Positions 1 through 57,289 of a DNA stretch of 57,289 nucleotides are shown here, in pieces. The DNA is from Bacteroidota bacterium (GTDB lineage Bacteria; Bacteroidota; Bacteroidia; 2-12-FULL-35-15), in the NCBI GenBank assembly GCA_947466965.1, contig CANIFU010000010.1:1-57289 (forward strand), written 5' to 3'. The notes beneath the pieces were generated by a model, which was given only the letters and a program-made list of their open reading frames with translations, ran no database searches and was not told where the DNA came from. The number at the start of each line of letters is the position of its first letter. Position 1 is the first letter of the stretch. A program made the position numbers and the translations under genes.

Positions 1-38
1 AAATACAAAAAGAAAAAATATTTAATGACTAGTGACGA

Positions 39-863
39 ATGAAAAAATACTTTTTAAATTCTTTTTTCATCCTTTTTATTTTAATCATTGCATGCTCATC
101 TTGCAGCACATCTGCCTTTTTTTATGCTCCATATAAGGAACTAAAATATCAGCCCGATACCTCTCGCTATTTTGTTGAAGAAATAAATTTCTCGTCATCA
201 AATGGAAAAAAATTAAATGGATGGTTTTTTAAGCCTAAAAACAAAAAAGTAATCGGTACAATTCTACACTTTCATGGCAATGCCGGAAACATTTCTTACC
301 AATATCAATTTTCTGATTCATTAATTAAGGCAGGATTTCAAGTAATGGTATTTGACTATCAAGGGTTCGGCAAATCTGAAGGAAAAGTATCACAGGAAAA
401 AGTGCTGGAAGACGGAATCTCTGCTCTTCATTATGTCAAGAAACGTGAAGACGTAAAAAACACCAAACTTATTTTGTTCGGTCAATCACTAGGCGGACAT
501 TTGTCTTGCGTGGTTGCCGCTCGAGAACAAAACATGATTGACGGCTTAGTTGTTGAAGGTGCATTTACTGGACACGAACGCATGGCAATTTATGTGGGAG
601 GAAAAAGCGGTGCTCCTAAATGGCTGGCAAAAATGCTGGTTCCAAGTAAATACAATGCCATTGATGAAATAGCAAAAGTCACTATTCCTAAACTCATTAT
701 ACACAGTACAGAAGATTCAACTTGTCCATTTTACATGGGTAAAGAGCTCTTCGAAAAGGCTGTAGCTCCGAAAGAATTCTGGGAAATAAAGGGCGGACAC
801 ATCATGGCAAGTGAATTATACAAAGGAGAGTTTGTGAAAAAATTTATAAACCTTATTAAATAA
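39..863 (+). CDS. Alpha/beta hydrolase, probable lipoprotein
   Basis: The 274-residue product has an N-terminal hydrophobic segment ending in a lipobox-like Ala-Cys-Ser-Ser-Cys, so it is probably lipid-anchored. The mature part shows alpha/beta-hydrolase landmarks: HFHGNAGN near residue 78 (oxyanion region), nucleophile elbow GQSLGG near 148, an acid in HSTEDSTCPF near 222, and GGHIMA near 252 supplying the catalytic histidine. The family resembles BAAT/DUF1749-like serine hydrolases; the substrate cannot be told. tspO follows 24 bases downstream on the same strand, so the two may be co-transcribed. Confidence 0.85.
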   Translation: MKKYFLNSFFILFILIIACSSCSTSAFFYAPYKELKYQPDTSRYFVEEINFSSSNGKKLNGWFFKPKNKKVIGTILHFHGNAGNISYQYQFSDSLIKAGFQVMVFDYQGFGKSEGKVSQEKVLEDGISALHYVKKREDVKNTKLILFGQSLGGHLSCVVAAREQNMIDGLVVEGAFTGHERMAIYVGGKSGAPKWLAKMLVPSKYNAIDEIAKVTIPKLIIHSTEDSTCPFYMGKELFEKAVAPKEFWEIKGGHIMASELYKGEFVKKFINLIK

Positions 864-887
864 AACCTCTTATAAAAATACAAGAAC

Positions 888-1367
888 ATGAACAAATTAT
901 CATTTTCATTAAAAATCATTCTTTCGGTTGTTGCCTGTTTATTACTTGGAGGTATTTCCGGGATAGCAACAACAAGTTCAATAACGGGATGGTATACAAC
1001 AATAACAAAACCTTCATTTAATCCACCAAACTGGATATTCGGACCAGCATGGACACTTCTTTATATTCTAATGGGAATAGCATTCGCGCTGATATGGAAT
1101 GCAGGAACTGAAAAAAAAGAAGTAAAAAAAGCAATGAAATTATTTGGTTTGCAATTGATCCTGAATTTGATCTGGTCTTTTTTGTTTTTCACGATGCAAA
1201 ACCCAGCCATCGCATTTATTGATATTGTTATTTTATTGATTGCAATAAACACTACCATCCGTCACTTTTCAGCAATCAACAAAACGTCTGCTTACTTATT
1301 GATTCCGTATTTACTTTGGGTTTCTTTTGCCACATTGCTGAATGGAAGTATCTGGTATTTGAATTAA
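888..1367 (+). CDS. tspO: TspO/MBR family tryptophan-rich sensory protein
   Basis: This 159-residue integral membrane protein has five hydrophobic segments, as expected for TspO/MBR (peripheral benzodiazepine receptor homologues). The family signature is visible as KPSFNPPNWIFGPAWTLLY around residues 42-60, followed by Trp-rich helices (IWSFLFF, LLWVSF). TspO proteins bind or degrade porphyrins and affect stress responses; the ligand here is inferred only from family. It follows the hydrolase gene closely and converges on dnaK. Confidence 0.9.
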   Translation: MNKLSFSLKIILSVVACLLLGGISGIATTSSITGWYTTITKPSFNPPNWIFGPAWTLLYILMGIAFALIWNAGTEKKEVKKAMKLFGLQLILNLIWSFLFFTMQNPAIAFIDIVILLIAINTTIRHFSAINKTSAYLLIPYLLWVSFATLLNGSIWYLN

Positions 1368-1371
1368 TTAA

Positions 1372-1405
1372 ACAAAAAAAACGCCCCGTATTTCTACGGA
1401 GCGCC
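1372..1405 (-). terminator. Rho-independent terminator of dnaK
   Basis: On the minus strand a 9-bp stem (1403-1395 with 1390-1382, one G-T pair) closes a GAAA tetraloop and is followed by a run of eight or more T (plus-strand A run ending at 1381). It lies directly after the dnaK stop and also separates it from the convergent tspO gene. Confidence 0.85.
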
Positions 1406-1427
1406 TAATACGAATCACAAATAATAA

Positions 1428-3341
1428 TTATTTTTTTTCGTCTTTCACTTCTTCGAAATCAACATCTGTCACTTCGCTATCCGCTTTTGATTCCGGACCT
1501 GCATTTGCTTGTCCTTCTCCGCCAGCTTCAGCTCCTTGTTGTGCAGCGTACATATCCTGAGACGCAGCTTGCCATCCGGCATTTAATTTTTCCAAGGAAG
1601 AATCAATACCTGCGATATCGCGAGCGCCGTGTGCCGTTTTCAATTCAGCTAATGCATTTTCGATAACTGTTTTTTTCTCTGCTGGAATTTTCTCTCCATA
1701 TTCTTTCAATTGTTTTTCTGTTTGAAAAATCATTGAATCCGCAGCATTCACTTTTTCTGTTTCCTCTTTTGCTTTTTTGTCCGCTTCTGCATTTGCATCC
1801 GCATCCGCTTTCATTCGTTTGATCTCTTCATCTGTCAAACCTGATTTCGCTTCAATACGAATGTTATGAGATTTACCGGTTGCTTTATCTTTTGCAGATA
1901 CTTGCAGTATACCATTTGCATCAATATCAAAAGTAACTTCTACCTGAGGAACACCACGAGGTGCAGGAGGAATTCCATCCAAATTAAATTCACCCAACTT
2001 ACGGTTATCTTTCGCCATTGCACGTTCACCTTGATAAACCACAATTTGTACCGATGGCTGATTATCACTTGCAGTTGAGAATGTCTCCGATTTTTTTGTA
2101 GGAATAGTCGTGTTCGATTCAATTAATTTAGTGAACACACCACCCATTGTTTCTATACCCAAAGAAAGAGGAGTAACATCTAACAACAATACATCTTTTA
2201 CTTCTCCTGTTAAAACACCACCTTGAATAGCTGCACCAATTGCCACCACTTCATCAGGGTTTACACCTTTAGAAGGGGCTTTTCCGAAAAATTTCTGAAC
2301 AGCTTCAACAACTGCAGGAATGCGTGTTGAACCACCAACCAATATAATTTCATCGATATCAGAAGTACTCAAACCTGCATTTTTCAATGCTGATTTACAA
2401 GGCTCAATGGTACGTTTAATCAAATCATCCACTAATTGTTCAAACTTTGCTTTTGTTAAAGAACGCACCAAATGTTTTGGAATTCCATCAACAGGCATAA
2501 TGTAAGGCAGGTTAATTTCAGTTGAAGCAGTGCTTGACAATTCTATTTTCGCTTTTTCAGCTGCTTCTTTCAAACGTTGCAAAGCCATTGGATCTTTAGA
2601 AAGATCTAATCCACCATTTTCTGATTTAAATTCAGAAACCAACCAATCGATGATCTTATGGTCAAAATCATCGCCACCTAAGTGCGTATCACCATCCGTA
2701 GATTTAACCTCAAATACACCCTCACCAAGTTCAAGAACAGAAACGTCATGCGTACCGCCACCACAATCAAACACCACAATTTTCATTTCCTTACCTCTTT
2801 TGTCAAGGCCATAAGCTAAGGCAGCAGCAGTAGGTTCATTTATGATACGTTTTACTTTTAAACCAGCAATTTCTCCGGCTTCTTTAGTTGCCTGACGTTG
2901 TGCATCATTAAAATAAGCAGGAACAGTAATTACCGCGTCAGTAACTTCATGCCCCAAATAATCCTCAGCAGTTTTCTTCATCTTCTGAAGAATGATCGCA
3001 GAGATCTCCTGAGCAGTATATTTTCTATCATCAATCTCCACACGGGGAGTGTTGTTTTCACCTTTTACCACTTTATAAGGTACACGAGTCGCTTCTTTTG
3101 AAACTTCATCAAATGTATGCCCCATAAAACGTTTGATCGAATAAATTGTTTTTGTAGGATTTGTGATTGCCTGACGTTTTGCAGGGTCACCAACTTTACG
3201 TTCTCCGCCTTCAACAAATGCTACAATAGAAGGTGTTGTTCTTTTCCCTTCGCTGTTTGGAATTACAACAGGCTCATTACCTTCCATTACAGAAACACAA
3301 GAATTTGTTGTTCCTAAGTCGATACCAATTATTTTACTCAT
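1428..3341 (-). CDS. dnaK: Molecular chaperone DnaK (Hsp70)
   Basis: The 637-residue product is a full-length Hsp70: [11 protein letters not shown] at the N-terminus (phosphate-1 loop), [13 protein letters not shown] near 142, the adenosine loop [12 protein letters not shown] near 336, interdomain linker [12 protein letters not shown] near 384, a substrate-binding domain, and an acidic C-terminal tail ending EEVKDEKK. It is an ATP-dependent chaperone that works with DnaJ and GrpE, neither encoded here. The phosphate-2 loop reads [10 protein letters not shown], where E. coli has DLGGGTFDIS. The gene appears monocistronic; I found no CIRCE operator upstream. Confidence 0.98.
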
Positions 3342-3430
3342 AATTATTTAGATTTATTTGTTACTATTTAAAAAAATTAACGATTAAGCCATTTTCAATC
3401 ATTATGCCAATGGAAATAAGGGGAAAATAT

Positions 3431-3467
3431 GACATAAAAAAAGCACCTTTTTGTGAAAAGGTGCTTT
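3431..3467 (-). terminator. Rho-independent terminator after DUF4249-like gene
   Basis: A perfect 12-bp stem (3456-3467 with 3440-3451) around a four-base loop is followed on the minus strand by a run of seven T. It sits 21 bases past the stop of the minus-strand lipoprotein gene and upstream of dnaK, so the two are separate transcription units. Confidence 0.9.
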
Positions 3468-3488
3468 AGTTTATGACAAAGAGGCAGT

Positions 3489-4574
3489 TTAGAAACAAGG
3501 ATGTGTGCCGATGGAATTTACAAACTTAAGGTTTTTGGTGTATTGTCCGCAAGCCAATGAATCCCAAGAAGTCGGATCTAAGGGGCGAGATACAGGTGCT
3601 CTGTTCAGACGGGAAGAAAATAAACCCAAACCATTTGTAATGTTAGTGTATTCGGGACGTTCCTGAATAATGCCGGTTGAAGGCTTATTTACATCGATAT
3701 ACGTGCTTAATTCATCTGAACCAGCAATAAGAAGTAAATCAACATTTATTGCATTACGTTGTATCAAACCAGGATAAGCTGTCAATGTATTTCCAATAAA
3801 TCTGTAAAAGTCGCGACCTTTTGTAGATTGTGTCACTACAATAGAAACATTAGTGTTATCCATTCTAATCTCTGGCAATGTATAGGAAACAGATTGAGTA
3901 TCTAATCCTGATGCAGTAGAATCGACATAATTTAAACGAAGAATTACTTGATACAATCTAGCATTTTTTGCGCTATTCCAAACAATATTAAATGGGGCAT
4001 TTGCTCCAGCAGCACCAAAAGCAATAAAACTAAAAGTTGTTCCAGATGGAGTTGGAGTAGTAAAACCGGTTATGTCAGTAATTAATGTAGTTTTTGAAGT
4101 AACAACAGTGCCTGTTTCACTGTTTCTAACAGTTAATTCGTATTCGCTGTCCGGTATTCCAAAGGGTTCTGGCTTTAGTGCATTTGCTGCTAAAGGAGAT
4201 GGAGTCGGAAACGAATAAATGGCGTTTGTTTGATCTCCGGAATAAAAGATTCCTGGATCCTTTGGTTTATTGGTAGGACTGAGGTAAATTGTTTCACCTA
4301 ATTGTATACCATTTTTCACGCGTCTGATTTCAACGGAAAGAGCATTTACATATTGAGTAGAATCCTTTATCTGCGCATATCCAAAAGCATTCCCTTCGCC
4401 TAAAAAAGCTTTGTTGATCTTCACATATTGTGTATCCTGTGCCTGATCCAACAGACCGTAAACAACCATTGTTTCTTTATAATCACCTACCACATCTAAA
4501 TCTGTGCTGCAACCGGAGAATAACAATGTTCCGGCTATTAATGAGCAAAATATATTTCTTTTCAAACGATTCAT
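3489..4574 (-). CDS. DUF4249-like outer-membrane-associated lipoprotein
   Basis: The chosen start (4574) gives a clean lipoprotein signal: MNRLKRN, a hydrophobic stretch, then LLFSGCSTDL with a lipobox cysteine; the frame opens seven codons earlier without adding anything signal-like. The mature N-terminus, with VVYGLLDQAQDTQYVKINKA, is the hallmark of DUF4249 proteins, a Bacteroidota family often found beside TonB-dependent receptors. No such receptor is adjacent here, so the function stays unknown. The rest is predicted beta-rich. The gene is divergent from panB and ends in a strong terminator. Confidence 0.7.
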   Translation of the reverse strand: MNRLKRNIFCSLIAGTLLFSGCSTDLDVVGDYKETMVVYGLLDQAQDTQYVKINKAFLGEGNAFGYAQIKDSTQYVNALSVEIRRVKNGIQLGETIYLSPTNKPKDPGIFYSGDQTNAIYSFPTPSPLAANALKPEPFGIPDSEYELTVRNSETGTVVTSKTTLITDITGFTTPTPSGTTFSFIAFGAAGANAPFNIVWNSAKNARLYQVILRLNYVDSTASGLDTQSVSYTLPEIRMDNTNVSIVVTQSTKGRDFYRFIGNTLTAYPGLIQRNAINVDLLLIAGSDELSTYIDVNKPSTGIIQERPEYTNITNGLGLFSSRLNRAPVSRPLDPTSWDSLACGQYTKNLKFVNSIGTHPCF

Positions 4575-4592
4575 TTTTATAAAATTAAAGAA

Positions 4593-4624
4593 CAAAAGTA
4601 TTAATTAATTCGGTTCTAAACCAA
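4593..4624 (-). promoter_or_regulatory. Predicted promoter for DUF4249-like gene
   Basis: On the minus strand TACTTTTG (4600-4593) matches the Bacteroidota -7 element TAnnTTTG. A TTG lies 21 bases upstream (4624-4622). The distance to the start at 4574 implies a very short leader. Confidence 0.45.
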
Positions 4625-4698
4625 CAATTTTTCAGACGGTAGGATTTAGGCAATAAAAGGCTAAAAACGAGAAAAAACGGAATCCCGAAAACAATTTG

Positions 4699-4706
4699 TA
4701 ATTTTG
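4699..4706 (+). promoter_or_regulatory. Predicted -7 element for panB
   Basis: TAATTTTG at this position matches TAnnTTTG and lies 34 bases before the panB start codon. No convincing -33 TTG is seen at the usual spacing, so this is a partial match. Confidence 0.4.
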
Positions 4707-4740
4707 GAATCTCATTGAAAAAAAATTCAATTTTAAGACT

Positions 4741-5556
4741 ATGTCGATACATAAAGAAGTGAAAAAGGTAACCACGCATGTTTTGCTAGAAATGAAAAGC
4801 AGTGGAGAAAAAATATCAATGCTTACGGCATATGATTACACCATGGCTAAAATTGTTGACCATGCAGGAATTGATGTGATCTTAGTGGGTGACTCGGCTT
4901 CCAATGTTATGGCTGGTCACGAAACTACGTTGCCGATTACATTAGATCAGATGATCTACCACGCATCCTCTGTTGTGCGTGCTGTTGATCGTGCTTTAAT
5001 TGTGGTAGATCTACCCTTTGGTTCCTACCAAGGTAATTCTAAAGAAGCTTTGAATACAGCCATCCGGATTATGAAAGAAAGTGGGGCACATGCTGTAAAA
5101 TTAGAAGGGGGTTCGGAAGTAACGGAATCAATACAACGTATATTAACTGCCGGAATTCCGGTAATGGGACATTTAGGACTAACGCCTCAAAGCATCTATA
5201 AATTCGGAACGTATAACGTAAGAGCAAAAGAAGAACTGGAAGCAAAAAAATTAGTTGAAGATGCGCATGCACTTGAAAAAGCAGGATGTTTTGCTCTTGT
5301 ACTTGAAAAGATCCCAGCGAAACTTGCTGAAAAAGTTGCTAAAGAAATTACAATTCCTGTAATCGGAATTGGTGCCGGTGCTGGCGTTGACGGACAAGTT
5401 CTTGTTTTTCATGACATGGTTGGATTGAACAACGAATTTAATCCTCGTTTTTTAAGACGTTATTTAAATCTTTATGATGATATAAAAGGTGCTGTAGGAA
5501 ATTATATCAAAGATGTAAAGTCAAAAGATTTTCCAAACAGTAACGAACAGTACTAA
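4741..5556 (+). CDS. panB: 3-methyl-2-oxobutanoate hydroxymethyltransferase
   Basis: PanB transfers a hydroxymethyl group from 5,10-methylene-THF to 2-oxoisovalerate, giving ketopantoate for pantothenate and CoA synthesis in the cytosol. The 271-residue length fits the family. Recognisable blocks are [21 protein letters not shown] near residue 25, [15 protein letters not shown] near 48 (metal-binding Asp), VKLEGG near 118, [11 protein letters not shown] near 139, LVLEKIP near 186 and IGIGAG near 211. No other pan gene is in the window. The GxxExxY cassette lies directly downstream. Confidence 0.96.
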
Positions 5557-5568
5557 CTAAGACGCCAA

Positions 5569-5580
5569 CGAATTACGAAT
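5569..5580 (+). repeat. Left arm of inverted repeat flanking GxxExxY gene
   Basis: CGAATTACGAAT begins 13 bases after the panB stop. Its inverse complement recurs at 6142-6152, directly before the pseudouridine synthase start codon. A degraded direct copy, CGAATTACAAAT, is at 5619-5630. The arms enclose the GxxExxY gene. Confidence 0.6.
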
Positions 5581-5686
5581 TTTTTAAGAAAAATACGAAA
5601 TACAAATTGTTGGAGCAGCGAATTACAAATTATATACAAAATAGAAATACTAAAAGTCTACTCCGTTAAATTTAAAAATTTAATTT

Positions 5687-6093
5687 ATGACAATTAGTAC
5701 GCTTAAAAGAACTGACTTGGTTTACCCTGAACTAAGTTTTATTATTGTGGGATGCGCCTATGAGGTATTTAATGAATTGGGGCCAGGACATACAGAAAAG
5801 ATTTATCAAAGAGCCTTGGCTACAGTTTTTGAAGAAAAAAAATCACATTTAAAGAACAGGAATATTATCCTTTGAAATTTAAGAATAAAGTAATTGGTAG
5901 AGGTTTTTTAGATTTTTCAGTCGACAACAAAATAATTGTAGAGTTAAAAAAAGACCAAACATTTACTAAAACGCACATTGATCAAGTAGTGAATTATTTA
6001 AAGTTGAGTAATTATAAGCTCGCAATACTAATAAACTTTACTCCACAAGGTGTGAAATTTAAACGATTAGTAAACATGAATCAAGAAGGTTAA
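5687..6093 (+). pseudogene. GxxExxY protein, frameshifted
   Basis: Two abutting reading frames together encode one GxxExxY protein of about 135 residues, the usual family length. The first frame holds the name motif in GPGHTEKIYQRA. After FEEKK it runs off into a short tail and stops at 5875. The second frame, open from before 5872, continues with PLKFKNKVIGRGFLDFSVDNKIIVELKK, the conserved core. The shift falls in a run of eight A at 5835-5842; a ninth A would join the frames through ITFKEQEYY. The family is a PD-(D/E)XK-like nuclease fold of unknown function, often found in mobile or repeat-rich settings. Confidence 0.8.
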
Positions 6094-6141
6094 TATGATA
6101 AAGAGAAGCAAGATTCGTAAATTCTTATTATTCGTAATTTT

Positions 6142-6152
6142 TTCGTAATTCG
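6142..6152 (-). repeat. Right arm of inverted repeat flanking GxxExxY gene
   Basis: TTCGTAATTCG here is the inverse complement of CGAATTACGAA at 5569-5579 and abuts the ATG at 6153. Related TTCGTAA fragments occur at 6114-6120 and 6131-6137, so the right end looks like decayed tandem copies. Confidence 0.6.
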
Positions 6153-6842
6153 ATGGAGTATAAACTAGAAGTACTCTACGAAGACAACCACATCATTGCC
6201 GTTAACAAGCGTCCGTCCGACATTGTACAGGGTGATAAAACGGGTGATACGCCTTTAAGCGATTTTGTAAAACAATACATCAAAGAAAAATACAATAAAC
6301 CTGGAGAAGTTTTTATTGGTACAGTTCATCGTATTGATAGACCAGTAAGTGGAATTGTACTTTTCGCAAAAACCAGTAAAGCTTTAACTCGATTGAATCA
6401 GATGTTTCAAACCAAAGAGATTCAAAAAACTTATTGGGCTGTTGTAAAAAATAAACCAAAAAACATCAAAGGGCATTTGATTCATTATCTAAAAAAGAAT
6501 GAAGCAAAAAATATGTCGAAAGGATTTGAAAAAGAAACTCCAGGTGCTTTGCGTTCAGAGCTAGAATACGAATTAATTTGCAGTTCCGACAACTATCAGT
6601 TACTTGAAGTAAAGCCACATACCGGCCGACACCACCAGATCAGGGTTCAACTATCAAGTATGGGTTGTCCGATTAAAGGTGATCTTAAATATGGTTTCGA
6701 TAGAAGCAACAAAGACAAATCTATTCACCTACATGCTAGAAAAGTGGAATTTATTCATCCGGTAAAAAAAGAAGCGATAATAATTATTGCGCCTCCACCG
6801 AATGAAGTTTTATGGAATGAATTTATGAAGAGAGTTGGATAG
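6153..6842 (+). CDS. RluA-family RNA pseudouridine synthase
   Basis: The enzyme isomerises specific uridines in rRNA or tRNA. The 229-residue product has the RluA-type layout without an S4 domain: LYEDNHIIAVNKRPSDIVQ near residue 8, the catalytic block GTVHRIDRPVSGIVLFAKT near 56 with the conserved aspartate in HRIDR, LLEVKPHTGRHHQIRVQLSSMGCPIKGD near 150, and IHLHARKVEFIHPV near 190. The short form resembles RluC/TruC-like proteins; the target uridine cannot be told. Its start codon directly follows an inverted-repeat arm, so its native upstream region may have been replaced. Confidence 0.92.
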   Translation: MEYKLEVLYEDNHIIAVNKRPSDIVQGDKTGDTPLSDFVKQYIKEKYNKPGEVFIGTVHRIDRPVSGIVLFAKTSKALTRLNQMFQTKEIQKTYWAVVKNKPKNIKGHLIHYLKKNEAKNMSKGFEKETPGALRSELEYELICSSDNYQLLEVKPHTGRHHQIRVQLSSMGCPIKGDLKYGFDRSNKDKSIHLHARKVEFIHPVKKEAIIIIAPPPNEVLWNEFMKRVG

Positions 6843-6846
6843 TTCA

Positions 6847-6873
6847 CCACAGATTACTCAGATTAGCACAGAT
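6847..6873 (+). repeat. Short imperfect tandem repeat of CACAGATTA
   Basis: Three successive 8-9 base units read CACAGATTA, CTCAGATTA and GCACAGAT, just after the pseudouridine synthase stop. The composition stands out from the surrounding A/T-rich sequence. It looks like a degraded copy of an interspersed repeat. Confidence 0.45.
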
Positions 6874-6920
6874 AAAATAAAAAAATATTTATAGCGTTAC
6901 TAAAGTATAGAAACTTTATA

Positions 6921-7520
6921 ATGAAAAAATACATTCTTATTGTTTTATTGTTTACCGGCAGCATTTTAGTTCAAGCGCAAAATCCTCCTATGCTTCTTTC
7001 TTTTGAAGTGAACAGATTTCAAAATGAACTACTTGTTACATGGGAAATTGAATCAGGAAATTTGTGTACAGGATTAAAAGTAGAACATTCCAGCGATTCA
7101 ATAAACTTTACGAGCATCTACGAATATCCGGGCATCTGCGGCAGCTCAAGTGCAAACGAGCGCTATTCATTCTCACATAAAAATCCGAATGCGAATGCAA
7201 GAAATTATTACCGCATCAATTTAAACACAAATGGTGTATCAGCTATTTTAGGAATCACATTCATCAAACTGGAAGAAAGTGGCTATGCGCTGTTTCCAAT
7301 GCCAATAGAATCGGGTAGTAAACTCTATTTCAGCAACGAAAATAATGGAACGGCTGATATTGCAATATTCAATTCATCCGGGGCAGTGGTATTGAACTTA
7401 GAAGGATTAAAAACGAATGAATTATCATTAGATAAAATAAACCTGCCCTTAGGTGTTTATCATTTCAAGATCATGGTAGCAGACAGAAAAATTGAAGGAA
7501 AATTTATAGTCGTAAAATAA
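6921..7520 (+). CDS. Secreted protein with probable T9SS C-terminal sorting domain
   Basis: The 199-residue product starts with a signal peptide (MKKYILIVLLFTGSILVQAQ). The central part is a beta-rich module, LSFEVNRFQNELLVTWEIES, like those that precede sorting domains in Bacteroidota exoproteins. The last 75 residues, from YALFPMPIESGSKLYFSN to GVYHFKIMVADRKIEGKFIVVK, match the pattern of type A T9SS sorting domains: Pro near the start, a GxY-type turn, then a final strand ending in Lys. It is probably exported through T9SS; no enzymatic domain is visible. Confidence 0.65.
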   Translation: MKKYILIVLLFTGSILVQAQNPPMLLSFEVNRFQNELLVTWEIESGNLCTGLKVEHSSDSINFTSIYEYPGICGSSSANERYSFSHKNPNANARNYYRINLNTNGVSAILGITFIKLEESGYALFPMPIESGSKLYFSNENNGTADIAIFNSSGAVVLNLEGLKTNELSLDKINLPLGVYHFKIMVADRKIEGKFIVVK

Positions 7521-7526
7521 TAAAAC

Positions 7527-7931
7527 CTACCAATCCTTTTTTCTGAGTTTTTTAATTTCGGCGTCTCTCTTTTTGCCGGTCAAGCGTCTTTCTTTTGAAC
7601 CCTTACTTGGTTTTGTAGGTCGTCTTTTTTTCTGAACTACAAAACATTTGTGAATCATTTCATAAAATTTTTTGATCACAATTTCTTTATTGCCGAGTTG
7701 ATTCCGTTCTGTTTGAGAGATTACCTGAAGTATGCCATCTTTAGAAATTTTATTATATAACTTGGTAAGAATAATCTCTTTTTGTTCAGGTGAAATTAGA
7801 GCAGAATTTACAACATCAAAATCGAGTTCCACTTTCGTGGAAACTTTATTAACGTTTTGTCCGCCTGCGCCTCCACTCCGGCTGGTTTTAAAACTAAATT
7901 CCGAATCGAACTGAATTCCTTTGATGTTCAT
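7527..7931 (-). CDS. arfB: Alternative ribosome-rescue factor ArfB
   Basis: The 134-residue protein has the peptidyl-tRNA hydrolysis motif GGQ in SRSGGAGGQNVNKVSTKVEL near residue 18 and the basic C-terminal tail (KKRRPTKPSKGSKERR onward) that enters the empty mRNA channel of stalled ribosomes. Length and tail distinguish ArfB from RF1/RF2. It releases nascent chains from non-stop ribosomes, independently of tmRNA. The gene converges on the preceding secreted-protein gene with only six bases between stops. Confidence 0.95.
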   Translation of the reverse strand: MNIKGIQFDSEFSFKTSRSGGAGGQNVNKVSTKVELDFDVVNSALISPEQKEIILTKLYNKISKDGILQVISQTERNQLGNKEIVIKKFYEMIHKCFVVQKKRRPTKPSKGSKERRLTGKKRDAEIKKLRKKDW

Positions 7932-7987
7932 AAAACAAAATTAACATAAATTATCCAATGCCTTAATTGATTATTTTTGTAGTAGAA

Positions 7988-9289
7988 ATGAAACACAATC
8001 TCTGTATATTATTATTTCTCGTTTTTAAGGCAAACACATTTGCACAAAAAGATATTCCTTCTAAAATAAAATACTACATCAATAAAGCAGAAAAATACTT
8101 AGACAAAGAAAAAGCGCTTTCGGGTTATTATTCCATTGACAAGGAAGGGATAAAAATATACAGTTCTCCTCAAGATAAAGCGAATCAGAAAGCGGAATTT
8201 ACGGTAAGTTGGCTCTTATCTGATTACCTGGATGATAAAATACAAAACCATACAACTCAGCAGATGTTTGACATCTATTTCAAAACAGGCATATTTAAAT
8301 TTCCTGAAGGAGAATATCCCGATGCAGTTTATATTAAAAAAAATCCGAATGCTAAAAAGCTGGAAGGAATAAGAATCGCCATTGACCCGGGACATATTGC
8401 AAATGATTTCACAATGGGTGATCTCGAAAAGAAGCACATCATCATCAAAGGCGATAGCATAAACGGAATAAAGGACTCTATTGAAATTGCTGAAGGTATG
8501 TTAACATTCGCAACAGCAAAATTACTGAAAGATAAATTAGAAAAAGAGGGTGCTATTGTATTCTTAACACGAACAGCGGATAAATGCGCTTTTGGAAAAA
8601 CATTTTCTCAATGGAAAAAACATGATTTTAAAAACACCCTTGATAGCCTATTTAAAATCGGGGAACTCAAATCGTCGCAAAAAAAATACTTCTTAAGTAG
8701 CAAAGTAAAAGAAAGAGATATTTTCAGAGTTATTTTTCGCGATTTAGAATTAGCAAAACGGGTAGAATTGATCAACACATTTAAGCCAGACTATACAGTT
8801 ATTATTCATTTCAATGTAGACGAATCAAATTTGGAATGGAAAAAAACAACATCAAAAAACTTTAACATGTGTTTTGTTGCAGGCGCATTTATGAAAAATG
8901 ATTTATCCAATAAGGAAAAACGTTTTGAATTTTTGCGACTACTGGTTTCTGATGATTTAGAAAAATCAATTGCGCTAAGCTCCTTTTTTACCAAGCAATT
9001 TGAATTGGAACTACAAGTACCTATTGCAAAAACAGGTGATGCAAAATACCTGTTGGAAGGCTGCTTACCTTCAGAAGCGGAGGGTGTGTATTGCAGAAAT
9101 TTGCAGCTTCCACGCTATATTCACTCTCCTGTTGTATACGGAGAAACACTCTACCAAGACAACATAAACGAGTGTAAATTATTATATGAAGAAACCGATA
9201 AGACAAAGAACAAACGCATACAGCAGGTTGCAGAAGCCTACTTCAACGGCATCATGAATTTTGCAAACACCATCAAAAAATCTCCATAA
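7988..9289 (+). CDS. N-acetylmuramoyl-L-alanine amidase, Amidase_3 type
   Basis: The start at 7988 gives MKHNLCILLFLVFKANTFAQ, a signal peptide; the frame opens seven codons earlier. The protein (433 residues from this start) carries the Amidase_3 zinc motifs: IRIAIDPGH near 133, a glutamate in IEIAEGM near 168, LTRTAD near 195, and the second histidine in YTVIIHFNVD near 275. It should cleave the amide bond between MurNAc and the stem peptide in the periplasm. The ligand order is conserved, but several inserts make it longer than typical AmiC. The AMIN domain is absent. Confidence 0.8.
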   Translation: MKHNLCILLFLVFKANTFAQKDIPSKIKYYINKAEKYLDKEKALSGYYSIDKEGIKIYSSPQDKANQKAEFTVSWLLSDYLDDKIQNHTTQQMFDIYFKTGIFKFPEGEYPDAVYIKKNPNAKKLEGIRIAIDPGHIANDFTMGDLEKKHIIIKGDSINGIKDSIEIAEGMLTFATAKLLKDKLEKEGAIVFLTRTADKCAFGKTFSQWKKHDFKNTLDSLFKIGELKSSQKKYFLSSKVKERDIFRVIFRDLELAKRVELINTFKPDYTVIIHFNVDESNLEWKKTTSKNFNMCFVAGAFMKNDLSNKEKRFEFLRLLVSDDLEKSIALSSFFTKQFELELQVPIAKTGDAKYLLEGCLPSEAEGVYCRNLQLPRYIHSPVVYGETLYQDNINECKLLYEETDKTKNKRIQQVAEAYFNGIMNFANTIKKSP

Positions 9290-9426
9290 GATCATTGCTA
9301 ACAAAGCAGCGCAATTAGTCAAAATGTTTTGCTAGTTCGAATAAGTTCGCATTCAATTAAATTAATAAAAGGTAGAGGAATAGAAATAAATCAATTAAAA
9401 TCATTCAGATTGCTTCATTATTCAAA

Positions 9427-11961
9427 TCACATCGGATCAACATCAATCTGAACTCTTACCGATTTGTAATCTGAAGAGGATTTAAATTTGACGAGTAATT
9501 CAGCTAGAATTTTTTTCACTTGAACAACGGAAGCATCGCGTTCAATCTTCAATAAAATATTTTTATGAAATAAATTACGAACACGAGAAACCAAAGGAAA
9601 CTCAGGACCCAAGACACGTTTTGCGAAATGTTTTTTTAAAGCATCCGCAAGATATTTAGAAGAAGCATTGACCATATCCACATCTTTGTGAATAACAGTT
9701 ACCTCGATCAAACGGAAATAAGGCGGATAATTAAAGTTTTTTCTGTCCATCAACTGATTGGTATACATCGAAGCAAAATCATTCGCGATCACCTCCTGGA
9801 TAATACTGTGATCAGGATTTTGCGTCTGAATAATTACTTTACCGCGTTTACTTTTTCTTCCCGCTCTTCCAGAAACCTGTGCCATCAATTGAAAACTACG
9901 TTCGAAAGATCTGAAGTCGGGGAAATTTAGCATACTGTCTGCGTTCAATATACCTACCATACTTACATTATCAAAATCGAGTCCTTTCGTAACCATTTGT
10001 GTTCCTACTAAAATATCAATATTTCCTTCTTCAAAATCCTGAATAATATGCTGATGCGCAAATTTACTTCGCGTTGTATCGAGATCCATACGGGAGATCC
10101 TCGCCTTTGGATAGAAAATAGACAATTCTTCTTCGATCTTTTCGGTCCCAAAACCCTTCATTTTCAAATCTGTATCGCCGCATGCAGCGCATTTTGTGGG
10201 AGGTTTAATTGAATAACCACAATAATGACAACGTAATTGATTGCTTACTTTATGATACGTTAAACTCACATCACAATTGGCGCATTGTGGAATCCAGGCA
10301 CACATATTACATTCGAGCTGCGGAGCAAAGCCTCTTCTATTTTGAAATAAAATCACTTGCTCTTTTTTATCAAGTGCTAAGTTTATTGTATCCAATAGCA
10401 AAGGAGAAAAATGGGACTTCATTTGTTTTTTCCGGGTTGCTTCTTTTACATCAGCAATCAATATTTCCGGCATCTGAACACCACCAAATCGTTTTGTCAA
10501 TTCAGCAAAACCGTATTTCCCATCTTGCGCATTATAATAACTTTCGATACATGGAGTAGCAGAACCTAATAAAGTTTTTGCTTTGTGAATATGGGCGAGA
10601 TAAATTGCAGCATCTCTAGCGTTATATCGGGGTGAAGGATCGTATTGTTTATATGAAGTATCATGCTCTTCATCCACAATCACCAATCCTAAATTACTAA
10701 ATGGTAAAAACAAAGCAGAACGTGCACCAATGACAAGCTTAAATGTTGAAGCATTCGTTGTTGTTTTATCATTATTGAATGTTGATCCTAAAACATTATT
10801 CCACACCTCCACCCGTTCATTTTCATTGAATTTACTATGATAAACACCAACCATATCACCAAAATATTTGCGCAAACGATTTATAATTTGGGTCGTTAGC
10901 GCTATTTCAGGAAGAAGATATAACACCTGTTTACCTTCAGCAATAGTTTGTTCAATAAGCTTTACATAAATTTCTGTTTTGCCAGAAGACGTAACACCAT
11001 GCAACAAGACCACTTCTTTTACAGGCTGAGCAATTGTATTTGAGATCCAACCGAACTGAGCATTTATTGAATCTAATATTGTTTGTTGCTCCTCATTTAG
11101 ATTAGAAATTTTATTTTCATTTTCAAAACTCGCTAACCGTCCTACTTCACGTTCATATAATTCAAACACATTTTTTTTTATCAGCGATTTCAAAGCGGCC
11201 TCAGCACCTTCAACAACTTTTAAAATATCCGATTTTCGAACTTCAACTCGTTCTTTTGAATAACGTTTTGAAAGCGTGATGAATGTCATTACAACATCCA
11301 ATTGTTTGGGTGCTTTTTTTTCTAAAGCAACAAAAAATGATTTTAAATTTTCTTCCTCATCAGCAAACTCAGTAATACGAACAAAACTTTCTATTTTGGG
11401 TTTAAACTTTTCCTTCAGTTCTTCCTGAATAAGAACAAGTCCTTTTTCGATAAGTGATTTTATAATCGGATAAACAATTTTCTGTTCGATAATTTCGGAC
11501 ACATCATTTAGCGTTAATACGTGACGAATTTCTAATGCGTCAAGTATTAAAAACTCTTTATCAGTGAGTTCTGTTTTTAAAAGACGTTCTTTATAGGTTT
11601 GATTTAAAATAACTTTTGTTTCACTCGATAAACGCAAGCCACCGGGTAAAGCAGCTACCATCACATCGCCTATATTACACATATAATATCCGCAGAGCCA
11701 ATCCCACAATTCAAATTGTTTTTGATTTACAATCGGATGATCATCAAGAATCGAATCGATATATTTTGCAACATATTGTTTGGGAGGAATTTCATGTATT
11801 CGTCTAACAAGAGCAGAATACAATTTACCTTTTCCGAACTGAACGACCACACGTTTACCAATTGAAATGTATTCTGCCCATTCAAAAGGTATACGGTAGG
11901 TATACAAATTGGGAACAGAAAGGGGTAAAATTACATCAACAAAATAGGTGGCGCGACTCAT
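9427..11961 (-). CDS. priA: Primosomal replication-restart helicase PriA
   Basis: The 844-residue protein matches full-length PriA. The N-terminal DNA-binding region starts YFVDVILPLSVPNLYTYRIP. The helicase core has Walker A in LLHGVTSSGKTEIY near residue 327 and DEEHD near 433. Eight cysteines form two zinc sites between about residues 548 and 592 (CNMCAW, CANC, CHYC, CAACGD). Helicase motifs near 670-715 include VGTQMVTKGLDF and QVSGRAGR. PriA reloads the replisome at collapsed forks. It is the last gene of a minus-strand group with the THUMP methyltransferase, pfkA and the YdcF-like gene. Confidence 0.97.
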   Translation of the reverse strand: MSRATYFVDVILPLSVPNLYTYRIPFEWAEYISIGKRVVVQFGKGKLYSALVRRIHEIPPKQYVAKYIDSILDDHPIVNQKQFELWDWLCGYYMCNIGDVMVAALPGGLRLSSETKVILNQTYKERLLKTELTDKEFLILDALEIRHVLTLNDVSEIIEQKIVYPIIKSLIEKGLVLIQEELKEKFKPKIESFVRITEFADEEENLKSFFVALEKKAPKQLDVVMTFITLSKRYSKERVEVRKSDILKVVEGAEAALKSLIKKNVFELYEREVGRLASFENENKISNLNEEQQTILDSINAQFGWISNTIAQPVKEVVLLHGVTSSGKTEIYVKLIEQTIAEGKQVLYLLPEIALTTQIINRLRKYFGDMVGVYHSKFNENERVEVWNNVLGSTFNNDKTTTNASTFKLVIGARSALFLPFSNLGLVIVDEEHDTSYKQYDPSPRYNARDAAIYLAHIHKAKTLLGSATPCIESYYNAQDGKYGFAELTKRFGGVQMPEILIADVKEATRKKQMKSHFSPLLLDTINLALDKKEQVILFQNRRGFAPQLECNMCAWIPQCANCDVSLTYHKVSNQLRCHYCGYSIKPPTKCAACGDTDLKMKGFGTEKIEEELSIFYPKARISRMDLDTTRSKFAHQHIIQDFEEGNIDILVGTQMVTKGLDFDNVSMVGILNADSMLNFPDFRSFERSFQLMAQVSGRAGRKSKRGKVIIQTQNPDHSIIQEVIANDFASMYTNQLMDRKNFNYPPYFRLIEVTVIHKDVDMVNASSKYLADALKKHFAKRVLGPEFPLVSRVRNLFHKNILLKIERDASVVQVKKILAELLVKFKSSSDYKSVRVQIDVDPM

Positions 11962-12116
11962 TGAACAAATATACGCACAAAGTTTATGGCTTCACTTGAA
12001 ATATAAAAAATGGTTTTAAAAAAAAATATTCCTCTCACATAGCAAGAGATAGGAGCATGGATTTAAAAAAATGACAATAGAAAAGGGAGGGTAATAAATT
12101 ATTATTATTTAAATTT

Positions 12117-12773
12117 CTACTCTTTTTCAAATTCAATATTTTTACCCATTGTACCTCTTCTTCTATAACGTTTGGTTTGGGTTTCCGTAATCGATTTAAA
12201 ATTTTCAACTTTCGCAGAACTCGCATCAATTTTAGGAAAAACATCATCTATCTTTGAGAGTGTATCCAACACCATTGGAATATGTACAATTGGCAATTTG
12301 AATCGGATCCGGGAAAAACGCATCAGTAAATTAGATTGAAAAGGATCGGAAGCAATTGCAATTTTTGTGAAGCCCATTTTCTTAGCCAAATGATACGAAT
12401 AATAAATATTTTCAGTGCTATGTTCTGCTTTGTCTTCGATAATTATATTTCCCTTCGGAGTACCAAGTGCTTCGGCATATAAAGCCATTACTTTAGCTTC
12501 AACATAAGGTGTGTAAACTGCCGCTCCAGAAAAGATAATATTTTTGGTAATCCCTTTTTTAAAAAGATAATTCGCCCAGATTACTCGTCCTTTCATCGCA
12601 TTTGACCATTCTGCTCCATCATAAGGGCAACCAGGAACAATTACAACATCGTAAGGTTGATTATTTACTGCTCTTTTGAATAGCTTCGCAGGCAGTGGTC
12701 GAAACAAAGCGCAACTAATGAAAAGCGTTGAAGCTAGAAAAAGAAAAAAAATGTGATTAAATATGGTTTTCAT
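12117..12773 (-). CDS. YdcF/ElyC-like DUF218 membrane-associated protein
   Basis: The 218-residue product begins with a hydrophobic signal or anchor (MKTIFNHIFFLFLASTLFISCALF, with a lipobox-like Ser-Cys). The DUF218 core follows: DVVIVPGCPYDG near residue 43, RVIWANYLFKKGITKNIIFSGAAVYTPYVEAKVM near 64, EDKAEHSTENIYYSY near 112 and IASDPFQSNLLMRFSR near 139. DUF218 proteins of the SanA/ElyC type act in envelope integrity in enterobacteria; the exact reaction is not established. The C-terminal 30 residues are Lys/Arg-rich. Confidence 0.8.
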   Translation of the reverse strand: MKTIFNHIFFLFLASTLFISCALFRPLPAKLFKRAVNNQPYDVVIVPGCPYDGAEWSNAMKGRVIWANYLFKKGITKNIIFSGAAVYTPYVEAKVMALYAEALGTPKGNIIIEDKAEHSTENIYYSYHLAKKMGFTKIAIASDPFQSNLLMRFSRIRFKLPIVHIPMVLDTLSKIDDVFPKIDASSAKVENFKSITETQTKRYRRRGTMGKNIEFEKE

Positions 12774-12846
12774 TTTCTCTTTTTAATGGTTTAACTAATT
12801 CAGTCAAATTATAACAAGAAAAATATAATTTTGTTTATACCGCGAA

Positions 12847-13815
12847 TTACAAAGATAAAATATCGACCATCCGCATCAGATCAGGATTGAGCTCCTGTAT
12901 ATGTTTTACGGCATTCTCGAAAGGAGTATACTTAATATTTTTATCAACGATACCAATCATACTATTTTTTTCGCCATTCATTAAAGCTTCCACAGCAGCA
13001 AATCCCATTCTGCTGCTATTTACTCGATCCATCGCGGAAGGGTTTCCTCCGCGTTGAATATGTCCGAGAATTGTTACACGTGTATCGTATTCGGGTAGCC
13101 GTTTTTTTACTTTTTCAGCAATTGCAAATGCGCCTCCGGCTTCATCACCTTCAGCAACAATAATTATTTTCGAAGATTTATTTTTTCGTCCGTTTTCCAA
13201 TCTCTTTATTAAATCTTCTATGTCCGTTTTTGTTTCCGGCATCAAAATACTTTCTGCTCCCACTCCAATTCCTGCACGCAAAGCAATCAATCCGGCATCA
13301 CGGCCCATCACCTCCACAAAAAATAAACGATCATGACTTTCTGCTGTATCTCTGATTTTATCAACTGCCTCAACAACGGTATTGATGGCTGTATCGTAAC
13401 CAATGGTGAAATCGGTTCCCACCAAATCATTATCGATTGTTCCGGGACAACCAACGAAAGGAATTTTACACATTTTACTGAATTCCAAGGCGCCTTTAAA
13501 AGTGCCATCTCCACCAATTGCTACAACACCATCAATGCCATGTTTAAGCAAATTTACCATCGCCTTTTTTTGCCCTTCCAGCGTCATAAACTCTTTACTT
13601 CTAGCCGTTTTCAAAATAGTACCACCTCGGTGAATAATATTTGCAACAGAGGACGCATCCATTTCAATGAATTCATCCTTGATCATTCCATCATAGCCAT
13701 GAACAATTCCGACAACGTCAATTTTATGAAAAATGGCTGTCCGAACCACTGCTCGCAAACAAGCATTCATACCGGGCGAATCGCCACCTGAAGTAAAAAC
13801 AGCTATTTTTTTCAT
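12847..13815 (-). CDS. pfkA: ATP-dependent 6-phosphofructokinase
   Basis: The 322-residue enzyme phosphorylates fructose 6-phosphate to the 1,6-bisphosphate in glycolysis. It shows VFTSGGDSPGMNACLR at the N-terminus, AIGGDGTFKGA near residue 99, PGTIDNDLVGTDFTIG near 122, VEVMGRDAGL near 166 and GHIQRGGNPSAMDR near 248. The glycine after GGD and the glycine before TIDND are the residues diagnostic of ATP-dependent rather than pyrophosphate-dependent enzymes. It lies between the THUMP methyltransferase and the YdcF-like gene on the same strand. Confidence 0.97.
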   Translation of the reverse strand: MKKIAVFTSGGDSPGMNACLRAVVRTAIFHKIDVVGIVHGYDGMIKDEFIEMDASSVANIIHRGGTILKTARSKEFMTLEGQKKAMVNLLKHGIDGVVAIGGDGTFKGALEFSKMCKIPFVGCPGTIDNDLVGTDFTIGYDTAINTVVEAVDKIRDTAESHDRLFFVEVMGRDAGLIALRAGIGVGAESILMPETKTDIEDLIKRLENGRKNKSSKIIIVAEGDEAGGAFAIAEKVKKRLPEYDTRVTILGHIQRGGNPSAMDRVNSSRMGFAAVEALMNGEKNSMIGIVDKNIKYTPFENAVKHIQELNPDLMRMVDILSL

Positions 13816-13894
13816 CGTATAATAAAATCAGAGCACAGAATATAAAAGGTATTGAATACAAATTCAATGATTTGCATCTAACAATTTAATAGCA

Positions 13895-15082
13895 TTAATC
13901 TAATTTAGAAACAGACGCTTCGCCTCTATCTCGGCCTTCCAACTTATGAATTTTTTTTGTTCCCTGATACATTTCAAATTTCATAAAACGGCATTCCAAC
14001 TGACCATTATACAATTGAATTTTCCGGGAAGGACGAAGTCCAACATGTTTAAAAGCCTCCATATTAGAACTAAGGATCCAGCAATCGTATCCGGAGAAAT
14101 TTTTCTTGAACGTGTCCCCCATCATTTTATATAATTCCTCAATATTATCTTTTACCATGCGCTCTCCATAGGGAGGATTAATAATGACTACACCTCTTCC
14201 GGGGGGAACTTCAAAATCTTTCATATCACAATTTTTAATGGAAACAATGTCATCTACCTTTGCATTTTTAATATTTTCTTTCGCTTTTTTAGCAACATTG
14301 GGTGACAACTCACCACCAAGAATTTTTTGTTCATGATTCGTAATTTTATTAACGGCAGCATCAAAAATTGTATTCCATAGTTCCTCGTCGAAGGGCATAA
14401 ATTTTTCCCATCGTTCAAAACCAAAATCTTCACGGTAATAACCTGGAGGAATATTGTTTGCAATTAAAGCCGCTTCAATTAAGATTGTACCAGAGCCACA
14501 CATTGGATCAATAAAGTTTGTTCTCTTATCCCAACCTGTTAATAAAATCAAACCGGCAGCCAATACCTCGTTAATAGGAGCCAAATTGGTTTTGTCGCGG
14601 TAACCTCTTTTGTGCAAAGATTCACCCGAACTATCAAGGGCTATTGTACAAACATCATTATGAATATGAAGATTGATTCTGATAGTGGGTTTATCCAGAT
14701 CAACAGAAGGCCTTGCATCATATTTAAGCCGAAACTGATCAACGATAGCATCTTTCGCTTTTTGGGAAATATATTGAGAATGCGTAAACAAATCTGTACT
14801 TAATACAGTATCGATAGCAATCGTATCGGTAACGTTTATATAATCTTCCCAATTAATTAGCTGAATAGCAGCATACAAGGATTTTTCATCGGTTACTTTA
14901 AATGTTTTAAAAGGAACCAAAATACGAAGGGCCGTCCGCAAACATAAGTTCGCTTTATACATAAACCCCTGATCGCCAGTAAAACTAACTGCACGGTTAT
15001 GAATTTCTACATTTTTTGCACCTAACCTTTGTAATTCCAAGGACAAAAGATCCTCCAAGCCAAAAATGGTTTTGGCAATCAT
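13895..15082 (-). CDS. THUMP-domain class I RNA methyltransferase (RlmL N-half/YpsC-like)
   Basis: I chose the start at 15082, giving MIAKTIFGLEDLLSLELQRLGA, the usual beginning of this family; the open frame extends 35 codons further with no homologous-looking sequence. A THUMP RNA-binding domain occupies roughly residues 40-160. The methyltransferase domain has LTGWDKRTNFIDPMCGSGTILIEAAL near 180-206 and the catalytic INPPYGERM near 300. It should methylate the exocyclic N2 of a guanine in 23S rRNA, as YpsC/RlmL-type enzymes do; the position is not determined. The second methyltransferase half of E. coli RlmL is absent. Confidence 0.9.
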   Translation of the reverse strand: MIAKTIFGLEDLLSLELQRLGAKNVEIHNRAVSFTGDQGFMYKANLCLRTALRILVPFKTFKVTDEKSLYAAIQLINWEDYINVTDTIAIDTVLSTDLFTHSQYISQKAKDAIVDQFRLKYDARPSVDLDKPTIRINLHIHNDVCTIALDSSGESLHKRGYRDKTNLAPINEVLAAGLILLTGWDKRTNFIDPMCGSGTILIEAALIANNIPPGYYREDFGFERWEKFMPFDEELWNTIFDAAVNKITNHEQKILGGELSPNVAKKAKENIKNAKVDDIVSIKNCDMKDFEVPPGRGVVIINPPYGERMVKDNIEELYKMMGDTFKKNFSGYDCWILSSNMEAFKHVGLRPSRKIQLYNGQLECRFMKFEMYQGTKKIHKLEGRDRGEASVSKLD

Positions 15083-15553
15083 TTTTATATCATTCTCGTT
15101 CTTCACTTTGTTGAGTTTTTGTTGCAAAGATAGAAATAATACCTGCGCCAAAGCAGACCAAATAGATAGAACGAATAGCTTCCTCAAAACACCTATCTAA
15201 AATAAAAACGAAACCTTCAGATTGAATTTTTCAGAAATACTGCCGTTTTAAACTACAGTTTAGAAATGAGACGAACGATTTTCTGAATTAATAAAAAATG
15301 TAACTATTTTAAAGAAAAAAGAGCATTGAATTTTAAACAACAAAAACAATATAAAATACTATATATCATCCTGTAAAAATGTTTTAAAGTATTGAATTTA
15401 CTAAATAATAAAGAAAGAAAAAAAAAAAACTAAATTGAAGTAAATTTATACAACTTTAAAAAAATAAAAATATAGTGCTGAATAGTTTGATTTATTATAT
15501 AAAGTGTTATTTTTGAGCATTAATTAAGAAACATCAAAAAACCCATATTTGAA
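15083..15553 (+). other. Intergenic region, mostly A/T-rich
   Basis: This 471-base divergent gap holds the unused upstream part of the minus-strand frame (15083-15187), then very A/T-rich sequence with an A run at 15419-15430. The only recognisable signal is the predicted promoter at 15486-15515. I see no RNA gene or convincing small reading frame. Confidence 0.5.
15486..15515 (+). promoter_or_regulatory. Predicted Bacteroidota promoter for lipoprotein-exporter group
   Basis: TTTG at 15486-15489 and TATTTTTG at 15508-15515 (consensus TAnnTTTG) are 18 bases apart, the best full -33/-7 match in the window. The start codon is 38 bases downstream of the -7 element. Confidence 0.6.
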
Positions 15554-16450
15554 ATGAGATTAAAATCTATCACATTTAGAGTAGCATTTTTATTCTTATC
15601 AGCTACAGCTTTACTTTCGGCAGGTTGCGGAAACGGAGAAACTTCAGATTCGGAGGAATTACTTCCGGTTGACAGTACACAAACTACTATTTTGAATGTT
15701 AACGGTGAGATTTTCAGTATCCCCTCACCTATTCAAACAGCATTCCTAATTAAAGGAAGTGGCGCATCCTATAGCAAGGAAATTCTTAACCCATCCAATA
15801 AATCATCAGAATATGCTACAAACTTTTCAAAAGCCTTGAATTTAGGGATTTACGGAGCAGATTTAGGGTATGTAACGATTTATGATCAAAACCAGGATGC
15901 GATTGGATATTTAAATTCTGCTAAGAAATTAGCTGATGAATTAGGCGTTTCTGGAGCATTTGACGCCAATACCATTGAACGTTTTGCAAAAAATTTGGGA
16001 AACAAAGATTCTATGTTGGTTTTAGTGGGTGTTGCTTTTCGTTCAAGTGATGCATATCTAAAGAACAACGACCGAAGCGATGTAAGCGGTTTGGTATTAG
16101 CTGGTGGCTGGTTAGAAAGTTTATACTTTGCAACAAATGTATACAAAACAAAAGCAAACGAAGATATAAAACGAAGAATTGCTGAGCAAAAAACTTCTTT
16201 ACAAAGTTTAATCAAATTGCTTACTCAATTTTACAGCCAACCGGAGTATACTGAATTAATAGACAACCTAAAAGATCTTTCAACTGTTTTTGAAGGTGTT
16301 GAATTCAAATACACCTATGAAAAACCTTCGACCGATGTTGAAAAGAAAATAACAACAATCAACAGCAAATCGTCAGTGAAAATTACTCCAGAACAAATAG
16401 ATTCTATTACTCAAAAGGTGAAATCAATCAGAAGTCAAATTGTAGGTTAA
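15554..16450 (+). CDS. Lipoprotein of unknown function
   Basis: The 298-residue product has a lipoprotein signal peptide: a basic N-terminus, a hydrophobic stretch, then LLSAGCGNGE. The acidic linker DSEELLPVDS follows. The mature protein appears largely alpha-helical, including LGVSGAFDANTIERFAKNL and a long charged helix near the end. I recognise no domain. It heads a plus-strand run with the small secreted protein (49 bases downstream) and the TerB-ABC exporter, and has a good predicted promoter. Family members in other Bacteroidota are likely but unnamed. Confidence 0.7.
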   Translation: MRLKSITFRVAFLFLSATALLSAGCGNGETSDSEELLPVDSTQTTILNVNGEIFSIPSPIQTAFLIKGSGASYSKEILNPSNKSSEYATNFSKALNLGIYGADLGYVTIYDQNQDAIGYLNSAKKLADELGVSGAFDANTIERFAKNLGNKDSMLVLVGVAFRSSDAYLKNNDRSDVSGLVLAGGWLESLYFATNVYKTKANEDIKRRIAEQKTSLQSLIKLLTQFYSQPEYTELIDNLKDLSTVFEGVEFKYTYEKPSTDVEKKITTINSKSSVKITPEQIDSITQKVKSIRSQIVG

Positions 16451-16499
16451 TTTCGGTCCGCTAAGTGCTCAATCGTTACATAAAAAATTTATAACAGAA

Positions 16500-16934
16500 A
16501 TGAAAAAGGGAATTTTAAAATTAGTGTTCGTTATTGTAGGATTCATTACAATAAACAGTGCAGCAGCGCAAATTGCGGATACCGTTGCTTCTCAATGTGC
16601 AAAAAACTTAGAGAATATATTTATTTCTGACGGACAACAATATCGTGCATTATTGATGAACGCCGATGAAACAGCAGAGTTTCATACAACACTTTATGGT
16701 GGTACTGTATATAGAATCGCTGCTTGTAGCGGTCTATCGGATGGGAACCTGATTTTTTCTGTATACGATTCAGAGAGAAATCTTTTGTTTACAAACAGTG
16801 AATTTAAAAATGCTCCATATTGGGATTTCAAAATTACTAATACACTTGATTGTTTAATTGAAGCGAAATTGAGCGGAAGTGCTCAAGGTTCAGGAAGAGC
16901 AGTTTTACTGATCGGATTTAAGCAACAAAAATAA
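16500..16934 (+). CDS. Small secreted protein of unknown function
   Basis: A signal peptide (MKKGILKLVFVIVGFITINSAAAQ) precedes about 120 mature residues that look beta-rich: YRALLMNADETAEFHTTLYGGTVYRIAACSG, then NLIFSVYDSERNLLFTNSEF and a C-terminal SGRAVLLIGFKQQK. The pattern resembles a small jelly-roll, pre-peptidase-like (PPC) module, but the match is loose. The gene follows the lipoprotein gene by 49 bases and ends in a strong terminator, so these two probably form the transcription unit. Confidence 0.65.
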   Translation: MKKGILKLVFVIVGFITINSAAAQIADTVASQCAKNLENIFISDGQQYRALLMNADETAEFHTTLYGGTVYRIAACSGLSDGNLIFSVYDSERNLLFTNSEFKNAPYWDFKITNTLDCLIEAKLSGSAQGSGRAVLLIGFKQQK

Positions 16935-16953
16935 TATCGAGTAACAACCTTAT

Positions 16954-16992
16954 AAAAAAGGCATTAATTACTCCGGTATTAATGTCTTTTTT
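16954..16992 (+). terminator. Rho-independent terminator after small secreted protein
   Basis: A 9-bp stem (16960-16968 with 16978-16986) is extended by an A run on the left and a T run on the right. It lies between the secreted-protein stop and the exporter start at 17020, so the exporter may have its own promoter or depend on read-through. Confidence 0.85.
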
Positions 16993-17019
16993 TTTCATAA
17001 ACTATATTTTTATCCACCA

Positions 17020-20000
17020 ATGAGTGAACGAATATTAAAAGCCCTAATGCAAATGTTTGCAATTATTGCAAGGGTTGATGGCATAAATGACAATGGCCGA
17101 TTGATCGTGCAGTCTTTCTTAAAACAACAGTTGAATCAGGAATTAGTGGATCAATACCTGGCAATATTTGATGAATTCTTAGAAGCACATCATCAGGTTA
17201 CCAAAAAGAAAGATGGTACAGCAAAACGCACCTCTTTAAACTCGGTTAAAGTATTAAAAATTTGCACGCAAATAAACGGAGAACTTACTCAGGTTCAAAA
17301 AGTAGTTGTATTACTTCGCTTGATCGAATTTATTAATTCGAACACAGAAATTGCAGACCAGGAAATGGAATTCGTTATTACGGTAGCGGAGACCTTTAAC
17401 ATTGATGAAGAAGAGTTCAGACGCAGTATGGAATTTGTGAGAGCAGACATCAACAACATCCCTGACTCCTCTCGCATTCTGGTAATCGACAACATGACCA
17501 ATCACAACTTCACAGAAACAAAACATATTTTTGCTGAAGGAGTAACCGGTCAGGCTCGCGTTCTTTGGATACAGAGTGTGAATATGTATGCCTTGTTATA
17601 TTATGGTAAAAGTGATATTTTACTTAACGGACAACTACTTACGCAAGGGAAAGTATTTATCCTTACACCTGGATCATCTTTACGGAGCTCGAAAGTAAAA
17701 CCTGTTTATTACAGCGATATTCTGAGTGCCTTTATGAGCGACACTTCAAAAGCAAAAGTGTCATTCGTAGTAAAAAATTTAGAATTCAAATTCAAAGGTG
17801 GAAAATTAGGACTGCGGGATATAAACTTCAGCGAAGACTCCGGAAAGCTTATCGGAATCATGGGTGGTTCCGGTGCAGGTAAATCAACATTACTGAATGT
17901 TCTGAACGGAAACGAAATACCAAGCGGTGGTTCGGTAAAAATTAACGGAATAAATATACACTCCGAAAAAGCAAAAATCGAAGGAGTAATCGGTCACGTT
18001 TCTCAAGACGATTTATTGATAGAGGAACTAACCGTTTTCCAAAATTTATTTTACAATGCGAAACTTTGTTTTGGAAATAAAACAGATGCCCATATTAATC
18101 AAATGGTTACTGATGTTTTAACGAGTATCGGTTTAATTGAAACCCGCGACTTAAAAGTAGGTAGTCCATTAGAAAAAACAATTTCTGGAGGACAACGTAA
18201 GCGGCTAAATATAGCCTTAGAATTAATTCGTGAACCGTCTGTACTTTTTGTTGATGAGCCAACATCCGGATTATCATCAAGAGATTCAGAAAATATTATG
18301 GACTTACTAAAAGAACTTGCACTAAAAGGTAGATTAGTTTTTGTGGTGATCCATCAGCCATCATCCGAAATTTTTAAGATGTTTGACAAGTTGATGATTT
18401 TAGATGTTGGTGGTTATCCAATTTATTATGGGAATCCTGTTGACTCTGTTATCTATTTTAAAACAGTTGTGAACCATGTAAATAGTAATGAAAGTGAATG
18501 TATTGAATGCGGTAATGTTAACCCCGAACAAGTATTTAACATTATTGAATCGAAAGTATTAGACGAATATGGTAACATGACCCGTAATCGGAAAGTTTCT
18601 CCTTCTGAATGGAATGTTCACTATAAAGAAAAAATTGAAAAGACAATTGAAGAAGTAGAAAATATAACTGAAATTCCTGAAAGTACTTTTAAAATTCCAA
18701 ACAAGTTTAAGCAGTTTAAAGTATTTATTACCCGTGATGTTTTGTCAAAATTAACAAACACACAATACGTTTCGATTAACTTATTGGAGGCTCCATTGCT
18801 AGCTTTTATCCTTGCTTACTTTATTAAGTTTGTAAATTTAGATTTATCAAATAAAGTTGGTTATACGTTCCGTGAAAATGAGAACATCATCATATATATG
18901 TTCATGGCGGTAGTTGTGGCGCTTTTCATTGGATTAACAGTAAGTGCGGAGGAAATTATCCGCGACAGAAAAATCCAGAAACGAGAATCGTTTCTCAATC
19001 TGAGTAAAGGAAGTTACATCTGGTCAAAGATCATCATCATGTTTAGTTTGTCGGCAATACAAGCATTTCTGTTTGTGTCGGTAGGGAACTATGTTTTAGA
19101 AATACAAGGAATGACTTTCCAGTATTGGGTGTTATTATTTAGTTCATTCTGTTTTGCAAATATGTTAGGGTTAAACATTTCATCCAGCTTTAACTCTGCT
19201 GTTACAATTTACATTTTGATTCCTATTTTAATTATCCCACAATTACTTTTTAGTGGAGTAATGGTTAAGTTCGATAAGTTAAATCCAATCATTACATCTC
19301 AAAGTGTGGTGCCAGCTATTGGCGACATGATGGCTTCTAGGTGGGCATTTGAAGCACTTGCTGTAAAGCAGTTCAAAGAGAATAAATTCAATAAAAAAAC
19401 ATACAAATACGACAAAGCAATACATATCGCTACCTACAAAAAAGATTATTGGATAGTCGACATGGCGAAAAAGATTGATTTCTGCGAGGCAAACTACAAC
19501 AAACCTGAAAGCAAGCAAGAGGTCATTGCTGCTTTAAAAATGATTCAGAATGAACTGATGAAAGAATTAAAAGTTCCAGGAAATGAAAAATTGAAAGTAA
19601 GCGGAATAGATAAATTAAAAATCGGTTCTTTTAGTCCAACTATTGCCAGTGACATTCGCGACTTTGTATCAAATACACTAAGAAATGTTTACCTGAACAA
19701 CTTCAAGCGCGCTTCTGATTTGAAGGAAAAAGAAGTAACACTAATGAACAAAGACAGTGTTTCTCGTTTACAATACTTAAAAGACAAAGATGATTACGAG
19801 AATGAAAGTTTATCGGATCTGGTTACAAACAGAAATACACCATATCGTATACTGGACCTCAATGGGGCTTTCGTTCAAAAAATCGATCCAATATATCTTG
19901 ATCCAGTTGATTCGGATGTAGGGCGTGCTCACTTTTTTGCACCGCGTAAAAAATTCTTTGGCAAATATTATGACACCTATTGGGTAAATATTTGCGTAAT

Positions 20001-20112
20001 ATGGTTAATGTCTATAATACTAGCCATTACACTCTATTTTGATGTATTAAAAAACCTAATAAATGGATTAGGAAATATATTCGGCAGGTTTAGCAGAAAA
20101 AAAGGGCGTTAG
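17020..20112 (+). CDS. ABCG-like exporter with TerB-like N-terminal domain
   Basis: This 1030-residue half-transporter has an unusual layout. Residues 1-145 are helical and acidic, like a TerB domain. A beta-rich segment (about 160-245) follows. The ATPase has Walker A GGSGAGKST near 283, signature SGGQRKRLN near 388, Walker B VLFVDEPTSG near 408 and an H-loop in VVIHQPSSE near 444. A CIECG motif lies near 491. An ABC2-type membrane region spans about 588-780, then an extracytoplasmic insert of some 200 residues, and a final membrane helix near 990-1010. The ATPase-first order resembles the eukaryotic White/ABCG group. The substrate is unknown. Confidence 0.85.
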   Translation: MSERILKALMQMFAIIARVDGINDNGRLIVQSFLKQQLNQELVDQYLAIFDEFLEAHHQVTKKKDGTAKRTSLNSVKVLKICTQINGELTQVQKVVVLLRLIEFINSNTEIADQEMEFVITVAETFNIDEEEFRRSMEFVRADINNIPDSSRILVIDNMTNHNFTETKHIFAEGVTGQARVLWIQSVNMYALLYYGKSDILLNGQLLTQGKVFILTPGSSLRSSKVKPVYYSDILSAFMSDTSKAKVSFVVKNLEFKFKGGKLGLRDINFSEDSGKLIGIMGGSGAGKSTLLNVLNGNEIPSGGSVKINGINIHSEKAKIEGVIGHVSQDDLLIEELTVFQNLFYNAKLCFGNKTDAHINQMVTDVLTSIGLIETRDLKVGSPLEKTISGGQRKRLNIALELIREPSVLFVDEPTSGLSSRDSENIMDLLKELALKGRLVFVVIHQPSSEIFKMFDKLMILDVGGYPIYYGNPVDSVIYFKTVVNHVNSNESECIECGNVNPEQVFNIIESKVLDEYGNMTRNRKVSPSEWNVHYKEKIEKTIEEVENITEIPESTFKIPNKFKQFKVFITRDVLSKLTNTQYVSINLLEAPLLAFILAYFIKFVNLDLSNKVGYTFRENENIIIYMFMAVVVALFIGLTVSAEEIIRDRKIQKRESFLNLSKGSYIWSKIIIMFSLSAIQAFLFVSVGNYVLEIQGMTFQYWVLLFSSFCFANMLGLNISSSFNSAVTIYILIPILIIPQLLFSGVMVKFDKLNPIITSQSVVPAIGDMMASRWAFEALAVKQFKENKFNKKTYKYDKAIHIATYKKDYWIVDMAKKIDFCEANYNKPESKQEVIAALKMIQNELMKELKVPGNEKLKVSGIDKLKIGSFSPTIASDIRDFVSNTLRNVYLNNFKRASDLKEKEVTLMNKDSVSRLQYLKDKDDYENESLSDLVTNRNTPYRILDLNGAFVQKIDPIYLDPVDSDVGRAHFFAPRKKFFGKYYDTYWVNICVIWLMSIILAITLYFDVLKNLINGLGNIFGRFSRKKGR

Positions 20113-20134
20113 AAGAAATTAATCTTTCAAAATG

Positions 20135-20173
20135 AACTGCTTTACCCTTAAACAAGGTAAAGCAGTTTTTTAT
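20135..20173 (+). terminator. Rho-independent terminator after ABC exporter
   Basis: A perfect 12-bp stem (20135-20146 with 20156-20167) with a nine-base loop is followed by a T-rich run. It ends the exporter transcript. Confidence 0.92.
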
Positions 20174-20290
20174 TTTAAAAGGATACCATTTTAAATTAGG
20201 TCCAACTTTGATTTCAACGCATACTTGCATATGTTTTGATGCTTTAATGAGTTGAGCGACTTTCAGCTCTTCTACAAACGGACGGATAAT
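20170..20290 (-). other. Coding-like remnant or interspersed repeat between two terminators
   Basis: Read on the minus strand this stretch stays open and translates to balanced, protein-like sequence, including RPFVEELKVAQLIKASKHM, with no start codon at its beginning. It is less A/T-rich than other gaps here and lies exactly between the exporter terminator and the siaC terminator. It could be a gene fragment or a dispersed repeat; I cannot decide. Confidence 0.35.
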
Positions 20291-20327
20291 AAAAAAAACG
20301 AGATAAACGCATCTGCATTTATCTCGT
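20290..20327 (-). terminator. Rho-independent terminator of siaB-siaC
   Basis: On the minus strand a perfect 10-bp stem (20327-20318 with 20307-20298) is followed by eight T. It lies 21 bases beyond the siaC stop codon. Confidence 0.92.
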
Positions 20328-20347
20328 AAAGTATAAATAATAAAATA

Positions 20348-20728
20348 CTATTCAGCTACCTGAACCATTTTAAATGGAACATTGATGATTGCTTGGTAAT
20401 CTTCACCTGCTTCTAACATATCCTCATCATCTTCTTCATAAAACCAATTGATAACAACAGCACTTCCATTTTTATTGATTGCTTCTAATTTTTTGAAAAC
20501 ATCCAAAATACATTTAGATGAACTCGTATTAAAATATTCTAATTGGATATTTACGTTTGTTGCTGCTTGAGGTTTTCCTGCATATTTCTCTAACCAATCT
20601 ACTAATGGTTTGTAAAACTCTATAGAGTTTTCAGGAATTGATCGACCTTTAATTTCTAAAAATCCTTTCCCTGTATCAAATGTAATGGTTGGTGTTTTCG
20701 GTGTTCCTTCAATTGAAATTGTTTCCAT
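20348..20728 (-). CDS. siaC: SiaC-family (DUF1987) partner-switch target protein
   Basis: The 126-residue protein fits the SiaC/DUF1987 family: ISIEGTPKTPTITFDTGKGFLEIKGRSIPENSIEFYKPLVDWL at the N-terminus, then IQLEYFNTSSSKCILDVFKKLE near residues 61-82. The Thr/Ser cluster NTSSSK corresponds to the site phosphorylated by SiaB in Pseudomonas aeruginosa, where unphosphorylated SiaC activates the diguanylate cyclase SiaD. The SiaB-like gene ends 10 bases upstream, so the pair is an operon. No SiaD homologue is in the window, so the downstream partner is unknown. Confidence 0.88.
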   Translation of the reverse strand: METISIEGTPKTPTITFDTGKGFLEIKGRSIPENSIEFYKPLVDWLEKYAGKPQAATNVNIQLEYFNTSSSKCILDVFKKLEAINKNGSAVVINWFYEEDDEDMLEAGEDYQAIINVPFKMVQVAE

Positions 20729-20738
20729 AATCTTATTT

Positions 20739-21284
20739 TTATTGTGATATTTTAATGTTTAAACTGAAAAATGAGAATTTATCGTCAACAGGAGAAAAAT
20801 TAAAATTAAGTTTTTCACCTGTTTTGCGAGCAATGTCTATCATCCCTAAACCACCTCCACCTTTCATGGACATCTCGCCGTTATTTAACACCGCTTTGTA
20901 ATATTCTTTTAATTCTTCTTTGGAAAGTAAATTGATATCTTCCAAACGTTTTTTCAGGCCTTCTACGTTTTCTTTTCTAATGTAATTTCCTGTAACAATA
21001 TTGTATTGGTTATCAATCTTACCAATCATAAAAATGGCAGAACGTATAACATCATTTTGTTCGGGTGCAACTTCATCCATATGGTGATACAAATTTTGAA
21101 GGCACTCCACCAAAACATTGTACACTTTCTTTTTGATCTTTGGCTCTTCCTGCAAATTATCCAATTTGGATTCCATTATTTGCAAGATGGATGTCAGCAA
21201 TTCGGATGTGATATCTCCCTTAAATGATAGCATAATATTATTACGCTCCATTTTATCGTAAAAATCGTAAATATCTAACATCAT
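20739..21284 (-). CDS. siaB: SiaB-family protein kinase (DUF6272)
   Basis: This roughly 181-residue protein has a reduced GHKL ATP-binding fold: an N-box-like VYNVLVECLQNLYHHMD near residue 60 and a glycine-rich lid, MKGGGGLGMIDIARKTGE, near 140. This is the SiaB-type kinase pattern, related to anti-sigma-factor kinases. It should phosphorylate the adjacent SiaC-like protein, opposed by a SpoIIE/PP2C phosphatase. The frame can also open at a GTG at 21290; I prefer the ATG at 21284, with another at 21281. A -7 element is at 21340-21347. Confidence 0.85.
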   Translation of the reverse strand: MMLDIYDFYDKMERNNIMLSFKGDITSELLTSILQIMESKLDNLQEEPKIKKKVYNVLVECLQNLYHHMDEVAPEQNDVIRSAIFMIGKIDNQYNIVTGNYIRKENVEGLKKRLEDINLLSKEELKEYYKAVLNNGEMSMKGGGGLGMIDIARKTGEKLNFNFSPVDDKFSFFSLNIKISQ

Positions 21285-21339
21285 AAACACTAAGTTAAAT
21301 CGATAAAGCTGATACTGATTCTGTTAATTATTAATTAAG

Positions 21340-21347
21340 CAAATATA
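21340..21347 (-). promoter_or_regulatory. Predicted -7 element for siaB-siaC
   Basis: TATATTTG on the minus strand matches TAnnTTTG and lies 55 bases upstream of the siaB start. No clear -33 TTG is present at standard spacing. Confidence 0.4.
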
Positions 21348-21455
21348 TAAATAAGTTTAGTTACTCATACATGGAACTTCTGTTTTTTTAAATCTAAATA
21401 ATTTAACTTATGAACCAAAAGTGAAAATGGAACTCAAAACGAGTTATAAGTAGAA

Positions 21456-22280
21456 TCAATTCATATTAAAAACAAACGTATTCCCATTTATAGTAAGTGT
21501 AGCCTGGTTATCGCAAACACCGGTCCCAAAATCAACAGTACGAACGGATAATCCCTCGGGGGTAATATCAATTCTACCGGAATCAACCCAAGGACAAGAA
21601 AACTTCTTCACAACAGGAACCACTACATTAACCGTATAATTTTTCCCTTCACGATTTTTCCCTACGGCAGTTCCAGAAGATTGAAAAACATCATTACTTG
21701 CAATTGTATCGCCCATACCAGCAGTTTGAGTCAATAATCTTGTACATGCCCACTCCAAATTCCAGCTGGCAGCAATACATTTTCCACCGATAATAGTATT
21801 CGTATAGGAATAAGCAGCATTGTGAACAATCATCATACTGTCGCAAGTATATTGCACAAAATTAGCTGCTCCGGCATTTTTCACATAATAGTTTAAAAAT
21901 TTGACAGTAACAATTGCGCCTAATGAATCCCAAGAACGATCAAAAGTTGCCTGAATCTGACCTTTACGAGTTTTACTATCTATCGCATCAACAGTTCCAA
22001 CAGTACCATAATCAAGGATTAATGTGATCGGGAAACCATCCGCAGTATCGGAAGGGGCAATAATAATAGTAGGAGAACCAGACATCATCGATTTCACACC
22101 TTGTTCTTTAATAGCAATACTATTAATAACAGGCATACGAGATGTAAACTCGCCTTCGCAAACGCTGTTATCAACAGCAGATTGAGTTTCAGTATCCGGT
22201 TCTTCTTTTTTACAAGAGGTGAATGTAAATGCAGTGATTGCTGAAACAATTAAGAGAGCAGTAAAAAGAATACGTTTCAT
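21456..22280 (-). CDS. Lipoprotein of unknown function in the Sia-like cluster
   Basis: From the start at 22280 the product begins MKRILFTALLIVSAITAFTFTSCKKEEPD, a textbook Bacteroidota lipoprotein signal with acidic residues shortly after the cysteine, so surface exposure is possible. The open frame continues 22 codons upstream. The mature 250 residues look beta-rich (ITLILDYGTVGTVDAIDSKTRKGQI, YTVNVVVPVVKKFSCPW) with four or more cysteines, ending TLTINGNTFVFNMN. I recognise no family. It has its own predicted promoter at 22325-22355, between the propeller-phosphatase and siaB genes. Confidence 0.7.
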   Translation of the reverse strand: MKRILFTALLIVSAITAFTFTSCKKEEPDTETQSAVDNSVCEGEFTSRMPVINSIAIKEQGVKSMMSGSPTIIIAPSDTADGFPITLILDYGTVGTVDAIDSKTRKGQIQATFDRSWDSLGAIVTVKFLNYYVKNAGAANFVQYTCDSMMIVHNAAYSYTNTIIGGKCIAASWNLEWACTRLLTQTAGMGDTIASNDVFQSSGTAVGKNREGKNYTVNVVVPVVKKFSCPWVDSGRIDITPEGLSVRTVDFGTGVCDNQATLTINGNTFVFNMN

Positions 22281-22324
22281 ATTAAGTAAGTTTTGTTTTT
22301 TAGCTTCATTTATTTCGTAAGCGT

Positions 22325-22355
22325 CAAATATATGAATATTTAACAAGTAGTCAAA
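22325..22355 (-). promoter_or_regulatory. Predicted promoter for the cluster lipoprotein
   Basis: On the minus strand TTTG (22355-22352) and TATATTTG (22332-22325) are 19 bases apart, matching the TTTG-N19-TAnnTTTG pattern. The start codon at 22280 lies 44 bases downstream. Confidence 0.55.
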
Positions 22356-22380
22356 AAGGATTCAATGAATTCCGAATTGT

Positions 22381-25300
22381 CTAAAAACGAATTCCGATAA
22401 CAAGAATGTCATCAATTTGCTGATGCGCCCCTCTCCAATTTTCAAAGGTACTATCGAGCGTTTTCTGCTGATCATGCATACTTTCCGACTGCATAGCAAG
22501 GAGCAATTCGTTAAATCTTTTGACCATAAACTTCTTCCCTTTTTCGCCTCCAAACTGATCGGCATAACCATCTGAAGCCATATAAACGGTATCCCCTTTC
22601 TGCAATTTGATTGTATGCGATTTAAATAACCTATCCGCATCTAACTGGGAGCCTCCAATCGGATTTTTGTCTGCATCTATTTTATTAAATTTATCTTTAT
22701 TTACAACAAACAGGGGCCGGTATGCTCCAGCATATTCCAAAGTAGTATTTTCACTATCTACACAACAAATTGCAACATCCATTCCATCGCTCGTATCCAC
22801 TACATTGGATCCCTGTTTTAAAGCAGCCTGAACCCCTCTGTGTAATGCATTTAAGATCTGATCTGGATGGGTTGTTCCATTTTCACTAATAATCTGATTC
22901 AATAAATTATGTCCGATCATACTCATGAATGCACCAGGCACGCCGTGTCCGGTACAATCTACTGCTGCAATAATTTTTTTACCATCTTTCACACCAAACC
23001 AATAAAAATCACCACTTACAATATCCTTTGGTTTATAAAGAATAAAAGAATCCGGAAAATACTTATAGATTTGTTCCAATGGAGGCAAAATAGCCAACTG
23101 TATTCGTTTTGCATATTGAATGCTGCTGGTAATGTCTTTATTTTTTTGCGCCAATTCATGTGTTCGCTCCTCAACTTTTTCTTCCAGAATTTTATTTTCA
23201 CGTGTGATAGCGCTGGTCCTGTATTTCAAAAAGGCCCAAAATCCACCAATAATTAAAAATGCACAAAGTCCATAGAACAATTTTGTTTTCCAAAAAGGTG
23301 GATGGATAGTGATGTAAAGCGTAACGCCTTCATTGTTCCATGTTCCATCGTTATTTGCTCCTCTTACCCGCAACACATAATCACCACCACTTAATTCGGT
23401 ATAGCTTGCATATCGCTGTGTGCTCGGTGGTGACCAATCGGCATCAACACCTTCGAGCATATACGAGTATTTATTTTTTCTGGGCATTTGATAATCCAAT
23501 GCAACAAAATCAAAGGAAAAGAAATTTTGTTTGTATGATAAGGTTAAATATTGCTTATCATAAATGAGTGTATCCAATAATACTTCTTTACCAAAACGCT
23601 TATAGGAAACAATATGCACAGGTGGAACATTGGGATTGTCTTTAATTTTATCAGGGAAAAATGCGTTAAATCCATTTACACCACCCAAAAGAATTTCACC
23701 GTTTTTGGTTTGATGATAGGCACCCTGATTAAATTCTAAACCTTGCAAACCATCATTCACATCATAGTTTCTGAATGCCGCACCATTTTCATTTTTTATT
23801 TCAGGATTAAATTTGGAAACACCTTTATTGGTAGTCATCCAAAAACAACCTTTACTATCAGGCAAAATTGAATATATAAAATCATTCGGAAGTCCATTTT
23901 TCTCAAAGTAAGATTCAAATTTCTTAGATTTTACATCGAGTTTATTTAAGCCATTGGAAGTCCCGAACCACATATTTCCGTGTGCATCTTCATAGGAACA
24001 GTTTACAGAATTTGAACTGATACTATTTACAATCTCATCTCGATTAAACGTGTTAAAAACCTTTGTGGTAGGATTAAATCGAACTACGCCACCACCATCT
24101 GTCGCAATCCAGATATTCTTTTTACGATCTTCATAAACATGATAAATATTATTAATACTTAATCCGTTTTCACTATTATAATTTAAAAAAATCTTAGTAG
24201 TCTTATCGTAAACAAACACACCAGCACCGTATGTTCCTATCCAAATTTTACCATTCGAATCCTGAAAGATAGAAACAATTGTAGCAGCGCTCACTGTATT
24301 AAATTGAGGATAAACGCTTATTTTTTTTGTTTTTTTATCATAGGAAATTAATCCCGCTCCCCAAGTTCCAACCCAAATTATTCCATCATTATCTTCCATC
24401 AAAGAGAGAATAGAATTATTGCCAGAAGGAGATAATTGAGGATAATGCTGGTAGGTATTTGTTTCCCTATCGAGTGAAGACAAACCGCCACGACCAGTTC
24501 CGATCCATAAAAGACCATCTCGGTCCTGAAGCAAGGCATATACAATATTGCTTTTAAGTCCATTTGTGGAAGCGGAATTATTTGTATAAAACTTAAATTT
24601 ATTGGATGTTCGAAAATATGCATTTACTCCCCCACCTTCGGTCCCTATCCAAACAGAACCTACTTTATCGTGATAGATGCACTTAATTTGATTATTTGAA
24701 ATACCTGAACTGTTTTTTTCATCAAAAGAAATATTCCGGAAACGTCCTGTTTTTTTTTCGTACAAATCAATACCTGCGCCATAGGTTGCCAACCAAAGGA
24801 AGCCATTCGCATCTTCGGTAATACTCATTATTTGATTATTAACTAAGGAATTTTTTTCTGAATCCTTTTCTCTTAAATTACTGATGAATTTACCCGTTTG
24901 AGGGTTAAAAACCTGAATGCCTGCACCGAAAGTACCAATCCAAAAAAGGCCATCTTTATCTTCGTATATTGAACGGATTAAATTGATATTCTCAAATAAC
25001 AAATTCCCTGAATTATCGAACTGATTAAAGTGTTCGAAGCGGCCAGTTTTTTTATCGTATGAATTTAATCCTCCCCCATAGGTTCCGATCCACAATTTCC
25101 CATCTTCCGTTTCGTGCAAGCACCAAGCATTGTTATTGGAAATCGAATTTGCATTTTTGTAATCGTTATAGTAACGAGTAAATTTCTTTGTTTTTGGATG
25201 ATAGGAATTTAATCCGTCATCTGTTCCTATCCATAATAATCCATCTCTATCTTCTAATATGGCTTTTACATTATTATTACTTAAACTATTTTTATTACTC

Positions 25301-25683
25301 GAAACACCAATATGGTGTGTAAATTTACCAGTACTTAAATTATAAGAATCGAAGCCTCCGCCATTGGTTGCAATAATTAAATCACCATTCCGGGTTTCAT
25401 ATAAGGCATTTATAAAATTGTTTGAAATCGAACTTGAGTCGAGCTGATTGTTTTTATAAACAACGATATTATATCCATCATAACGATTAAGTCCATCTTG
25501 GGTTCCATACCACATAAACCCTTTACTATCTTGCAGAATACAATTCACCACCCCCATAGACAAGCCTTGATCAGCGGTTATATGACTAAATTTAAATTCC
25601 TGGGAATTCGCAGAAATTGCAAATCCAAAAAAAAATGAAAGGAGTGAGAAAACTCTTAAATATGTGGAGTGAATTTTATTCAA
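22381..25683 (-). CDS. Propeller-sensor SpoIIE/PP2C serine phosphatase
   Basis: The 1100-residue membrane protein joins a periplasmic sensor to a cytoplasmic phosphatase. After a signal peptide (to about residue 27) come some 14 regulator-propeller repeats (WYGTQDGLNRYDGYN and similar, about 30-640), then a Y_Y_Y domain near 690-780. One membrane helix at about 803-822, a coiled coil to about 860, and a SpoIIE domain (about 880-1098) follow, with SGDFYWFGV, AVDCTGHGVPGAFMS and MASDGYADQFGG as metal-binding motifs. The start is TTG at 25683; a stop lies four codons upstream and no ATG precedes the signal peptide. It is a SiaA-like candidate for the adjacent SiaB/SiaC. Confidence 0.9.
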   Translation of the reverse strand: MNKIHSTYLRVFSLLSFFFGFAISANSQEFKFSHITADQGLSMGVVNCILQDSKGFMWYGTQDGLNRYDGYNIVVYKNNQLDSSSISNNFINALYETRNGDLIIATNGGGFDSYNLSTGKFTHHIGVSSNKNSLSNNNVKAILEDRDGLLWIGTDDGLNSYHPKTKKFTRYYNDYKNANSISNNNAWCLHETEDGKLWIGTYGGGLNSYDKKTGRFEHFNQFDNSGNLLFENINLIRSIYEDKDGLFWIGTFGAGIQVFNPQTGKFISNLREKDSEKNSLVNNQIMSITEDANGFLWLATYGAGIDLYEKKTGRFRNISFDEKNSSGISNNQIKCIYHDKVGSVWIGTEGGGVNAYFRTSNKFKFYTNNSASTNGLKSNIVYALLQDRDGLLWIGTGRGGLSSLDRETNTYQHYPQLSPSGNNSILSLMEDNDGIIWVGTWGAGLISYDKKTKKISVYPQFNTVSAATIVSIFQDSNGKIWIGTYGAGVFVYDKTTKIFLNYNSENGLSINNIYHVYEDRKKNIWIATDGGGVVRFNPTTKVFNTFNRDEIVNSISSNSVNCSYEDAHGNMWFGTSNGLNKLDVKSKKFESYFEKNGLPNDFIYSILPDSKGCFWMTTNKGVSKFNPEIKNENGAAFRNYDVNDGLQGLEFNQGAYHQTKNGEILLGGVNGFNAFFPDKIKDNPNVPPVHIVSYKRFGKEVLLDTLIYDKQYLTLSYKQNFFSFDFVALDYQMPRKNKYSYMLEGVDADWSPPSTQRYASYTELSGGDYVLRVRGANNDGTWNNEGVTLYITIHPPFWKTKLFYGLCAFLIIGGFWAFLKYRTSAITRENKILEEKVEERTHELAQKNKDITSSIQYAKRIQLAILPPLEQIYKYFPDSFILYKPKDIVSGDFYWFGVKDGKKIIAAVDCTGHGVPGAFMSMIGHNLLNQIISENGTTHPDQILNALHRGVQAALKQGSNVVDTSDGMDVAICCVDSENTTLEYAGAYRPLFVVNKDKFNKIDADKNPIGGSQLDADRLFKSHTIKLQKGDTVYMASDGYADQFGGEKGKKFMVKRFNELLLAMQSESMHDQQKTLDSTFENWRGAHQQIDDILVIGIRF

Positions 25684-25854
25684 AATAGTTTATTTGGAAG
25701 TAAATATATAAATTTTTGGGAAAGGTAATTGAGTAAAGGGGAATTGTGTGAATAGATAATTGGGTGGCAGAAAAGCAGCAGAACACATCTGTCTCAAATT
25801 ATTTAGTAAGCTTTTTACTTCATCACTTTATAACCTTAATTACTTTATCACCCC

Positions 25855-27258
25855 TTATATTCTAATACCAATAACCAAAATATCATCGACTTGCTCCAAT
25901 TGGCCTTTCCATAATTCGAAATGATCGTTCAGAATATGCTTTTGTTCTTCCATGCTATGATCCTGTTTCTCAATCAACAATTCTTGAAATTTCTTATATT
26001 TAAATTTCTTTCCTTTCGGGCCACCAAACTGGTCGGCATAACCATCAGTAAACAGATAAACTGAATCCCCTTTTTCCAATTTTATTACATGATTCGTAAA
26101 TACTTTTATTAGTGCATTTTCTGTATCAGCGCCTATAGCCAGTTTGTCTGCCTTCACTTCAATACATTTTTTGTTACGGACAATGTATAAAGGGTTATTT
26201 GCCCCAGCATATTGCAGTTCCAGGCGATCGAAATTGATTGCACACAAAGCCATATCCATTCCGTCTTTAATAGAATTGAGGGTTTTGGTAATTTCCTTAT
26301 TTAAAAAGCCCAACGCATCTGCAGGGGTATTAACTGCAGCATCAGAGGTTGTTTGATTTAAGATTGTACTCCCAATGATGCTCATCAAAGCACCAGGTAC
26401 GCCATGTCCGGTGCAATCAACCGCAGCCATAACAATAATCCGTTCGGATGGGTTCCCATTTTGAGGTGTTGTGTTGACAACAGCATGCCAATAGAAATCG
26501 CCGCTGACAATATCTTTGGGTTTAAATAGGATGAAATAATCCTCCAAAACTTGCTTAATTTTATCTTCAGTTGGCAAAATAGCATGTTGGATGCGCAGCG
26601 CATAGTTGATGCTGTCGCGGATATCTTTATTTTTCTCTTCAATGATTTCATTTTTGATCTCCAATTGTTTATTAGATACAGCCAACGCCAAACGAGCAAT
26701 GATCTCCTTTTTAGTAAGATTTGTTCTGGTATGAATCAGCAAAATAGTAAACAAGGCAACCGAAATTGTAAGCATTCCGCCATTAATAAGCATATCAGTG
26801 ACCGACAAATGGCCAAAAATAAGAAAGCAGACAATGTTTGCAAAAAGAGAAATAGCGACAACCCAGTAAGAAAAAATTGGACGCCACAAAACAAACATCC
26901 CTGCACCAATAAACAAAGCTATATAAGCAAACGTGTGTTTTTGAAGTTCAGAAACATTTAAAACACTGAACATATAAGCATTCTGAACCGAAATGCCAAC
27001 AAAAGGAATAAAAGCAATTATCTCAGGATGTTCTAAAAATTTGCTCTTCCGAAGAAGAACAACAAGAGTAAGAAAAGTAACCGATATACGAAAAATAAAA
27101 AAATCAGTAAAATGATTGGGGCTATTAAAATAATCGGCAATGGCCCAAACAGGATTTAAAGCAACCGCTACCCATGCAATAAGAACGTGGTATTTAAAAG
27201 CTGCTGCTTTTAGTTCGGGTTTCCAATCAAGGGGAGTAATTTGACTGATTTTCGCCAT
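25855..27258 (-). CDS. Multi-spanning membrane SpoIIE/PP2C serine phosphatase
   Basis: The start at 27258 gives MAKISQITPLDWKPELKAAAF; the frame opens seven codons earlier. About six hydrophobic helices occupy residues 20-190. A coiled coil (ARLALAVSNKQLEIKNEIIEEKNKDI) leads to a SpoIIE domain near 235-466, with PKDIVSGDFYWHAV, AVDCTGHGVPGALMS and LFTDGYADQFGG. The phosphatase half is a close paralogue of the one encoded just downstream, including matching C-terminal ends (QVDDILVIGIRI). It probably dephosphorylates the SiaC-like protein or a paralogue; this is inferred from context. Confidence 0.9.
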   Translation of the reverse strand: MAKISQITPLDWKPELKAAAFKYHVLIAWVAVALNPVWAIADYFNSPNHFTDFFIFRISVTFLTLVVLLRKSKFLEHPEIIAFIPFVGISVQNAYMFSVLNVSELQKHTFAYIALFIGAGMFVLWRPIFSYWVVAISLFANIVCFLIFGHLSVTDMLINGGMLTISVALFTILLIHTRTNLTKKEIIARLALAVSNKQLEIKNEIIEEKNKDIRDSINYALRIQHAILPTEDKIKQVLEDYFILFKPKDIVSGDFYWHAVVNTTPQNGNPSERIIVMAAVDCTGHGVPGALMSIIGSTILNQTTSDAAVNTPADALGFLNKEITKTLNSIKDGMDMALCAINFDRLELQYAGANNPLYIVRNKKCIEVKADKLAIGADTENALIKVFTNHVIKLEKGDSVYLFTDGYADQFGGPKGKKFKYKKFQELLIEKQDHSMEEQKHILNDHFELWKGQLEQVDDILVIGIRI

Positions 27259-27276
27259 AATTATTTTTAATGCAAT

Positions 27277-27304
27277 CAAATTTACTCTTTAATAATTGTA
27301 CAAA
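27277..27304 (-). promoter_or_regulatory. Predicted promoter for membrane SpoIIE gene
   Basis: On the minus strand TTTG (27304-27301) and TAAATTTG (27284-27277) are 16 bases apart. The start codon at 27258 is 18 bases downstream, giving a short leader. Confidence 0.5.
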
Positions 27305-27428
27305 CAAATCTTTTATTTTTGGATATACGATCAAATTGAAGGCAAACACAAAAAAAGGTTCAGTTCATATAAAAATAGTTTTATCAATTAAATGATTGTA
27401 AAAATTAACAAAGTGGTTTTAAACAAGG

Positions 27429-27456
27429 TTGATACGTTTAATAATTTCTATTTTTG
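27429..27456 (+). promoter_or_regulatory. Predicted promoter for SAM methyltransferase
   Basis: TTG at 27429-27431 and TATTTTTG at 27449-27456 are 17 bases apart, matching the Bacteroidota consensus. The start codon is 16 bases downstream of the -7 element. Confidence 0.55.
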
Positions 27457-27472
27457 CAACAAATAATTATAA

Positions 27473-28222
27473 ATGTCCGGAAGTAAACATACAGAATGGT
27501 TTGAAAGTTGGTTTGATTCACCCTATTACCACCTGCTCTATAAAAATAGAGATTTTACTGAAGCTGAATTGTTTATCGACAATCTGATTCAACTTCTTCA
27601 ACCTGCAAACGAAAGTCGTTTTTTGGATTTAGGTTGCGGGAAAGGACGTCACTCTTTTTATCTCAATCAAAAAGGTTTTGATGTAACAGGCGTAGATCTT
27701 TCTGAAGAAAGTATTCGTTATGCAAAACAATTGGAGAATAACAAGCTGCATTTTTATGTGCACGATATGCGGAAACTATTCAGAACAAATTATTTTGATA
27801 TTATCGTAAATTTATTTACAAGCTTTGGATATTTTGAACATAAACGAGATGATCAGTCAACATTTGATTCCGTTTGTAAAGGATTGAAGGCAGAAGGTAT
27901 TTTTGTAATAGACTTTATGAATTCAAAAAAAGTAATTTCTAATTTAACCTCTAACGAAACAAAAATTATAGAAGGAATTGAATTTAAAATCAGTAAAAAA
28001 GTTGAAAATAATTTCATTATCAAACAAATTGAGTTCACAGACAAAGGCAAAAAATATTTTTTTCAAGAGCGTGTAAAAGCATTAATGCTTCCCGATTTCG
28101 AAAAATACATTGATGCAAACAAACTTAAAATAGTACATTTGCGGGGCAATTACAACCTGGAGGAATTTAATGAAATGAGTTCGGACAGATTGATAATAAT
28201 TGCAAAGAAAAATATAAGATGA
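27473..28222 (+). CDS. Class I SAM-dependent methyltransferase
   Basis: The 249-residue cytosolic protein has a class I methyltransferase fold: SAM-binding motif I in RFLDLGCGKGRHSFYLNQKGFDVTGVDLS near residues 43-71, an acidic loop HDMRKLFRTNYFDIIVNLFTSFGYF near 94-118, and FVIDFMN near 140. The motif order resembles the Methyltransf_25 group. Substrate residues are not conserved enough to name a target. It stands alone, divergent from the SpoIIE cluster, with a ZIP transporter gene 59 bases downstream. Confidence 0.85.
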   Translation: MSGSKHTEWFESWFDSPYYHLLYKNRDFTEAELFIDNLIQLLQPANESRFLDLGCGKGRHSFYLNQKGFDVTGVDLSEESIRYAKQLENNKLHFYVHDMRKLFRTNYFDIIVNLFTSFGYFEHKRDDQSTFDSVCKGLKAEGIFVIDFMNSKKVISNLTSNETKIIEGIEFKISKKVENNFIIKQIEFTDKGKKYFFQERVKALMLPDFEKYIDANKLKIVHLRGNYNLEEFNEMSSDRLIIIAKKNIR

Positions 28223-28281
28223 CTTCATAACAACCTTTGAATGAGGCAAATTGAATAAGCATAAAAAACAACGTTAACATC

Positions 28282-28998
28282 ATGAATTATTTAATGTACT
28301 TCATTCTTTTTTTATCTGTGATCATTAGTGGAACAAGCGTGCTATTCATTAACATCAGCAGCAAAAACCTAAAACTACTTCTCTCCTTTAGTGGAGCATT
28401 CTTATTTGCAATAAGTGTACTACACTTAATTCCTGAAATTTATTTATCAGGAACTCCGGATATAGGCATTTATATTTTAATAGGCTTTTTCGCTCAGATA
28501 TTATTGGAATTTTTCTCTGAAGGAATTGAACACGGACACATTCACGTTCACAAGCACGACGATCATCACACTGCATTTCCTTATGCCATGATGATCGGTT
28601 TATCTATTCATTCATTTTTAGAAGGAATGCCTTTGGCGAATATGAAAGCAGATGCCCATAACTCTTTACTTACAGGAATAGTTATGCACAATATTCCTAT
28701 TGCAATTGCATTGATGACCATGCTATTACAATCGCACATCAGCAAACAAAAGGCCATCCTTTGGCTTTTCATATTTGCTTTTGTTACGCCATTAGGAACC
28801 TTAACAAGCTTTGCGATCGGACAGAATCTATTATTTGATTTTTCAATCTATTTTAACAAGATTATGGCGGTAGTTATTGGAATTTTCTTGCACATATCCA
28901 CTACCATCTTATTTGAAACAAGTGAAAATCACAGGTTCAATTTGATCAAATTTGCAATGATTTTAATGGGAGCAGGAACTGCAATTGTGCTGATGTAA
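28282..28998 (+). CDS. ZIP-family metal transporter
   Basis: The 238-residue protein has about seven to eight membrane helices. A His-rich cytoplasmic loop (EHGHIHVHKHDDHHT, near residues 86-100) is typical of ZIP zinc or iron importers. The binuclear metal-site motifs are visible as HSFLEGMPL near 112 and VMHNIPIAIAL near 134; the second lacks the usual EG after HNIP, having IA instead. It probably moves divalent metal, most likely Zn2+, across the inner membrane. Specificity is not determined. Confidence 0.88.
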   Translation: MNYLMYFILFLSVIISGTSVLFINISSKNLKLLLSFSGAFLFAISVLHLIPEIYLSGTPDIGIYILIGFFAQILLEFFSEGIEHGHIHVHKHDDHHTAFPYAMMIGLSIHSFLEGMPLANMKADAHNSLLTGIVMHNIPIAIALMTMLLQSHISKQKAILWLFIFAFVTPLGTLTSFAIGQNLLFDFSIYFNKIMAVVIGIFLHISTTILFETSENHRFNLIKFAMILMGAGTAIVLM

Positions 28999-29125
28999 TT
29001 AATTATTGTTTATTTTACACTGCTATAAAAAATAATTTTCTTATGCATGCGAAAAGTTACAAATGAATTTGTGAATAGATATCGAATAAATATTCAGGAG
29101 TCAAATAAAGAAAAGAGTTCCTAAC

Positions 29126-29593
29126 TTATTTCAATTCAGCCAACACTTCTTTAATCTTAATAAAATTAGGAATTTCAGCAGCTTTTTCAAGCACTTCAGC
29201 ATATCGAACAATACCATCTTTATCGATTACAAATGCCGAACGTTTTGAAACACCATTCATACCGAAAAATGTTTCATACAAAGAACCATAAGCTTTTGAA
29301 ACCTCCTTATTAAAATCAGAAAGTAAAGGAAAATTCAAATTTTGTTCTTCTTTAAATTTAGCAAGAACGAACATGGAATCTACAGAAACACCATATACAT
29401 TGGCATTCGCAGCATTATAGGAAGCTATATCATCGCGCATAGCGCACAATTCAGCAGTGCATGTTCCGGTGAAAGCCAAGGGAAAAAATAATAATAATAC
29501 ATTTTTTCCTTTTTGTTGTTCTAATGAAACTTCATTTTTATCACTGTCTAAAAGTGTGAATGAAGGAGCCTTCTGTCCAATATCTAATGCCAT
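29126..29593 (-). CDS. Peroxiredoxin of the AhpE/BCP-like group
   Basis: The 155-residue thiol peroxidase starts MALDIGQKAPSFTLLDSDKNEVSL. The peroxidatic cysteine lies in FPLAFTGTCTAELCAMRDD near residue 45, with a further Cys five residues later. The conserved Arg is in KRSAFVIDKDGIVRY near 118. It reduces hydroperoxides in the cytosol; the electron donor is not evident. It is divergently oriented to the Prx1-type peroxiredoxin gene, 130 bases away, so two different peroxide-scavenging enzymes share one intergenic region. Confidence 0.9.
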   Translation of the reverse strand: MALDIGQKAPSFTLLDSDKNEVSLEQQKGKNVLLLFFPLAFTGTCTAELCAMRDDIASYNAANANVYGVSVDSMFVLAKFKEEQNLNFPLLSDFNKEVSKAYGSLYETFFGMNGVSKRSAFVIDKDGIVRYAEVLEKAAEIPNFIKIKEVLAELK

Positions 29594-29655
29594 AGTATTA
29601 ATTATTTTTTAAATTGAACAATAAAAATAACTAAATGTTTAAGATATAAATCATT

Positions 29656-29683
29656 TTTGATGGATCATTTTTTTGTAAATTTG
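29656..29683 (+). promoter_or_regulatory. Predicted promoter for 2-Cys peroxiredoxin
   Basis: TTTG at 29656-29659 and TAAATTTG at 29676-29683 are 16 bases apart. The leader to the ATG at 29724 is about 35 bases. No OxyR-like site was evident by eye. Confidence 0.55.
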
Positions 29684-29723
29684 GCCAGAATAAATTGTTA
29701 AACCTTAAAAAACACATAAAACA

Positions 29724-30353
29724 ATGTCATTAGTAGGAAAAAAAGCGCCATCATTTAAAGCGCAAGCAGTAGTAAACGGAGGAGAAATTGTTGCAGACTT
29801 CTCACTAGATCAATATATCGGAAAAAAACATGTGATTTTCTTTTTCTATCCAAAAGATTTCACATTTGTATGTCCGACAGAATTACATGCATTTCAAGAA
29901 AAAATTGCGGAGTTCGAATCACGTAATGTTGCCGTTGTTGCTTGCTCAACAGATACGGAGCAATCTCATTGGGGTTGGTTACAAGTACCGAAAGCACAAG
30001 GAGGAATCCAAGGGGTTAACTATCCCATTGTTGCTGATACTACAAAAACAATATCGATGAATTACGATGTATTATTTGGTGAATACGAAGTAGATGACAA
30101 CAATCAATTAGTAGCAAACGGACCAATGATTGCTTTCCGCGGATTATACCTGATTGATAAAAACGGAATCGTGCGTCACCAATTGATCAACGATTTATCT
30201 TTAGGACGTAATGTAGAAGAAGCCCTTCGTATGGTTGATGCCTTGCAATTCAATGAAGAGAATGGAGAAGTTTGTCCTGCAAACTGGCATAAAGGCGATA
30301 CTGCAATGAAAGCAACACATGATGGTGTGGCAACTTATTTAGCAAAAAACTAA
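29724..30353 (+). CDS. Typical 2-Cys peroxiredoxin (Prx1/AhpC class)
   Basis: The 209-residue enzyme has the peroxidatic cysteine in PKDFTFVCPTELHAFQEK near residue 50 and the resolving cysteine in ENGEVCPANWHKGD near 184, so it works as an obligate homodimer. The C-terminal TAMKATHDGVATYLAKN keeps the tail seen in Bacteroidota members. It detoxifies H2O2 and alkyl hydroperoxides. No AhpF follows; the reductant is probably thioredoxin. A strong terminator closes the gene. Confidence 0.94.
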   Translation: MSLVGKKAPSFKAQAVVNGGEIVADFSLDQYIGKKHVIFFFYPKDFTFVCPTELHAFQEKIAEFESRNVAVVACSTDTEQSHWGWLQVPKAQGGIQGVNYPIVADTTKTISMNYDVLFGEYEVDDNNQLVANGPMIAFRGLYLIDKNGIVRHQLINDLSLGRNVEEALRMVDALQFNEENGEVCPANWHKGDTAMKATHDGVATYLAKN

Positions 30354-30379
30354 TTGTTAACATTTTTTAATAATAACAG

Positions 30380-30412
30380 AAACGTCCTTCAGTAATGGAG
30401 GACGTTTTTTAT
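30380..30412 (+). terminator. Rho-independent terminator after 2-Cys peroxiredoxin
   Basis: A perfect 9-bp stem (30380-30388 with 30399-30407) with a ten-base loop is followed by a T run. It precedes the ompH-like promoter. Confidence 0.9.
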
Positions 30413-30414
30413 TT

Positions 30415-30422
30415 TATCTTTG
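30415..30422 (+). promoter_or_regulatory. Predicted -7 element for OmpH-like gene
   Basis: TATCTTTG matches TAnnTTTG directly after the peroxiredoxin terminator and 24 bases before the ATG at 30447. No clear -33 element is seen. Confidence 0.4.
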
Positions 30423-30446
30423 AGTATTCAATAAAACTAAAAATTA

Positions 30447-31088
30447 ATGAACAAAAATTTCTCACTCATCTTGAACGCGATCATAGCAGTGGCTATTGGC
30501 GTATTGTATTATTTACATTTTTCTGCAGGCTCAACTGCAGATGAAAAAATAAACGTAGCAGACACTTTAGCAGTTGAGAAACCAATTATAATGGCTCCTT
30601 CTGAAATAAAGGCATCCAAGATTGTGTTCGTTAATTTAGATATATTAAGTGATGGTTATGATTTCCTTAAAGATGTGAGCTCGTCAGCACAGGCAGAGCA
30701 AAATAATTTACAAAATCAATACCAAACTAAAGGAGAAAAATTGCAACAGGATTATATGCAGTTTCAGGAAAAAGCGAACAAAGGATTGTTGTCTGAAAAT
30801 CAAATAGCTACTGAGCAGGAAAAATTTACAAGCAGAAAAGAAGAACTCGATCAGCTTCAATTAAAATCAGAAGCATTAGGAGAAAAAATTCAAGCAAGAA
30901 CAGAAGAAGCAAGAAAAAATCTTACAGATTACATCAAAGAATATAACAAATCAGGCAACTATAATTATGTTTTAGCATATAGCGAAGGTCCATTAAGCCC
31001 TGTTTTACTCGCTAACGACAGCCTCGACATCACAAACGACATTCTAGAAGGAATTAACGCTCAATACAGAGCAAAGAAGAAAAAATAA
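30447..31088 (+). CDS. OmpH/Skp-family periplasmic chaperone
   Basis: The 213-residue protein has an N-terminal signal or anchor (NFSLILNAIIAVAIGVLYYLHF) and then the Skp/OmpH layout: a strand KIVFVNLDILSDGYDFLKD near residue 58, long charged coiled-coil helices between about 75 and 165 (LQNQYQTKGEKLQQDYMQFQEK), and a final segment YNYVLAYSEGPLSPVLLANDSLDITNDILEGIN. Skp trimers hold unfolded outer-membrane proteins in their tentacle-like helices. The bamA partner often next to such genes is not here. Confidence 0.88.
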   Translation: MNKNFSLILNAIIAVAIGVLYYLHFSAGSTADEKINVADTLAVEKPIIMAPSEIKASKIVFVNLDILSDGYDFLKDVSSSAQAEQNNLQNQYQTKGEKLQQDYMQFQEKANKGLLSENQIATEQEKFTSRKEELDQLQLKSEALGEKIQARTEEARKNLTDYIKEYNKSGNYNYVLAYSEGPLSPVLLANDSLDITNDILEGINAQYRAKKKK

Positions 31089-31137
31089 AGAAACGAGTAA
31101 ACATTATACAAGTACCCATAAACAATACTATAAAAAA

Positions 31138-31551
31138 ATGGAATCGAACGCAACGACAGGGAATTTAATTCACAAGATCAGACATGTTGAAATATTTCAC
31201 GATACATTTAAGATCGGTAACAGATATATACCTACGGCTGAAGTTGGTGAAAACGAATATACATTACGTTATAACCTCATCAAAGAAGAAAACGAAGAAT
31301 ATTTAGAAGCTTGCAAAAATAATGACTTAGTAGAAATTGCGGATGCATTGGGCGATCAGCTTTATATTTTATTCGGTACAATTTTACGTCACGGTTTGCA
31401 ACATAAGATAGAAGAAGTATTTGATGAAATTCAACGAAGCAATATGAGCAAATTGGATGAGAACGGGCAACCGATATTTAGAGAGGATGGAAAAATTTTG
31501 AAGAGTAATTTATATTTCAAGCCAAACATTAAAGAGATTCTTGAAAAATAA
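31138..31551 (+). CDS. MazG-like/PRA-PH-type nucleotide pyrophosphohydrolase
   Basis: The 137-residue all-helical protein carries the EExxE...ExxDxxxD signature of the all-alpha NTP pyrophosphohydrolases: LIKEENEEYLEACKNNDLVEIADALGDQLYILFGTILRHG, near residues 46-86. These residues bind Mg2+ and cleave a nucleotide between the alpha and beta phosphates. The YILFGTILRHG segment resembles the single-domain group annotated as phosphoribosyl-ATP pyrophosphohydrolase-like, but no histidine gene is nearby. It follows the ompH-like gene by 49 bases. A full MazG is encoded at 47492-48259. Confidence 0.8.
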   Translation: MESNATTGNLIHKIRHVEIFHDTFKIGNRYIPTAEVGENEYTLRYNLIKEENEEYLEACKNNDLVEIADALGDQLYILFGTILRHGLQHKIEEVFDEIQRSNMSKLDENGQPIFREDGKILKSNLYFKPNIKEILEK

Positions 31552-31556
31552 TCATG

Positions 31557-32174
31557 TTACACAAACACTTTATAAACCATTATCAGTCCTGAAATCATTA
31601 TAATAATTCCGGCTATAATGCTTATAATACGTAACACTTTGTCACTCAAAAATTTACTTATTTTATTGGCTGAATAAGCTTTTAATACATCTGTAAAAAA
31701 AACAGTTAAGAGAGAGGCAAAAAAGAAAAACAATATATGAATATAAGTATACTCTTTATTAGAACTCACTGTTACAACAAAAGCCATCCACAAACCAATC
31801 ACAATTGGATTTAACAGATTCAGAAAAAAACCTTTAATGATGTATATAGGAATACTTACCGCTTTCACCTCAAGATCTTTTTCCTCGACTTTTTTGCGTT
31901 GAAATACGCTAAAAAAACCAAACATAACCAATACGGTACCTCCTACTAAGCCGATATATAGTTTATTTTGAGGATTATCAAAAAACTGAGCTACACCAAA
32001 ATAAGCTAAAAGAACACAAAGCACATCACTGAGAAAAATACCGAATGCAAGTCCAAGTGCGGGTTTAAATCCTCGCTTTGTGCTTGTTTGTATCAATGCA
32101 AAAAACGAAGGGCCAAGAGAAAGTGCTAATGCAAAACCCAATGCTAATCCTTGAAAAATAGCTTTAAAAATCAT
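31557..32174 (-). CDS. LysE/RhtB-family amino-acid exporter
   Basis: The 205-residue membrane protein has six hydrophobic helices. The N-terminal signature ALGFALALSLGPSFFALIQTSTKRGFKPALGLAFGIFLSDVLCVLLAY (residues 12-59) matches LysE-type translocators, and the second half has GFFLNLLNPIVIGLWMAF near 114. It exports amino acids or other small metabolites; the substrate cannot be told. It starts 4 bases after the GH3 gene ends, so the two are probably co-transcribed. An exporter beside an acyl-adenylating GH3 enzyme is suggestive but unproven. Confidence 0.88.
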   Translation of the reverse strand: MIFKAIFQGLALGFALALSLGPSFFALIQTSTKRGFKPALGLAFGIFLSDVLCVLLAYFGVAQFFDNPQNKLYIGLVGGTVLVMFGFFSVFQRKKVEEKDLEVKAVSIPIYIIKGFFLNLLNPIVIGLWMAFVVTVSSNKEYTYIHILFFFFASLLTVFFTDVLKAYSANKISKFLSDKVLRIISIIAGIIIMISGLIMVYKVFV

Positions 32175-32178
32175 AATA

Positions 32179-33708
32179 TTACTTTTTTATTTTCAAGTAG
32201 GATTCCCATTCTAACAATTGATTTTTTTTCAAAACACGAGGAAACTTAAATGAAGAACCAACCTTCCCTTTCGTTTTCATGTAATTGTAAAAAGTGCTAG
32301 ACGGAAGTACATCCACAATTACATCTTTCAAGGCAGCTATCCGTTCCACTTTATAGTCATCATTCAAGTCCATGAGCGTTTCATCCAAGCGTTTTTTCAA
32401 CAACTTAATATCAACGGTGTCATCCGTTCCTATAAACCAATGATGCGCAAACATGGTATCATAATTTATTCCAGCAACTGAAAATTCCTTAATATCGATA
32501 TTCAATTCAGCAGAAACCAATTCAACAGCACGGTTCATATTATCCTGAGAAAGATGTTCGCCACACAAACTCAAAAAATGCTTCGTTCTACCTGTTATAA
32601 TGATTTCATTTTTTTCTACAGACGTAAATTTTATAACGTCACCAATCAAATAGCGCCAGGTTCCAGAGCATGTTGTAACCAGTAAAGCATATTCCTGTCC
32701 TTCTTTAACCTGATCAATGTGAAGCGTTTCAGGATTTTCAAGAATATTACCATCATCGTCAAAATTCTTTTCATTAAATGGAATAAATTCAAAAAACAAT
32801 CCGTTATCAAGCATCATCTTCATTGATTCAGACTCTTGACGAGTCTGAAAAGCGATATAACCTTCTGATGCAAGATACGTATCGAGATAAACAATGGAGC
32901 GCGATAATAATTTTTCAAATCCTTTTTTGTAAGGCGCAAATGAAACACCACCATGTATGTAAACATTTAAATTCGGCCATACATCATGAATCGTTTCCAC
33001 ATTATAATCAGCAATAATTTTTTCAAATAAAATTTGTATCCAAGCAGGAACGCCGCAAACAATGCCAATATCCCAGTCTTTGGCTTTTTTACTGATCTCT
33101 TCTAATTTGGCTTCCCAATTTCGTTCCCGTGAAATTTTTTTTCCAGGCTTATTGAAGCTTTGCACATAAAAAGGAATATTACTGGTAGTGATGCCGCTTA
33201 AATCACCTTCATAACAATTACCATTGTATTTTAAATCGGTACTACCACCTACCATCAAAACACCTCTTTCAAAATGTTCTTTAGGTAATCCGCAATGAAC
33301 CTGAGAAATCATGAGACGCAAACTCACTTTCTGAATCACTTTGAGCATGTCTGTTGTAACAGGAATATATTTACTTGACGATTCGGATGTACCGGAGCTG
33401 AGTGCAAAATATTTTATTTTATTCGGCCAACAAACATTCGGTTCGCCTTCTTTGGCACGATACCACCAGTTTTCATACATCGAATTATAATCATGTGTTT
33501 TCACTGTTTTTTGAAAAGCACTTATCACATCCGCTTGGCCTAATATTTTTGAGAAATTATAATGCGAACCGAAAGCAGTAAATTCTGCTTTAGCAAGTAA
33601 TTTCTTCAATACTTTTGCTTGTTGTTTATAACCGTCTTTCTTTCGAATTTTGGGTAATTTCTCCCTTAACTCAAACGAACGCTTTATAACAGAACCAATG
33701 ATTGCCAT
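32179..33708 (-). CDS. GH3-family acyl-adenylate-forming protein
   Basis: The 509-residue protein resembles GH3 auxin-responsive proteins, which adenylate a carboxylic acid and conjugate it to an amino acid in plants. Visible blocks are KIKYFALSSGTSESSSKYIPVT near residue 105 (ATP/phosphate loop), YLASEGYIAF near 280, LLVTTCSGTWRYLIGDVIKF near 342, and ITGRTKHFLSLCGEHLSQDNM near 370. The bacterial function is unknown. The gene shares an apparent operon with the LysE-type exporter, which would fit synthesis and export of an acyl-amino acid, but that is inference. Confidence 0.85.
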   Translation of the reverse strand: MAIIGSVIKRSFELREKLPKIRKKDGYKQQAKVLKKLLAKAEFTAFGSHYNFSKILGQADVISAFQKTVKTHDYNSMYENWWYRAKEGEPNVCWPNKIKYFALSSGTSESSSKYIPVTTDMLKVIQKVSLRLMISQVHCGLPKEHFERGVLMVGGSTDLKYNGNCYEGDLSGITTSNIPFYVQSFNKPGKKISRERNWEAKLEEISKKAKDWDIGIVCGVPAWIQILFEKIIADYNVETIHDVWPNLNVYIHGGVSFAPYKKGFEKLLSRSIVYLDTYLASEGYIAFQTRQESESMKMMLDNGLFFEFIPFNEKNFDDDGNILENPETLHIDQVKEGQEYALLVTTCSGTWRYLIGDVIKFTSVEKNEIIITGRTKHFLSLCGEHLSQDNMNRAVELVSAELNIDIKEFSVAGINYDTMFAHHWFIGTDDTVDIKLLKKRLDETLMDLNDDYKVERIAALKDVIVDVLPSSTFYNYMKTKGKVGSSFKFPRVLKKNQLLEWESYLKIKK

Positions 33709-33791
33709 CCTTTGAATTGATTATTCCTTTTTTTAAAAATTTTTACTAATGTAACAATTATAAAATTAATTTAAAAGATTTTTTCAAATAA

Positions 33792-33911
33792 ATATTGTCT
33801 GAAAATTTGATTCTTTACAGCGAAGCTAGTTTGGTGTTTGCAATTTTTAAATTCTCTTTTTTTTTAAAGCAAGCATCGCATTTAAGCAAGGTGAAGGGTA
33901 TGCCACCTTAA
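33792..33911 (+). other. Coding-like intergenic stretch with hairpin
   Basis: In the gap between the M42 and GH3 genes, a plus-strand frame stays open for 39 codons and reads like protein, including FFLKQASHLSKVKGMPP before a stop at 33909-33911. It has no obvious start. Its end overlaps a hairpin with 6-bp arms (33888-33893 with 33904-33909). It may be a degraded gene or dispersed repeat. Confidence 0.25.
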
Positions 33912-33961
33912 TCAAAAGATGTTTTTTTGAATATGAACAATTTAGTTCAATTATTTTTCAA

Positions 33962-33985
33962 TAAAAAAAGGGCCAGAGCCCTTTT
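33962..33985 (-). terminator. Rho-independent terminator after M42 peptidase
   Basis: On the minus strand an 8-bp stem (33985-33978 with 33973-33966) with a four-base loop is followed by T residues. It lies just after the M42 stop at 33988. Confidence 0.88.
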
Positions 33986-33987
33986 CA

Positions 33988-35106
33988 TTATTTTTTATTG
34001 TATTTAAAATCGTGATTATTTTTAATAGATTTCAGTGTTTCGAAAATCAACTTAATTACATTCTCTACATCCTCTTTATGAACACTTTCAACCGTAGTAT
34101 GCATATAACGAAGGGGTAATGAAATTAATGCAGAGGGAACACCACCGATTGAGTATGCGAAAGCATCCGTATCAGTACCCGTTGCTCTTGATACTGCTGA
34201 TCGCTGAAAAGGAATTTTTTTGTTTACTGCAGCAGCGATAATTAATTTCAACAAATTATTTTGAACAGCAGGTCCATAGGTCAAAACAGGACCTTTACCA
34301 CATGCCAAATCTCCACTTGCTATTTTATTCATCATAGGAGATTGCGTATCGTGACAAACATCTGTAATAATAGCAACATTTGGTTTAATTGTATGCGTGA
34401 TCATTTCTGCTCCGCGCAAGCCAACTTCTTCCTGAACCGAATTGGTGATGTATAAACCAAAGGGGAGTTTTGTTTTACTTTCTTTAATCAATCTGGCAAC
34501 TTCTGCAATCATGAATCCGCCCACTCTATTATCTAATGCACGTCCAACATAATAACGATCATTCAAGACCATAAACTCATCTTCATAGGTAATAACACAA
34601 CCAACATGAATACCCAATTCCTCTATTTCTTTTTTTGTTGAACATCCACAATCAAGAAAAATATTTTTTAAAGAAGGGGGTTCTTCTTTTGAAGCATCTC
34701 GAACATGAATTGCGGGCCATCCAAAAACTGCTTTCACAATTCCTTTTTCTGTATGAATGTTTACACGCTTAGAAGGAGCAATCATGTGATCACTTCCACC
34801 ATTTCTTCTCAAGTAAATAAATCCATCGTTAGTGATATAATGAACAAACCAAGAGATCTCATCTGCATGGGCTTCAATCACTACTTTAAAATCCGCTTTG
34901 GGGTTAATAACTGCAACAGCTGTCCCATAATTATCTGTAAAATAATCGTCTGTATAGGGTTTAATATAATCCAACCAAAGTTTTTGTCCTTCACTTTCAA
35001 AACCTGTTGGAGAAGCATTGTTAAGATATGCCCTTAAAAAATCTAAGGATTTTGAATTCAAAATTGATTTGGATGCTTTTGTTTTTGACGTTGTTTTTTT
35101 TGCCAT
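33988..35106 (-). CDS. M42-family aminopeptidase
   Basis: The start at 35106 (MAKKTTSKTKASKS) avoids overlap with the upstream DUF885 gene; the frame is open 17 codons earlier. The 372-residue protein has the metal ligands and catalytic residues of M42 (TET-type) peptidases: VVIEAHADEISW near residue 75, RALDNRVGGFMIAEVA near 200, SVQEEVGLRGAEMI near 233, ITDVCHDTQ near 258, and GTDTDAFAYSIGGVPSALISLPLRYMHTTVE near 315. It degrades peptides from the N-terminus in the cytosol as a large oligomer. It is 23 bases downstream of the DUF885 gene. Confidence 0.93.
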   Translation of the reverse strand: MAKKTTSKTKASKSILNSKSLDFLRAYLNNASPTGFESEGQKLWLDYIKPYTDDYFTDNYGTAVAVINPKADFKVVIEAHADEISWFVHYITNDGFIYLRRNGGSDHMIAPSKRVNIHTEKGIVKAVFGWPAIHVRDASKEEPPSLKNIFLDCGCSTKKEIEELGIHVGCVITYEDEFMVLNDRYYVGRALDNRVGGFMIAEVARLIKESKTKLPFGLYITNSVQEEVGLRGAEMITHTIKPNVAIITDVCHDTQSPMMNKIASGDLACGKGPVLTYGPAVQNNLLKLIIAAAVNKKIPFQRSAVSRATGTDTDAFAYSIGGVPSALISLPLRYMHTTVESVHKEDVENVIKLIFETLKSIKNNHDFKYNKK

Positions 35107-35129
35107 AATCTTTATGTATTTAATGTGAA

Positions 35130-36974
35130 CTATTTTACGAGTTTCTTTTCTACCCATGCATTTACCATTTCTTCTAAAATATCCATTGGAACAGGACCGG
35201 ATGTTAAAACAACGTCGTGAAATTCTCGAATGTCAAAAGAATCGCCTAATTTCTTTTTAGCATTTTCACGGAGTTCAAGAATTTTGATCATTCCTATCTT
35301 ATAGCCGGTTGCTTGTGAAGGCCAAACAATGTAGCGCTCAATCTCTTTTTTATTATCACCAAGAGGATTCGGGGTGTTTTCTTTAAAGTAAGTCAATGCT
35401 TGTTCACGCGTCCATTTTTTACGATGAATTCCGGTATCTACAACTAACCTTGCAGCGCGAAACAATTCCATCGCTAATCTTCCAAAGTCGGAATAAGGAT
35501 CTTTATAAAAACCAATTTCCTTGGGTACCAATTCTGAATAAAGCGCCCAACCTTCGATATAAGCCGTGTTACCTCCATGCATTCTGAATTTCGGAATTCC
35601 TTTTAATTCCTGAGCAATGGCGATCTGCATGTGATGTCCGGGAATTCCTTCGTGGTAAGCCAATGCTTCCATCTGATAGATTGCCTGATCAGCCATATTA
35701 TAAAGATTAATGTAATAGGTTCCTGGGCGGGAACCATCAATTGCAGGATCTTCATAAAATGCACCACCTGCAGACTTTTCGCGAAATGCTTCTACTGGTT
35801 TCACCACAATATCAGCTTTCGGTTTTGTAAGAAACAACTTATCAAGTTCCTTTTTCATATCGTCAATAATCTGAACTGCTTTAACACGATAGGCCTCTTT
35901 CCCGGCAGCATCATTTGGATAATAAAATTGTTTGTCGTCACGCATAAAATCAAAAAAGGACTGCAGATTATCATTCTTGAAATTTACCTTTTTCATGATT
36001 TCTTTCATTTCCCCGTGAATACGAGCAACTTCTTTCAATCCAATTTCATGTATTTCATCGGCCGAAAGATTCGTAGTAGTTGTTTGTTTCAAAGCAGCAT
36101 CATAAAAAGCATCGCCTTGAGGCACCTTCCAGATCCCATCTTCCATTGTTGACTTTTTTTCCAGTTCAGCTAAATAAGAAATTAGTTTTTCATATGCAGG
36201 TTTAACAGAAGATAAAAGGGATCCGCAAGCATTTTGTATGAGTAGTTTTTTTTCAGCTTCACCAATGTCTTTTAAGGCATTTACTTTTTTTGTAAAATCA
36301 TCTAACAAAGGATTAGCAATTGAAGAATTATCAAATGGCTTTCCGCTAATCATACTTTTGCAATCGTTTAGTAAATAAGGAAAAACAAAATGAGGAGGAA
36401 TGATCTGTTGTGTTTCACGTAATTTTAAACCCTTTATTAATTGATCAAAAAGTTTATTAATACCTGATAACCTTTCAATATATGCTTCTGCATCACTTTT
36501 AGTATCAATCAAATGAACATTTATCAAAAATGTTGGTATATCTGCATGTAATCCGCCCATCTGGTTTACAGGATAATCATATAAATGCCATTTAAAATTT
36601 GCTATCTCATCAATACACGCTTTTTCGAATAACCGATAACTGATTTTTGTTTGCTCATCGAGTGCTTCAATAGAAAAATTTGTATGAAGTGAATCCAAAT
36701 TCAATTTAGTAATTTCCAATTCTTTCAATGAATTTTCCTCGCTAATATCGGGCCATTTACCGTAATCTTTTTTAATAGAAAACAAAGATTGCTGCATAGG
36801 ATCTCTATCTATTTGCGCATCAAATACCCGATCAAAAAAAGCGTTTGCCATTTTACTTTCTGCAACAATTTCGTCTTGCGAATAGCTTTTGTTTTTTGCA
36901 GATGACTCCTTTCCTGAACCACAAGAAGTAAGAGCCCCAGAAGCAATAAGTAAACTATAAACTATTTTTTTCAT
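35130..36974 (-). CDS. DUF885-family lipoprotein, probable metallopeptidase
   Basis: The 614-residue protein begins with a lipoprotein signal (MKKIVYSLLIASGALTSCGSG). The DUF885 domain fills the rest, with the conserved zinc-type motif ALAYHEGIPGHHMQIA near residue 440 and a downstream glutamate in YIEGWALYSELVPKE near 468. Further blocks are PGTYYINLYNM near 418, and WPSQATGYKIGMIKILELRE near 552. DUF885 proteins resemble thermolysin-like/M32 peptidases, but few have been characterised. It sits in an operon between the MFS transporter and the M42 aminopeptidase, which fits peptide use. Confidence 0.88.
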   Translation of the reverse strand: MKKIVYSLLIASGALTSCGSGKESSAKNKSYSQDEIVAESKMANAFFDRVFDAQIDRDPMQQSLFSIKKDYGKWPDISEENSLKELEITKLNLDSLHTNFSIEALDEQTKISYRLFEKACIDEIANFKWHLYDYPVNQMGGLHADIPTFLINVHLIDTKSDAEAYIERLSGINKLFDQLIKGLKLRETQQIIPPHFVFPYLLNDCKSMISGKPFDNSSIANPLLDDFTKKVNALKDIGEAEKKLLIQNACGSLLSSVKPAYEKLISYLAELEKKSTMEDGIWKVPQGDAFYDAALKQTTTTNLSADEIHEIGLKEVARIHGEMKEIMKKVNFKNDNLQSFFDFMRDDKQFYYPNDAAGKEAYRVKAVQIIDDMKKELDKLFLTKPKADIVVKPVEAFREKSAGGAFYEDPAIDGSRPGTYYINLYNMADQAIYQMEALAYHEGIPGHHMQIAIAQELKGIPKFRMHGGNTAYIEGWALYSELVPKEIGFYKDPYSDFGRLAMELFRAARLVVDTGIHRKKWTREQALTYFKENTPNPLGDNKKEIERYIVWPSQATGYKIGMIKILELRENAKKKLGDSFDIREFHDVVLTSGPVPMDILEEMVNAWVEKKLVK

Positions 36975-36983
36975 AATTGATAT

Positions 36984-38234
36984 TTATTTAAATGAATTGA
37001 CGGACGTAACGGTCCTGAAAAATAAAATTAAAATGATCCACCCCAAAATAATACAGAATGATGCAGTAGCAATTGGAAGATTAACATTTACAAGGTTGAT
37101 GTAACTCGCAACAATTGGAGGAATTGCCATTCCTAAAGATTGAATTGATTGATTAATTCCAAGTATTTGACCTTGCTCTCCTGGTCCGGCTTGTGAAGAA
37201 ACGAGAGAAGTAATATTGGGTTGCGTAAGACCCTGAAAAATAGCAACAAAAGGCAATACAAAAAATATGTATTTAACTTCCGATGGCAATAGTAACATTG
37301 GCAAAGCAATACCTAATGCCAATCCAGATACTTTAAGAATTTTTAGAGGGTCAAACTTTTTGGATAATGGTCTTTGTAATCCGCCTTGAGCTATAACGAT
37401 CCATATACCAATAAATGCAAAAATATCTGCAATTTCAGAAATTGAATAATTGAACTTACTAAATAAAAAAACTTGAAAGAATTGAGTAAAAAAATTAAAA
37501 CCGAATGTAAGAAGAAAAACAACTAAGAAGAGAATACGTAAATGTCTTAATTTAAAAGCTTTTCCGATATTATGAAATCCTGTAAAAAAACTTACAACAG
37601 TATTTCTTTTTTCAACTAATGTTTCCGGAAAAATGGTTAATACGAATAATAAATTCATTGCCGTTAGAATTGCAGCAAACCAAAAAGGTGTAGCAGCATT
37701 GAACCATGAAACAAGGGAAGGGTCAGCCAACTTTCCACCGATATAAGGACCTAAAATAAAGCCCAAACCAAATGCTGCACCAACCATACCAAAGTTTTTA
37801 GCTTTCGATTTTTCATCACTAGAATCAGATATTGCTGAAAGCGCAATGGAAATATTTCCACCTGTAAATCCATCTAATAAGCGACTAAAAAACAATAAAT
37901 AGATGTTTTGCTCCAATATTGCAGTCGCAAAAAGGATGTAGCCAATAAAAGTTCCGATTAATGAAATAAACAACAATTTTTTTCGGCCATAACGATCGGA
38001 TAAAGCACCTAACATAGGGGCCCCAAAAAATTGAGCGAAGGGATATGCAGAAATAAGAAAACCCAATAAGATTGTTCTTGTTTCTAATCTAAAATCAGCG
38101 GCAAGCATATTATGAAAGGGGTCCAGCAATAAGGGAGCTATTACAGGAATAACAATCCCAACCCCCAGCATATCAAGGAAAACAGTTAAAAATATCGTTA
38201 AAAGTGTTGATTTTTGAGTATTTAGTTGTCTCAT
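36984..38234 (-). CDS. MFS transporter, TetA-like (DHA1) group
   Basis: From the start at 38234 (MRQLNTQKSTLL) the protein has 416 residues and 12 predicted helices; the frame opens 11 codons earlier. The motif A loop GAPMLGALSDRYGRKKLLFISLIGT near residues 70-94 and helix-5 motif GAAFGLGFILGPYIGGKLAD near 150 mark the drug:H+ antiporter type. It may export a drug or metabolite, or serve peptide metabolism together with the DUF885 and M42 genes downstream, 9 and 23 bases apart. The substrate is unknown. Confidence 0.9.
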   Translation of the reverse strand: MRQLNTQKSTLLTIFLTVFLDMLGVGIVIPVIAPLLLDPFHNMLAADFRLETRTILLGFLISAYPFAQFFGAPMLGALSDRYGRKKLLFISLIGTFIGYILFATAILEQNIYLLFFSRLLDGFTGGNISIALSAISDSSDEKSKAKNFGMVGAAFGLGFILGPYIGGKLADPSLVSWFNAATPFWFAAILTAMNLLFVLTIFPETLVEKRNTVVSFFTGFHNIGKAFKLRHLRILFLVVFLLTFGFNFFTQFFQVFLFSKFNYSISEIADIFAFIGIWIVIAQGGLQRPLSKKFDPLKILKVSGLALGIALPMLLLPSEVKYIFFVLPFVAIFQGLTQPNITSLVSSQAGPGEQGQILGINQSIQSLGMAIPPIVASYINLVNVNLPIATASFCIILGWIILILFFRTVTSVNSFK

Positions 38235-38375
38235 GAGATTCAAAAAAATAAGTACAAACTTAACCAATTTGTTTGGTTTAATGACATAACTTTTTGAATT
38301 ATATTTTGAAAGAATTGGAGCTTTTTTGTATCAAAAATTTTTTTTATATTTAACGTATTCTAAATTGATAAAAAA

Positions 38376-39437
38376 ATGAATATTAAGAAATTAATTTTGG
38401 GTCTGCTTTGCTCCCTCGCAATTCAAACCATAATCAAGGCTCAGACGGATAGCATTATTAAAGCAAAAATTCTGGACGATGGTTCTCAAGATGCAGAAAA
38501 ATTTTACAATAGCGGAATCTCAAATTTTGCGAATAAAAATTTCAGTGACGCATTGAATGATTTCAATCAGGCTATTTCCTTAAAACCAGATTTCGAAAGA
38601 GCTTATTACAACAGAGGAACTACAAAATTTGAAATGAAGGATTACAATGGTGCAATTGCTGATTTTGACAAATCACTTACTATCAATGAAACAGCCGATA
38701 GTTATTTTAGTAGAGGCCAATCGAAATATGCTTTGAATAAAAAGGATGAAGCGCTGGCTGATTACACGAAAACTACTGAAATAAAAGCAGATTATGCTCA
38801 AGCTTACTATTATCGTGGTGGAATAAAATTCGAAAATGCTGACTATAAAGCTGCTATTGAAGACTTCACAAAAGCTATAACTATCAAACCTGATTATGCT
38901 TATGCATATAACGATAGAGGAAGCGCTAAGCGGCAAATGGATGATATCAATGGCGCTATATCCGATTATAATAAAGCTTTGGTAGCTAATTCTGAATTGG
39001 CATTTACATTGAATAATCTAGCTAGTGTAAAACGTAAACAAGGTGATTTTAAAGGTGCGATAAATGATTACACAGATGCAATCAATCAAAAAAAAGATTA
39101 CTATGTAGCATACAATAACCGTGGAAGCGCGAAACTGGACAATGGAGATTTTGAGGGAGCAATTGATGACTTCACGAAGGCAATACAAATGAAAGCTGAT
39201 TATTCATTTGCTTTTAATAACCGCGCAGTTGCAAAATATAAATTAAAAGATTACAAAGGTAGTATTGAAGATTGCTCTAAAGCTATTCAATTAAATACGT
39301 CATATGGCTATGCTTATTTAAACAGAGGCATTGCCAAAGAAATGATTCGTGATAACTCCGGTGCTTGTTCTGATTGGAAAAAAGCAGTTGAATTAGGGGT
39401 TGAGTCAGCAAAAAATTACTCAGGCGATTGTAAATAA
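38376..39437 (+). CDS. Secreted TPR-repeat protein
   Basis: A signal peptide (MNIKKLILGLLCSLAIQTIIKAQ) precedes eight tandem 34-residue TPR units, starting near AEKFYNSGISNFANKNFSDALNDFNQAISLKPDFERAYY at residue 39 and continuing to about 345. Most units share the core AYNNRGSAKxxxxDxxGAIxDxxKAI. Such solenoids hold protein partners in the periplasm. The gene lies 39 bases upstream of a PorE-like OmpA gene with its own TPR region, so a shared envelope complex is possible but unproven. Confidence 0.88.
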   Translation: MNIKKLILGLLCSLAIQTIIKAQTDSIIKAKILDDGSQDAEKFYNSGISNFANKNFSDALNDFNQAISLKPDFERAYYNRGTTKFEMKDYNGAIADFDKSLTINETADSYFSRGQSKYALNKKDEALADYTKTTEIKADYAQAYYYRGGIKFENADYKAAIEDFTKAITIKPDYAYAYNDRGSAKRQMDDINGAISDYNKALVANSELAFTLNNLASVKRKQGDFKGAINDYTDAINQKKDYYVAYNNRGSAKLDNGDFEGAIDDFTKAIQMKADYSFAFNNRAVAKYKLKDYKGSIEDCSKAIQLNTSYGYAYLNRGIAKEMIRDNSGACSDWKKAVELGVESAKNYSGDCK

Positions 39438-39476
39438 AATAACAATTGAGGTTTACTAATGAAAAGAAAGTTAAAG

Positions 39477-41534
39477 ATGAAAAAAATAATTACAGTACTA
39501 GTATTTATTATTACAGCAAATACCTTTGCTCAAAACATTGAGTTTATAAAAGATAATTTCAAAGACAATAAAGAGGAATTAAAAGAAGCGAAAAAAAACA
39601 TCGAAAAAGGAGATGAACTTTTTGCACTTGCCACTATTTTTTACAAACAAGCACTAGACCCTTATTATCTTGCCGCTCAAAAATTTAACCCTAACAATGC
39701 TTTATTGAATTACAAAATTGGCAAGTGCTATTTATATTCTAACTACAAATTAAAATCTATTCCCTATCTGGAAAAAGCACTCGAATTAAACCCTACAGTT
39801 GATCCACAGATTCAGTATTTATTAGGAAAAGCATATCATCTAAATATGGAATTTGATAAAGCTATCAAAGCGTTTCAATCGTTCCAACAAACATTAAAGG
39901 GAGAAGAATTAGCCTTACTTATGGCTGACGTAAATGTTCATATCAGCCAATGTTTAACTGGTAAAGAAATGGTAAAAAATCCAGTTCGTGTATTTATTGA
40001 TAACGTTGGTACTGAAATAAATTCACAGTTTCCCGATTATAGTCCAGTAATTTCTGCAGACGAATCGGTTATGCTATTTACTTCAAGAAGAACAAATAGC
40101 ACTGGTGGGAAAATAGATCCGGAGATTAATGAAAATTATGAAGATATTTATATTTCCACTAGTAAAAATGGGAAATGGTCTCCTGCTATAAACATGGGCT
40201 CACCTATTAATACAGACAACCATGATGCGAATTCCGGACTATCTGCTGACGGGCAAAAGTTTCTAATTTATATAGGCAACAATAATGGCGACCTTTATGA
40301 ATCAGAATTAAAAGGAGACAAATGGAGCAAACCGGATCACATGAATAAAAATATAAATACTTCATACCATGAATCATCCGCTTGTTATAGTCCTGATGGT
40401 AAATCAGTGTATTTTGTAACGGATAAGCCTGAAGGTGGACTAGGTGACAGGGATATTTATATTTCAAATAAAGATGAAAAAGGAAAATGGGGCAAAGCAA
40501 TAAATCTGGGACCAATAATCAATACGCAATATGGTGAAGAAGGTGTATTTATTCACCCTGATGGAAAAACCCTATACTTTAGTTCGCAAGGACACAAAAG
40601 TATGGGGGGCTATGATATTTTCAAATCGGTTTTTAACGCAGAGACAAATGCATGGAGTGAACCTGAAAATATAGGTTATCCTGTAAATACACCGGATGAT
40701 GATGTTTTCTTTGTGACTTCTGCTAGTGGGAAACATGGATATTATGCATCATTTAATGCAACTGGTTACGGAGAAAAAGATATTTATATGGTAACTTTTT
40801 TAGGACTAGAAAAACAAATGATCCAGAATAATGAAGACAACCTATTAGCGAGTAAAGCAGCACCTGTGAAAGAAACAGTTATTGCACCGATAATGGTAAT
40901 AAAAGAAGCACAATTAACAATTTTAAAAGGTGTAATCACTGATGAATTAACGAAGCAACCATTAGAAGCAACCATTGAAATTGTAGACAATTTAAAGAAT
41001 CAGGTAATAGCAAGTTTTACTTCAAATAGTTTAACAGGTAAATACTTAGTTTCATTGCCAGCTGGAAGAAACTATGGTATCGCTGTAAAAAAAGAAAATT
41101 ATTTGTTTCATTCCGAAAACTTTGACATCCCAAATACTGCTGCTTATCAAGAAGTTGTAAAAGATATCGCATTGAAAAACATTGCTGTTGGAAGCAAAAT
41201 AATTTTAAAAAACATATTCTTTGATTTTGACAAAGCAACACTTCGACCAGAATCAACAAATGAATTGGAGCGTTTGACAAAATTATTAAATGATGTAGCT
41301 ACCTTAAAAATTGAAATTTCTGGACACACCGATTCAAAAGGAGCAGATGAATATAATAAATCACTTTCTAACAATCGTGCAAAAGCTGTTCTAGATTATT
41401 TGGTGAAAGCTGGTATTGCTTCTGGTCGTTTAACTTCTGTTGGTTTCGGAGAAGAACAACCTATAGCTCCGAATGATACTGACGACGGTCGTCAATTAAA
41501 CAGAAGAACAGAGTTTAAAATTTTAAGTAAATAA
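39477..41534 (+). CDS. PorE-like OmpA protein (TPR, PD40 propeller, CRD, OmpA_C)
   Basis: The start at 39477 (MKKIITVLVFIITANTFAQ) gives a signal peptide; the frame opens six codons earlier. The 685-residue protein has TPRs at about 25-150, a PD40/WD40-like propeller at about 185-435 (FPDYSPVISADESVMLFTSRR, ESSACYSPDGKSVYFVTDK), a carboxypeptidase-regulatory-like beta sandwich near 485-565, and an OmpA C-terminal peptidoglycan-binding domain (FFDFDKATLRPES, ISGHTDSKGADEYN). This order matches PorE, which anchors T9SS to peptidoglycan in Porphyromonas. Similar proteins occur in several copies per genome, so the T9SS role is inferred. Confidence 0.85.
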   Translation: MKKIITVLVFIITANTFAQNIEFIKDNFKDNKEELKEAKKNIEKGDELFALATIFYKQALDPYYLAAQKFNPNNALLNYKIGKCYLYSNYKLKSIPYLEKALELNPTVDPQIQYLLGKAYHLNMEFDKAIKAFQSFQQTLKGEELALLMADVNVHISQCLTGKEMVKNPVRVFIDNVGTEINSQFPDYSPVISADESVMLFTSRRTNSTGGKIDPEINENYEDIYISTSKNGKWSPAINMGSPINTDNHDANSGLSADGQKFLIYIGNNNGDLYESELKGDKWSKPDHMNKNINTSYHESSACYSPDGKSVYFVTDKPEGGLGDRDIYISNKDEKGKWGKAINLGPIINTQYGEEGVFIHPDGKTLYFSSQGHKSMGGYDIFKSVFNAETNAWSEPENIGYPVNTPDDDVFFVTSASGKHGYYASFNATGYGEKDIYMVTFLGLEKQMIQNNEDNLLASKAAPVKETVIAPIMVIKEAQLTILKGVITDELTKQPLEATIEIVDNLKNQVIASFTSNSLTGKYLVSLPAGRNYGIAVKKENYLFHSENFDIPNTAAYQEVVKDIALKNIAVGSKIILKNIFFDFDKATLRPESTNELERLTKLLNDVATLKIEISGHTDSKGADEYNKSLSNNRAKAVLDYLVKAGIASGRLTSVGFGEEQPIAPNDTDDGRQLNRRTEFKILSK

Positions 41535-41593
41535 TCTAACTTATAAATTAGATTATTAAAAATAAAATATAATCCGTCAATACGAACCAAAGG

Positions 41594-41632
41594 AAGCAAT
41601 CACAAAAAGAATAAAAAAGTGATTGCTTTTTT
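41594..41632 (+). terminator. Rho-independent terminator after PorE-like gene
   Basis: A perfect 10-bp stem (41594-41603 with 41619-41628) with a 15-base A-rich loop is followed by T residues. It separates the TPR/PorE pair from mnmD. Confidence 0.85.
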
Positions 41633-41669
41633 ACATGATAGCTTCTGAATCATAAATATATATTAACAA

Positions 41670-42359
41670 ATGCAACGCACTCTTATTACCACTGCTGATG
41701 GTTCTCATTCTATATATGTAAATGATCTTGATGAAAATTATCATTCTATTCACGGAGCCATTCAGGAATCAAAGCATGTATTTATACAAACAGGATTAAA
41801 ACACAAGAACTCTAAAAGCAATGCTACCATAAATATTTTGGAAATTGGATTTGGGACAGGTTTAAATGCAATTCTTACTTTATTGGAAGCAAAAAAAATG
41901 AATCTATCCATTAATTATACATCTCTAGAAGCTTTTCCTTTAGAAAAAGAGTTAGTGAATGTATTAAATTACATTTCACTTATTAGCGAAACCGAAAATA
42001 TTGAAGAACAAGAATTGCGAGGAATATTCAATCAGCTTCACGATTGTACATGGGAAAAAGAAAATGAAATTAAAAACTATTTTACTTTAGTAAAAATTAA
42101 AAATAAATTACAAGATGTTACGTTCAATAGTAAATTTGACCTCATCTATTTTGATGCTTTTGGGCCACGCGTTCAACCTGAAATGTGGACTGAAGCATTG
42201 TTTATGAAAATATTTGCTGCAATGAATGAGCAAGGTTGTCTAGTTACTTATTGTGCGAAAGGAGAAGTAAAGCGAACATTAAAAAAAGTGGGCTTTGTTG
42301 TTGAAACACTTCCCGGTCCTCCTAGAAAAAGAGAAATGGTAAGATGTACAAAATTATAA
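41670..42359 (+). CDS. mnmD: tRNA 5-methylaminomethyl-2-thiouridine(34) methyltransferase MnmD
   Basis: The 229-residue protein is a stand-alone MnmD, the SAM-dependent half of E. coli MnmC, which makes the last methylation of wobble uridine 34. Landmarks are the N-terminal TTADGSHSIYVNDLDENYHSIHGAIQES, SAM-binding ILEIGFGTGLNAILTLLEA near residue 55, LIYFDAFGPRVQPEMWTEALF near 157, and TYCAKGEVKRTLKKVGFVVETLPGPPRKREM near 194. The FAD-dependent MnmC oxidase half is absent, as in many Bacteroidota. A Nudix gene follows after 16 bases. Confidence 0.93.
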   Translation: MQRTLITTADGSHSIYVNDLDENYHSIHGAIQESKHVFIQTGLKHKNSKSNATINILEIGFGTGLNAILTLLEAKKMNLSINYTSLEAFPLEKELVNVLNYISLISETENIEEQELRGIFNQLHDCTWEKENEIKNYFTLVKIKNKLQDVTFNSKFDLIYFDAFGPRVQPEMWTEALFMKIFAAMNEQGCLVTYCAKGEVKRTLKKVGFVVETLPGPPRKREMVRCTKL

Positions 42360-42375
42360 TTCAAGATTAGAAAAT

Positions 42376-42834
42376 ATGCAAATCAACAAATTCAACATTC
42401 GTGTTTACGGCATTTTGATAAACGAAAAAGATCAACTACTTATTACGGATGAATTGATAAAGGGGCAAAAAATAACAAAATTTCCGGGAGGAGGGCTTGA
42501 ATTTGGTGAAGGAACAATCGATTGTATCAAAAGAGAATTTATTGAGGAAACGAACAATGAGATTGATGTTGTTGAACACTTTTATACGACCGACTTTTTT
42601 CAGGAATCTGCTTATAATAAGGAACATCAAATGCTAAGTATTTACTATTTTGTAAAGCCTCTTTCAGTTTTTGAGATCACAACAACCGAGAAAATATTCG
42701 ATTTTACAAATGACACGCAGTATGCACAAACATTTCGTTGGATAAACATGGTCGATATTTCAGAAAATGATTTCACACTACCAATCGACAAAATAGTAGG
42801 AAAGCGCCTCAAGAAAATAAGAAAAAGGCAATAA
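42376..42834 (+). CDS. Nudix hydrolase
   Basis: The 152-residue protein has a complete Nudix box, GGGLEFGEGTIDCIKREFIEET near residues 36-57, matching GX5EX7REUXEEXGU apart from the final residues (ETN instead of EXG). Nudix enzymes hydrolyse a nucleoside diphosphate linked to another moiety. The substrate is not predicted. The C-terminal basic tail (KRLKKIRKRQ) is unusual for small Nudix proteins. It lies 16 bases after mnmD and is probably co-transcribed. Confidence 0.88.
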   Translation: MQINKFNIRVYGILINEKDQLLITDELIKGQKITKFPGGGLEFGEGTIDCIKREFIEETNNEIDVVEHFYTTDFFQESAYNKEHQMLSIYYFVKPLSVFEITTTEKIFDFTNDTQYAQTFRWINMVDISENDFTLPIDKIVGKRLKKIRKRQ

Positions 42835-42868
42835 AAAAATAAAAGTAGTTGAGAAAACGAATTGAATT

Positions 42869-43264
42869 TTAATTTAAACGAAGCGGAACAATAAGTTCAA
42901 ATTCGGGAATAGCAACATAAAAAAGTGCTTTATCTACTTTTCGTTCCATCAGATAGCGTCCACTCATTTTTCCAATATCCGTAGTCAGGCTGCAAGCCGA
43001 TTCATATTCAAAAATCTCCCCAGGCTCTAATACAGGCTGTTCTCCAACCACTCCTTCACCATCCACTTCACTATGTTCGCTGCTGGAATCATAGATATCC
43101 CAATGACGTGCGATGAGCTGAACAGTATAATCGCTATTGTTTTCAATAGTAATTTGATATGAAAAAAGAAAATGACGATGTTCAGCAACCGAATGTTCAC
43201 GTTGAAACTGAGTTTCAACACTTATCTTAATACCTTGAGTTACTTTATTAGTAGGTGTTCCCAT
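42869..43264 (-). CDS. apaG: ApaG-family protein
   Basis: The 131-residue protein fits ApaG, a small fibronectin-type III beta sandwich: VTQGIKISVETQFQREHS near the N-terminus, HFLFSYQITIENNSDYTVQLIARHWDIYDSS, the GVVGEQPVLEPGEIFEYESACSLTTDIGKMSGRYLM block, and a final FELIVPLRLN. ApaG was linked to Co2+/Mg2+ resistance in enterobacteria, and homologous domains occur in F-box proteins; the molecular role is unresolved. The gene lies at the end of a minus-strand run after Plug. Confidence 0.92.
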   Translation of the reverse strand: MGTPTNKVTQGIKISVETQFQREHSVAEHRHFLFSYQITIENNSDYTVQLIARHWDIYDSSSEHSEVDGEGVVGEQPVLEPGEIFEYESACSLTTDIGKMSGRYLMERKVDKALFYVAIPEFELIVPLRLN

Positions 43265-43400
43265 AACATAGTATTTTAAAATGTTTGGATTAACAATTTA
43301 CAATATTAAACAAATCCTATAAGTACAAACAATTAAATCATCAAAAAGTTTTCAAAAGAAAATAATTTCACCTGGTAAATCCAAAAAATATTGCATTATA

Positions 43401-44780
43401 TTATTGCTTCATTGAATTCAATCGCTTTACACCAATCAATTGGTCATAAAAAGTACCAACCTGACGGTGATAAACATAGATTGAATAATCATTTTCTGTG
43501 TCGTAATGCATTCCCTCGATAAGAGTTTCATCAGCGGCTACATCACCGTCCTTCAAAAATACATATTCATAGTTATAATAGCCTTGTTTAAGATACAAAG
43601 TACATTCATAGCCAAAACGAGCAGGATTATAATGCAATAAATTTTCATTTGTACATTTCCAAGCGTTATAAGTACCAAAGACATACAAATTACCATCCGT
43701 CAATGGCGCATCATAAGGAAGAAAAAATGAAACATAACAATAATCGGCTTCTACTTCACTATTATTTCCTTCTTGAATTTTAATTAAAAAATCTCCATTC
43801 ATATCTGACTGAGAATAATAACGTTTAAACGATCGTTTTTCATCGTTAAAAAGCTCGACATGGTTTCCAGCAGAATCTGTTTTAACAGAATAGATACGTT
43901 CTGAATGATAGCGAATACTGCGTATATCAAAAAATCGAAACTCATTCCCTCCAGCAAACACATTCTGCTCATCATAATCATAAACCAATTCCTGATCTTT
44001 AACATACACAGGCTTCAAATTTGTTTTTGCATTGTCCCAGCGATTATTTTGGGTTAAAATTATCTTAAGATCACTGTATGGATTATTGATCTGATAACCG
44101 GAATAATTAATTTTGAAATCAATTTCATGTTTAAACAATCTATCTTCAATAATACTAGCGGCAACGACATTAGACTCAATGGATATTTTATTCTGAAAAA
44201 CCAAAAATCGTCTAGTAATAACAATATTATCAGGATTATTGTCCTGATATACTTTTAAAATATAATTTCCGGTTTTTATGATCCGTAATGAATTATTAGG
44301 AAAAGAAACATTGTAGTGTGTATATTTTTGAAGTGTATTAAAAGAATATCTATAATCGTTTATTGAGTTGTCAAGAAATCCATCAATGAATTCATTCGGC
44401 ATCAAATCGGAAGGCTCCCAATTATAATTGCAATGAATAAGTGTGTAGGAATAATTTTTAAGATCCGCATCTAAATCATCAAAACTCAATTTAAGTTTCT
44501 CTTCCGAACCTAAATTAAGTATCGCTTTTGTTAACTCGAAACTTTCATCTCTTAATTGAACAGTTTTTATATTTTTTTTATATACAAAATCATCATAACG
44601 AATAGTATTGCTTCCATAATAATCATCGGCAACAGAATCAACATTTGCTGGAGTATTCAAAGATCTCCAAAGATTTGTTTTTTTTGGTTTCTGAGCTGAT
44701 GAAATAGAAGTATTAAAACAAAGAAAAAGAAAAAGAAAAAGAATATGAAAATTAAATTTATGGCGCATGCAAATCATCAT
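43401..44780 (-). CDS. T9SS Plug protein homologue (DUF5103)
   Basis: The 459-residue protein has a signal peptide (MRHKFNFHILFLFLFLCFNTSISSAQ; the ATG at 44768 is as likely as 44780). The DUF5103 layout follows: NIKTVQLRDESFELTKAILNLGSEEKLKLSFDDLDADLKNYSYTLIHCNYNW near residues 65-118, and a C-terminal domain with DAPLTDGNLYVFGTYNAWKCTNENLLHYNP near 358-388. In Flavobacterium johnsoniae, Plug closes the periplasmic side of the SprA translocon. The upstream LTA-synthase-like stub overlaps its start by ATGA. Confidence 0.85.
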   Translation of the reverse strand: MMICMRHKFNFHILFLFLFLCFNTSISSAQKPKKTNLWRSLNTPANVDSVADDYYGSNTIRYDDFVYKKNIKTVQLRDESFELTKAILNLGSEEKLKLSFDDLDADLKNYSYTLIHCNYNWEPSDLMPNEFIDGFLDNSINDYRYSFNTLQKYTHYNVSFPNNSLRIIKTGNYILKVYQDNNPDNIVITRRFLVFQNKISIESNVVAASIIEDRLFKHEIDFKINYSGYQINNPYSDLKIILTQNNRWDNAKTNLKPVYVKDQELVYDYDEQNVFAGGNEFRFFDIRSIRYHSERIYSVKTDSAGNHVELFNDEKRSFKRYYSQSDMNGDFLIKIQEGNNSEVEADYCYVSFFLPYDAPLTDGNLYVFGTYNAWKCTNENLLHYNPARFGYECTLYLKQGYYNYEYVFLKDGDVAADETLIEGMHYDTENDYSIYVYHRQVGTFYDQLIGVKRLNSMKQ

Positions 44781-45484
44781 TTTTTTTTAGATATATCGTT
44801 TCTATGACAAATACTGTACCCTAAATACCAAATATTATTTGTTGCAATATCATTATTTATTTTCCAGTTTGAATACTGGACATTCTTTTCTTTTATTGGA
44901 ATAGCGTGTAAACCACCACTAACTCCTAAAAATAAAAATACAGGAAAAAATATTAGCTGAGCTATTTTTATCTTTGGGTTATCGTATGGAAGGGAAAAAC
45001 TTGTAATATGTAAACGATATGAGCGGATGCCGATAAACGCAAAAAAAGTAGATGCGGCCAACAAAAGTAACAAAGACCAGATAGATAAAAAAGTAATCGC
45101 TTCTTTCGGATAGACCAAATATACAAGATCTTCAAAATTCAACAACTCTCCGTATTCACCATATATTTTAAGATTAAAAATACTAAATATAGAAACAATT
45201 GTAATCAGCATTAAATTAAAAATCATATTCAACTGATGTAACAATCTGCTTTTATAAAACTGCTGAAGGGCCCATAAAACAAATGGAATAAAGATCATTA
45301 AACAAACGGTTGCCAAATCTAACTTCAATGCATACAAAAAACTTAAACTCGTTTCTGAGTGATGGCCATCAGGAATTTTAGCGTGGTGATAAGCGATGAA
45401 CAGCAACCTGAAAAGTGCAAAAAACAGGAACCAGAATATAGAGAGCCTTAGTAAATAATGAATCTTTATTTTATTCCACTTCAC
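44777..45484 (-). CDS. LTA-synthase/sulfatase-type membrane domain, catalytic part missing
   Basis: The 235 residues match the membrane half of Bacteroidota LTA-synthase-like sulfatases. They have five helices (LSIFWFLFFALFRLLFIAYHH; ALKLDLATVCLMIFIPFVLW; a third with NLKIYGEYGELLNFEDLVYLVYPKEA; two more). The linker GVSGGLHAIPIKEKNVQYSNW then leads to NDIATNNIWYLGYS, where full-length proteins run into the alkaline-phosphatase-like domain. Here the frame ends three lysines later and overlaps the Plug start codon. The roughly 400-residue catalytic domain is absent. It is probably a truncated gene, though a stand-alone membrane protein is possible. Confidence 0.7.
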   Translation of the reverse strand: MKWNKIKIHYLLRLSIFWFLFFALFRLLFIAYHHAKIPDGHHSETSLSFLYALKLDLATVCLMIFIPFVLWALQQFYKSRLLHQLNMIFNLMLITIVSIFSIFNLKIYGEYGELLNFEDLVYLVYPKEAITFLSIWSLLLLLAASTFFAFIGIRSYRLHITSFSLPYDNPKIKIAQLIFFPVFLFLGVSGGLHAIPIKEKNVQYSNWKINNDIATNNIWYLGYSICHRNDISKKK

Positions 45485-45510
45485 GATTATATTTTTTTAG
45501 ATAAAATTAA

Positions 45511-46239
45511 TTATTCCAAATACAATTGACCTTCGCCATCCTTTTTAGTAAGTTGCACAGAAGCAGGATTTCCATAACAATAAATATCACCTTTGTCGTC
45601 AATTCTATAAATAAGCATTCCGGAGGCCTTTACATAACAAAGACCTAAAGTATAAGTATGAATCCATGTATACGTTGTATTCAGATCAGAAGCATACAAA
45701 AAAGAAGCGCCACCGATACTGCAAGAGTGTTCAGAGGTTTTACCGTGAAGTGTTAGATCACCTTGACCGAAAACATGGGAAATAATTTTGGAATTATTTA
45801 AGGTTAATTCAATACTACCAGCACCTTCTATCTGAACATCGAAAGAATCAAGTGTAATCACATTTAGTGATTTTATAGCACCACTGCCTTTCGAATGAAT
45901 ATAATTCAAACCTGGTGTTTTTATATAAACATTCAATGGTTTATCATACGAACGAACCCAATTACATCTATTCTTATTGCGAATAATCAACACCCCATCT
46001 TCAACTACAGTTTCTATCAGTGGAACAATATTTTTACCTGCCTCAACTTTCACTTCCGTATTAATATCTTGGGAAATAAATACATTTACATCCTGCTCTA
46101 CAAATAAACGATCAAAACCTTTCACATTCCTTATTTCAAAAATAATATCGCCAGTACTTTTAATGCAATCACACATATTTTCTTTCGCACAAGAAGAAAA
46201 AAGAATAAAAGAAAACGGAATAAATTTTAAAATTTTCAT
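45511..46239 (-). CDS. Head-GIN domain (DUF2807) lipoprotein
   Basis: The 242-residue product starts with a lipoprotein signal (MKILKFIPFSFILFSSCAKE). The head-GIN domain, a single-stranded beta-helix, shows EIRNVKGFDRLFVEQDVNVFISQD near residue 36, the GxGxI-type turns HSKGSGAIKS and IEGAGSIELTLNNSKI near 113-145, and GDLTLHGKTSEHSCSIGGAS. The C-terminal GDIYCYGNPASVQLTKKDGEG repeats the pattern. Function is not established; such proteins are abundant in Bacteroidota. It ends 26 bases upstream of the LTA-synthase-like stub, perhaps as part of one operon. Confidence 0.88.
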   Translation of the reverse strand: MKILKFIPFSFILFSSCAKENMCDCIKSTGDIIFEIRNVKGFDRLFVEQDVNVFISQDINTEVKVEAGKNIVPLIETVVEDGVLIIRNKNRCNWVRSYDKPLNVYIKTPGLNYIHSKGSGAIKSLNVITLDSFDVQIEGAGSIELTLNNSKIISHVFGQGDLTLHGKTSEHSCSIGGASFLYASDLNTTYTWIHTYTLGLCYVKASGMLIYRIDDKGDIYCYGNPASVQLTKKDGEGQLYLE

Positions 46240-46251
46240 ACTGATTTTTTG

Positions 46252-47382
46252 TTAAAATTCGTAACCCATGCCCCATTCAAAATAATCGGCTTTTGCCCAA
46301 TGTGTGTATAACGTAACATTAACTAATACATGTTTAGTGATCAAATATTGAAAGCCTATTCTATGAAAAAAACGTTCAGAAAGTTTATCATTTTGATATA
46401 CGTAGATTCCGAAATCAATTGGAATAGATAATCGATTTAAAGTATAAGCATACCCTACTTTAGCCCCTATCTTCATTACATCGATTATTCTTACTGTTGA
46501 AACAGAATCGCTTTCAAGACTTTTTCTTGTTGCATTGCTATATACAAATTCAGCTCCTGCACCAAACTTATTTCTGCGATTAATCGGATGATAAACATTC
46601 CCAATTAATGCATATGAAAAATATTTATTTCCAAGTGGATGTTCCAATTCTTTTATGCCAAATATTCCAACGATAGAAGGTCGTAATTTCTTTAATTTAT
46701 CAGTAGATGCAAGAGTATCTTTCTTCATTTGCAGATTTTTATTACCAAAAACATAACCGATTCCTAAATTTATAGTTGCCATGTTTAATCCTAAATTCGG
46801 TGTTTTAATTGCTCCATTAGAAGCATGTGTAAGACCAATGCCACTATCCAATCGCCAAGACCTATTAAGCATAAAGGAGGTATTTATTCTTAAATTTACA
46901 TATCCGTTAATATAAGAACCTATCGCATTGTTTTTATTATTGGTAATGCGATCATAAGGCTTTGACATCCATGCAAGACCTACACCAATTCGAAGATTCA
47001 GTTTAAACTTTCTTCTCTGTTTGTTCAACCGCAAATTAACAAATGGATATATCGCATCTAGATTACCAATTTCAGATGGATTCGCAAGATATAAGTGCAT
47101 CGCACTCACTCCTATTTCCGGAAAACCATGGATGGACTGCCAAGATTTTTTCCCATCCGTTCTGAAAAGATAGGTTAGTTCACCACCACCAATATGACCC
47201 TTTATCAAATGGACAATACTTCCACGGTGACTGATAATAAAACCATAGTGCCCTTCAGCCGAGATTACAAAATCTTTCTTAGGGGAAGCCTGACACCTTC
47301 CTTCAATTTGAATGCACAAAAGTTGCACAAATAATATAAAGGTTGTAAAAATTGAATTACTGTATTTTGGTAAAAGCATCAT
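46252..47382 (-). CDS. PagL-like acyloxyacyl hydrolase (lipid A deacylase family)
   Basis: From the start at 47382 (MMLLPKYSN) the protein has a signal peptide and about 376 residues; the frame is open 26 codons further upstream. The second third, LNRSWRLDSGIGLTHASNGAIKTPNLGLNMATINLGIGYVF, has the His-Ala-Ser-Asn element seen in PagL-type lipid A 3-O-deacylases. The rest is alternating beta-strand sequence ending in an aromatic residue (EWGMGYEF), as in outer-membrane barrels. It may trim acyl chains of LPS. Bacteroidota members are longer than PagL and uncharacterised. Confidence 0.75.
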   Translation of the reverse strand: MMLLPKYSNSIFTTFILFVQLLCIQIEGRCQASPKKDFVISAEGHYGFIISHRGSIVHLIKGHIGGGELTYLFRTDGKKSWQSIHGFPEIGVSAMHLYLANPSEIGNLDAIYPFVNLRLNKQRRKFKLNLRIGVGLAWMSKPYDRITNNKNNAIGSYINGYVNLRINTSFMLNRSWRLDSGIGLTHASNGAIKTPNLGLNMATINLGIGYVFGNKNLQMKKDTLASTDKLKKLRPSIVGIFGIKELEHPLGNKYFSYALIGNVYHPINRRNKFGAGAEFVYSNATRKSLESDSVSTVRIIDVMKIGAKVGYAYTLNRLSIPIDFGIYVYQNDKLSERFFHRIGFQYLITKHVLVNVTLYTHWAKADYFEWGMGYEF

Positions 47383-47491
47383 ATTATCTACAAAAATATT
47401 AAAATTATTGGCTAAAACACATTGAATTTTCAACTGAATAATGCTTATTTTAGCTGTCAACTTTTAAAAAATCGAGTAAAAAAAGAATAAA

Positions 47492-48259
47492 ATGGAAGCA
47501 AAATTAAAGGCATTTGAACGATTATTAATAATAATGGATGAGTTGCGTGAAAAATGTCCATGGGATAAGAAACAAACCTTTGAAAGTTTGCGCCATTTAA
47601 CTATTGAAGAAACGTACGAACTTGCCGATGCAATTTTAGACAATGACCTTACAAATATCAAAAAAGAATTAGGAGATGTACTCCTTCACATCGTTTTTTA
47701 TGCTCGTATTGCTTCCGAAACCAATGAATTTGACATTGCAGATGTTATTAACGCATTGTGTGAAAAACTGATACACAGACATCCTCATATCTACAGCGAT
47801 GTAGTTGTTTCAAACGAACAAGAAGTAAAGGAAAATTGGGAAAAATTAAAGTTAAAAGAAGGGAATAAATCTGTTTTATCTGGCGTTCCTAAATCATTGC
47901 CATCGCTTATTAAAGCTTCCCGAATTCAGGAAAAAGTAAGAGCTGTTGGATTCGATTGGGATAAACCTGAACAGGTTTGGGATAAAGTACAGGAAGAAAT
48001 TAACGAATTTAAACATGAAATAGATACGCATGCGTCAAAAGAAAAAATAGAAGGCGAATTCGGAGACGTGCTTTTTTCATTGATTAATTATGCCCGCTTT
48101 GTTGAAATAAATCCGGAAGATGCATTAGAAAGAACAAATAAGAAATTTATAAAACGTTTTCAATACCTTGAAGCTGAAAGTGCCAAAGCAGGAAAATCTC
48201 TTAGTGATATGACATTAGCAGAAATGGATGTATATTGGAATAAAGCGAAAGAACTTTAA
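47492..48259 (+). CDS. mazG: Nucleoside triphosphate pyrophosphohydrolase MazG
   Basis: The 255-residue two-domain enzyme hydrolyses NTPs to NMP and PPi. The N-terminal domain has LREKCPWDKKQTFESLRHLTIEETYELADAI near residues 17-47 and KKELGDVLLHIVFYARIASE near 55. The C-terminal catalytic half has VGFDWDKPEQVWDKVQEEINEFKHEI near 152-177 and EGEFGDVLFSLINYARF near 188. Length and both EExxE...D pairs match full MazG, which lowers noncanonical nucleotides and can affect (p)ppGpp levels. It is divergent from the PagL-like gene. Confidence 0.95.
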   Translation: MEAKLKAFERLLIIMDELREKCPWDKKQTFESLRHLTIEETYELADAILDNDLTNIKKELGDVLLHIVFYARIASETNEFDIADVINALCEKLIHRHPHIYSDVVVSNEQEVKENWEKLKLKEGNKSVLSGVPKSLPSLIKASRIQEKVRAVGFDWDKPEQVWDKVQEEINEFKHEIDTHASKEKIEGEFGDVLFSLINYARFVEINPEDALERTNKKFIKRFQYLEAESAKAGKSLSDMTLAEMDVYWNKAKEL

Positions 48260-48260
48260 T

Positions 48261-48350
48261 TTATTCTGCCAACAGATCAGCATTTGGATTTAAATTTTGC
48301 TTGACCAAATCTACCCTTAAAAAACACCTCCTATAATGCTCTTTATCCAT
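48261..48350 (-). CDS. Possible 29-residue small protein
   Basis: An ATG at 48350 opens a 29-codon frame (MDKEHYRRCFLRV to NPNADLLAE) whose stop lies one base past the convergent mazG stop. A purine-rich GGAGAAA lies directly before the ATG. The composition looks protein-like but I recognise no family, and no promoter is clear. It could be chance, or the 3' remnant of a longer gene. Confidence 0.25.
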   Translation of the reverse strand: MDKEHYRRCFLRVDLVKQNLNPNADLLAE

Positions 48351-48463
48351 TTTCTCCGAATGAATATGTGTATATAAACAATTTGTTAACTCGCAAATAG
48401 AAATTTAGTAATATTTACTTCATTATTTAGTAATTGAAAGTCTGTTTCTTTGTAAAAAAACAA

Positions 48464-48592
48464 ATGGAATTTTTAAATACATTTCTAATTAATCCATACG
48501 CAGCAATCGTTATCGGATTTATTATTTTAATAATATTTATTGCTTCACCCTACGAAATACAATTTGATGACAAAGAAGATATTGAGATCTGA
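48464..48592 (+). CDS. Small single-pass membrane protein
   Basis: A 42-codon frame encodes MEFLNTFLINPYAAIVIGFI and then a continuing hydrophobic helix to about residue 30, followed by an acidic tail (FDDKEDIEI). The stop abuts the stop codon of the convergent PAP2-like gene with no base between. That fit, and the anchor-plus-acidic-tail layout, favour a real gene, but it is short and has no recognised family. Confidence 0.4.
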   Translation: MEFLNTFLINPYAAIVIGFIILIIFIASPYEIQFDDKEDIEI

Positions 48593-49210
48593 TTATGTTA
48601 CGTTTATTTTTTTTTGTATAATAATTGCCCCGAAAGCAAAAACAGGAGCGGCAATTACATCAATACTATAATGAACATGTTGGAGTAAAACTAAAACGCC
48701 AACTAAAGAAGCGCCAAGGGCAAAAAATAATTTTTGATATTTTTTTTGAAATCCGAAAGCAAATAAGAAAATAGTTGCGGTATGTCCTGAAAAGAAAAGA
48801 TCTTTTAAATTTTCTCTACCTGAATAAAAAAATATTTCCAAGAACGAATCCTTCAAAGGAATTATAGATAAAGGAGGATCAAGAGGAACAATATAAATGG
48901 TAATCATCCTAAAAATCGTCATTATTGTATAGCTCTGAATTAAATTAATAAACAAACTAGGATTCCGGATAGAAAAAATAAGTCCTACAATACCAAGAAA
49001 ATAAGTAAGAATGAAAATTGGTACTGAAAGTTGAATGGGTGCAACTAATTTTAAAAAAGGGTCATTAAAAACAAAACCTTCTCTTTTTTCGATATACGTA
49101 AGAAAATCAACGAAAAGCATTAATGTGATGATCAAAATAATAAGTGAAGAAATAAATATTACTTTCTTATTCGGTTGTTTTAAATAATGAAGCCAAACAT
49201 TTTTCATCAA
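48593..49210 (-). CDS. PAP2-like (sphingomyelin-synthase-type) membrane phosphatase
   Basis: The 205-residue protein has about six membrane helices. The second half holds the phosphatase motifs: LKDLFFSGHTATIFLFAFGF near residue 135 (SGHT, catalytic His) and LLQHVHYSIDVIAAPVFAFG near 175 (HYSxD). The spacing resembles PAP2_C/sphingomyelin-synthase-like enzymes rather than classic PAP2. It should act on lipid phosphates or transfer a head group at the membrane; the substrate is unknown. Confidence 0.8.
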   Translation of the reverse strand: MMKNVWLHYLKQPNKKVIFISSLIILIITLMLFVDFLTYIEKREGFVFNDPFLKLVAPIQLSVPIFILTYFLGIVGLIFSIRNPSLFINLIQSYTIMTIFRMITIYIVPLDPPLSIIPLKDSFLEIFFYSGRENLKDLFFSGHTATIFLFAFGFQKKYQKLFFALGASLVGVLVLLQHVHYSIDVIAAPVFAFGAIIIQKKINVT

Positions 49211-49661
49211 TTTATTTAAATAAAATATTTTAAATATAAACTACAAGTCAAATACTTATTATTTATTTTAATTTATGAGCCTGGCTATTTGATTTATCAA
49301 GCTAAAGCAAAGAAATTTAATAAATCCAATCAAGTAATTTTATATGTACTATAACAAATTTTTAATATTTCCCGAAACCAACTGTTTTCATAAATAGATT
49401 TTATATGAACCGAAAATAAGTGCTCAAATCAAGCAAAAGATTATGAAAAGAATCCTTGAATAGAATGTGAATAATATGTTTTTTTTGATCTAAAAGAAAT
49501 GTTTAAAAATAAAGGGAATGGCTTCTAAGCTAACACTCCCTTTTTATAAAAAAAAAATACAAAAAACGCTATCAGTAAAATTAATTTCTAATTTTTTGTA
49601 ATAAAAACAGTAGTTTAAAATAATTACACAACTTTTATAATTAAATCGACCAGAGAACTAA
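49211..49661 (+). other. Intergenic region, A/T-rich
   Basis: This 451-base gap separates the start of the PAP2-like gene from the end of the cyclophilin gene, both on the minus strand. It contains the hairpin at 49511-49543 and otherwise low-complexity A/T sequence. I see no convincing reading frame or RNA gene. Confidence 0.5.
49506..49547 (-). terminator. Hairpin terminator, possibly bidirectional
   Basis: Outer arms of 7 bp (49511-49517 with 49537-49543) and an inner 4-5-bp stem surround a small loop. T-rich sequence follows in both directions. It is about 120 bases beyond the cyclophilin stop and may end that transcript; no plus-strand gene leads into it. Confidence 0.55.
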
Positions 49662-50102
49662 TTAAGCGTTTTCATGAATAATAATTTTCTCAATTACATC
49701 TCCCTGATTTATCTGATCAATTACAGGTAATCCATCAACTACTTTACCAAAACAAGTATGTTTTCTATCCAAGTGAGCTGTTTGTGCGCGGCTAATTACA
49801 ACAAAAAACTGTGACCCGCCAGTATCTTTTCCAGCATGAGCCATAGATAGAACTCCTTTGTCATGAAATTGATTTCCACCATCCAACTCGCATTTAATGT
49901 TATAGCCAGGTCCGCCAGCACCTGTTCCTTTAGGGCAACCACCCTGAATTACAAATCCAGGGATAACACGATGAAACGTTAAACCATCGTAAAACCCCTT
50001 TTTCGCTAGATCACAAAAATTCTTTACTGTTCCCGGAGCATCTTGTTCAAAAAACTCCACTTTCATTGTTCCTTTTGCTGTTACTATTTCTGCTGTTTTC
50101 AT
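49662..50102 (-). CDS. Cyclophilin-type peptidyl-prolyl isomerase
   Basis: The start at 50102 gives [29 protein letters not shown], the usual beginning of short bacterial cyclophilins; the frame is open 11 codons earlier. The 146-residue protein has the active-site block [30 protein letters not shown] near 35-64, [30 protein letters not shown] near 97-126. It isomerises X-Pro bonds; with no signal peptide it is cytosolic. It diverges from the di-haem peroxidase gene. Confidence 0.95.
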
Positions 50103-50207
50103 TCTATTATAATTTTCTTTGTTAATATTTTTCACAAATATAACATTAAGATTATTTGTAAAGAATTTAAATTGTTTTGAATTGCATTTTTATAGTAATT
50201 TGTAAAT

Positions 50208-50215
50208 TACATTTG
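50208..50215 (+). promoter_or_regulatory. Predicted -7 element for di-haem peroxidase
   Basis: TACATTTG matches TAnnTTTG, 17 bases before the TTG start at 50233. TTG triplets upstream are at non-ideal spacing. Confidence 0.4.
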
Positions 50216-50232
50216 TATTAAATTATTTTTAA

Positions 50233-51198
50233 TTGAAAACAAAAATATTTCTATTTAGCTTTATTACTCTTATATATAGCATAGCGTGTAATACAAAGGG
50301 GACAAAGGTAGCAGTTAAAGAGCCTACATCAAAAGAAGAATTAGGAGAACTACTTTTTAATGACCCTATTTTATCACAAAACAATCAAATAAGCTGTGCA
50401 TCCTGCCATTTGCCCAACTATGCTTTCTCTGACACAGTTGCCTTGAGCATGGGAGTAGATGGTAAATTGGGAAACCGCAATGCACCTTCTGCAATGAATT
50501 TAAGTGCAAGAAGTTTTTTCTTTCATGATGGAAGAGCAGAATCGTTGGAAGATCAAGCTGCTGGACCAATCGAAAATCCAGTAGAAATGAATTTGCCTGT
50601 TGCAGAAGCCATAAAAAAATTAAATGAAAATAAACAATATGTAAATTATTTTAAAAAAATATACCATGAGACTCCCAACAGAATAAATTTACTAGGTGCT
50701 ATAGCAGCATTTGAACGCACACTAGAAACAGGTAGTACTCCTTTCGATAGATTCATGAAAGGCGATACCACAGCAATGAGTGAAGCTGCTATTCGTGGAC
50801 AAACAATTTTCAACATAAAAGGAAAGTGCTTCAACTGCCATTTTGGACCAGATTTTACGGGAGATCAATTCAGAAATATTGGACTATACAATGGAAAAGA
50901 ATTAAACGACAAAGGAAGGTTCGATGTAACGAAAGACAGTCTTGATATTGGGAAATTTAAAGTTCCTGGCCTAAGAAATATTACTATTACTGGACCATAC
51001 ATGCACAATGGAATGTTTACTTCACTTACAGAAGTAATTGACTTCTATAACACACCCGATAAATTTATAATGGGACGTATTAATTCTGATTCACTTCTAT
51101 CTAAACCCCTAGAATTATCGAAAGGAGAAAAATCAGATTTGCTAGAATTCTTAAATAGCTTAACAGACGAGAGATATAAAGGCATTTCAAAAAAATAA
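50233..51198 (+). CDS. Di-haem cytochrome-c peroxidase / MauG-family lipoprotein
   Basis: The 321-residue protein has two c-type haem sites, CASCH near residue 56 and CFNCH near 200, plus the conserved NRNAPSAMNLSARSFFFHDGRAESLEDQAAGPIENPVEMN block near 78-117 and PGLRNITITGPYMHNGMFTSL near 240, with the distal methionine or histidine region. The lipobox LIYSIACNT suggests anchoring. The start is TTG at 50233: a stop codon is immediately upstream and no ATG precedes the signal. It reduces H2O2 in the periplasm or oxidises a partner protein. Confidence 0.93.
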   Translation: MKTKIFLFSFITLIYSIACNTKGTKVAVKEPTSKEELGELLFNDPILSQNNQISCASCHLPNYAFSDTVALSMGVDGKLGNRNAPSAMNLSARSFFFHDGRAESLEDQAAGPIENPVEMNLPVAEAIKKLNENKQYVNYFKKIYHETPNRINLLGAIAAFERTLETGSTPFDRFMKGDTTAMSEAAIRGQTIFNIKGKCFNCHFGPDFTGDQFRNIGLYNGKELNDKGRFDVTKDSLDIGKFKVPGLRNITITGPYMHNGMFTSLTEVIDFYNTPDKFIMGRINSDSLLSKPLELSKGEKSDLLEFLNSLTDERYKGISKK

Positions 51199-51243
51199 AA
51201 TCTTAACTGTGGATAAAAAAAATAGCTTAACATAAATTAACAC

Positions 51244-51372
51244 TTGCATAATTCAAAAAAATGCACATATTTGTATATCCATAAAAACAAAATGGGGACA
51301 GTTCGTACACAATTTCTTGTTTTACAAATATGCACAACAACTGTGGGTCTTATTAAAAAAACATTTATGTAA
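51244..51372 (+). promoter_or_regulatory. Possible promoter and 26-codon leader before M23 peptidase gene
   Basis: TTG at 51244-51246 and CATATTTG at 51266-51273 are 19 bases apart and match the consensus except for the first base of the -7 element. An ATG at 51292 opens a 26-codon frame ending at 51372, 56 bases before the M23 gene. Whether it is translated is unknown. Confidence 0.25.
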
Positions 51373-51428
51373 TCAATAAGAGTTTTACCACTATTTAGCT
51401 TTATTGTTGTGGTAACTTTATTTTTTAT

Positions 51429-52316
51429 ATGAAACGATTACTCTTAATAATTTTCATTTTTTCAATCCGAATTTCATTTGCAACGCTCTGCTCACAAACA
51501 AGTATTGTCGAAATAGCAACTGATACCATCCCCTACTCTATTGATGAAGAGGAAATGATGGATTATAACGACTCACTAATTTCTTTCCCTGCTTATGATC
51601 TTTATTGTGGTTGGGATACAACTCGAATACACTCCATTAAATTTGATATAGCAACACTCAAAGACAGCGAAAAAGAATTGACACTATTTGATGAAAATAG
51701 TTGCGGTTACGTCCACCCTTTCTCTGGTAAAGTAACATCTAAATTCGGTCCCAGAAAAAAACGTTTTCACTATGGAATTGATATCGATCTAGAAACTGGA
51801 GATGCTGTAAATGTTGCCTTTGACGGAAAAGTAAGAATCGCTAAAAAAAGTAAAAGTTACGGGAATGTTATTGTAATCCGTCATAGCAATGGATTGGAGA
51901 CATATTATGCACATTTATCAAAAATAAATGTTACTGTTGACCAGGAAGTATTTGCCGGAGATATTATTGGCTTAGGAGGAAACACCGGAAAATCTCGCGG
52001 GAGTCATCTCCATTTTGAGATCAGATATTTAGGACAACCCATAAATCCTACAGAGATCATTTCTTTCGATGATCAAAAACTAGTTTCTAATACTCTTTGC
52101 TTGAATAAAGAAACTTTCGGTTATGTAGCTGAAGCAAAAAAAGCTGCCGCAAAAATATATGGCAGTTCTAAAGGCAAAAGGGTTCATGTGGTTAGAAAGG
52201 GAGATACTTTATCTGCAATCGCAAGAAGGTATGGAACAACAACGAAGTTGATTTGTAAAAAAAATGGAATAAAAACTACTTCTACTTTAAGACTCGGACA
52301 AAAAATCCGTTTGTAA
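51429..52316 (+). CDS. M23 endopeptidase with C-terminal LysM domain
   Basis: The 295-residue exported protein (signal MKRLLLIIFIFSIRISFATLCS) has an M23/lysostaphin-type metallopeptidase domain: KFGPRKKRFHYGIDIDLETGDAVNVAFDGKVR near residues 105-136 with the HxxxD zinc ligands, then GNTGKSRGSHLHFEIRYLGQPINP near 183-206 with HLHFE. A single LysM domain (VHVVRKGDTLSAIARRYGTTTKLICKKNGI) ends the protein at about 252-294. It should cut peptidoglycan cross-links and bind GlcNAc chains. Confidence 0.95.
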   Translation: MKRLLLIIFIFSIRISFATLCSQTSIVEIATDTIPYSIDEEEMMDYNDSLISFPAYDLYCGWDTTRIHSIKFDIATLKDSEKELTLFDENSCGYVHPFSGKVTSKFGPRKKRFHYGIDIDLETGDAVNVAFDGKVRIAKKSKSYGNVIVIRHSNGLETYYAHLSKINVTVDQEVFAGDIIGLGGNTGKSRGSHLHFEIRYLGQPINPTEIISFDDQKLVSNTLCLNKETFGYVAEAKKAAAKIYGSSKGKRVHVVRKGDTLSAIARRYGTTTKLICKKNGIKTTSTLRLGQKIRL

Positions 52317-52330
52317 TTCCGAATCTAATT

Positions 52331-54454
52331 TTAATAACCGTTTTCTCTCCAGATGTATGAACGAGTGTTTGGATTATAGTAGGCTAATTTATTATTCTTT
52401 TCAAATTTAAGAACACCATTTAGATCCATCGTAATGTTGTCGATTTCACAAGCAACAATTAGCGTACCCGACAAATCAATTAAACCACTTTTTTCTTCTT
52501 TAGCAACAATATATAAACCATTACTAAGAGGGGCAATAGGTCTAACCTGATCGTACAAGAAATCAACAAGGAGCTTTCCGCTATTATTAATCAAACCGCA
52601 CCGATTGTTCTTCGTTACCACTGCTACACAGTTATTAAAAGGGTCTACCACGTCATAAAAATAGGGCATTATCAACTTTTGTTTCTCATCAAGAAATCCC
52701 CATTTTTCTTTTTTCATAACAGGAGCCAATCCTTCATTATAGGGTTCAATCCTGTCGAAATCTTTTGATGTTACATATTTTCCAGATTTATCGATTAAGC
52801 CTTGTTTTTTGTTTTTTTCAGCAACGACTACTTTATTTTTAAATTCTAAGGGCTGTAAAAAATTACCACTATAATCAAATTCAATAGGAATAATTAATTT
52901 ACCACTTCTGTCAGCAAAACCATATTTCTGATCTTTCATAACCATCACAACATCGTCTTTAAAATCGCCAATTAAATCATACTCACAAGGTAAAATAAAA
53001 TTTCCAGCCCTATCAATCAAGCCCATTTTCTTTAAGGATTTAACTTTTGCAATACCATTTTTAAAATCACCTACCCAATCAAATTTAAATGGGATTGATA
53101 CCTCGCCTTTTGTATTGATAAAACCAGACTGCCCTCCAAGTTCAACCGCTGCAATACCTTCGTGAAAATCAAATGCTTTTGTGAAAATTAAAGGAATTAC
53201 ATTTTCACCTTGTTGGTTTACATAACCAAATTTATCTTTAAACGAAACAGATGCATATCCCTCCGAAAATTCTGACACGTCATCAAATTCATATGGAATT
53301 ATTCGTTTTCCCATTTTATTTATGAGTCCGGATTTACCATTGAAGCGAACAACTGAAAATCCCTGCTTAAAGGATTCTACCTCTTCATAAATAAATGGTA
53401 TGACAAGTTTTCCTGCTTTATTTACAAAGCCTGATTTACCGTTTAATCCACATTCGGCAAACCCCTCAGCAAAAGGTTCTACCCATTCATAGATGCAAGG
53501 AATAACCGAAAAACCGGCTCCGTCTATAAACCCCCATTTACTATCTTCACGAATAGGAAGTAATATTTTATTACACAATTCCATATCCTCACTTAATAGA
53601 TTCTGAAAAGGAAAATCAGGAAATTCAGTTTTAAAATCTAACAATGAACTCAAATCGTATTTTGCTGAATACATTGAATAGATAGATAACCAGGCGTATT
53701 CAAAATTGGGATTATCAGGGTATTTCTTGACAAAACGATAATATTCTTCAACTCTTCCTAATTGAGTTGACAAAGAAAATATTTTATTTTTTGCTTCATC
53801 AGCAAAGGGACTATTGGGTTGTTCAATTAAAAATTGTTCAAACTCTTCTATTGTATTGTTTTTTGTAAGAGACATAAATTTTGAAAGATGATATTGCTCC
53901 TTCGCTTCCTTCAATTCAATTGCAAATGGATAACTTTCTATAAATGTCTGATAGGCCTGATGAGTATCAATCATTTTTACCTGGCTATACGCCAAACTAT
54001 TTCTCAATGCAATTGCTTCAAAACATTCTGGTGCAGTAATGTACATTTCAATAAATTTATTGAATGCAGAAACGGTATGCTGGCTTTTATAAAACTCAAA
54101 AGCCTTTTTTTCAATTTTACTTTTTAAAGAATCAATTGAAGAGAAGGATACACCAAAAGGTAAACAAGCTATTTTATTTTTCTCAGAAATTAATAGAAAA
54201 CTTCCCTCAGAAATAATAATATATTTATAGGCGCTATCTATATTTGAAAAAGGATTATCTGATCTAAAGTAAATAATACTTAAACCAAAAGCAGCTGAAG
54301 TTTTTTCTTTACTCAGCGATTTCTCAAACAATCTTTTCGCTTCAAAATAGTTGTATATTTTCAATGCCTGATATCCTTTTGATATGCTACCAGCATTTAA
54401 TTGACAATTCACAAAAAATAACAGAGACAAAAAAAACACCCTGAGCCTAATCAT
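52331..54454 (-). CDS. WG-repeat protein with N-terminal TPR-like region
   Basis: The 707-residue exported protein (signal to about residue 21) has a helical, TPR-like first half (YQALKIYNYFEAKRLFEKSLSKEKTSAAFGLSIIYF) and then at least nine WG (KWG) repeats from about residue 300 to 690, for example KWGFIDGAGFSVIPCIYEWVEPFAEGFAECGLNGKSGFVNKAGKLVIPFIYE. WG repeats occur in many Bacteroidota proteins, probably in ligand or protein binding, without known enzymatic activity. It lies 14 bases downstream of the convergent M23 gene. Confidence 0.85.
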   Translation of the reverse strand: MIRLRVFFLSLLFFVNCQLNAGSISKGYQALKIYNYFEAKRLFEKSLSKEKTSAAFGLSIIYFRSDNPFSNIDSAYKYIIISEGSFLLISEKNKIACLPFGVSFSSIDSLKSKIEKKAFEFYKSQHTVSAFNKFIEMYITAPECFEAIALRNSLAYSQVKMIDTHQAYQTFIESYPFAIELKEAKEQYHLSKFMSLTKNNTIEEFEQFLIEQPNSPFADEAKNKIFSLSTQLGRVEEYYRFVKKYPDNPNFEYAWLSIYSMYSAKYDLSSLLDFKTEFPDFPFQNLLSEDMELCNKILLPIREDSKWGFIDGAGFSVIPCIYEWVEPFAEGFAECGLNGKSGFVNKAGKLVIPFIYEEVESFKQGFSVVRFNGKSGLINKMGKRIIPYEFDDVSEFSEGYASVSFKDKFGYVNQQGENVIPLIFTKAFDFHEGIAAVELGGQSGFINTKGEVSIPFKFDWVGDFKNGIAKVKSLKKMGLIDRAGNFILPCEYDLIGDFKDDVVMVMKDQKYGFADRSGKLIIPIEFDYSGNFLQPLEFKNKVVVAEKNKKQGLIDKSGKYVTSKDFDRIEPYNEGLAPVMKKEKWGFLDEKQKLIMPYFYDVVDPFNNCVAVVTKNNRCGLINNSGKLLVDFLYDQVRPIAPLSNGLYIVAKEEKSGLIDLSGTLIVACEIDNITMDLNGVLKFEKNNKLAYYNPNTRSYIWRENGY

Positions 54455-54542
54455 ACTGCATAATAATTTCCTGTAAAATTAATCCAAAAAAGTGCAATTA
54501 AATATTTTTTTATTTAATACATAACGTACAGATTTATTATAG

Positions 54543-54550
54543 TATTTTTG
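54543..54550 (+). promoter_or_regulatory. Predicted -7 element for small membrane protein
   Basis: TATTTTTG matches TAnnTTTG and lies 27 bases before the ATG at 54578. No clear -33 element. Confidence 0.4.
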
Positions 54551-54577
54551 AAAAATTAAATTTTAATTTATATAAAT

Positions 54578-54775
54578 ATGTTTTCAAAAGGACAGATTGT
54601 TTTTGCTTTTATTTTTTTTGTAATGTTTATAATTGGAATCATTTGGGCATACCGAAAAGATAAAATACACAATAAAATAATGTTCAAAGGAAGCTATAAA
54701 GTATTACTATTTGCTCTTTTTATCTTTTTTGCCTTGTATGGTCTCGTTAAACTGAAACATTTTTTAGTTCCTTAA
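54578..54775 (+). CDS. Small membrane protein, two helices
   Basis: The 65-residue product has two hydrophobic helices (VFAFIFFVMFIIGIIWAY near residues 8-25 and VLLFALFIFFALYGLVKL near 43-60) joined by a basic loop RKDKIHNKIMFKGSYK. The start, MFSKGQI, and layout are similar to a small conserved protein I associate with Bacteroidota genomes; no function is known. It has a -7 element upstream. Confidence 0.65.
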   Translation: MFSKGQIVFAFIFFVMFIIGIIWAYRKDKIHNKIMFKGSYKVLLFALFIFFALYGLVKLKHFLVP

Positions 54776-54886
54776 TTCGATGTTAAAGGCTTAGAAATAA
54801 ATGAAATACAATTATTTATAACAACTTAACGTCATAATAATTAATTAATATTAAAATATTTTTTTAATTATTATCGTTAAAATACA

Positions 54887-54894
54887 TATATTTG
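54887..54894 (+). promoter_or_regulatory. Predicted -7 element for secreted protein
   Basis: TATATTTG matches TAnnTTTG, 30 bases before the ATG at 54925. The -33 region is very A/T-rich with no TTG at standard spacing. Confidence 0.4.
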
Positions 54895-54924
54895 TAGACG
54901 AATTTACTAATATTGGCTGATAAA

Positions 54925-55713
54925 ATGAAATTATTTCCACTTCTAACTTTTTTATTTCTACTTTTTTTAAGCAACACTTTTGCTGCAATCATTGTAGTTG
55001 AAGGTAAATATCAAAATGAGAATTTATACATTCAAAATGGGTATGCCGGAAATGGAGTAGGATTTTGCACCTATGAAGTAACAGTAAATGGTAAAACATC
55101 CACAGATGAATTAAATTCATCTGCTTTTGAAATTGACTTTTCTGCCTTTTCAATTAAACCAGGAACACCTGTAATTGTTGAAATTCGACACAAAGATGAT
55201 TGCAGTCCGAAAGTTTTAAATCCTGAAGTTTTAAAACCAAAAGCAACATTTGAAGTCATAAATATTGATATTGATAAAAATGGAATATTAAGTTGGTCAA
55301 CAAAAAAAGAAATAGGTTCTTTGCCATACATTATAGAACAATACCGATGGAACAAATGGATTGTTATAGGAGAAATAAATGGAAAAGGTTCTATGGATAA
55401 AAATTCTTATTCATTTCAAACAACTTCACACTCAGGTGAAAATAAATTCAGAGTAAAGCAAATCGGTTATGGTGGTGTTTTAAAATCATCAACTAATGTG
55501 GTTTTTATATCTGCAAAAATACAACCGACATATACGATTGCTAAAAACAGAAAGTATATTGATTTTTCTTCCGAAACGAATTACGAAGTATTTGATATTT
55601 ATGGCAATGTCATTAAACGAGGTTTTGGAAATAAAATAGATATTGATAATCTTGAAAGGGGAAATTATTATTTGTGTTATGATAATATTATGACCGATTT
55701 TAAGAAAAAATAA
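54925..55713 (+). CDS. Secreted protein, possible T9SS-type C-terminus
   Basis: The ATG at 54925 gives a signal peptide (MKLFPLLTFLFLLFLSNTFA); a TTG four codons earlier is less likely. The 262-residue product has a beta-rich N-terminal part (IVVEGKYQNENLYIQNGYAGNGVGFCTYEVTVNG), a fibronectin-like middle (SWSTKKEIGSLPYIIEQYRWNKWIVIGEI), and a C-terminal part, SETNYEVFDIYGNVIKRGFGNKIDIDNLERGNYYLCYDNIMTDFKKK, with the turn-plus-GxYY pattern of T9SS sorting domains but shorter. Function unknown. Confidence 0.65.
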   Translation: MKLFPLLTFLFLLFLSNTFAAIIVVEGKYQNENLYIQNGYAGNGVGFCTYEVTVNGKTSTDELNSSAFEIDFSAFSIKPGTPVIVEIRHKDDCSPKVLNPEVLKPKATFEVINIDIDKNGILSWSTKKEIGSLPYIIEQYRWNKWIVIGEINGKGSMDKNSYSFQTTSHSGENKFRVKQIGYGGVLKSSTNVVFISAKIQPTYTIAKNRKYIDFSSETNYEVFDIYGNVIKRGFGNKIDIDNLERGNYYLCYDNIMTDFKKK

Positions 55714-55834
55714 TTCGAGCTTGTTGAACAACTACATTCAGTTCACTTATAATCATTGCTGTAGCACCCCATACAATTAAACCATTTATTTCATAATAAG
55801 GAGTTTTTATATTCTCTCCGCTACTTTGCATAAT
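55700..55834 (-). pseudogene. 3' fragment of Nudix CoA pyrophosphatase, cut by IS
   Basis: On the minus strand 44 codons run from the IS border to a TAA at 55702-55700. They encode a sequence ending in a C-terminus with TPYYEINGLIVWGATAM, which is the characteristic tail of NudL-type CoA pyrophosphatases. The Nudix box itself would lie on the far side of the insertion, outside the window. The stop overlaps the end of the convergent secreted-protein gene. Confidence 0.75.
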
Positions 55835-55862
55835 TAGTCGACTATCAAAAAGTCTGCTATCA
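55835..55862 (+). repeat. Left terminal inverted repeat of the IS
   Basis: The repeat starts TAGTCG; bases 11-20 read TCAAAAAGTC. Both blocks recur, inverted, at the right end in the same register. The outer limit could differ by one or two bases. Confidence 0.75.
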
Positions 55863-55950
55863 TAACGATATCAACAAAAAAGGTTTAAAAGATGTTATAA
55901 AAATCTGCAAGAAATGAATAAAGATATTCATAAATCTTGCAGATTTGCGT

Positions 55951-57279
55951 ATGCTATCAAAACCGAAAAACACTTCACAACTTGGTTTTTTCATCACATT
56001 TGAAGACCAGTTAAATCATCAACATCCTTTATTTAAATTAGGCAAAGCGATTCACTGGCAGGTGTTTGAGGATTCTTTTTCAAAACATTATAGTGCCACA
56101 ATGGGAGCTCCAGCAAAGCCAATTAGGTTGATGGTGTCTCTACTGATTTTAAAACAATTGCGTAATTTAAGTGATGAAAGTATTGTTGAACAATGGAGTG
56201 AAAATGCCTATTATCAACACTTTGGTGGGGAACAAGTTTTTAGAGCAGAGCAACCGTGTGTAGCAACAGAGCTAGTGGAGTTCCGCAAAAGGATTGGACC
56301 AGAAGGGATAGAGTTAATTTTAAAAGAAAGTATTCGTGTTAATGGGAAAGATTCAAATGATGATACATTAAGTGGAGATACAACTGTTCAAGAAAAAAAT
56401 ATCACTTATCCAACGGATGATAAATTGTACAAAAAAATCATTGATAAGTGCCAAGCGATTGCGGTAAAGGAACAAATAGAGCTACGCCAAAGTTATAAAC
56501 ACACAGTAAAAAAGTTGAGTATTATCCAGCGACTAAGACGTAACAAAGGCGGTGATGTTAAAGCACGCAGGGCAAGTAAAAAAGTAAAAACTATTGCAGG
56601 CAGATTGGTAAGGGAGCTTAAACGAAAACTGCCAGCAACTATCCTGAATAAATATGCAATGGATTTAGAGTTGTACACTAAAGTGTTAGCTCAAAAAAGA
56701 AGCGACAGTAATAAAATTTACAGCCTACATGAGCCTCATGTAAAGTGCTACACCAAAGGTAAAGAGCATAAGAAATTTGAATTTGGAAGTAAAGTATCCA
56801 TACTTATTACACAAAAAACAGGAGTGATTGTTGGGGCATTAAATTTTAATGATACGTTACATGATTCAAAAACATTACCAGATGCATTACAACAATACGA
56901 ACGGCTAACGGGGAAGCAAGCAAAGGATGTGTTTTTAGACAGAGGTTACAGAGGTCCAAAAACAATAAACCACACCAACTTACATACACCTAAACCAAAT
57001 CCAAACATAACCAAATCAACACGCAGAAAGCACAAACGAAGAGCTGCAATAGAGCCAACCATAGGACATTTAAAACATGATTACAGAATGATACGCAACT
57101 ACCTCAAAGGTGCGATTGGTGATGAAATGAATGTGATGTTATCGGCTGCTGCAATGAACTTTAAACGAATAATGAATCTCTGGAAACAGGGACTTGAATT
57201 TTTTATTGAAAATTTATGCTTCGTTTTAATCACCCAATACTTAAATTTATTTGCTCGAAAAGTAAAATTGACTTTTTGA
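55951..57279 (+). CDS. IS5-family DDE transposase
   Basis: The ATG at 55951 gives MLSKPKNTSQLGFFITFEDQ; a TTG two codons earlier is also open. The 442-residue protein has the IS5-type N-terminal block GAPAKPIRLMVSLLILKQLRNLSDESIVEQW near 50-80. The DDE triad is visible as the Asp in LSGDTTVQEKN near 141, the Asp in VFLDRGYRG near 330, and the Glu in AAIEPTIGHLKHDYRM near 371. It is intact, so the copy may be active. Confidence 0.93.
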   Translation: MLSKPKNTSQLGFFITFEDQLNHQHPLFKLGKAIHWQVFEDSFSKHYSATMGAPAKPIRLMVSLLILKQLRNLSDESIVEQWSENAYYQHFGGEQVFRAEQPCVATELVEFRKRIGPEGIELILKESIRVNGKDSNDDTLSGDTTVQEKNITYPTDDKLYKKIIDKCQAIAVKEQIELRQSYKHTVKKLSIIQRLRRNKGGDVKARRASKKVKTIAGRLVRELKRKLPATILNKYAMDLELYTKVLAQKRSDSNKIYSLHEPHVKCYTKGKEHKKFEFGSKVSILITQKTGVIVGALNFNDTLHDSKTLPDALQQYERLTGKQAKDVFLDRGYRGPKTINHTNLHTPKPNPNITKSTRRKHKRRAAIEPTIGHLKHDYRMIRNYLKGAIGDEMNVMLSAAAMNFKRIMNLWKQGLEFFIENLCFVLITQYLNLFARKVKLTF

Positions 57280-57289
57280 GGTGCGACTA
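57262..57289 (-). repeat. Right terminal inverted repeat of the IS
   Basis: Read on the minus strand it starts TAGTCG and has TCAAAAAGTC at positions 11-20, as at the left end; the four bases between differ. The last base of the window is the outer base of this repeat. Confidence 0.75.

Follow-up and report, generated by a model that had tools for sequence, protein, structure and literature searches.

Gene organization of the locus

The window, a 57,289-nucleotide stretch of a Bacteroidota bacterium genome (contig CANIFU010000010.1), had been described in a preliminary description as carrying a SiaABC-like partner-switching cluster at positions 20348-27258. The functional unit exceeds these boundaries, because the exporter operon at 15554-20112 belongs to it. 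The features considered here are the following:

15554-16450 (+), exporter-linked lipoprotein of 298 aa, lipobox LSAGC, without Pfam match, with homologues at exporter loci
16500-16934 (+), small secreted protein of the exporter operon, 144 aa, signal peptide; by alignment, a homologue in 60 of the 80 named exporter loci
17020-20112 (+), TerB, FHA-like and ABCG-type exporter, the proposed output, 1030 aa with the NBD before the TMD (Pfam, ABCG relatives, linkage to siaC)
17020-17442 (+), TerB helical domain of the exporter, residues 1-141 (AF2 model with pLDDT 86 and pTM 0.84; fold comparison; PF05099)
17467-17739 (+), putative FHA-like domain of the exporter, residues 150-240 (fold-list matches, column conservation)
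20135-20167 (+), terminator-like hairpin and T run 3' of the exporter gene, 12-pair stem and 9-base loop (read from the sequence)
20298-20327 (-), siaBC intrinsic terminator, a stem of 13 pairs with a T run
20348-20728 (-), siaC, SiaC-family switch phosphoprotein of 126 aa with acceptor T68 in NTSSSK (Pfam, PDB match, motif position)
20739-21290 (-), siaB, SiaB-family Ser/Thr protein kinase (NF038262, DUF6272, 6kko_A)
21456-22280 (-), lipoprotein between siaA and siaB, 274 aa, lipobox FTSC (from the sequence; the mechanical ORF extends to 22346)
22381-25683 (-), siaA-like sensor phosphatase (Pfam; NF038263 on residues 826-1100; PDB SiaA 6k4e)
25855-27279 (-), second SiaA-like phosphatase, five predicted TM segments and PP2C (PF07228, E 4.8e-20; NF038263)

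The exporter and siaBC operons are convergent in the window, and the hairpin with its T run behind the exporter gene indicates that the two end separately.

The window encodes a SiaABC-type switch with intact key residues

The adjoining SiaC-like (DUF1987) and SiaB-like (DUF6272) genes of the preliminary description, separated by a 10-base gap, both pass the cut-offs of their families. The siaC product matches Pfam SiaC (PF09345) with an E of 1.6e-45 and 154.1 bits against a curated cut-off of 24.5, and its PDB relatives are solely P. aeruginosa SiaC (6kko/6k4f; 6kko_C, E 4.5e-20); the equivalog profile of SiaABCD-type SiaC, NF038265, is not reached (104.7 bits versus a cut-off of 150). The siaB product, 183 aa if counted from the first possible start and more likely beginning at an ATG two to three codons further in, matches DUF6272 (E 5.6e-43), NCBIfam NF038262 (170.7 bits versus a cut-off of 85) and P. 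aeruginosa SiaB in the PDB (6kko_A, E 9.7e-16), which places it among the SiaB-family kinases. As had been stated, the phospho-site cluster of SiaC and the glycines of SiaB are intact: NTSSSK occupies residues 67-72, including the N67-T68-S69 phospho-site, which makes T68 the acceptor, with numbering identical to that of P. aeruginosa SiaC, and SiaB retains both the catalytic Glu (VECLQN) and the glycine lid (GGGGLG). In P. aeruginosa, SiaC with the triple substitution N67A/T68A/S69A no longer binds SiaD.

Pfam likewise bears out the two same-strand SpoIIE/PP2C phosphatases. The product of 22381-25683 consists of a signal peptide, a periplasmic Reg_prop beta-propeller with Y_Y_Y, one TM segment and a cytosolic PP2C (SpoIIE) domain, whose sole PDB match is SiaA (6k4e, E 1.3e-31). 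Both window PP2Cs keep the GDFY, DCTGHG, [ST]DGYADQ and DDIL motifs; on the SiaA equivalog NF038263 they score 209.6 and 176.5 bits, respectively, over the C-terminal part only, and do not reach its full-length cut-off of 700. Genome-wide, we counted three siaC and two siaB copies and 18 SpoIIE phosphatases.

Neither a GGDEF protein nor a SiaD-type stalk accompanies the switch

In P. aeruginosa SiaABCD, the output SiaD combines a stalk with a GGDEF domain. No GGDEF domain was found in a search of the whole genome (95.6% complete, 128 contigs), in which 8 of 14 control genomes were matched, nor in 34 of the 36 genomes of the genus, nor in five Bacteroidia genomes carrying both SiaC and the exporter. 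In the two genus genomes with GGDEF, the matches lie off the siaC-bearing contigs, among the matches listed. The earlier claims that no GGDEF protein is present and that the output of this SiaABC-type switch is something other than SiaD thus withstand both searches, on which a hidden GGDEF protein or a second SiaD elsewhere was rejected; extra siaC copies do exist, in a genome devoid of GGDEF matches.

Outside Bacteroidia, the proteins encoded next to siaC have a stalk in common, K-[IL]-x-[RK]-[IV]-[SG]-D-x-x-Q-x-[KE]-L, which is attached to a GGDEF, HisKA (histidine kinase), PP2C or class III cyclase domain or stands alone. The SiaC-contact helix of SiaD comprises R80, I81, S82, D83 and Q86 (eLife 2021, PMC8457831); the shared stalk fits this SiaC-binding motif, and a docking role is predicted for it from sequence. 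A profile of the stalk matches 11 of 12 SiaC genomes outside Bacteroidia, which served as the positive control, gives a single marginal match (E 0.0036) in the five exporter genomes and is silent in the genome studied here and in all 36 genus genomes. Neither the exporter nor any genus genome yielded a SiaD-type docking stalk.

The exporter-linked SiaC proteins also differ from stalk-linked ones in their surface. They keep Y65, N67, T68 (31 of 31) and W95. Positions 29, 79 and 114, mostly acidic or polar in stalk-linked SiaC, are R/K, K and I/L, respectively, in the exporter-linked proteins.

The exporter carries an N-terminal TerB domain and a putative FHA-like domain

The exporter contains ABC_tran (residues 265-416) followed by ABC2_membrane (565-756) according to Pfam, and its relatives ABCG1 and CDR1 (ABCG1, E 2e-43 over residues 256-757) identify it as ABCG-type. 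The TerB label given to it previously stands, as all 53 homologues match Pfam TerB (PF05099, best E 7.8e-10), with the window exporter itself at 21.4 bits, slightly below the cut-off of 24.4; the model of this domain gives VIA Z scores of 9.3 to 2h5n and 7.2 to 2ou3. A putative FHA-like domain behind TerB had, however, been missed. FHA structures fill the fold lists obtained for residues 150-240, with Z of 6-7 over 70-85 residues and a best Foldseek E of just 0.05. Neither the exporter nor its homologues match Pfam FHA, and in the columns of the 53 homologues N203-G204 and G218 are kept and the canonical pThr motif GR...SxxH is not. Canonical pThr-dependent recognition of phosphorylated SiaC by this domain was considered and, as the motif is missing, is treated as a possibility at most.

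A homologue of the lipoprotein 15554-16450 adjoins the exporter in 61 of the 80 named exporter loci. Its AF2 model is all-helical (pLDDT 80), and the best Foldseek match (E 0.39) is uninformative as to function. A known anti-phage defence system was discarded as an explanation, PADLOC having returned generic ABC-ATPase matches only; a literature search for a TerB-ABC-PP2C link retrieved nothing relevant.

siaC is recurrently linked to the exporter and its lipoprotein

On another contig of the same genome (C24), an operon starts with the second siaC copy, 59% identical to that of the window, and continues in the order siaC-lipoprotein-exporter-membrane PP2C; the lipoprotein between siaC and exporter is a paralogue of 15554-16450 (BLASTP, 8e-27). 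The siaC-lipoprotein-exporter order, with or without PP2C, is found in about 10 further genus genomes. One family (f9) has a single collinear operon, siaA-siaB-siaC-exporter-lipoprotein-secreted protein, and another (f8) the convergent layout of the window. Of the 50 exporter genes in the genus, 25 lie no more than 10 kb from a siaC, against an expectation of 1.15. Among 296 Bacteroidota genomes, strong matches to the exporter profile are confined to the five Bacteroidia genomes that encode SiaC, and all five have them. Three module types are recovered consistently in the tree of SiaC and in that of the exporter, namely the C24-type (100/99 and 100), the window-type and the f9 type together with a fusion locus. 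At this locus, present in one genome, a natural fusion protein of 367 aa, which joins a TerB-FHA-like part to SiaC, is encoded between siaB-siaC and an exporter. Its TerB-FHA part is divergent: a retest with a 121-sequence profile and shuffles gave 22 bits versus 6 for the best shuffle (E ~2e-5), and hhalign with the single fusion sequence was weak (4% probability). At the sequence level, the retest supports a divergent relationship between the N-terminal part of the fusion and the TerB-FHA module of the exporter.

Computation across genomes thus shows siaC to be repeatedly linked to, and duplicated together with, the exporter and its lipoprotein. The preliminary description had named the exporter as a candidate output by proximity only; conservation of the linkage in several arrangements raises it beyond this. 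Of the lipoproteins nearby, one of which had also been named as a candidate, that encoded at 15554-16450 in the exporter operon matters most. The lipoprotein 21456-22280 is a genus-level companion, its slot being occupied by a 267-341 aa gene in eight genus loci (L239, L268-L272, L274, L275), and matters less. Lipoprotein and exporter form the constant core of exporter loci. Within the DNA covered around each, siaC is absent near 71 of the 80 named exporter loci; genus loci L260-L267 and two extra exporter copies per f9 genome also have no siaC nearby, and one genome (G324, 87% complete) has an exporter and no SiaC. The exporter-lipoprotein unit can therefore exist without a local SiaC.

A model for control of the exporter and its alternatives

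We favor, with a probability of about two in three, a model in which a SiaABC-type Ser/Thr partner-switching module has the ABC exporter as its output instead of a diguanylate cyclase. The envelope sensors (propeller-PP2C and 5-TM PP2C) would dephosphorylate SiaC at T68 and SiaB, predicted to be active from its intact residues, would re-phosphorylate it there. In one phosphorylation state, SiaC would dock on the N-terminal, cytosolic TerB-FHA-like module of the ABCG-type exporter and thereby gate transport, with the products of 15554-16450 (lipoprotein) and 16500-16934 (small secreted protein) as putative envelope partners or cargo. Both the docking and the gating of transport by it are inferred, as is the polarity, unphosphorylated SiaC being presumed to bind by analogy with SiaD.

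SiaC might alternatively control something else, such as a transcription factor or an enzyme encoded elsewhere, with the exporter as a frequent neighbour in a shared envelope-stress island. Such an arrangement would fit the convergent operons of the window, the many exporter loci lacking siaC nearby and the third siaC copy of the genome (contig C1), which adjoins siaB and has no exporter beside it. We nevertheless regard it as rather unlikely, considering the collinear siaABC-exporter operon, the siaC-lipoprotein-exporter operons of about 10 more genomes, the excess of exporters near siaC, the matching SiaC and exporter trees and the TerB-FHA-SiaC fusion. The exporter might instead lie upstream of the switch, its TerB-FHA-ABC complex and lipoprotein sensing or transporting and passing a signal into SiaC, as transporters can act as sensors; the constancy of the lipoprotein-exporter core and its frequent occurrence without siaC would agree with this. 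We consider this order improbable, since in f9 the exporter sits directly after siaC, the slot of SiaD-type outputs elsewhere, and in the sole system studied SiaC acts on the output side, as an adaptor (PMC8457831). That the switch is vestigial, or engages in cross-talk with a c-di-GMP enzyme missed by the assembly, is hardly credible: the fragmented, 95.6% complete genome and the GGDEF protein of two genus members leave some room for it, but the domain is absent from the other 34 and from four other exporter-type genomes, the catalytic and phospho-site residues are all intact and T68 is invariant in exporter-linked SiaC.

The repeated association of the switch with an exporter suggests that, in this group of uncultured Bacteroidota with almost no GGDEF enzymes, it has been redeployed to control export. 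More generally, we give even odds to SiaC being a phospho-adaptor for which two docking modules are interchangeable: outside Bacteroidia a coiled, portable stalk found on cyclases, phosphatases and histidine kinases, and within Bacteroidia TerB-FHA on the ABC exporter. In the second case, SiaC would be part of a partner switch gating a transporter post-translationally.

Relation to known systems

The closest comparison is P. aeruginosa SiaABCD (PMC7647112, PMC8457831), with which the window shares SiaC, SiaB and SiaA-type PP2C homologues, T68, the kinase Glu, the PP2C metal-site motifs and the gene order siaA-siaB-siaC-output. In contrast, SiaD and GGDEF are missing here and the TerB-FHA-ABC exporter with its lipoprotein holds the output slot, the SiaD-contact residues of SiaC are changed (positions 29, 79 and 114), and the sensor is a periplasmic Reg_prop propeller whereas that of P. 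aeruginosa SiaA is HAMP-type. M. tuberculosis Rv1747 is likewise an ABC exporter with one or more FHA domains. Genetically linked to the kinase PknF and regulated by Ser/Thr phosphorylation, it uses its FHA domain to bind partners (PMC3908365, PMC5549992). It differs from the present exporter, which has a TerB domain and an FHA-like domain without canonical pThr residues, and which would be controlled by a SiaB-type kinase acting via SiaC, a STAS-like adaptor. The STAS-based switches HsbA-HsbD and BgrV-BgrR, as cited in PMC8457831, resemble SiaC in that a phospho-controlled STAS-like protein sets partner activity by docking, but the partners given there are diguanylate cyclases and none is a transporter.

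SiaD is the only SiaC output that has been studied, and in our literature search DUF1987 of other bacteria was merely called 'widespread'. The present analysis names concrete SiaC outputs for other lineages and predicts a short, mutable docking motif. An ABC exporter under Ser/Thr partner-switch control would allow envelope signals to act on export with neither a transcriptional step nor c-di-GMP in between, and such an output would explain why SiaC switches are kept and multiplied (up to 15 copies) in a lineage nearly without GGDEF proteins.

Reg_prop/Y_Y_Y periplasmic sensors are also carried by Bacteroidota hybrid two-component systems. The product of 22381-25683 has the same sensor architecture, with PP2C as its cytosolic output in place of their histidine kinase.

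Gene organization and proposed output of the SiaABC-like cluster

Family searches place the SiaC, SiaB-family kinase and SpoIIE/PP2C domains encoded in the window all far above cut-off, and their solved structural relatives are P. aeruginosa SiaC, SiaB and SiaA themselves, verifying the SiaABC-like cluster with two PP2C genes and a 10-base siaB–siaC gap proposed in the preliminary description. The genes are arranged in two convergent units, each closed by a separate terminator-like hairpin:

27279 to 20348, minus strand: 5-TM PP2C phosphatase, periplasmic-propeller PP2C phosphatase, lipoprotein, siaB, siaC
15554–16450, plus strand: lipoprotein, convergent to the siaBC unit
16500–16934, plus strand: small secreted protein, convergent to the siaBC unit
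17020–20112, plus strand: ABC exporter (1030 aa), convergent to the siaBC unit

As had been described, the SiaC phospho-site and the SiaB glycine lid are intact; the acceptor T68, the SiaB Glu and the PP2C metal-site motifs are intact too. The sensor at 22381–25683 combines a propeller typical of hybrid two-component systems with a phosphatase output.

The suggestion that the output is something other than the diguanylate cyclase SiaD is supported and can be extended: no GGDEF domain was found in the whole source genome (3.1 Mb, 95.6% complete), and a second siaC (contig C24) opens an operon siaC–lipoprotein–exporter–PP2C. The lipoprotein and exporter genes of the 15554–20112 unit have paralogues in this operon. 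The source genome encodes three SiaC and two SiaB versus 18 SpoIIE phosphatases (including 22381–25683 and 25855–27279), and few switches may be fed by many sensors. A third siaB–siaC pair (contig C1, L026:9389–10349), adjoined by neither exporter nor phosphatase, differs at the acceptor position, where Thr is replaced by Ser (LSSSS).

Linkage of siaC to the exporter

Among 36 genomes of the genus, the sole one of its order in the comparison, SiaC is present in 34 (one to 15 copies per genome) and GGDEF in just two, on contigs that carry no siaC among the matches listed. The C24-type order, with or without PP2C, recurs in about ten of these genomes, and siaC lies within 10 kb of 25 of the 50 genus exporter hits, where copy number and genome size would predict 1.15. 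Family f9 has a single operon siaA–siaB–siaC–exporter–lipoprotein–secreted protein, family f8 the convergent layout of the window. The exporter and SiaC trees agree with each other on the module types. Fusions also occur in the genus (SiaB–SiaC, SiaB–SiaB and SiaC–SiaC, at L245:6605–7567, L241:8309–9406 and L244:2899–4023 and 7428–8249), as do tandem siaC pairs (L247–L249).

SiaC was found in 17 of 296 Bacteroidota genomes. The exporter N-terminal profile strongly matched five, which are all the SiaC-bearing Bacteroidia sampled and lack GGDEF; since they belong to three families and are not independent, this co-occurrence is support rather than a p-value. A sixth genome gave a marginal match (1.4e-4, in a 175-aa frame). 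At 80 named loci, which were found via the exporter, the lipoprotein occurs in 61, the secreted protein in 60 and siaC in 9, every time downstream and convergent; the exporter unit therefore predates its local siaC link or is more widespread than it.

A candidate route from SiaC to the exporter

Exporter residues 1–247 yielded a confident fold prediction (pLDDT 86, pTM 0.84), comprising a TerB bundle (Z 9.3 to 2h5n) followed by an FHA-like sandwich, whose fold list is filled by FHA structures (Z 6–7) and in which the canonical phosphothreonine residues were not found. The C-terminal half is ABCG-like. Between its last two predicted TM segments lies a long, poorly conserved stretch (residues 790–985), far longer than in ABCG proteins, which might reach the lipoprotein.

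In one genome, a 367-aa protein is a fusion of a divergent TerB-FHA part with SiaC, encoded within an operon PP2C–siaB–siaB–siaC–fusion–exporter. The TerB-FHA relationship scored 22 bits against 6 for the best shuffle; hhalign on the lone fusion sequence was unconvincing. Exporter-linked SiaC copies fall opposite those linked to a docking stalk in the SiaC tree (92/87, from few columns) and carry R/K at position 29, K at 79 and I/L at 114, all SiaD-contact positions.

Most likely, SiaC gates the exporter through TerB-FHA: an envelope signal would act through SiaB and the PP2Cs to set T68 phosphorylation. The analysis establishes the protein families and motifs, the gene linkage and co-distribution and the altered SiaC surface; binding, gating, polarity and cargo are what we infer here. 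The closest analogue for phospho-control of an FHA-bearing ABC exporter is Rv1747/PknF, although the arrangement is not homologous (PMC3908365, PMC5549992).

Candidate SiaC partners outside Bacteroidia

In genomes from outside Bacteroidia, siaC is often followed by a gene for a GGDEF, histidine kinase, class III cyclase, PP2C-like or short protein. The N-terminal parts of these proteins align as one stalk, K-[IL]-x-[RK]-[IV]-[SG]-D-x-x-Q-x-[KE]-L, matching the SiaC-binding motif of SiaD (R80, I81, S82, D83 and Q86; PMC8457831). A strict pattern search of the DNA of the collected loci confined the motif to siaC loci of this type; the stalk profile matched 11 of the 12 non-Bacteroidia SiaC genomes and, apart from one marginal hit, nothing in the exporter lineage.

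At L079, L083, L084, L066 and L067 (genomes G283, G275, G237 and G079), siaC is followed by a class III cyclase or histidine kinase sharing the stalk of the GGDEF outputs, and these are probably undescribed SiaC outputs. At L069:8661–9517 (G272), in-frame stops break the stalk-GGDEF gene that follows siaC into two frames, and the siaA next to it is broken as well; the locus may be a decaying SiaABCD copy or reflect assembly errors. In three genomes (G125:C3, G133:C27, G272:C21), a second protein with the stalk, about 330 aa long, is encoded distant from siaC and is a possible unlinked SiaC output.
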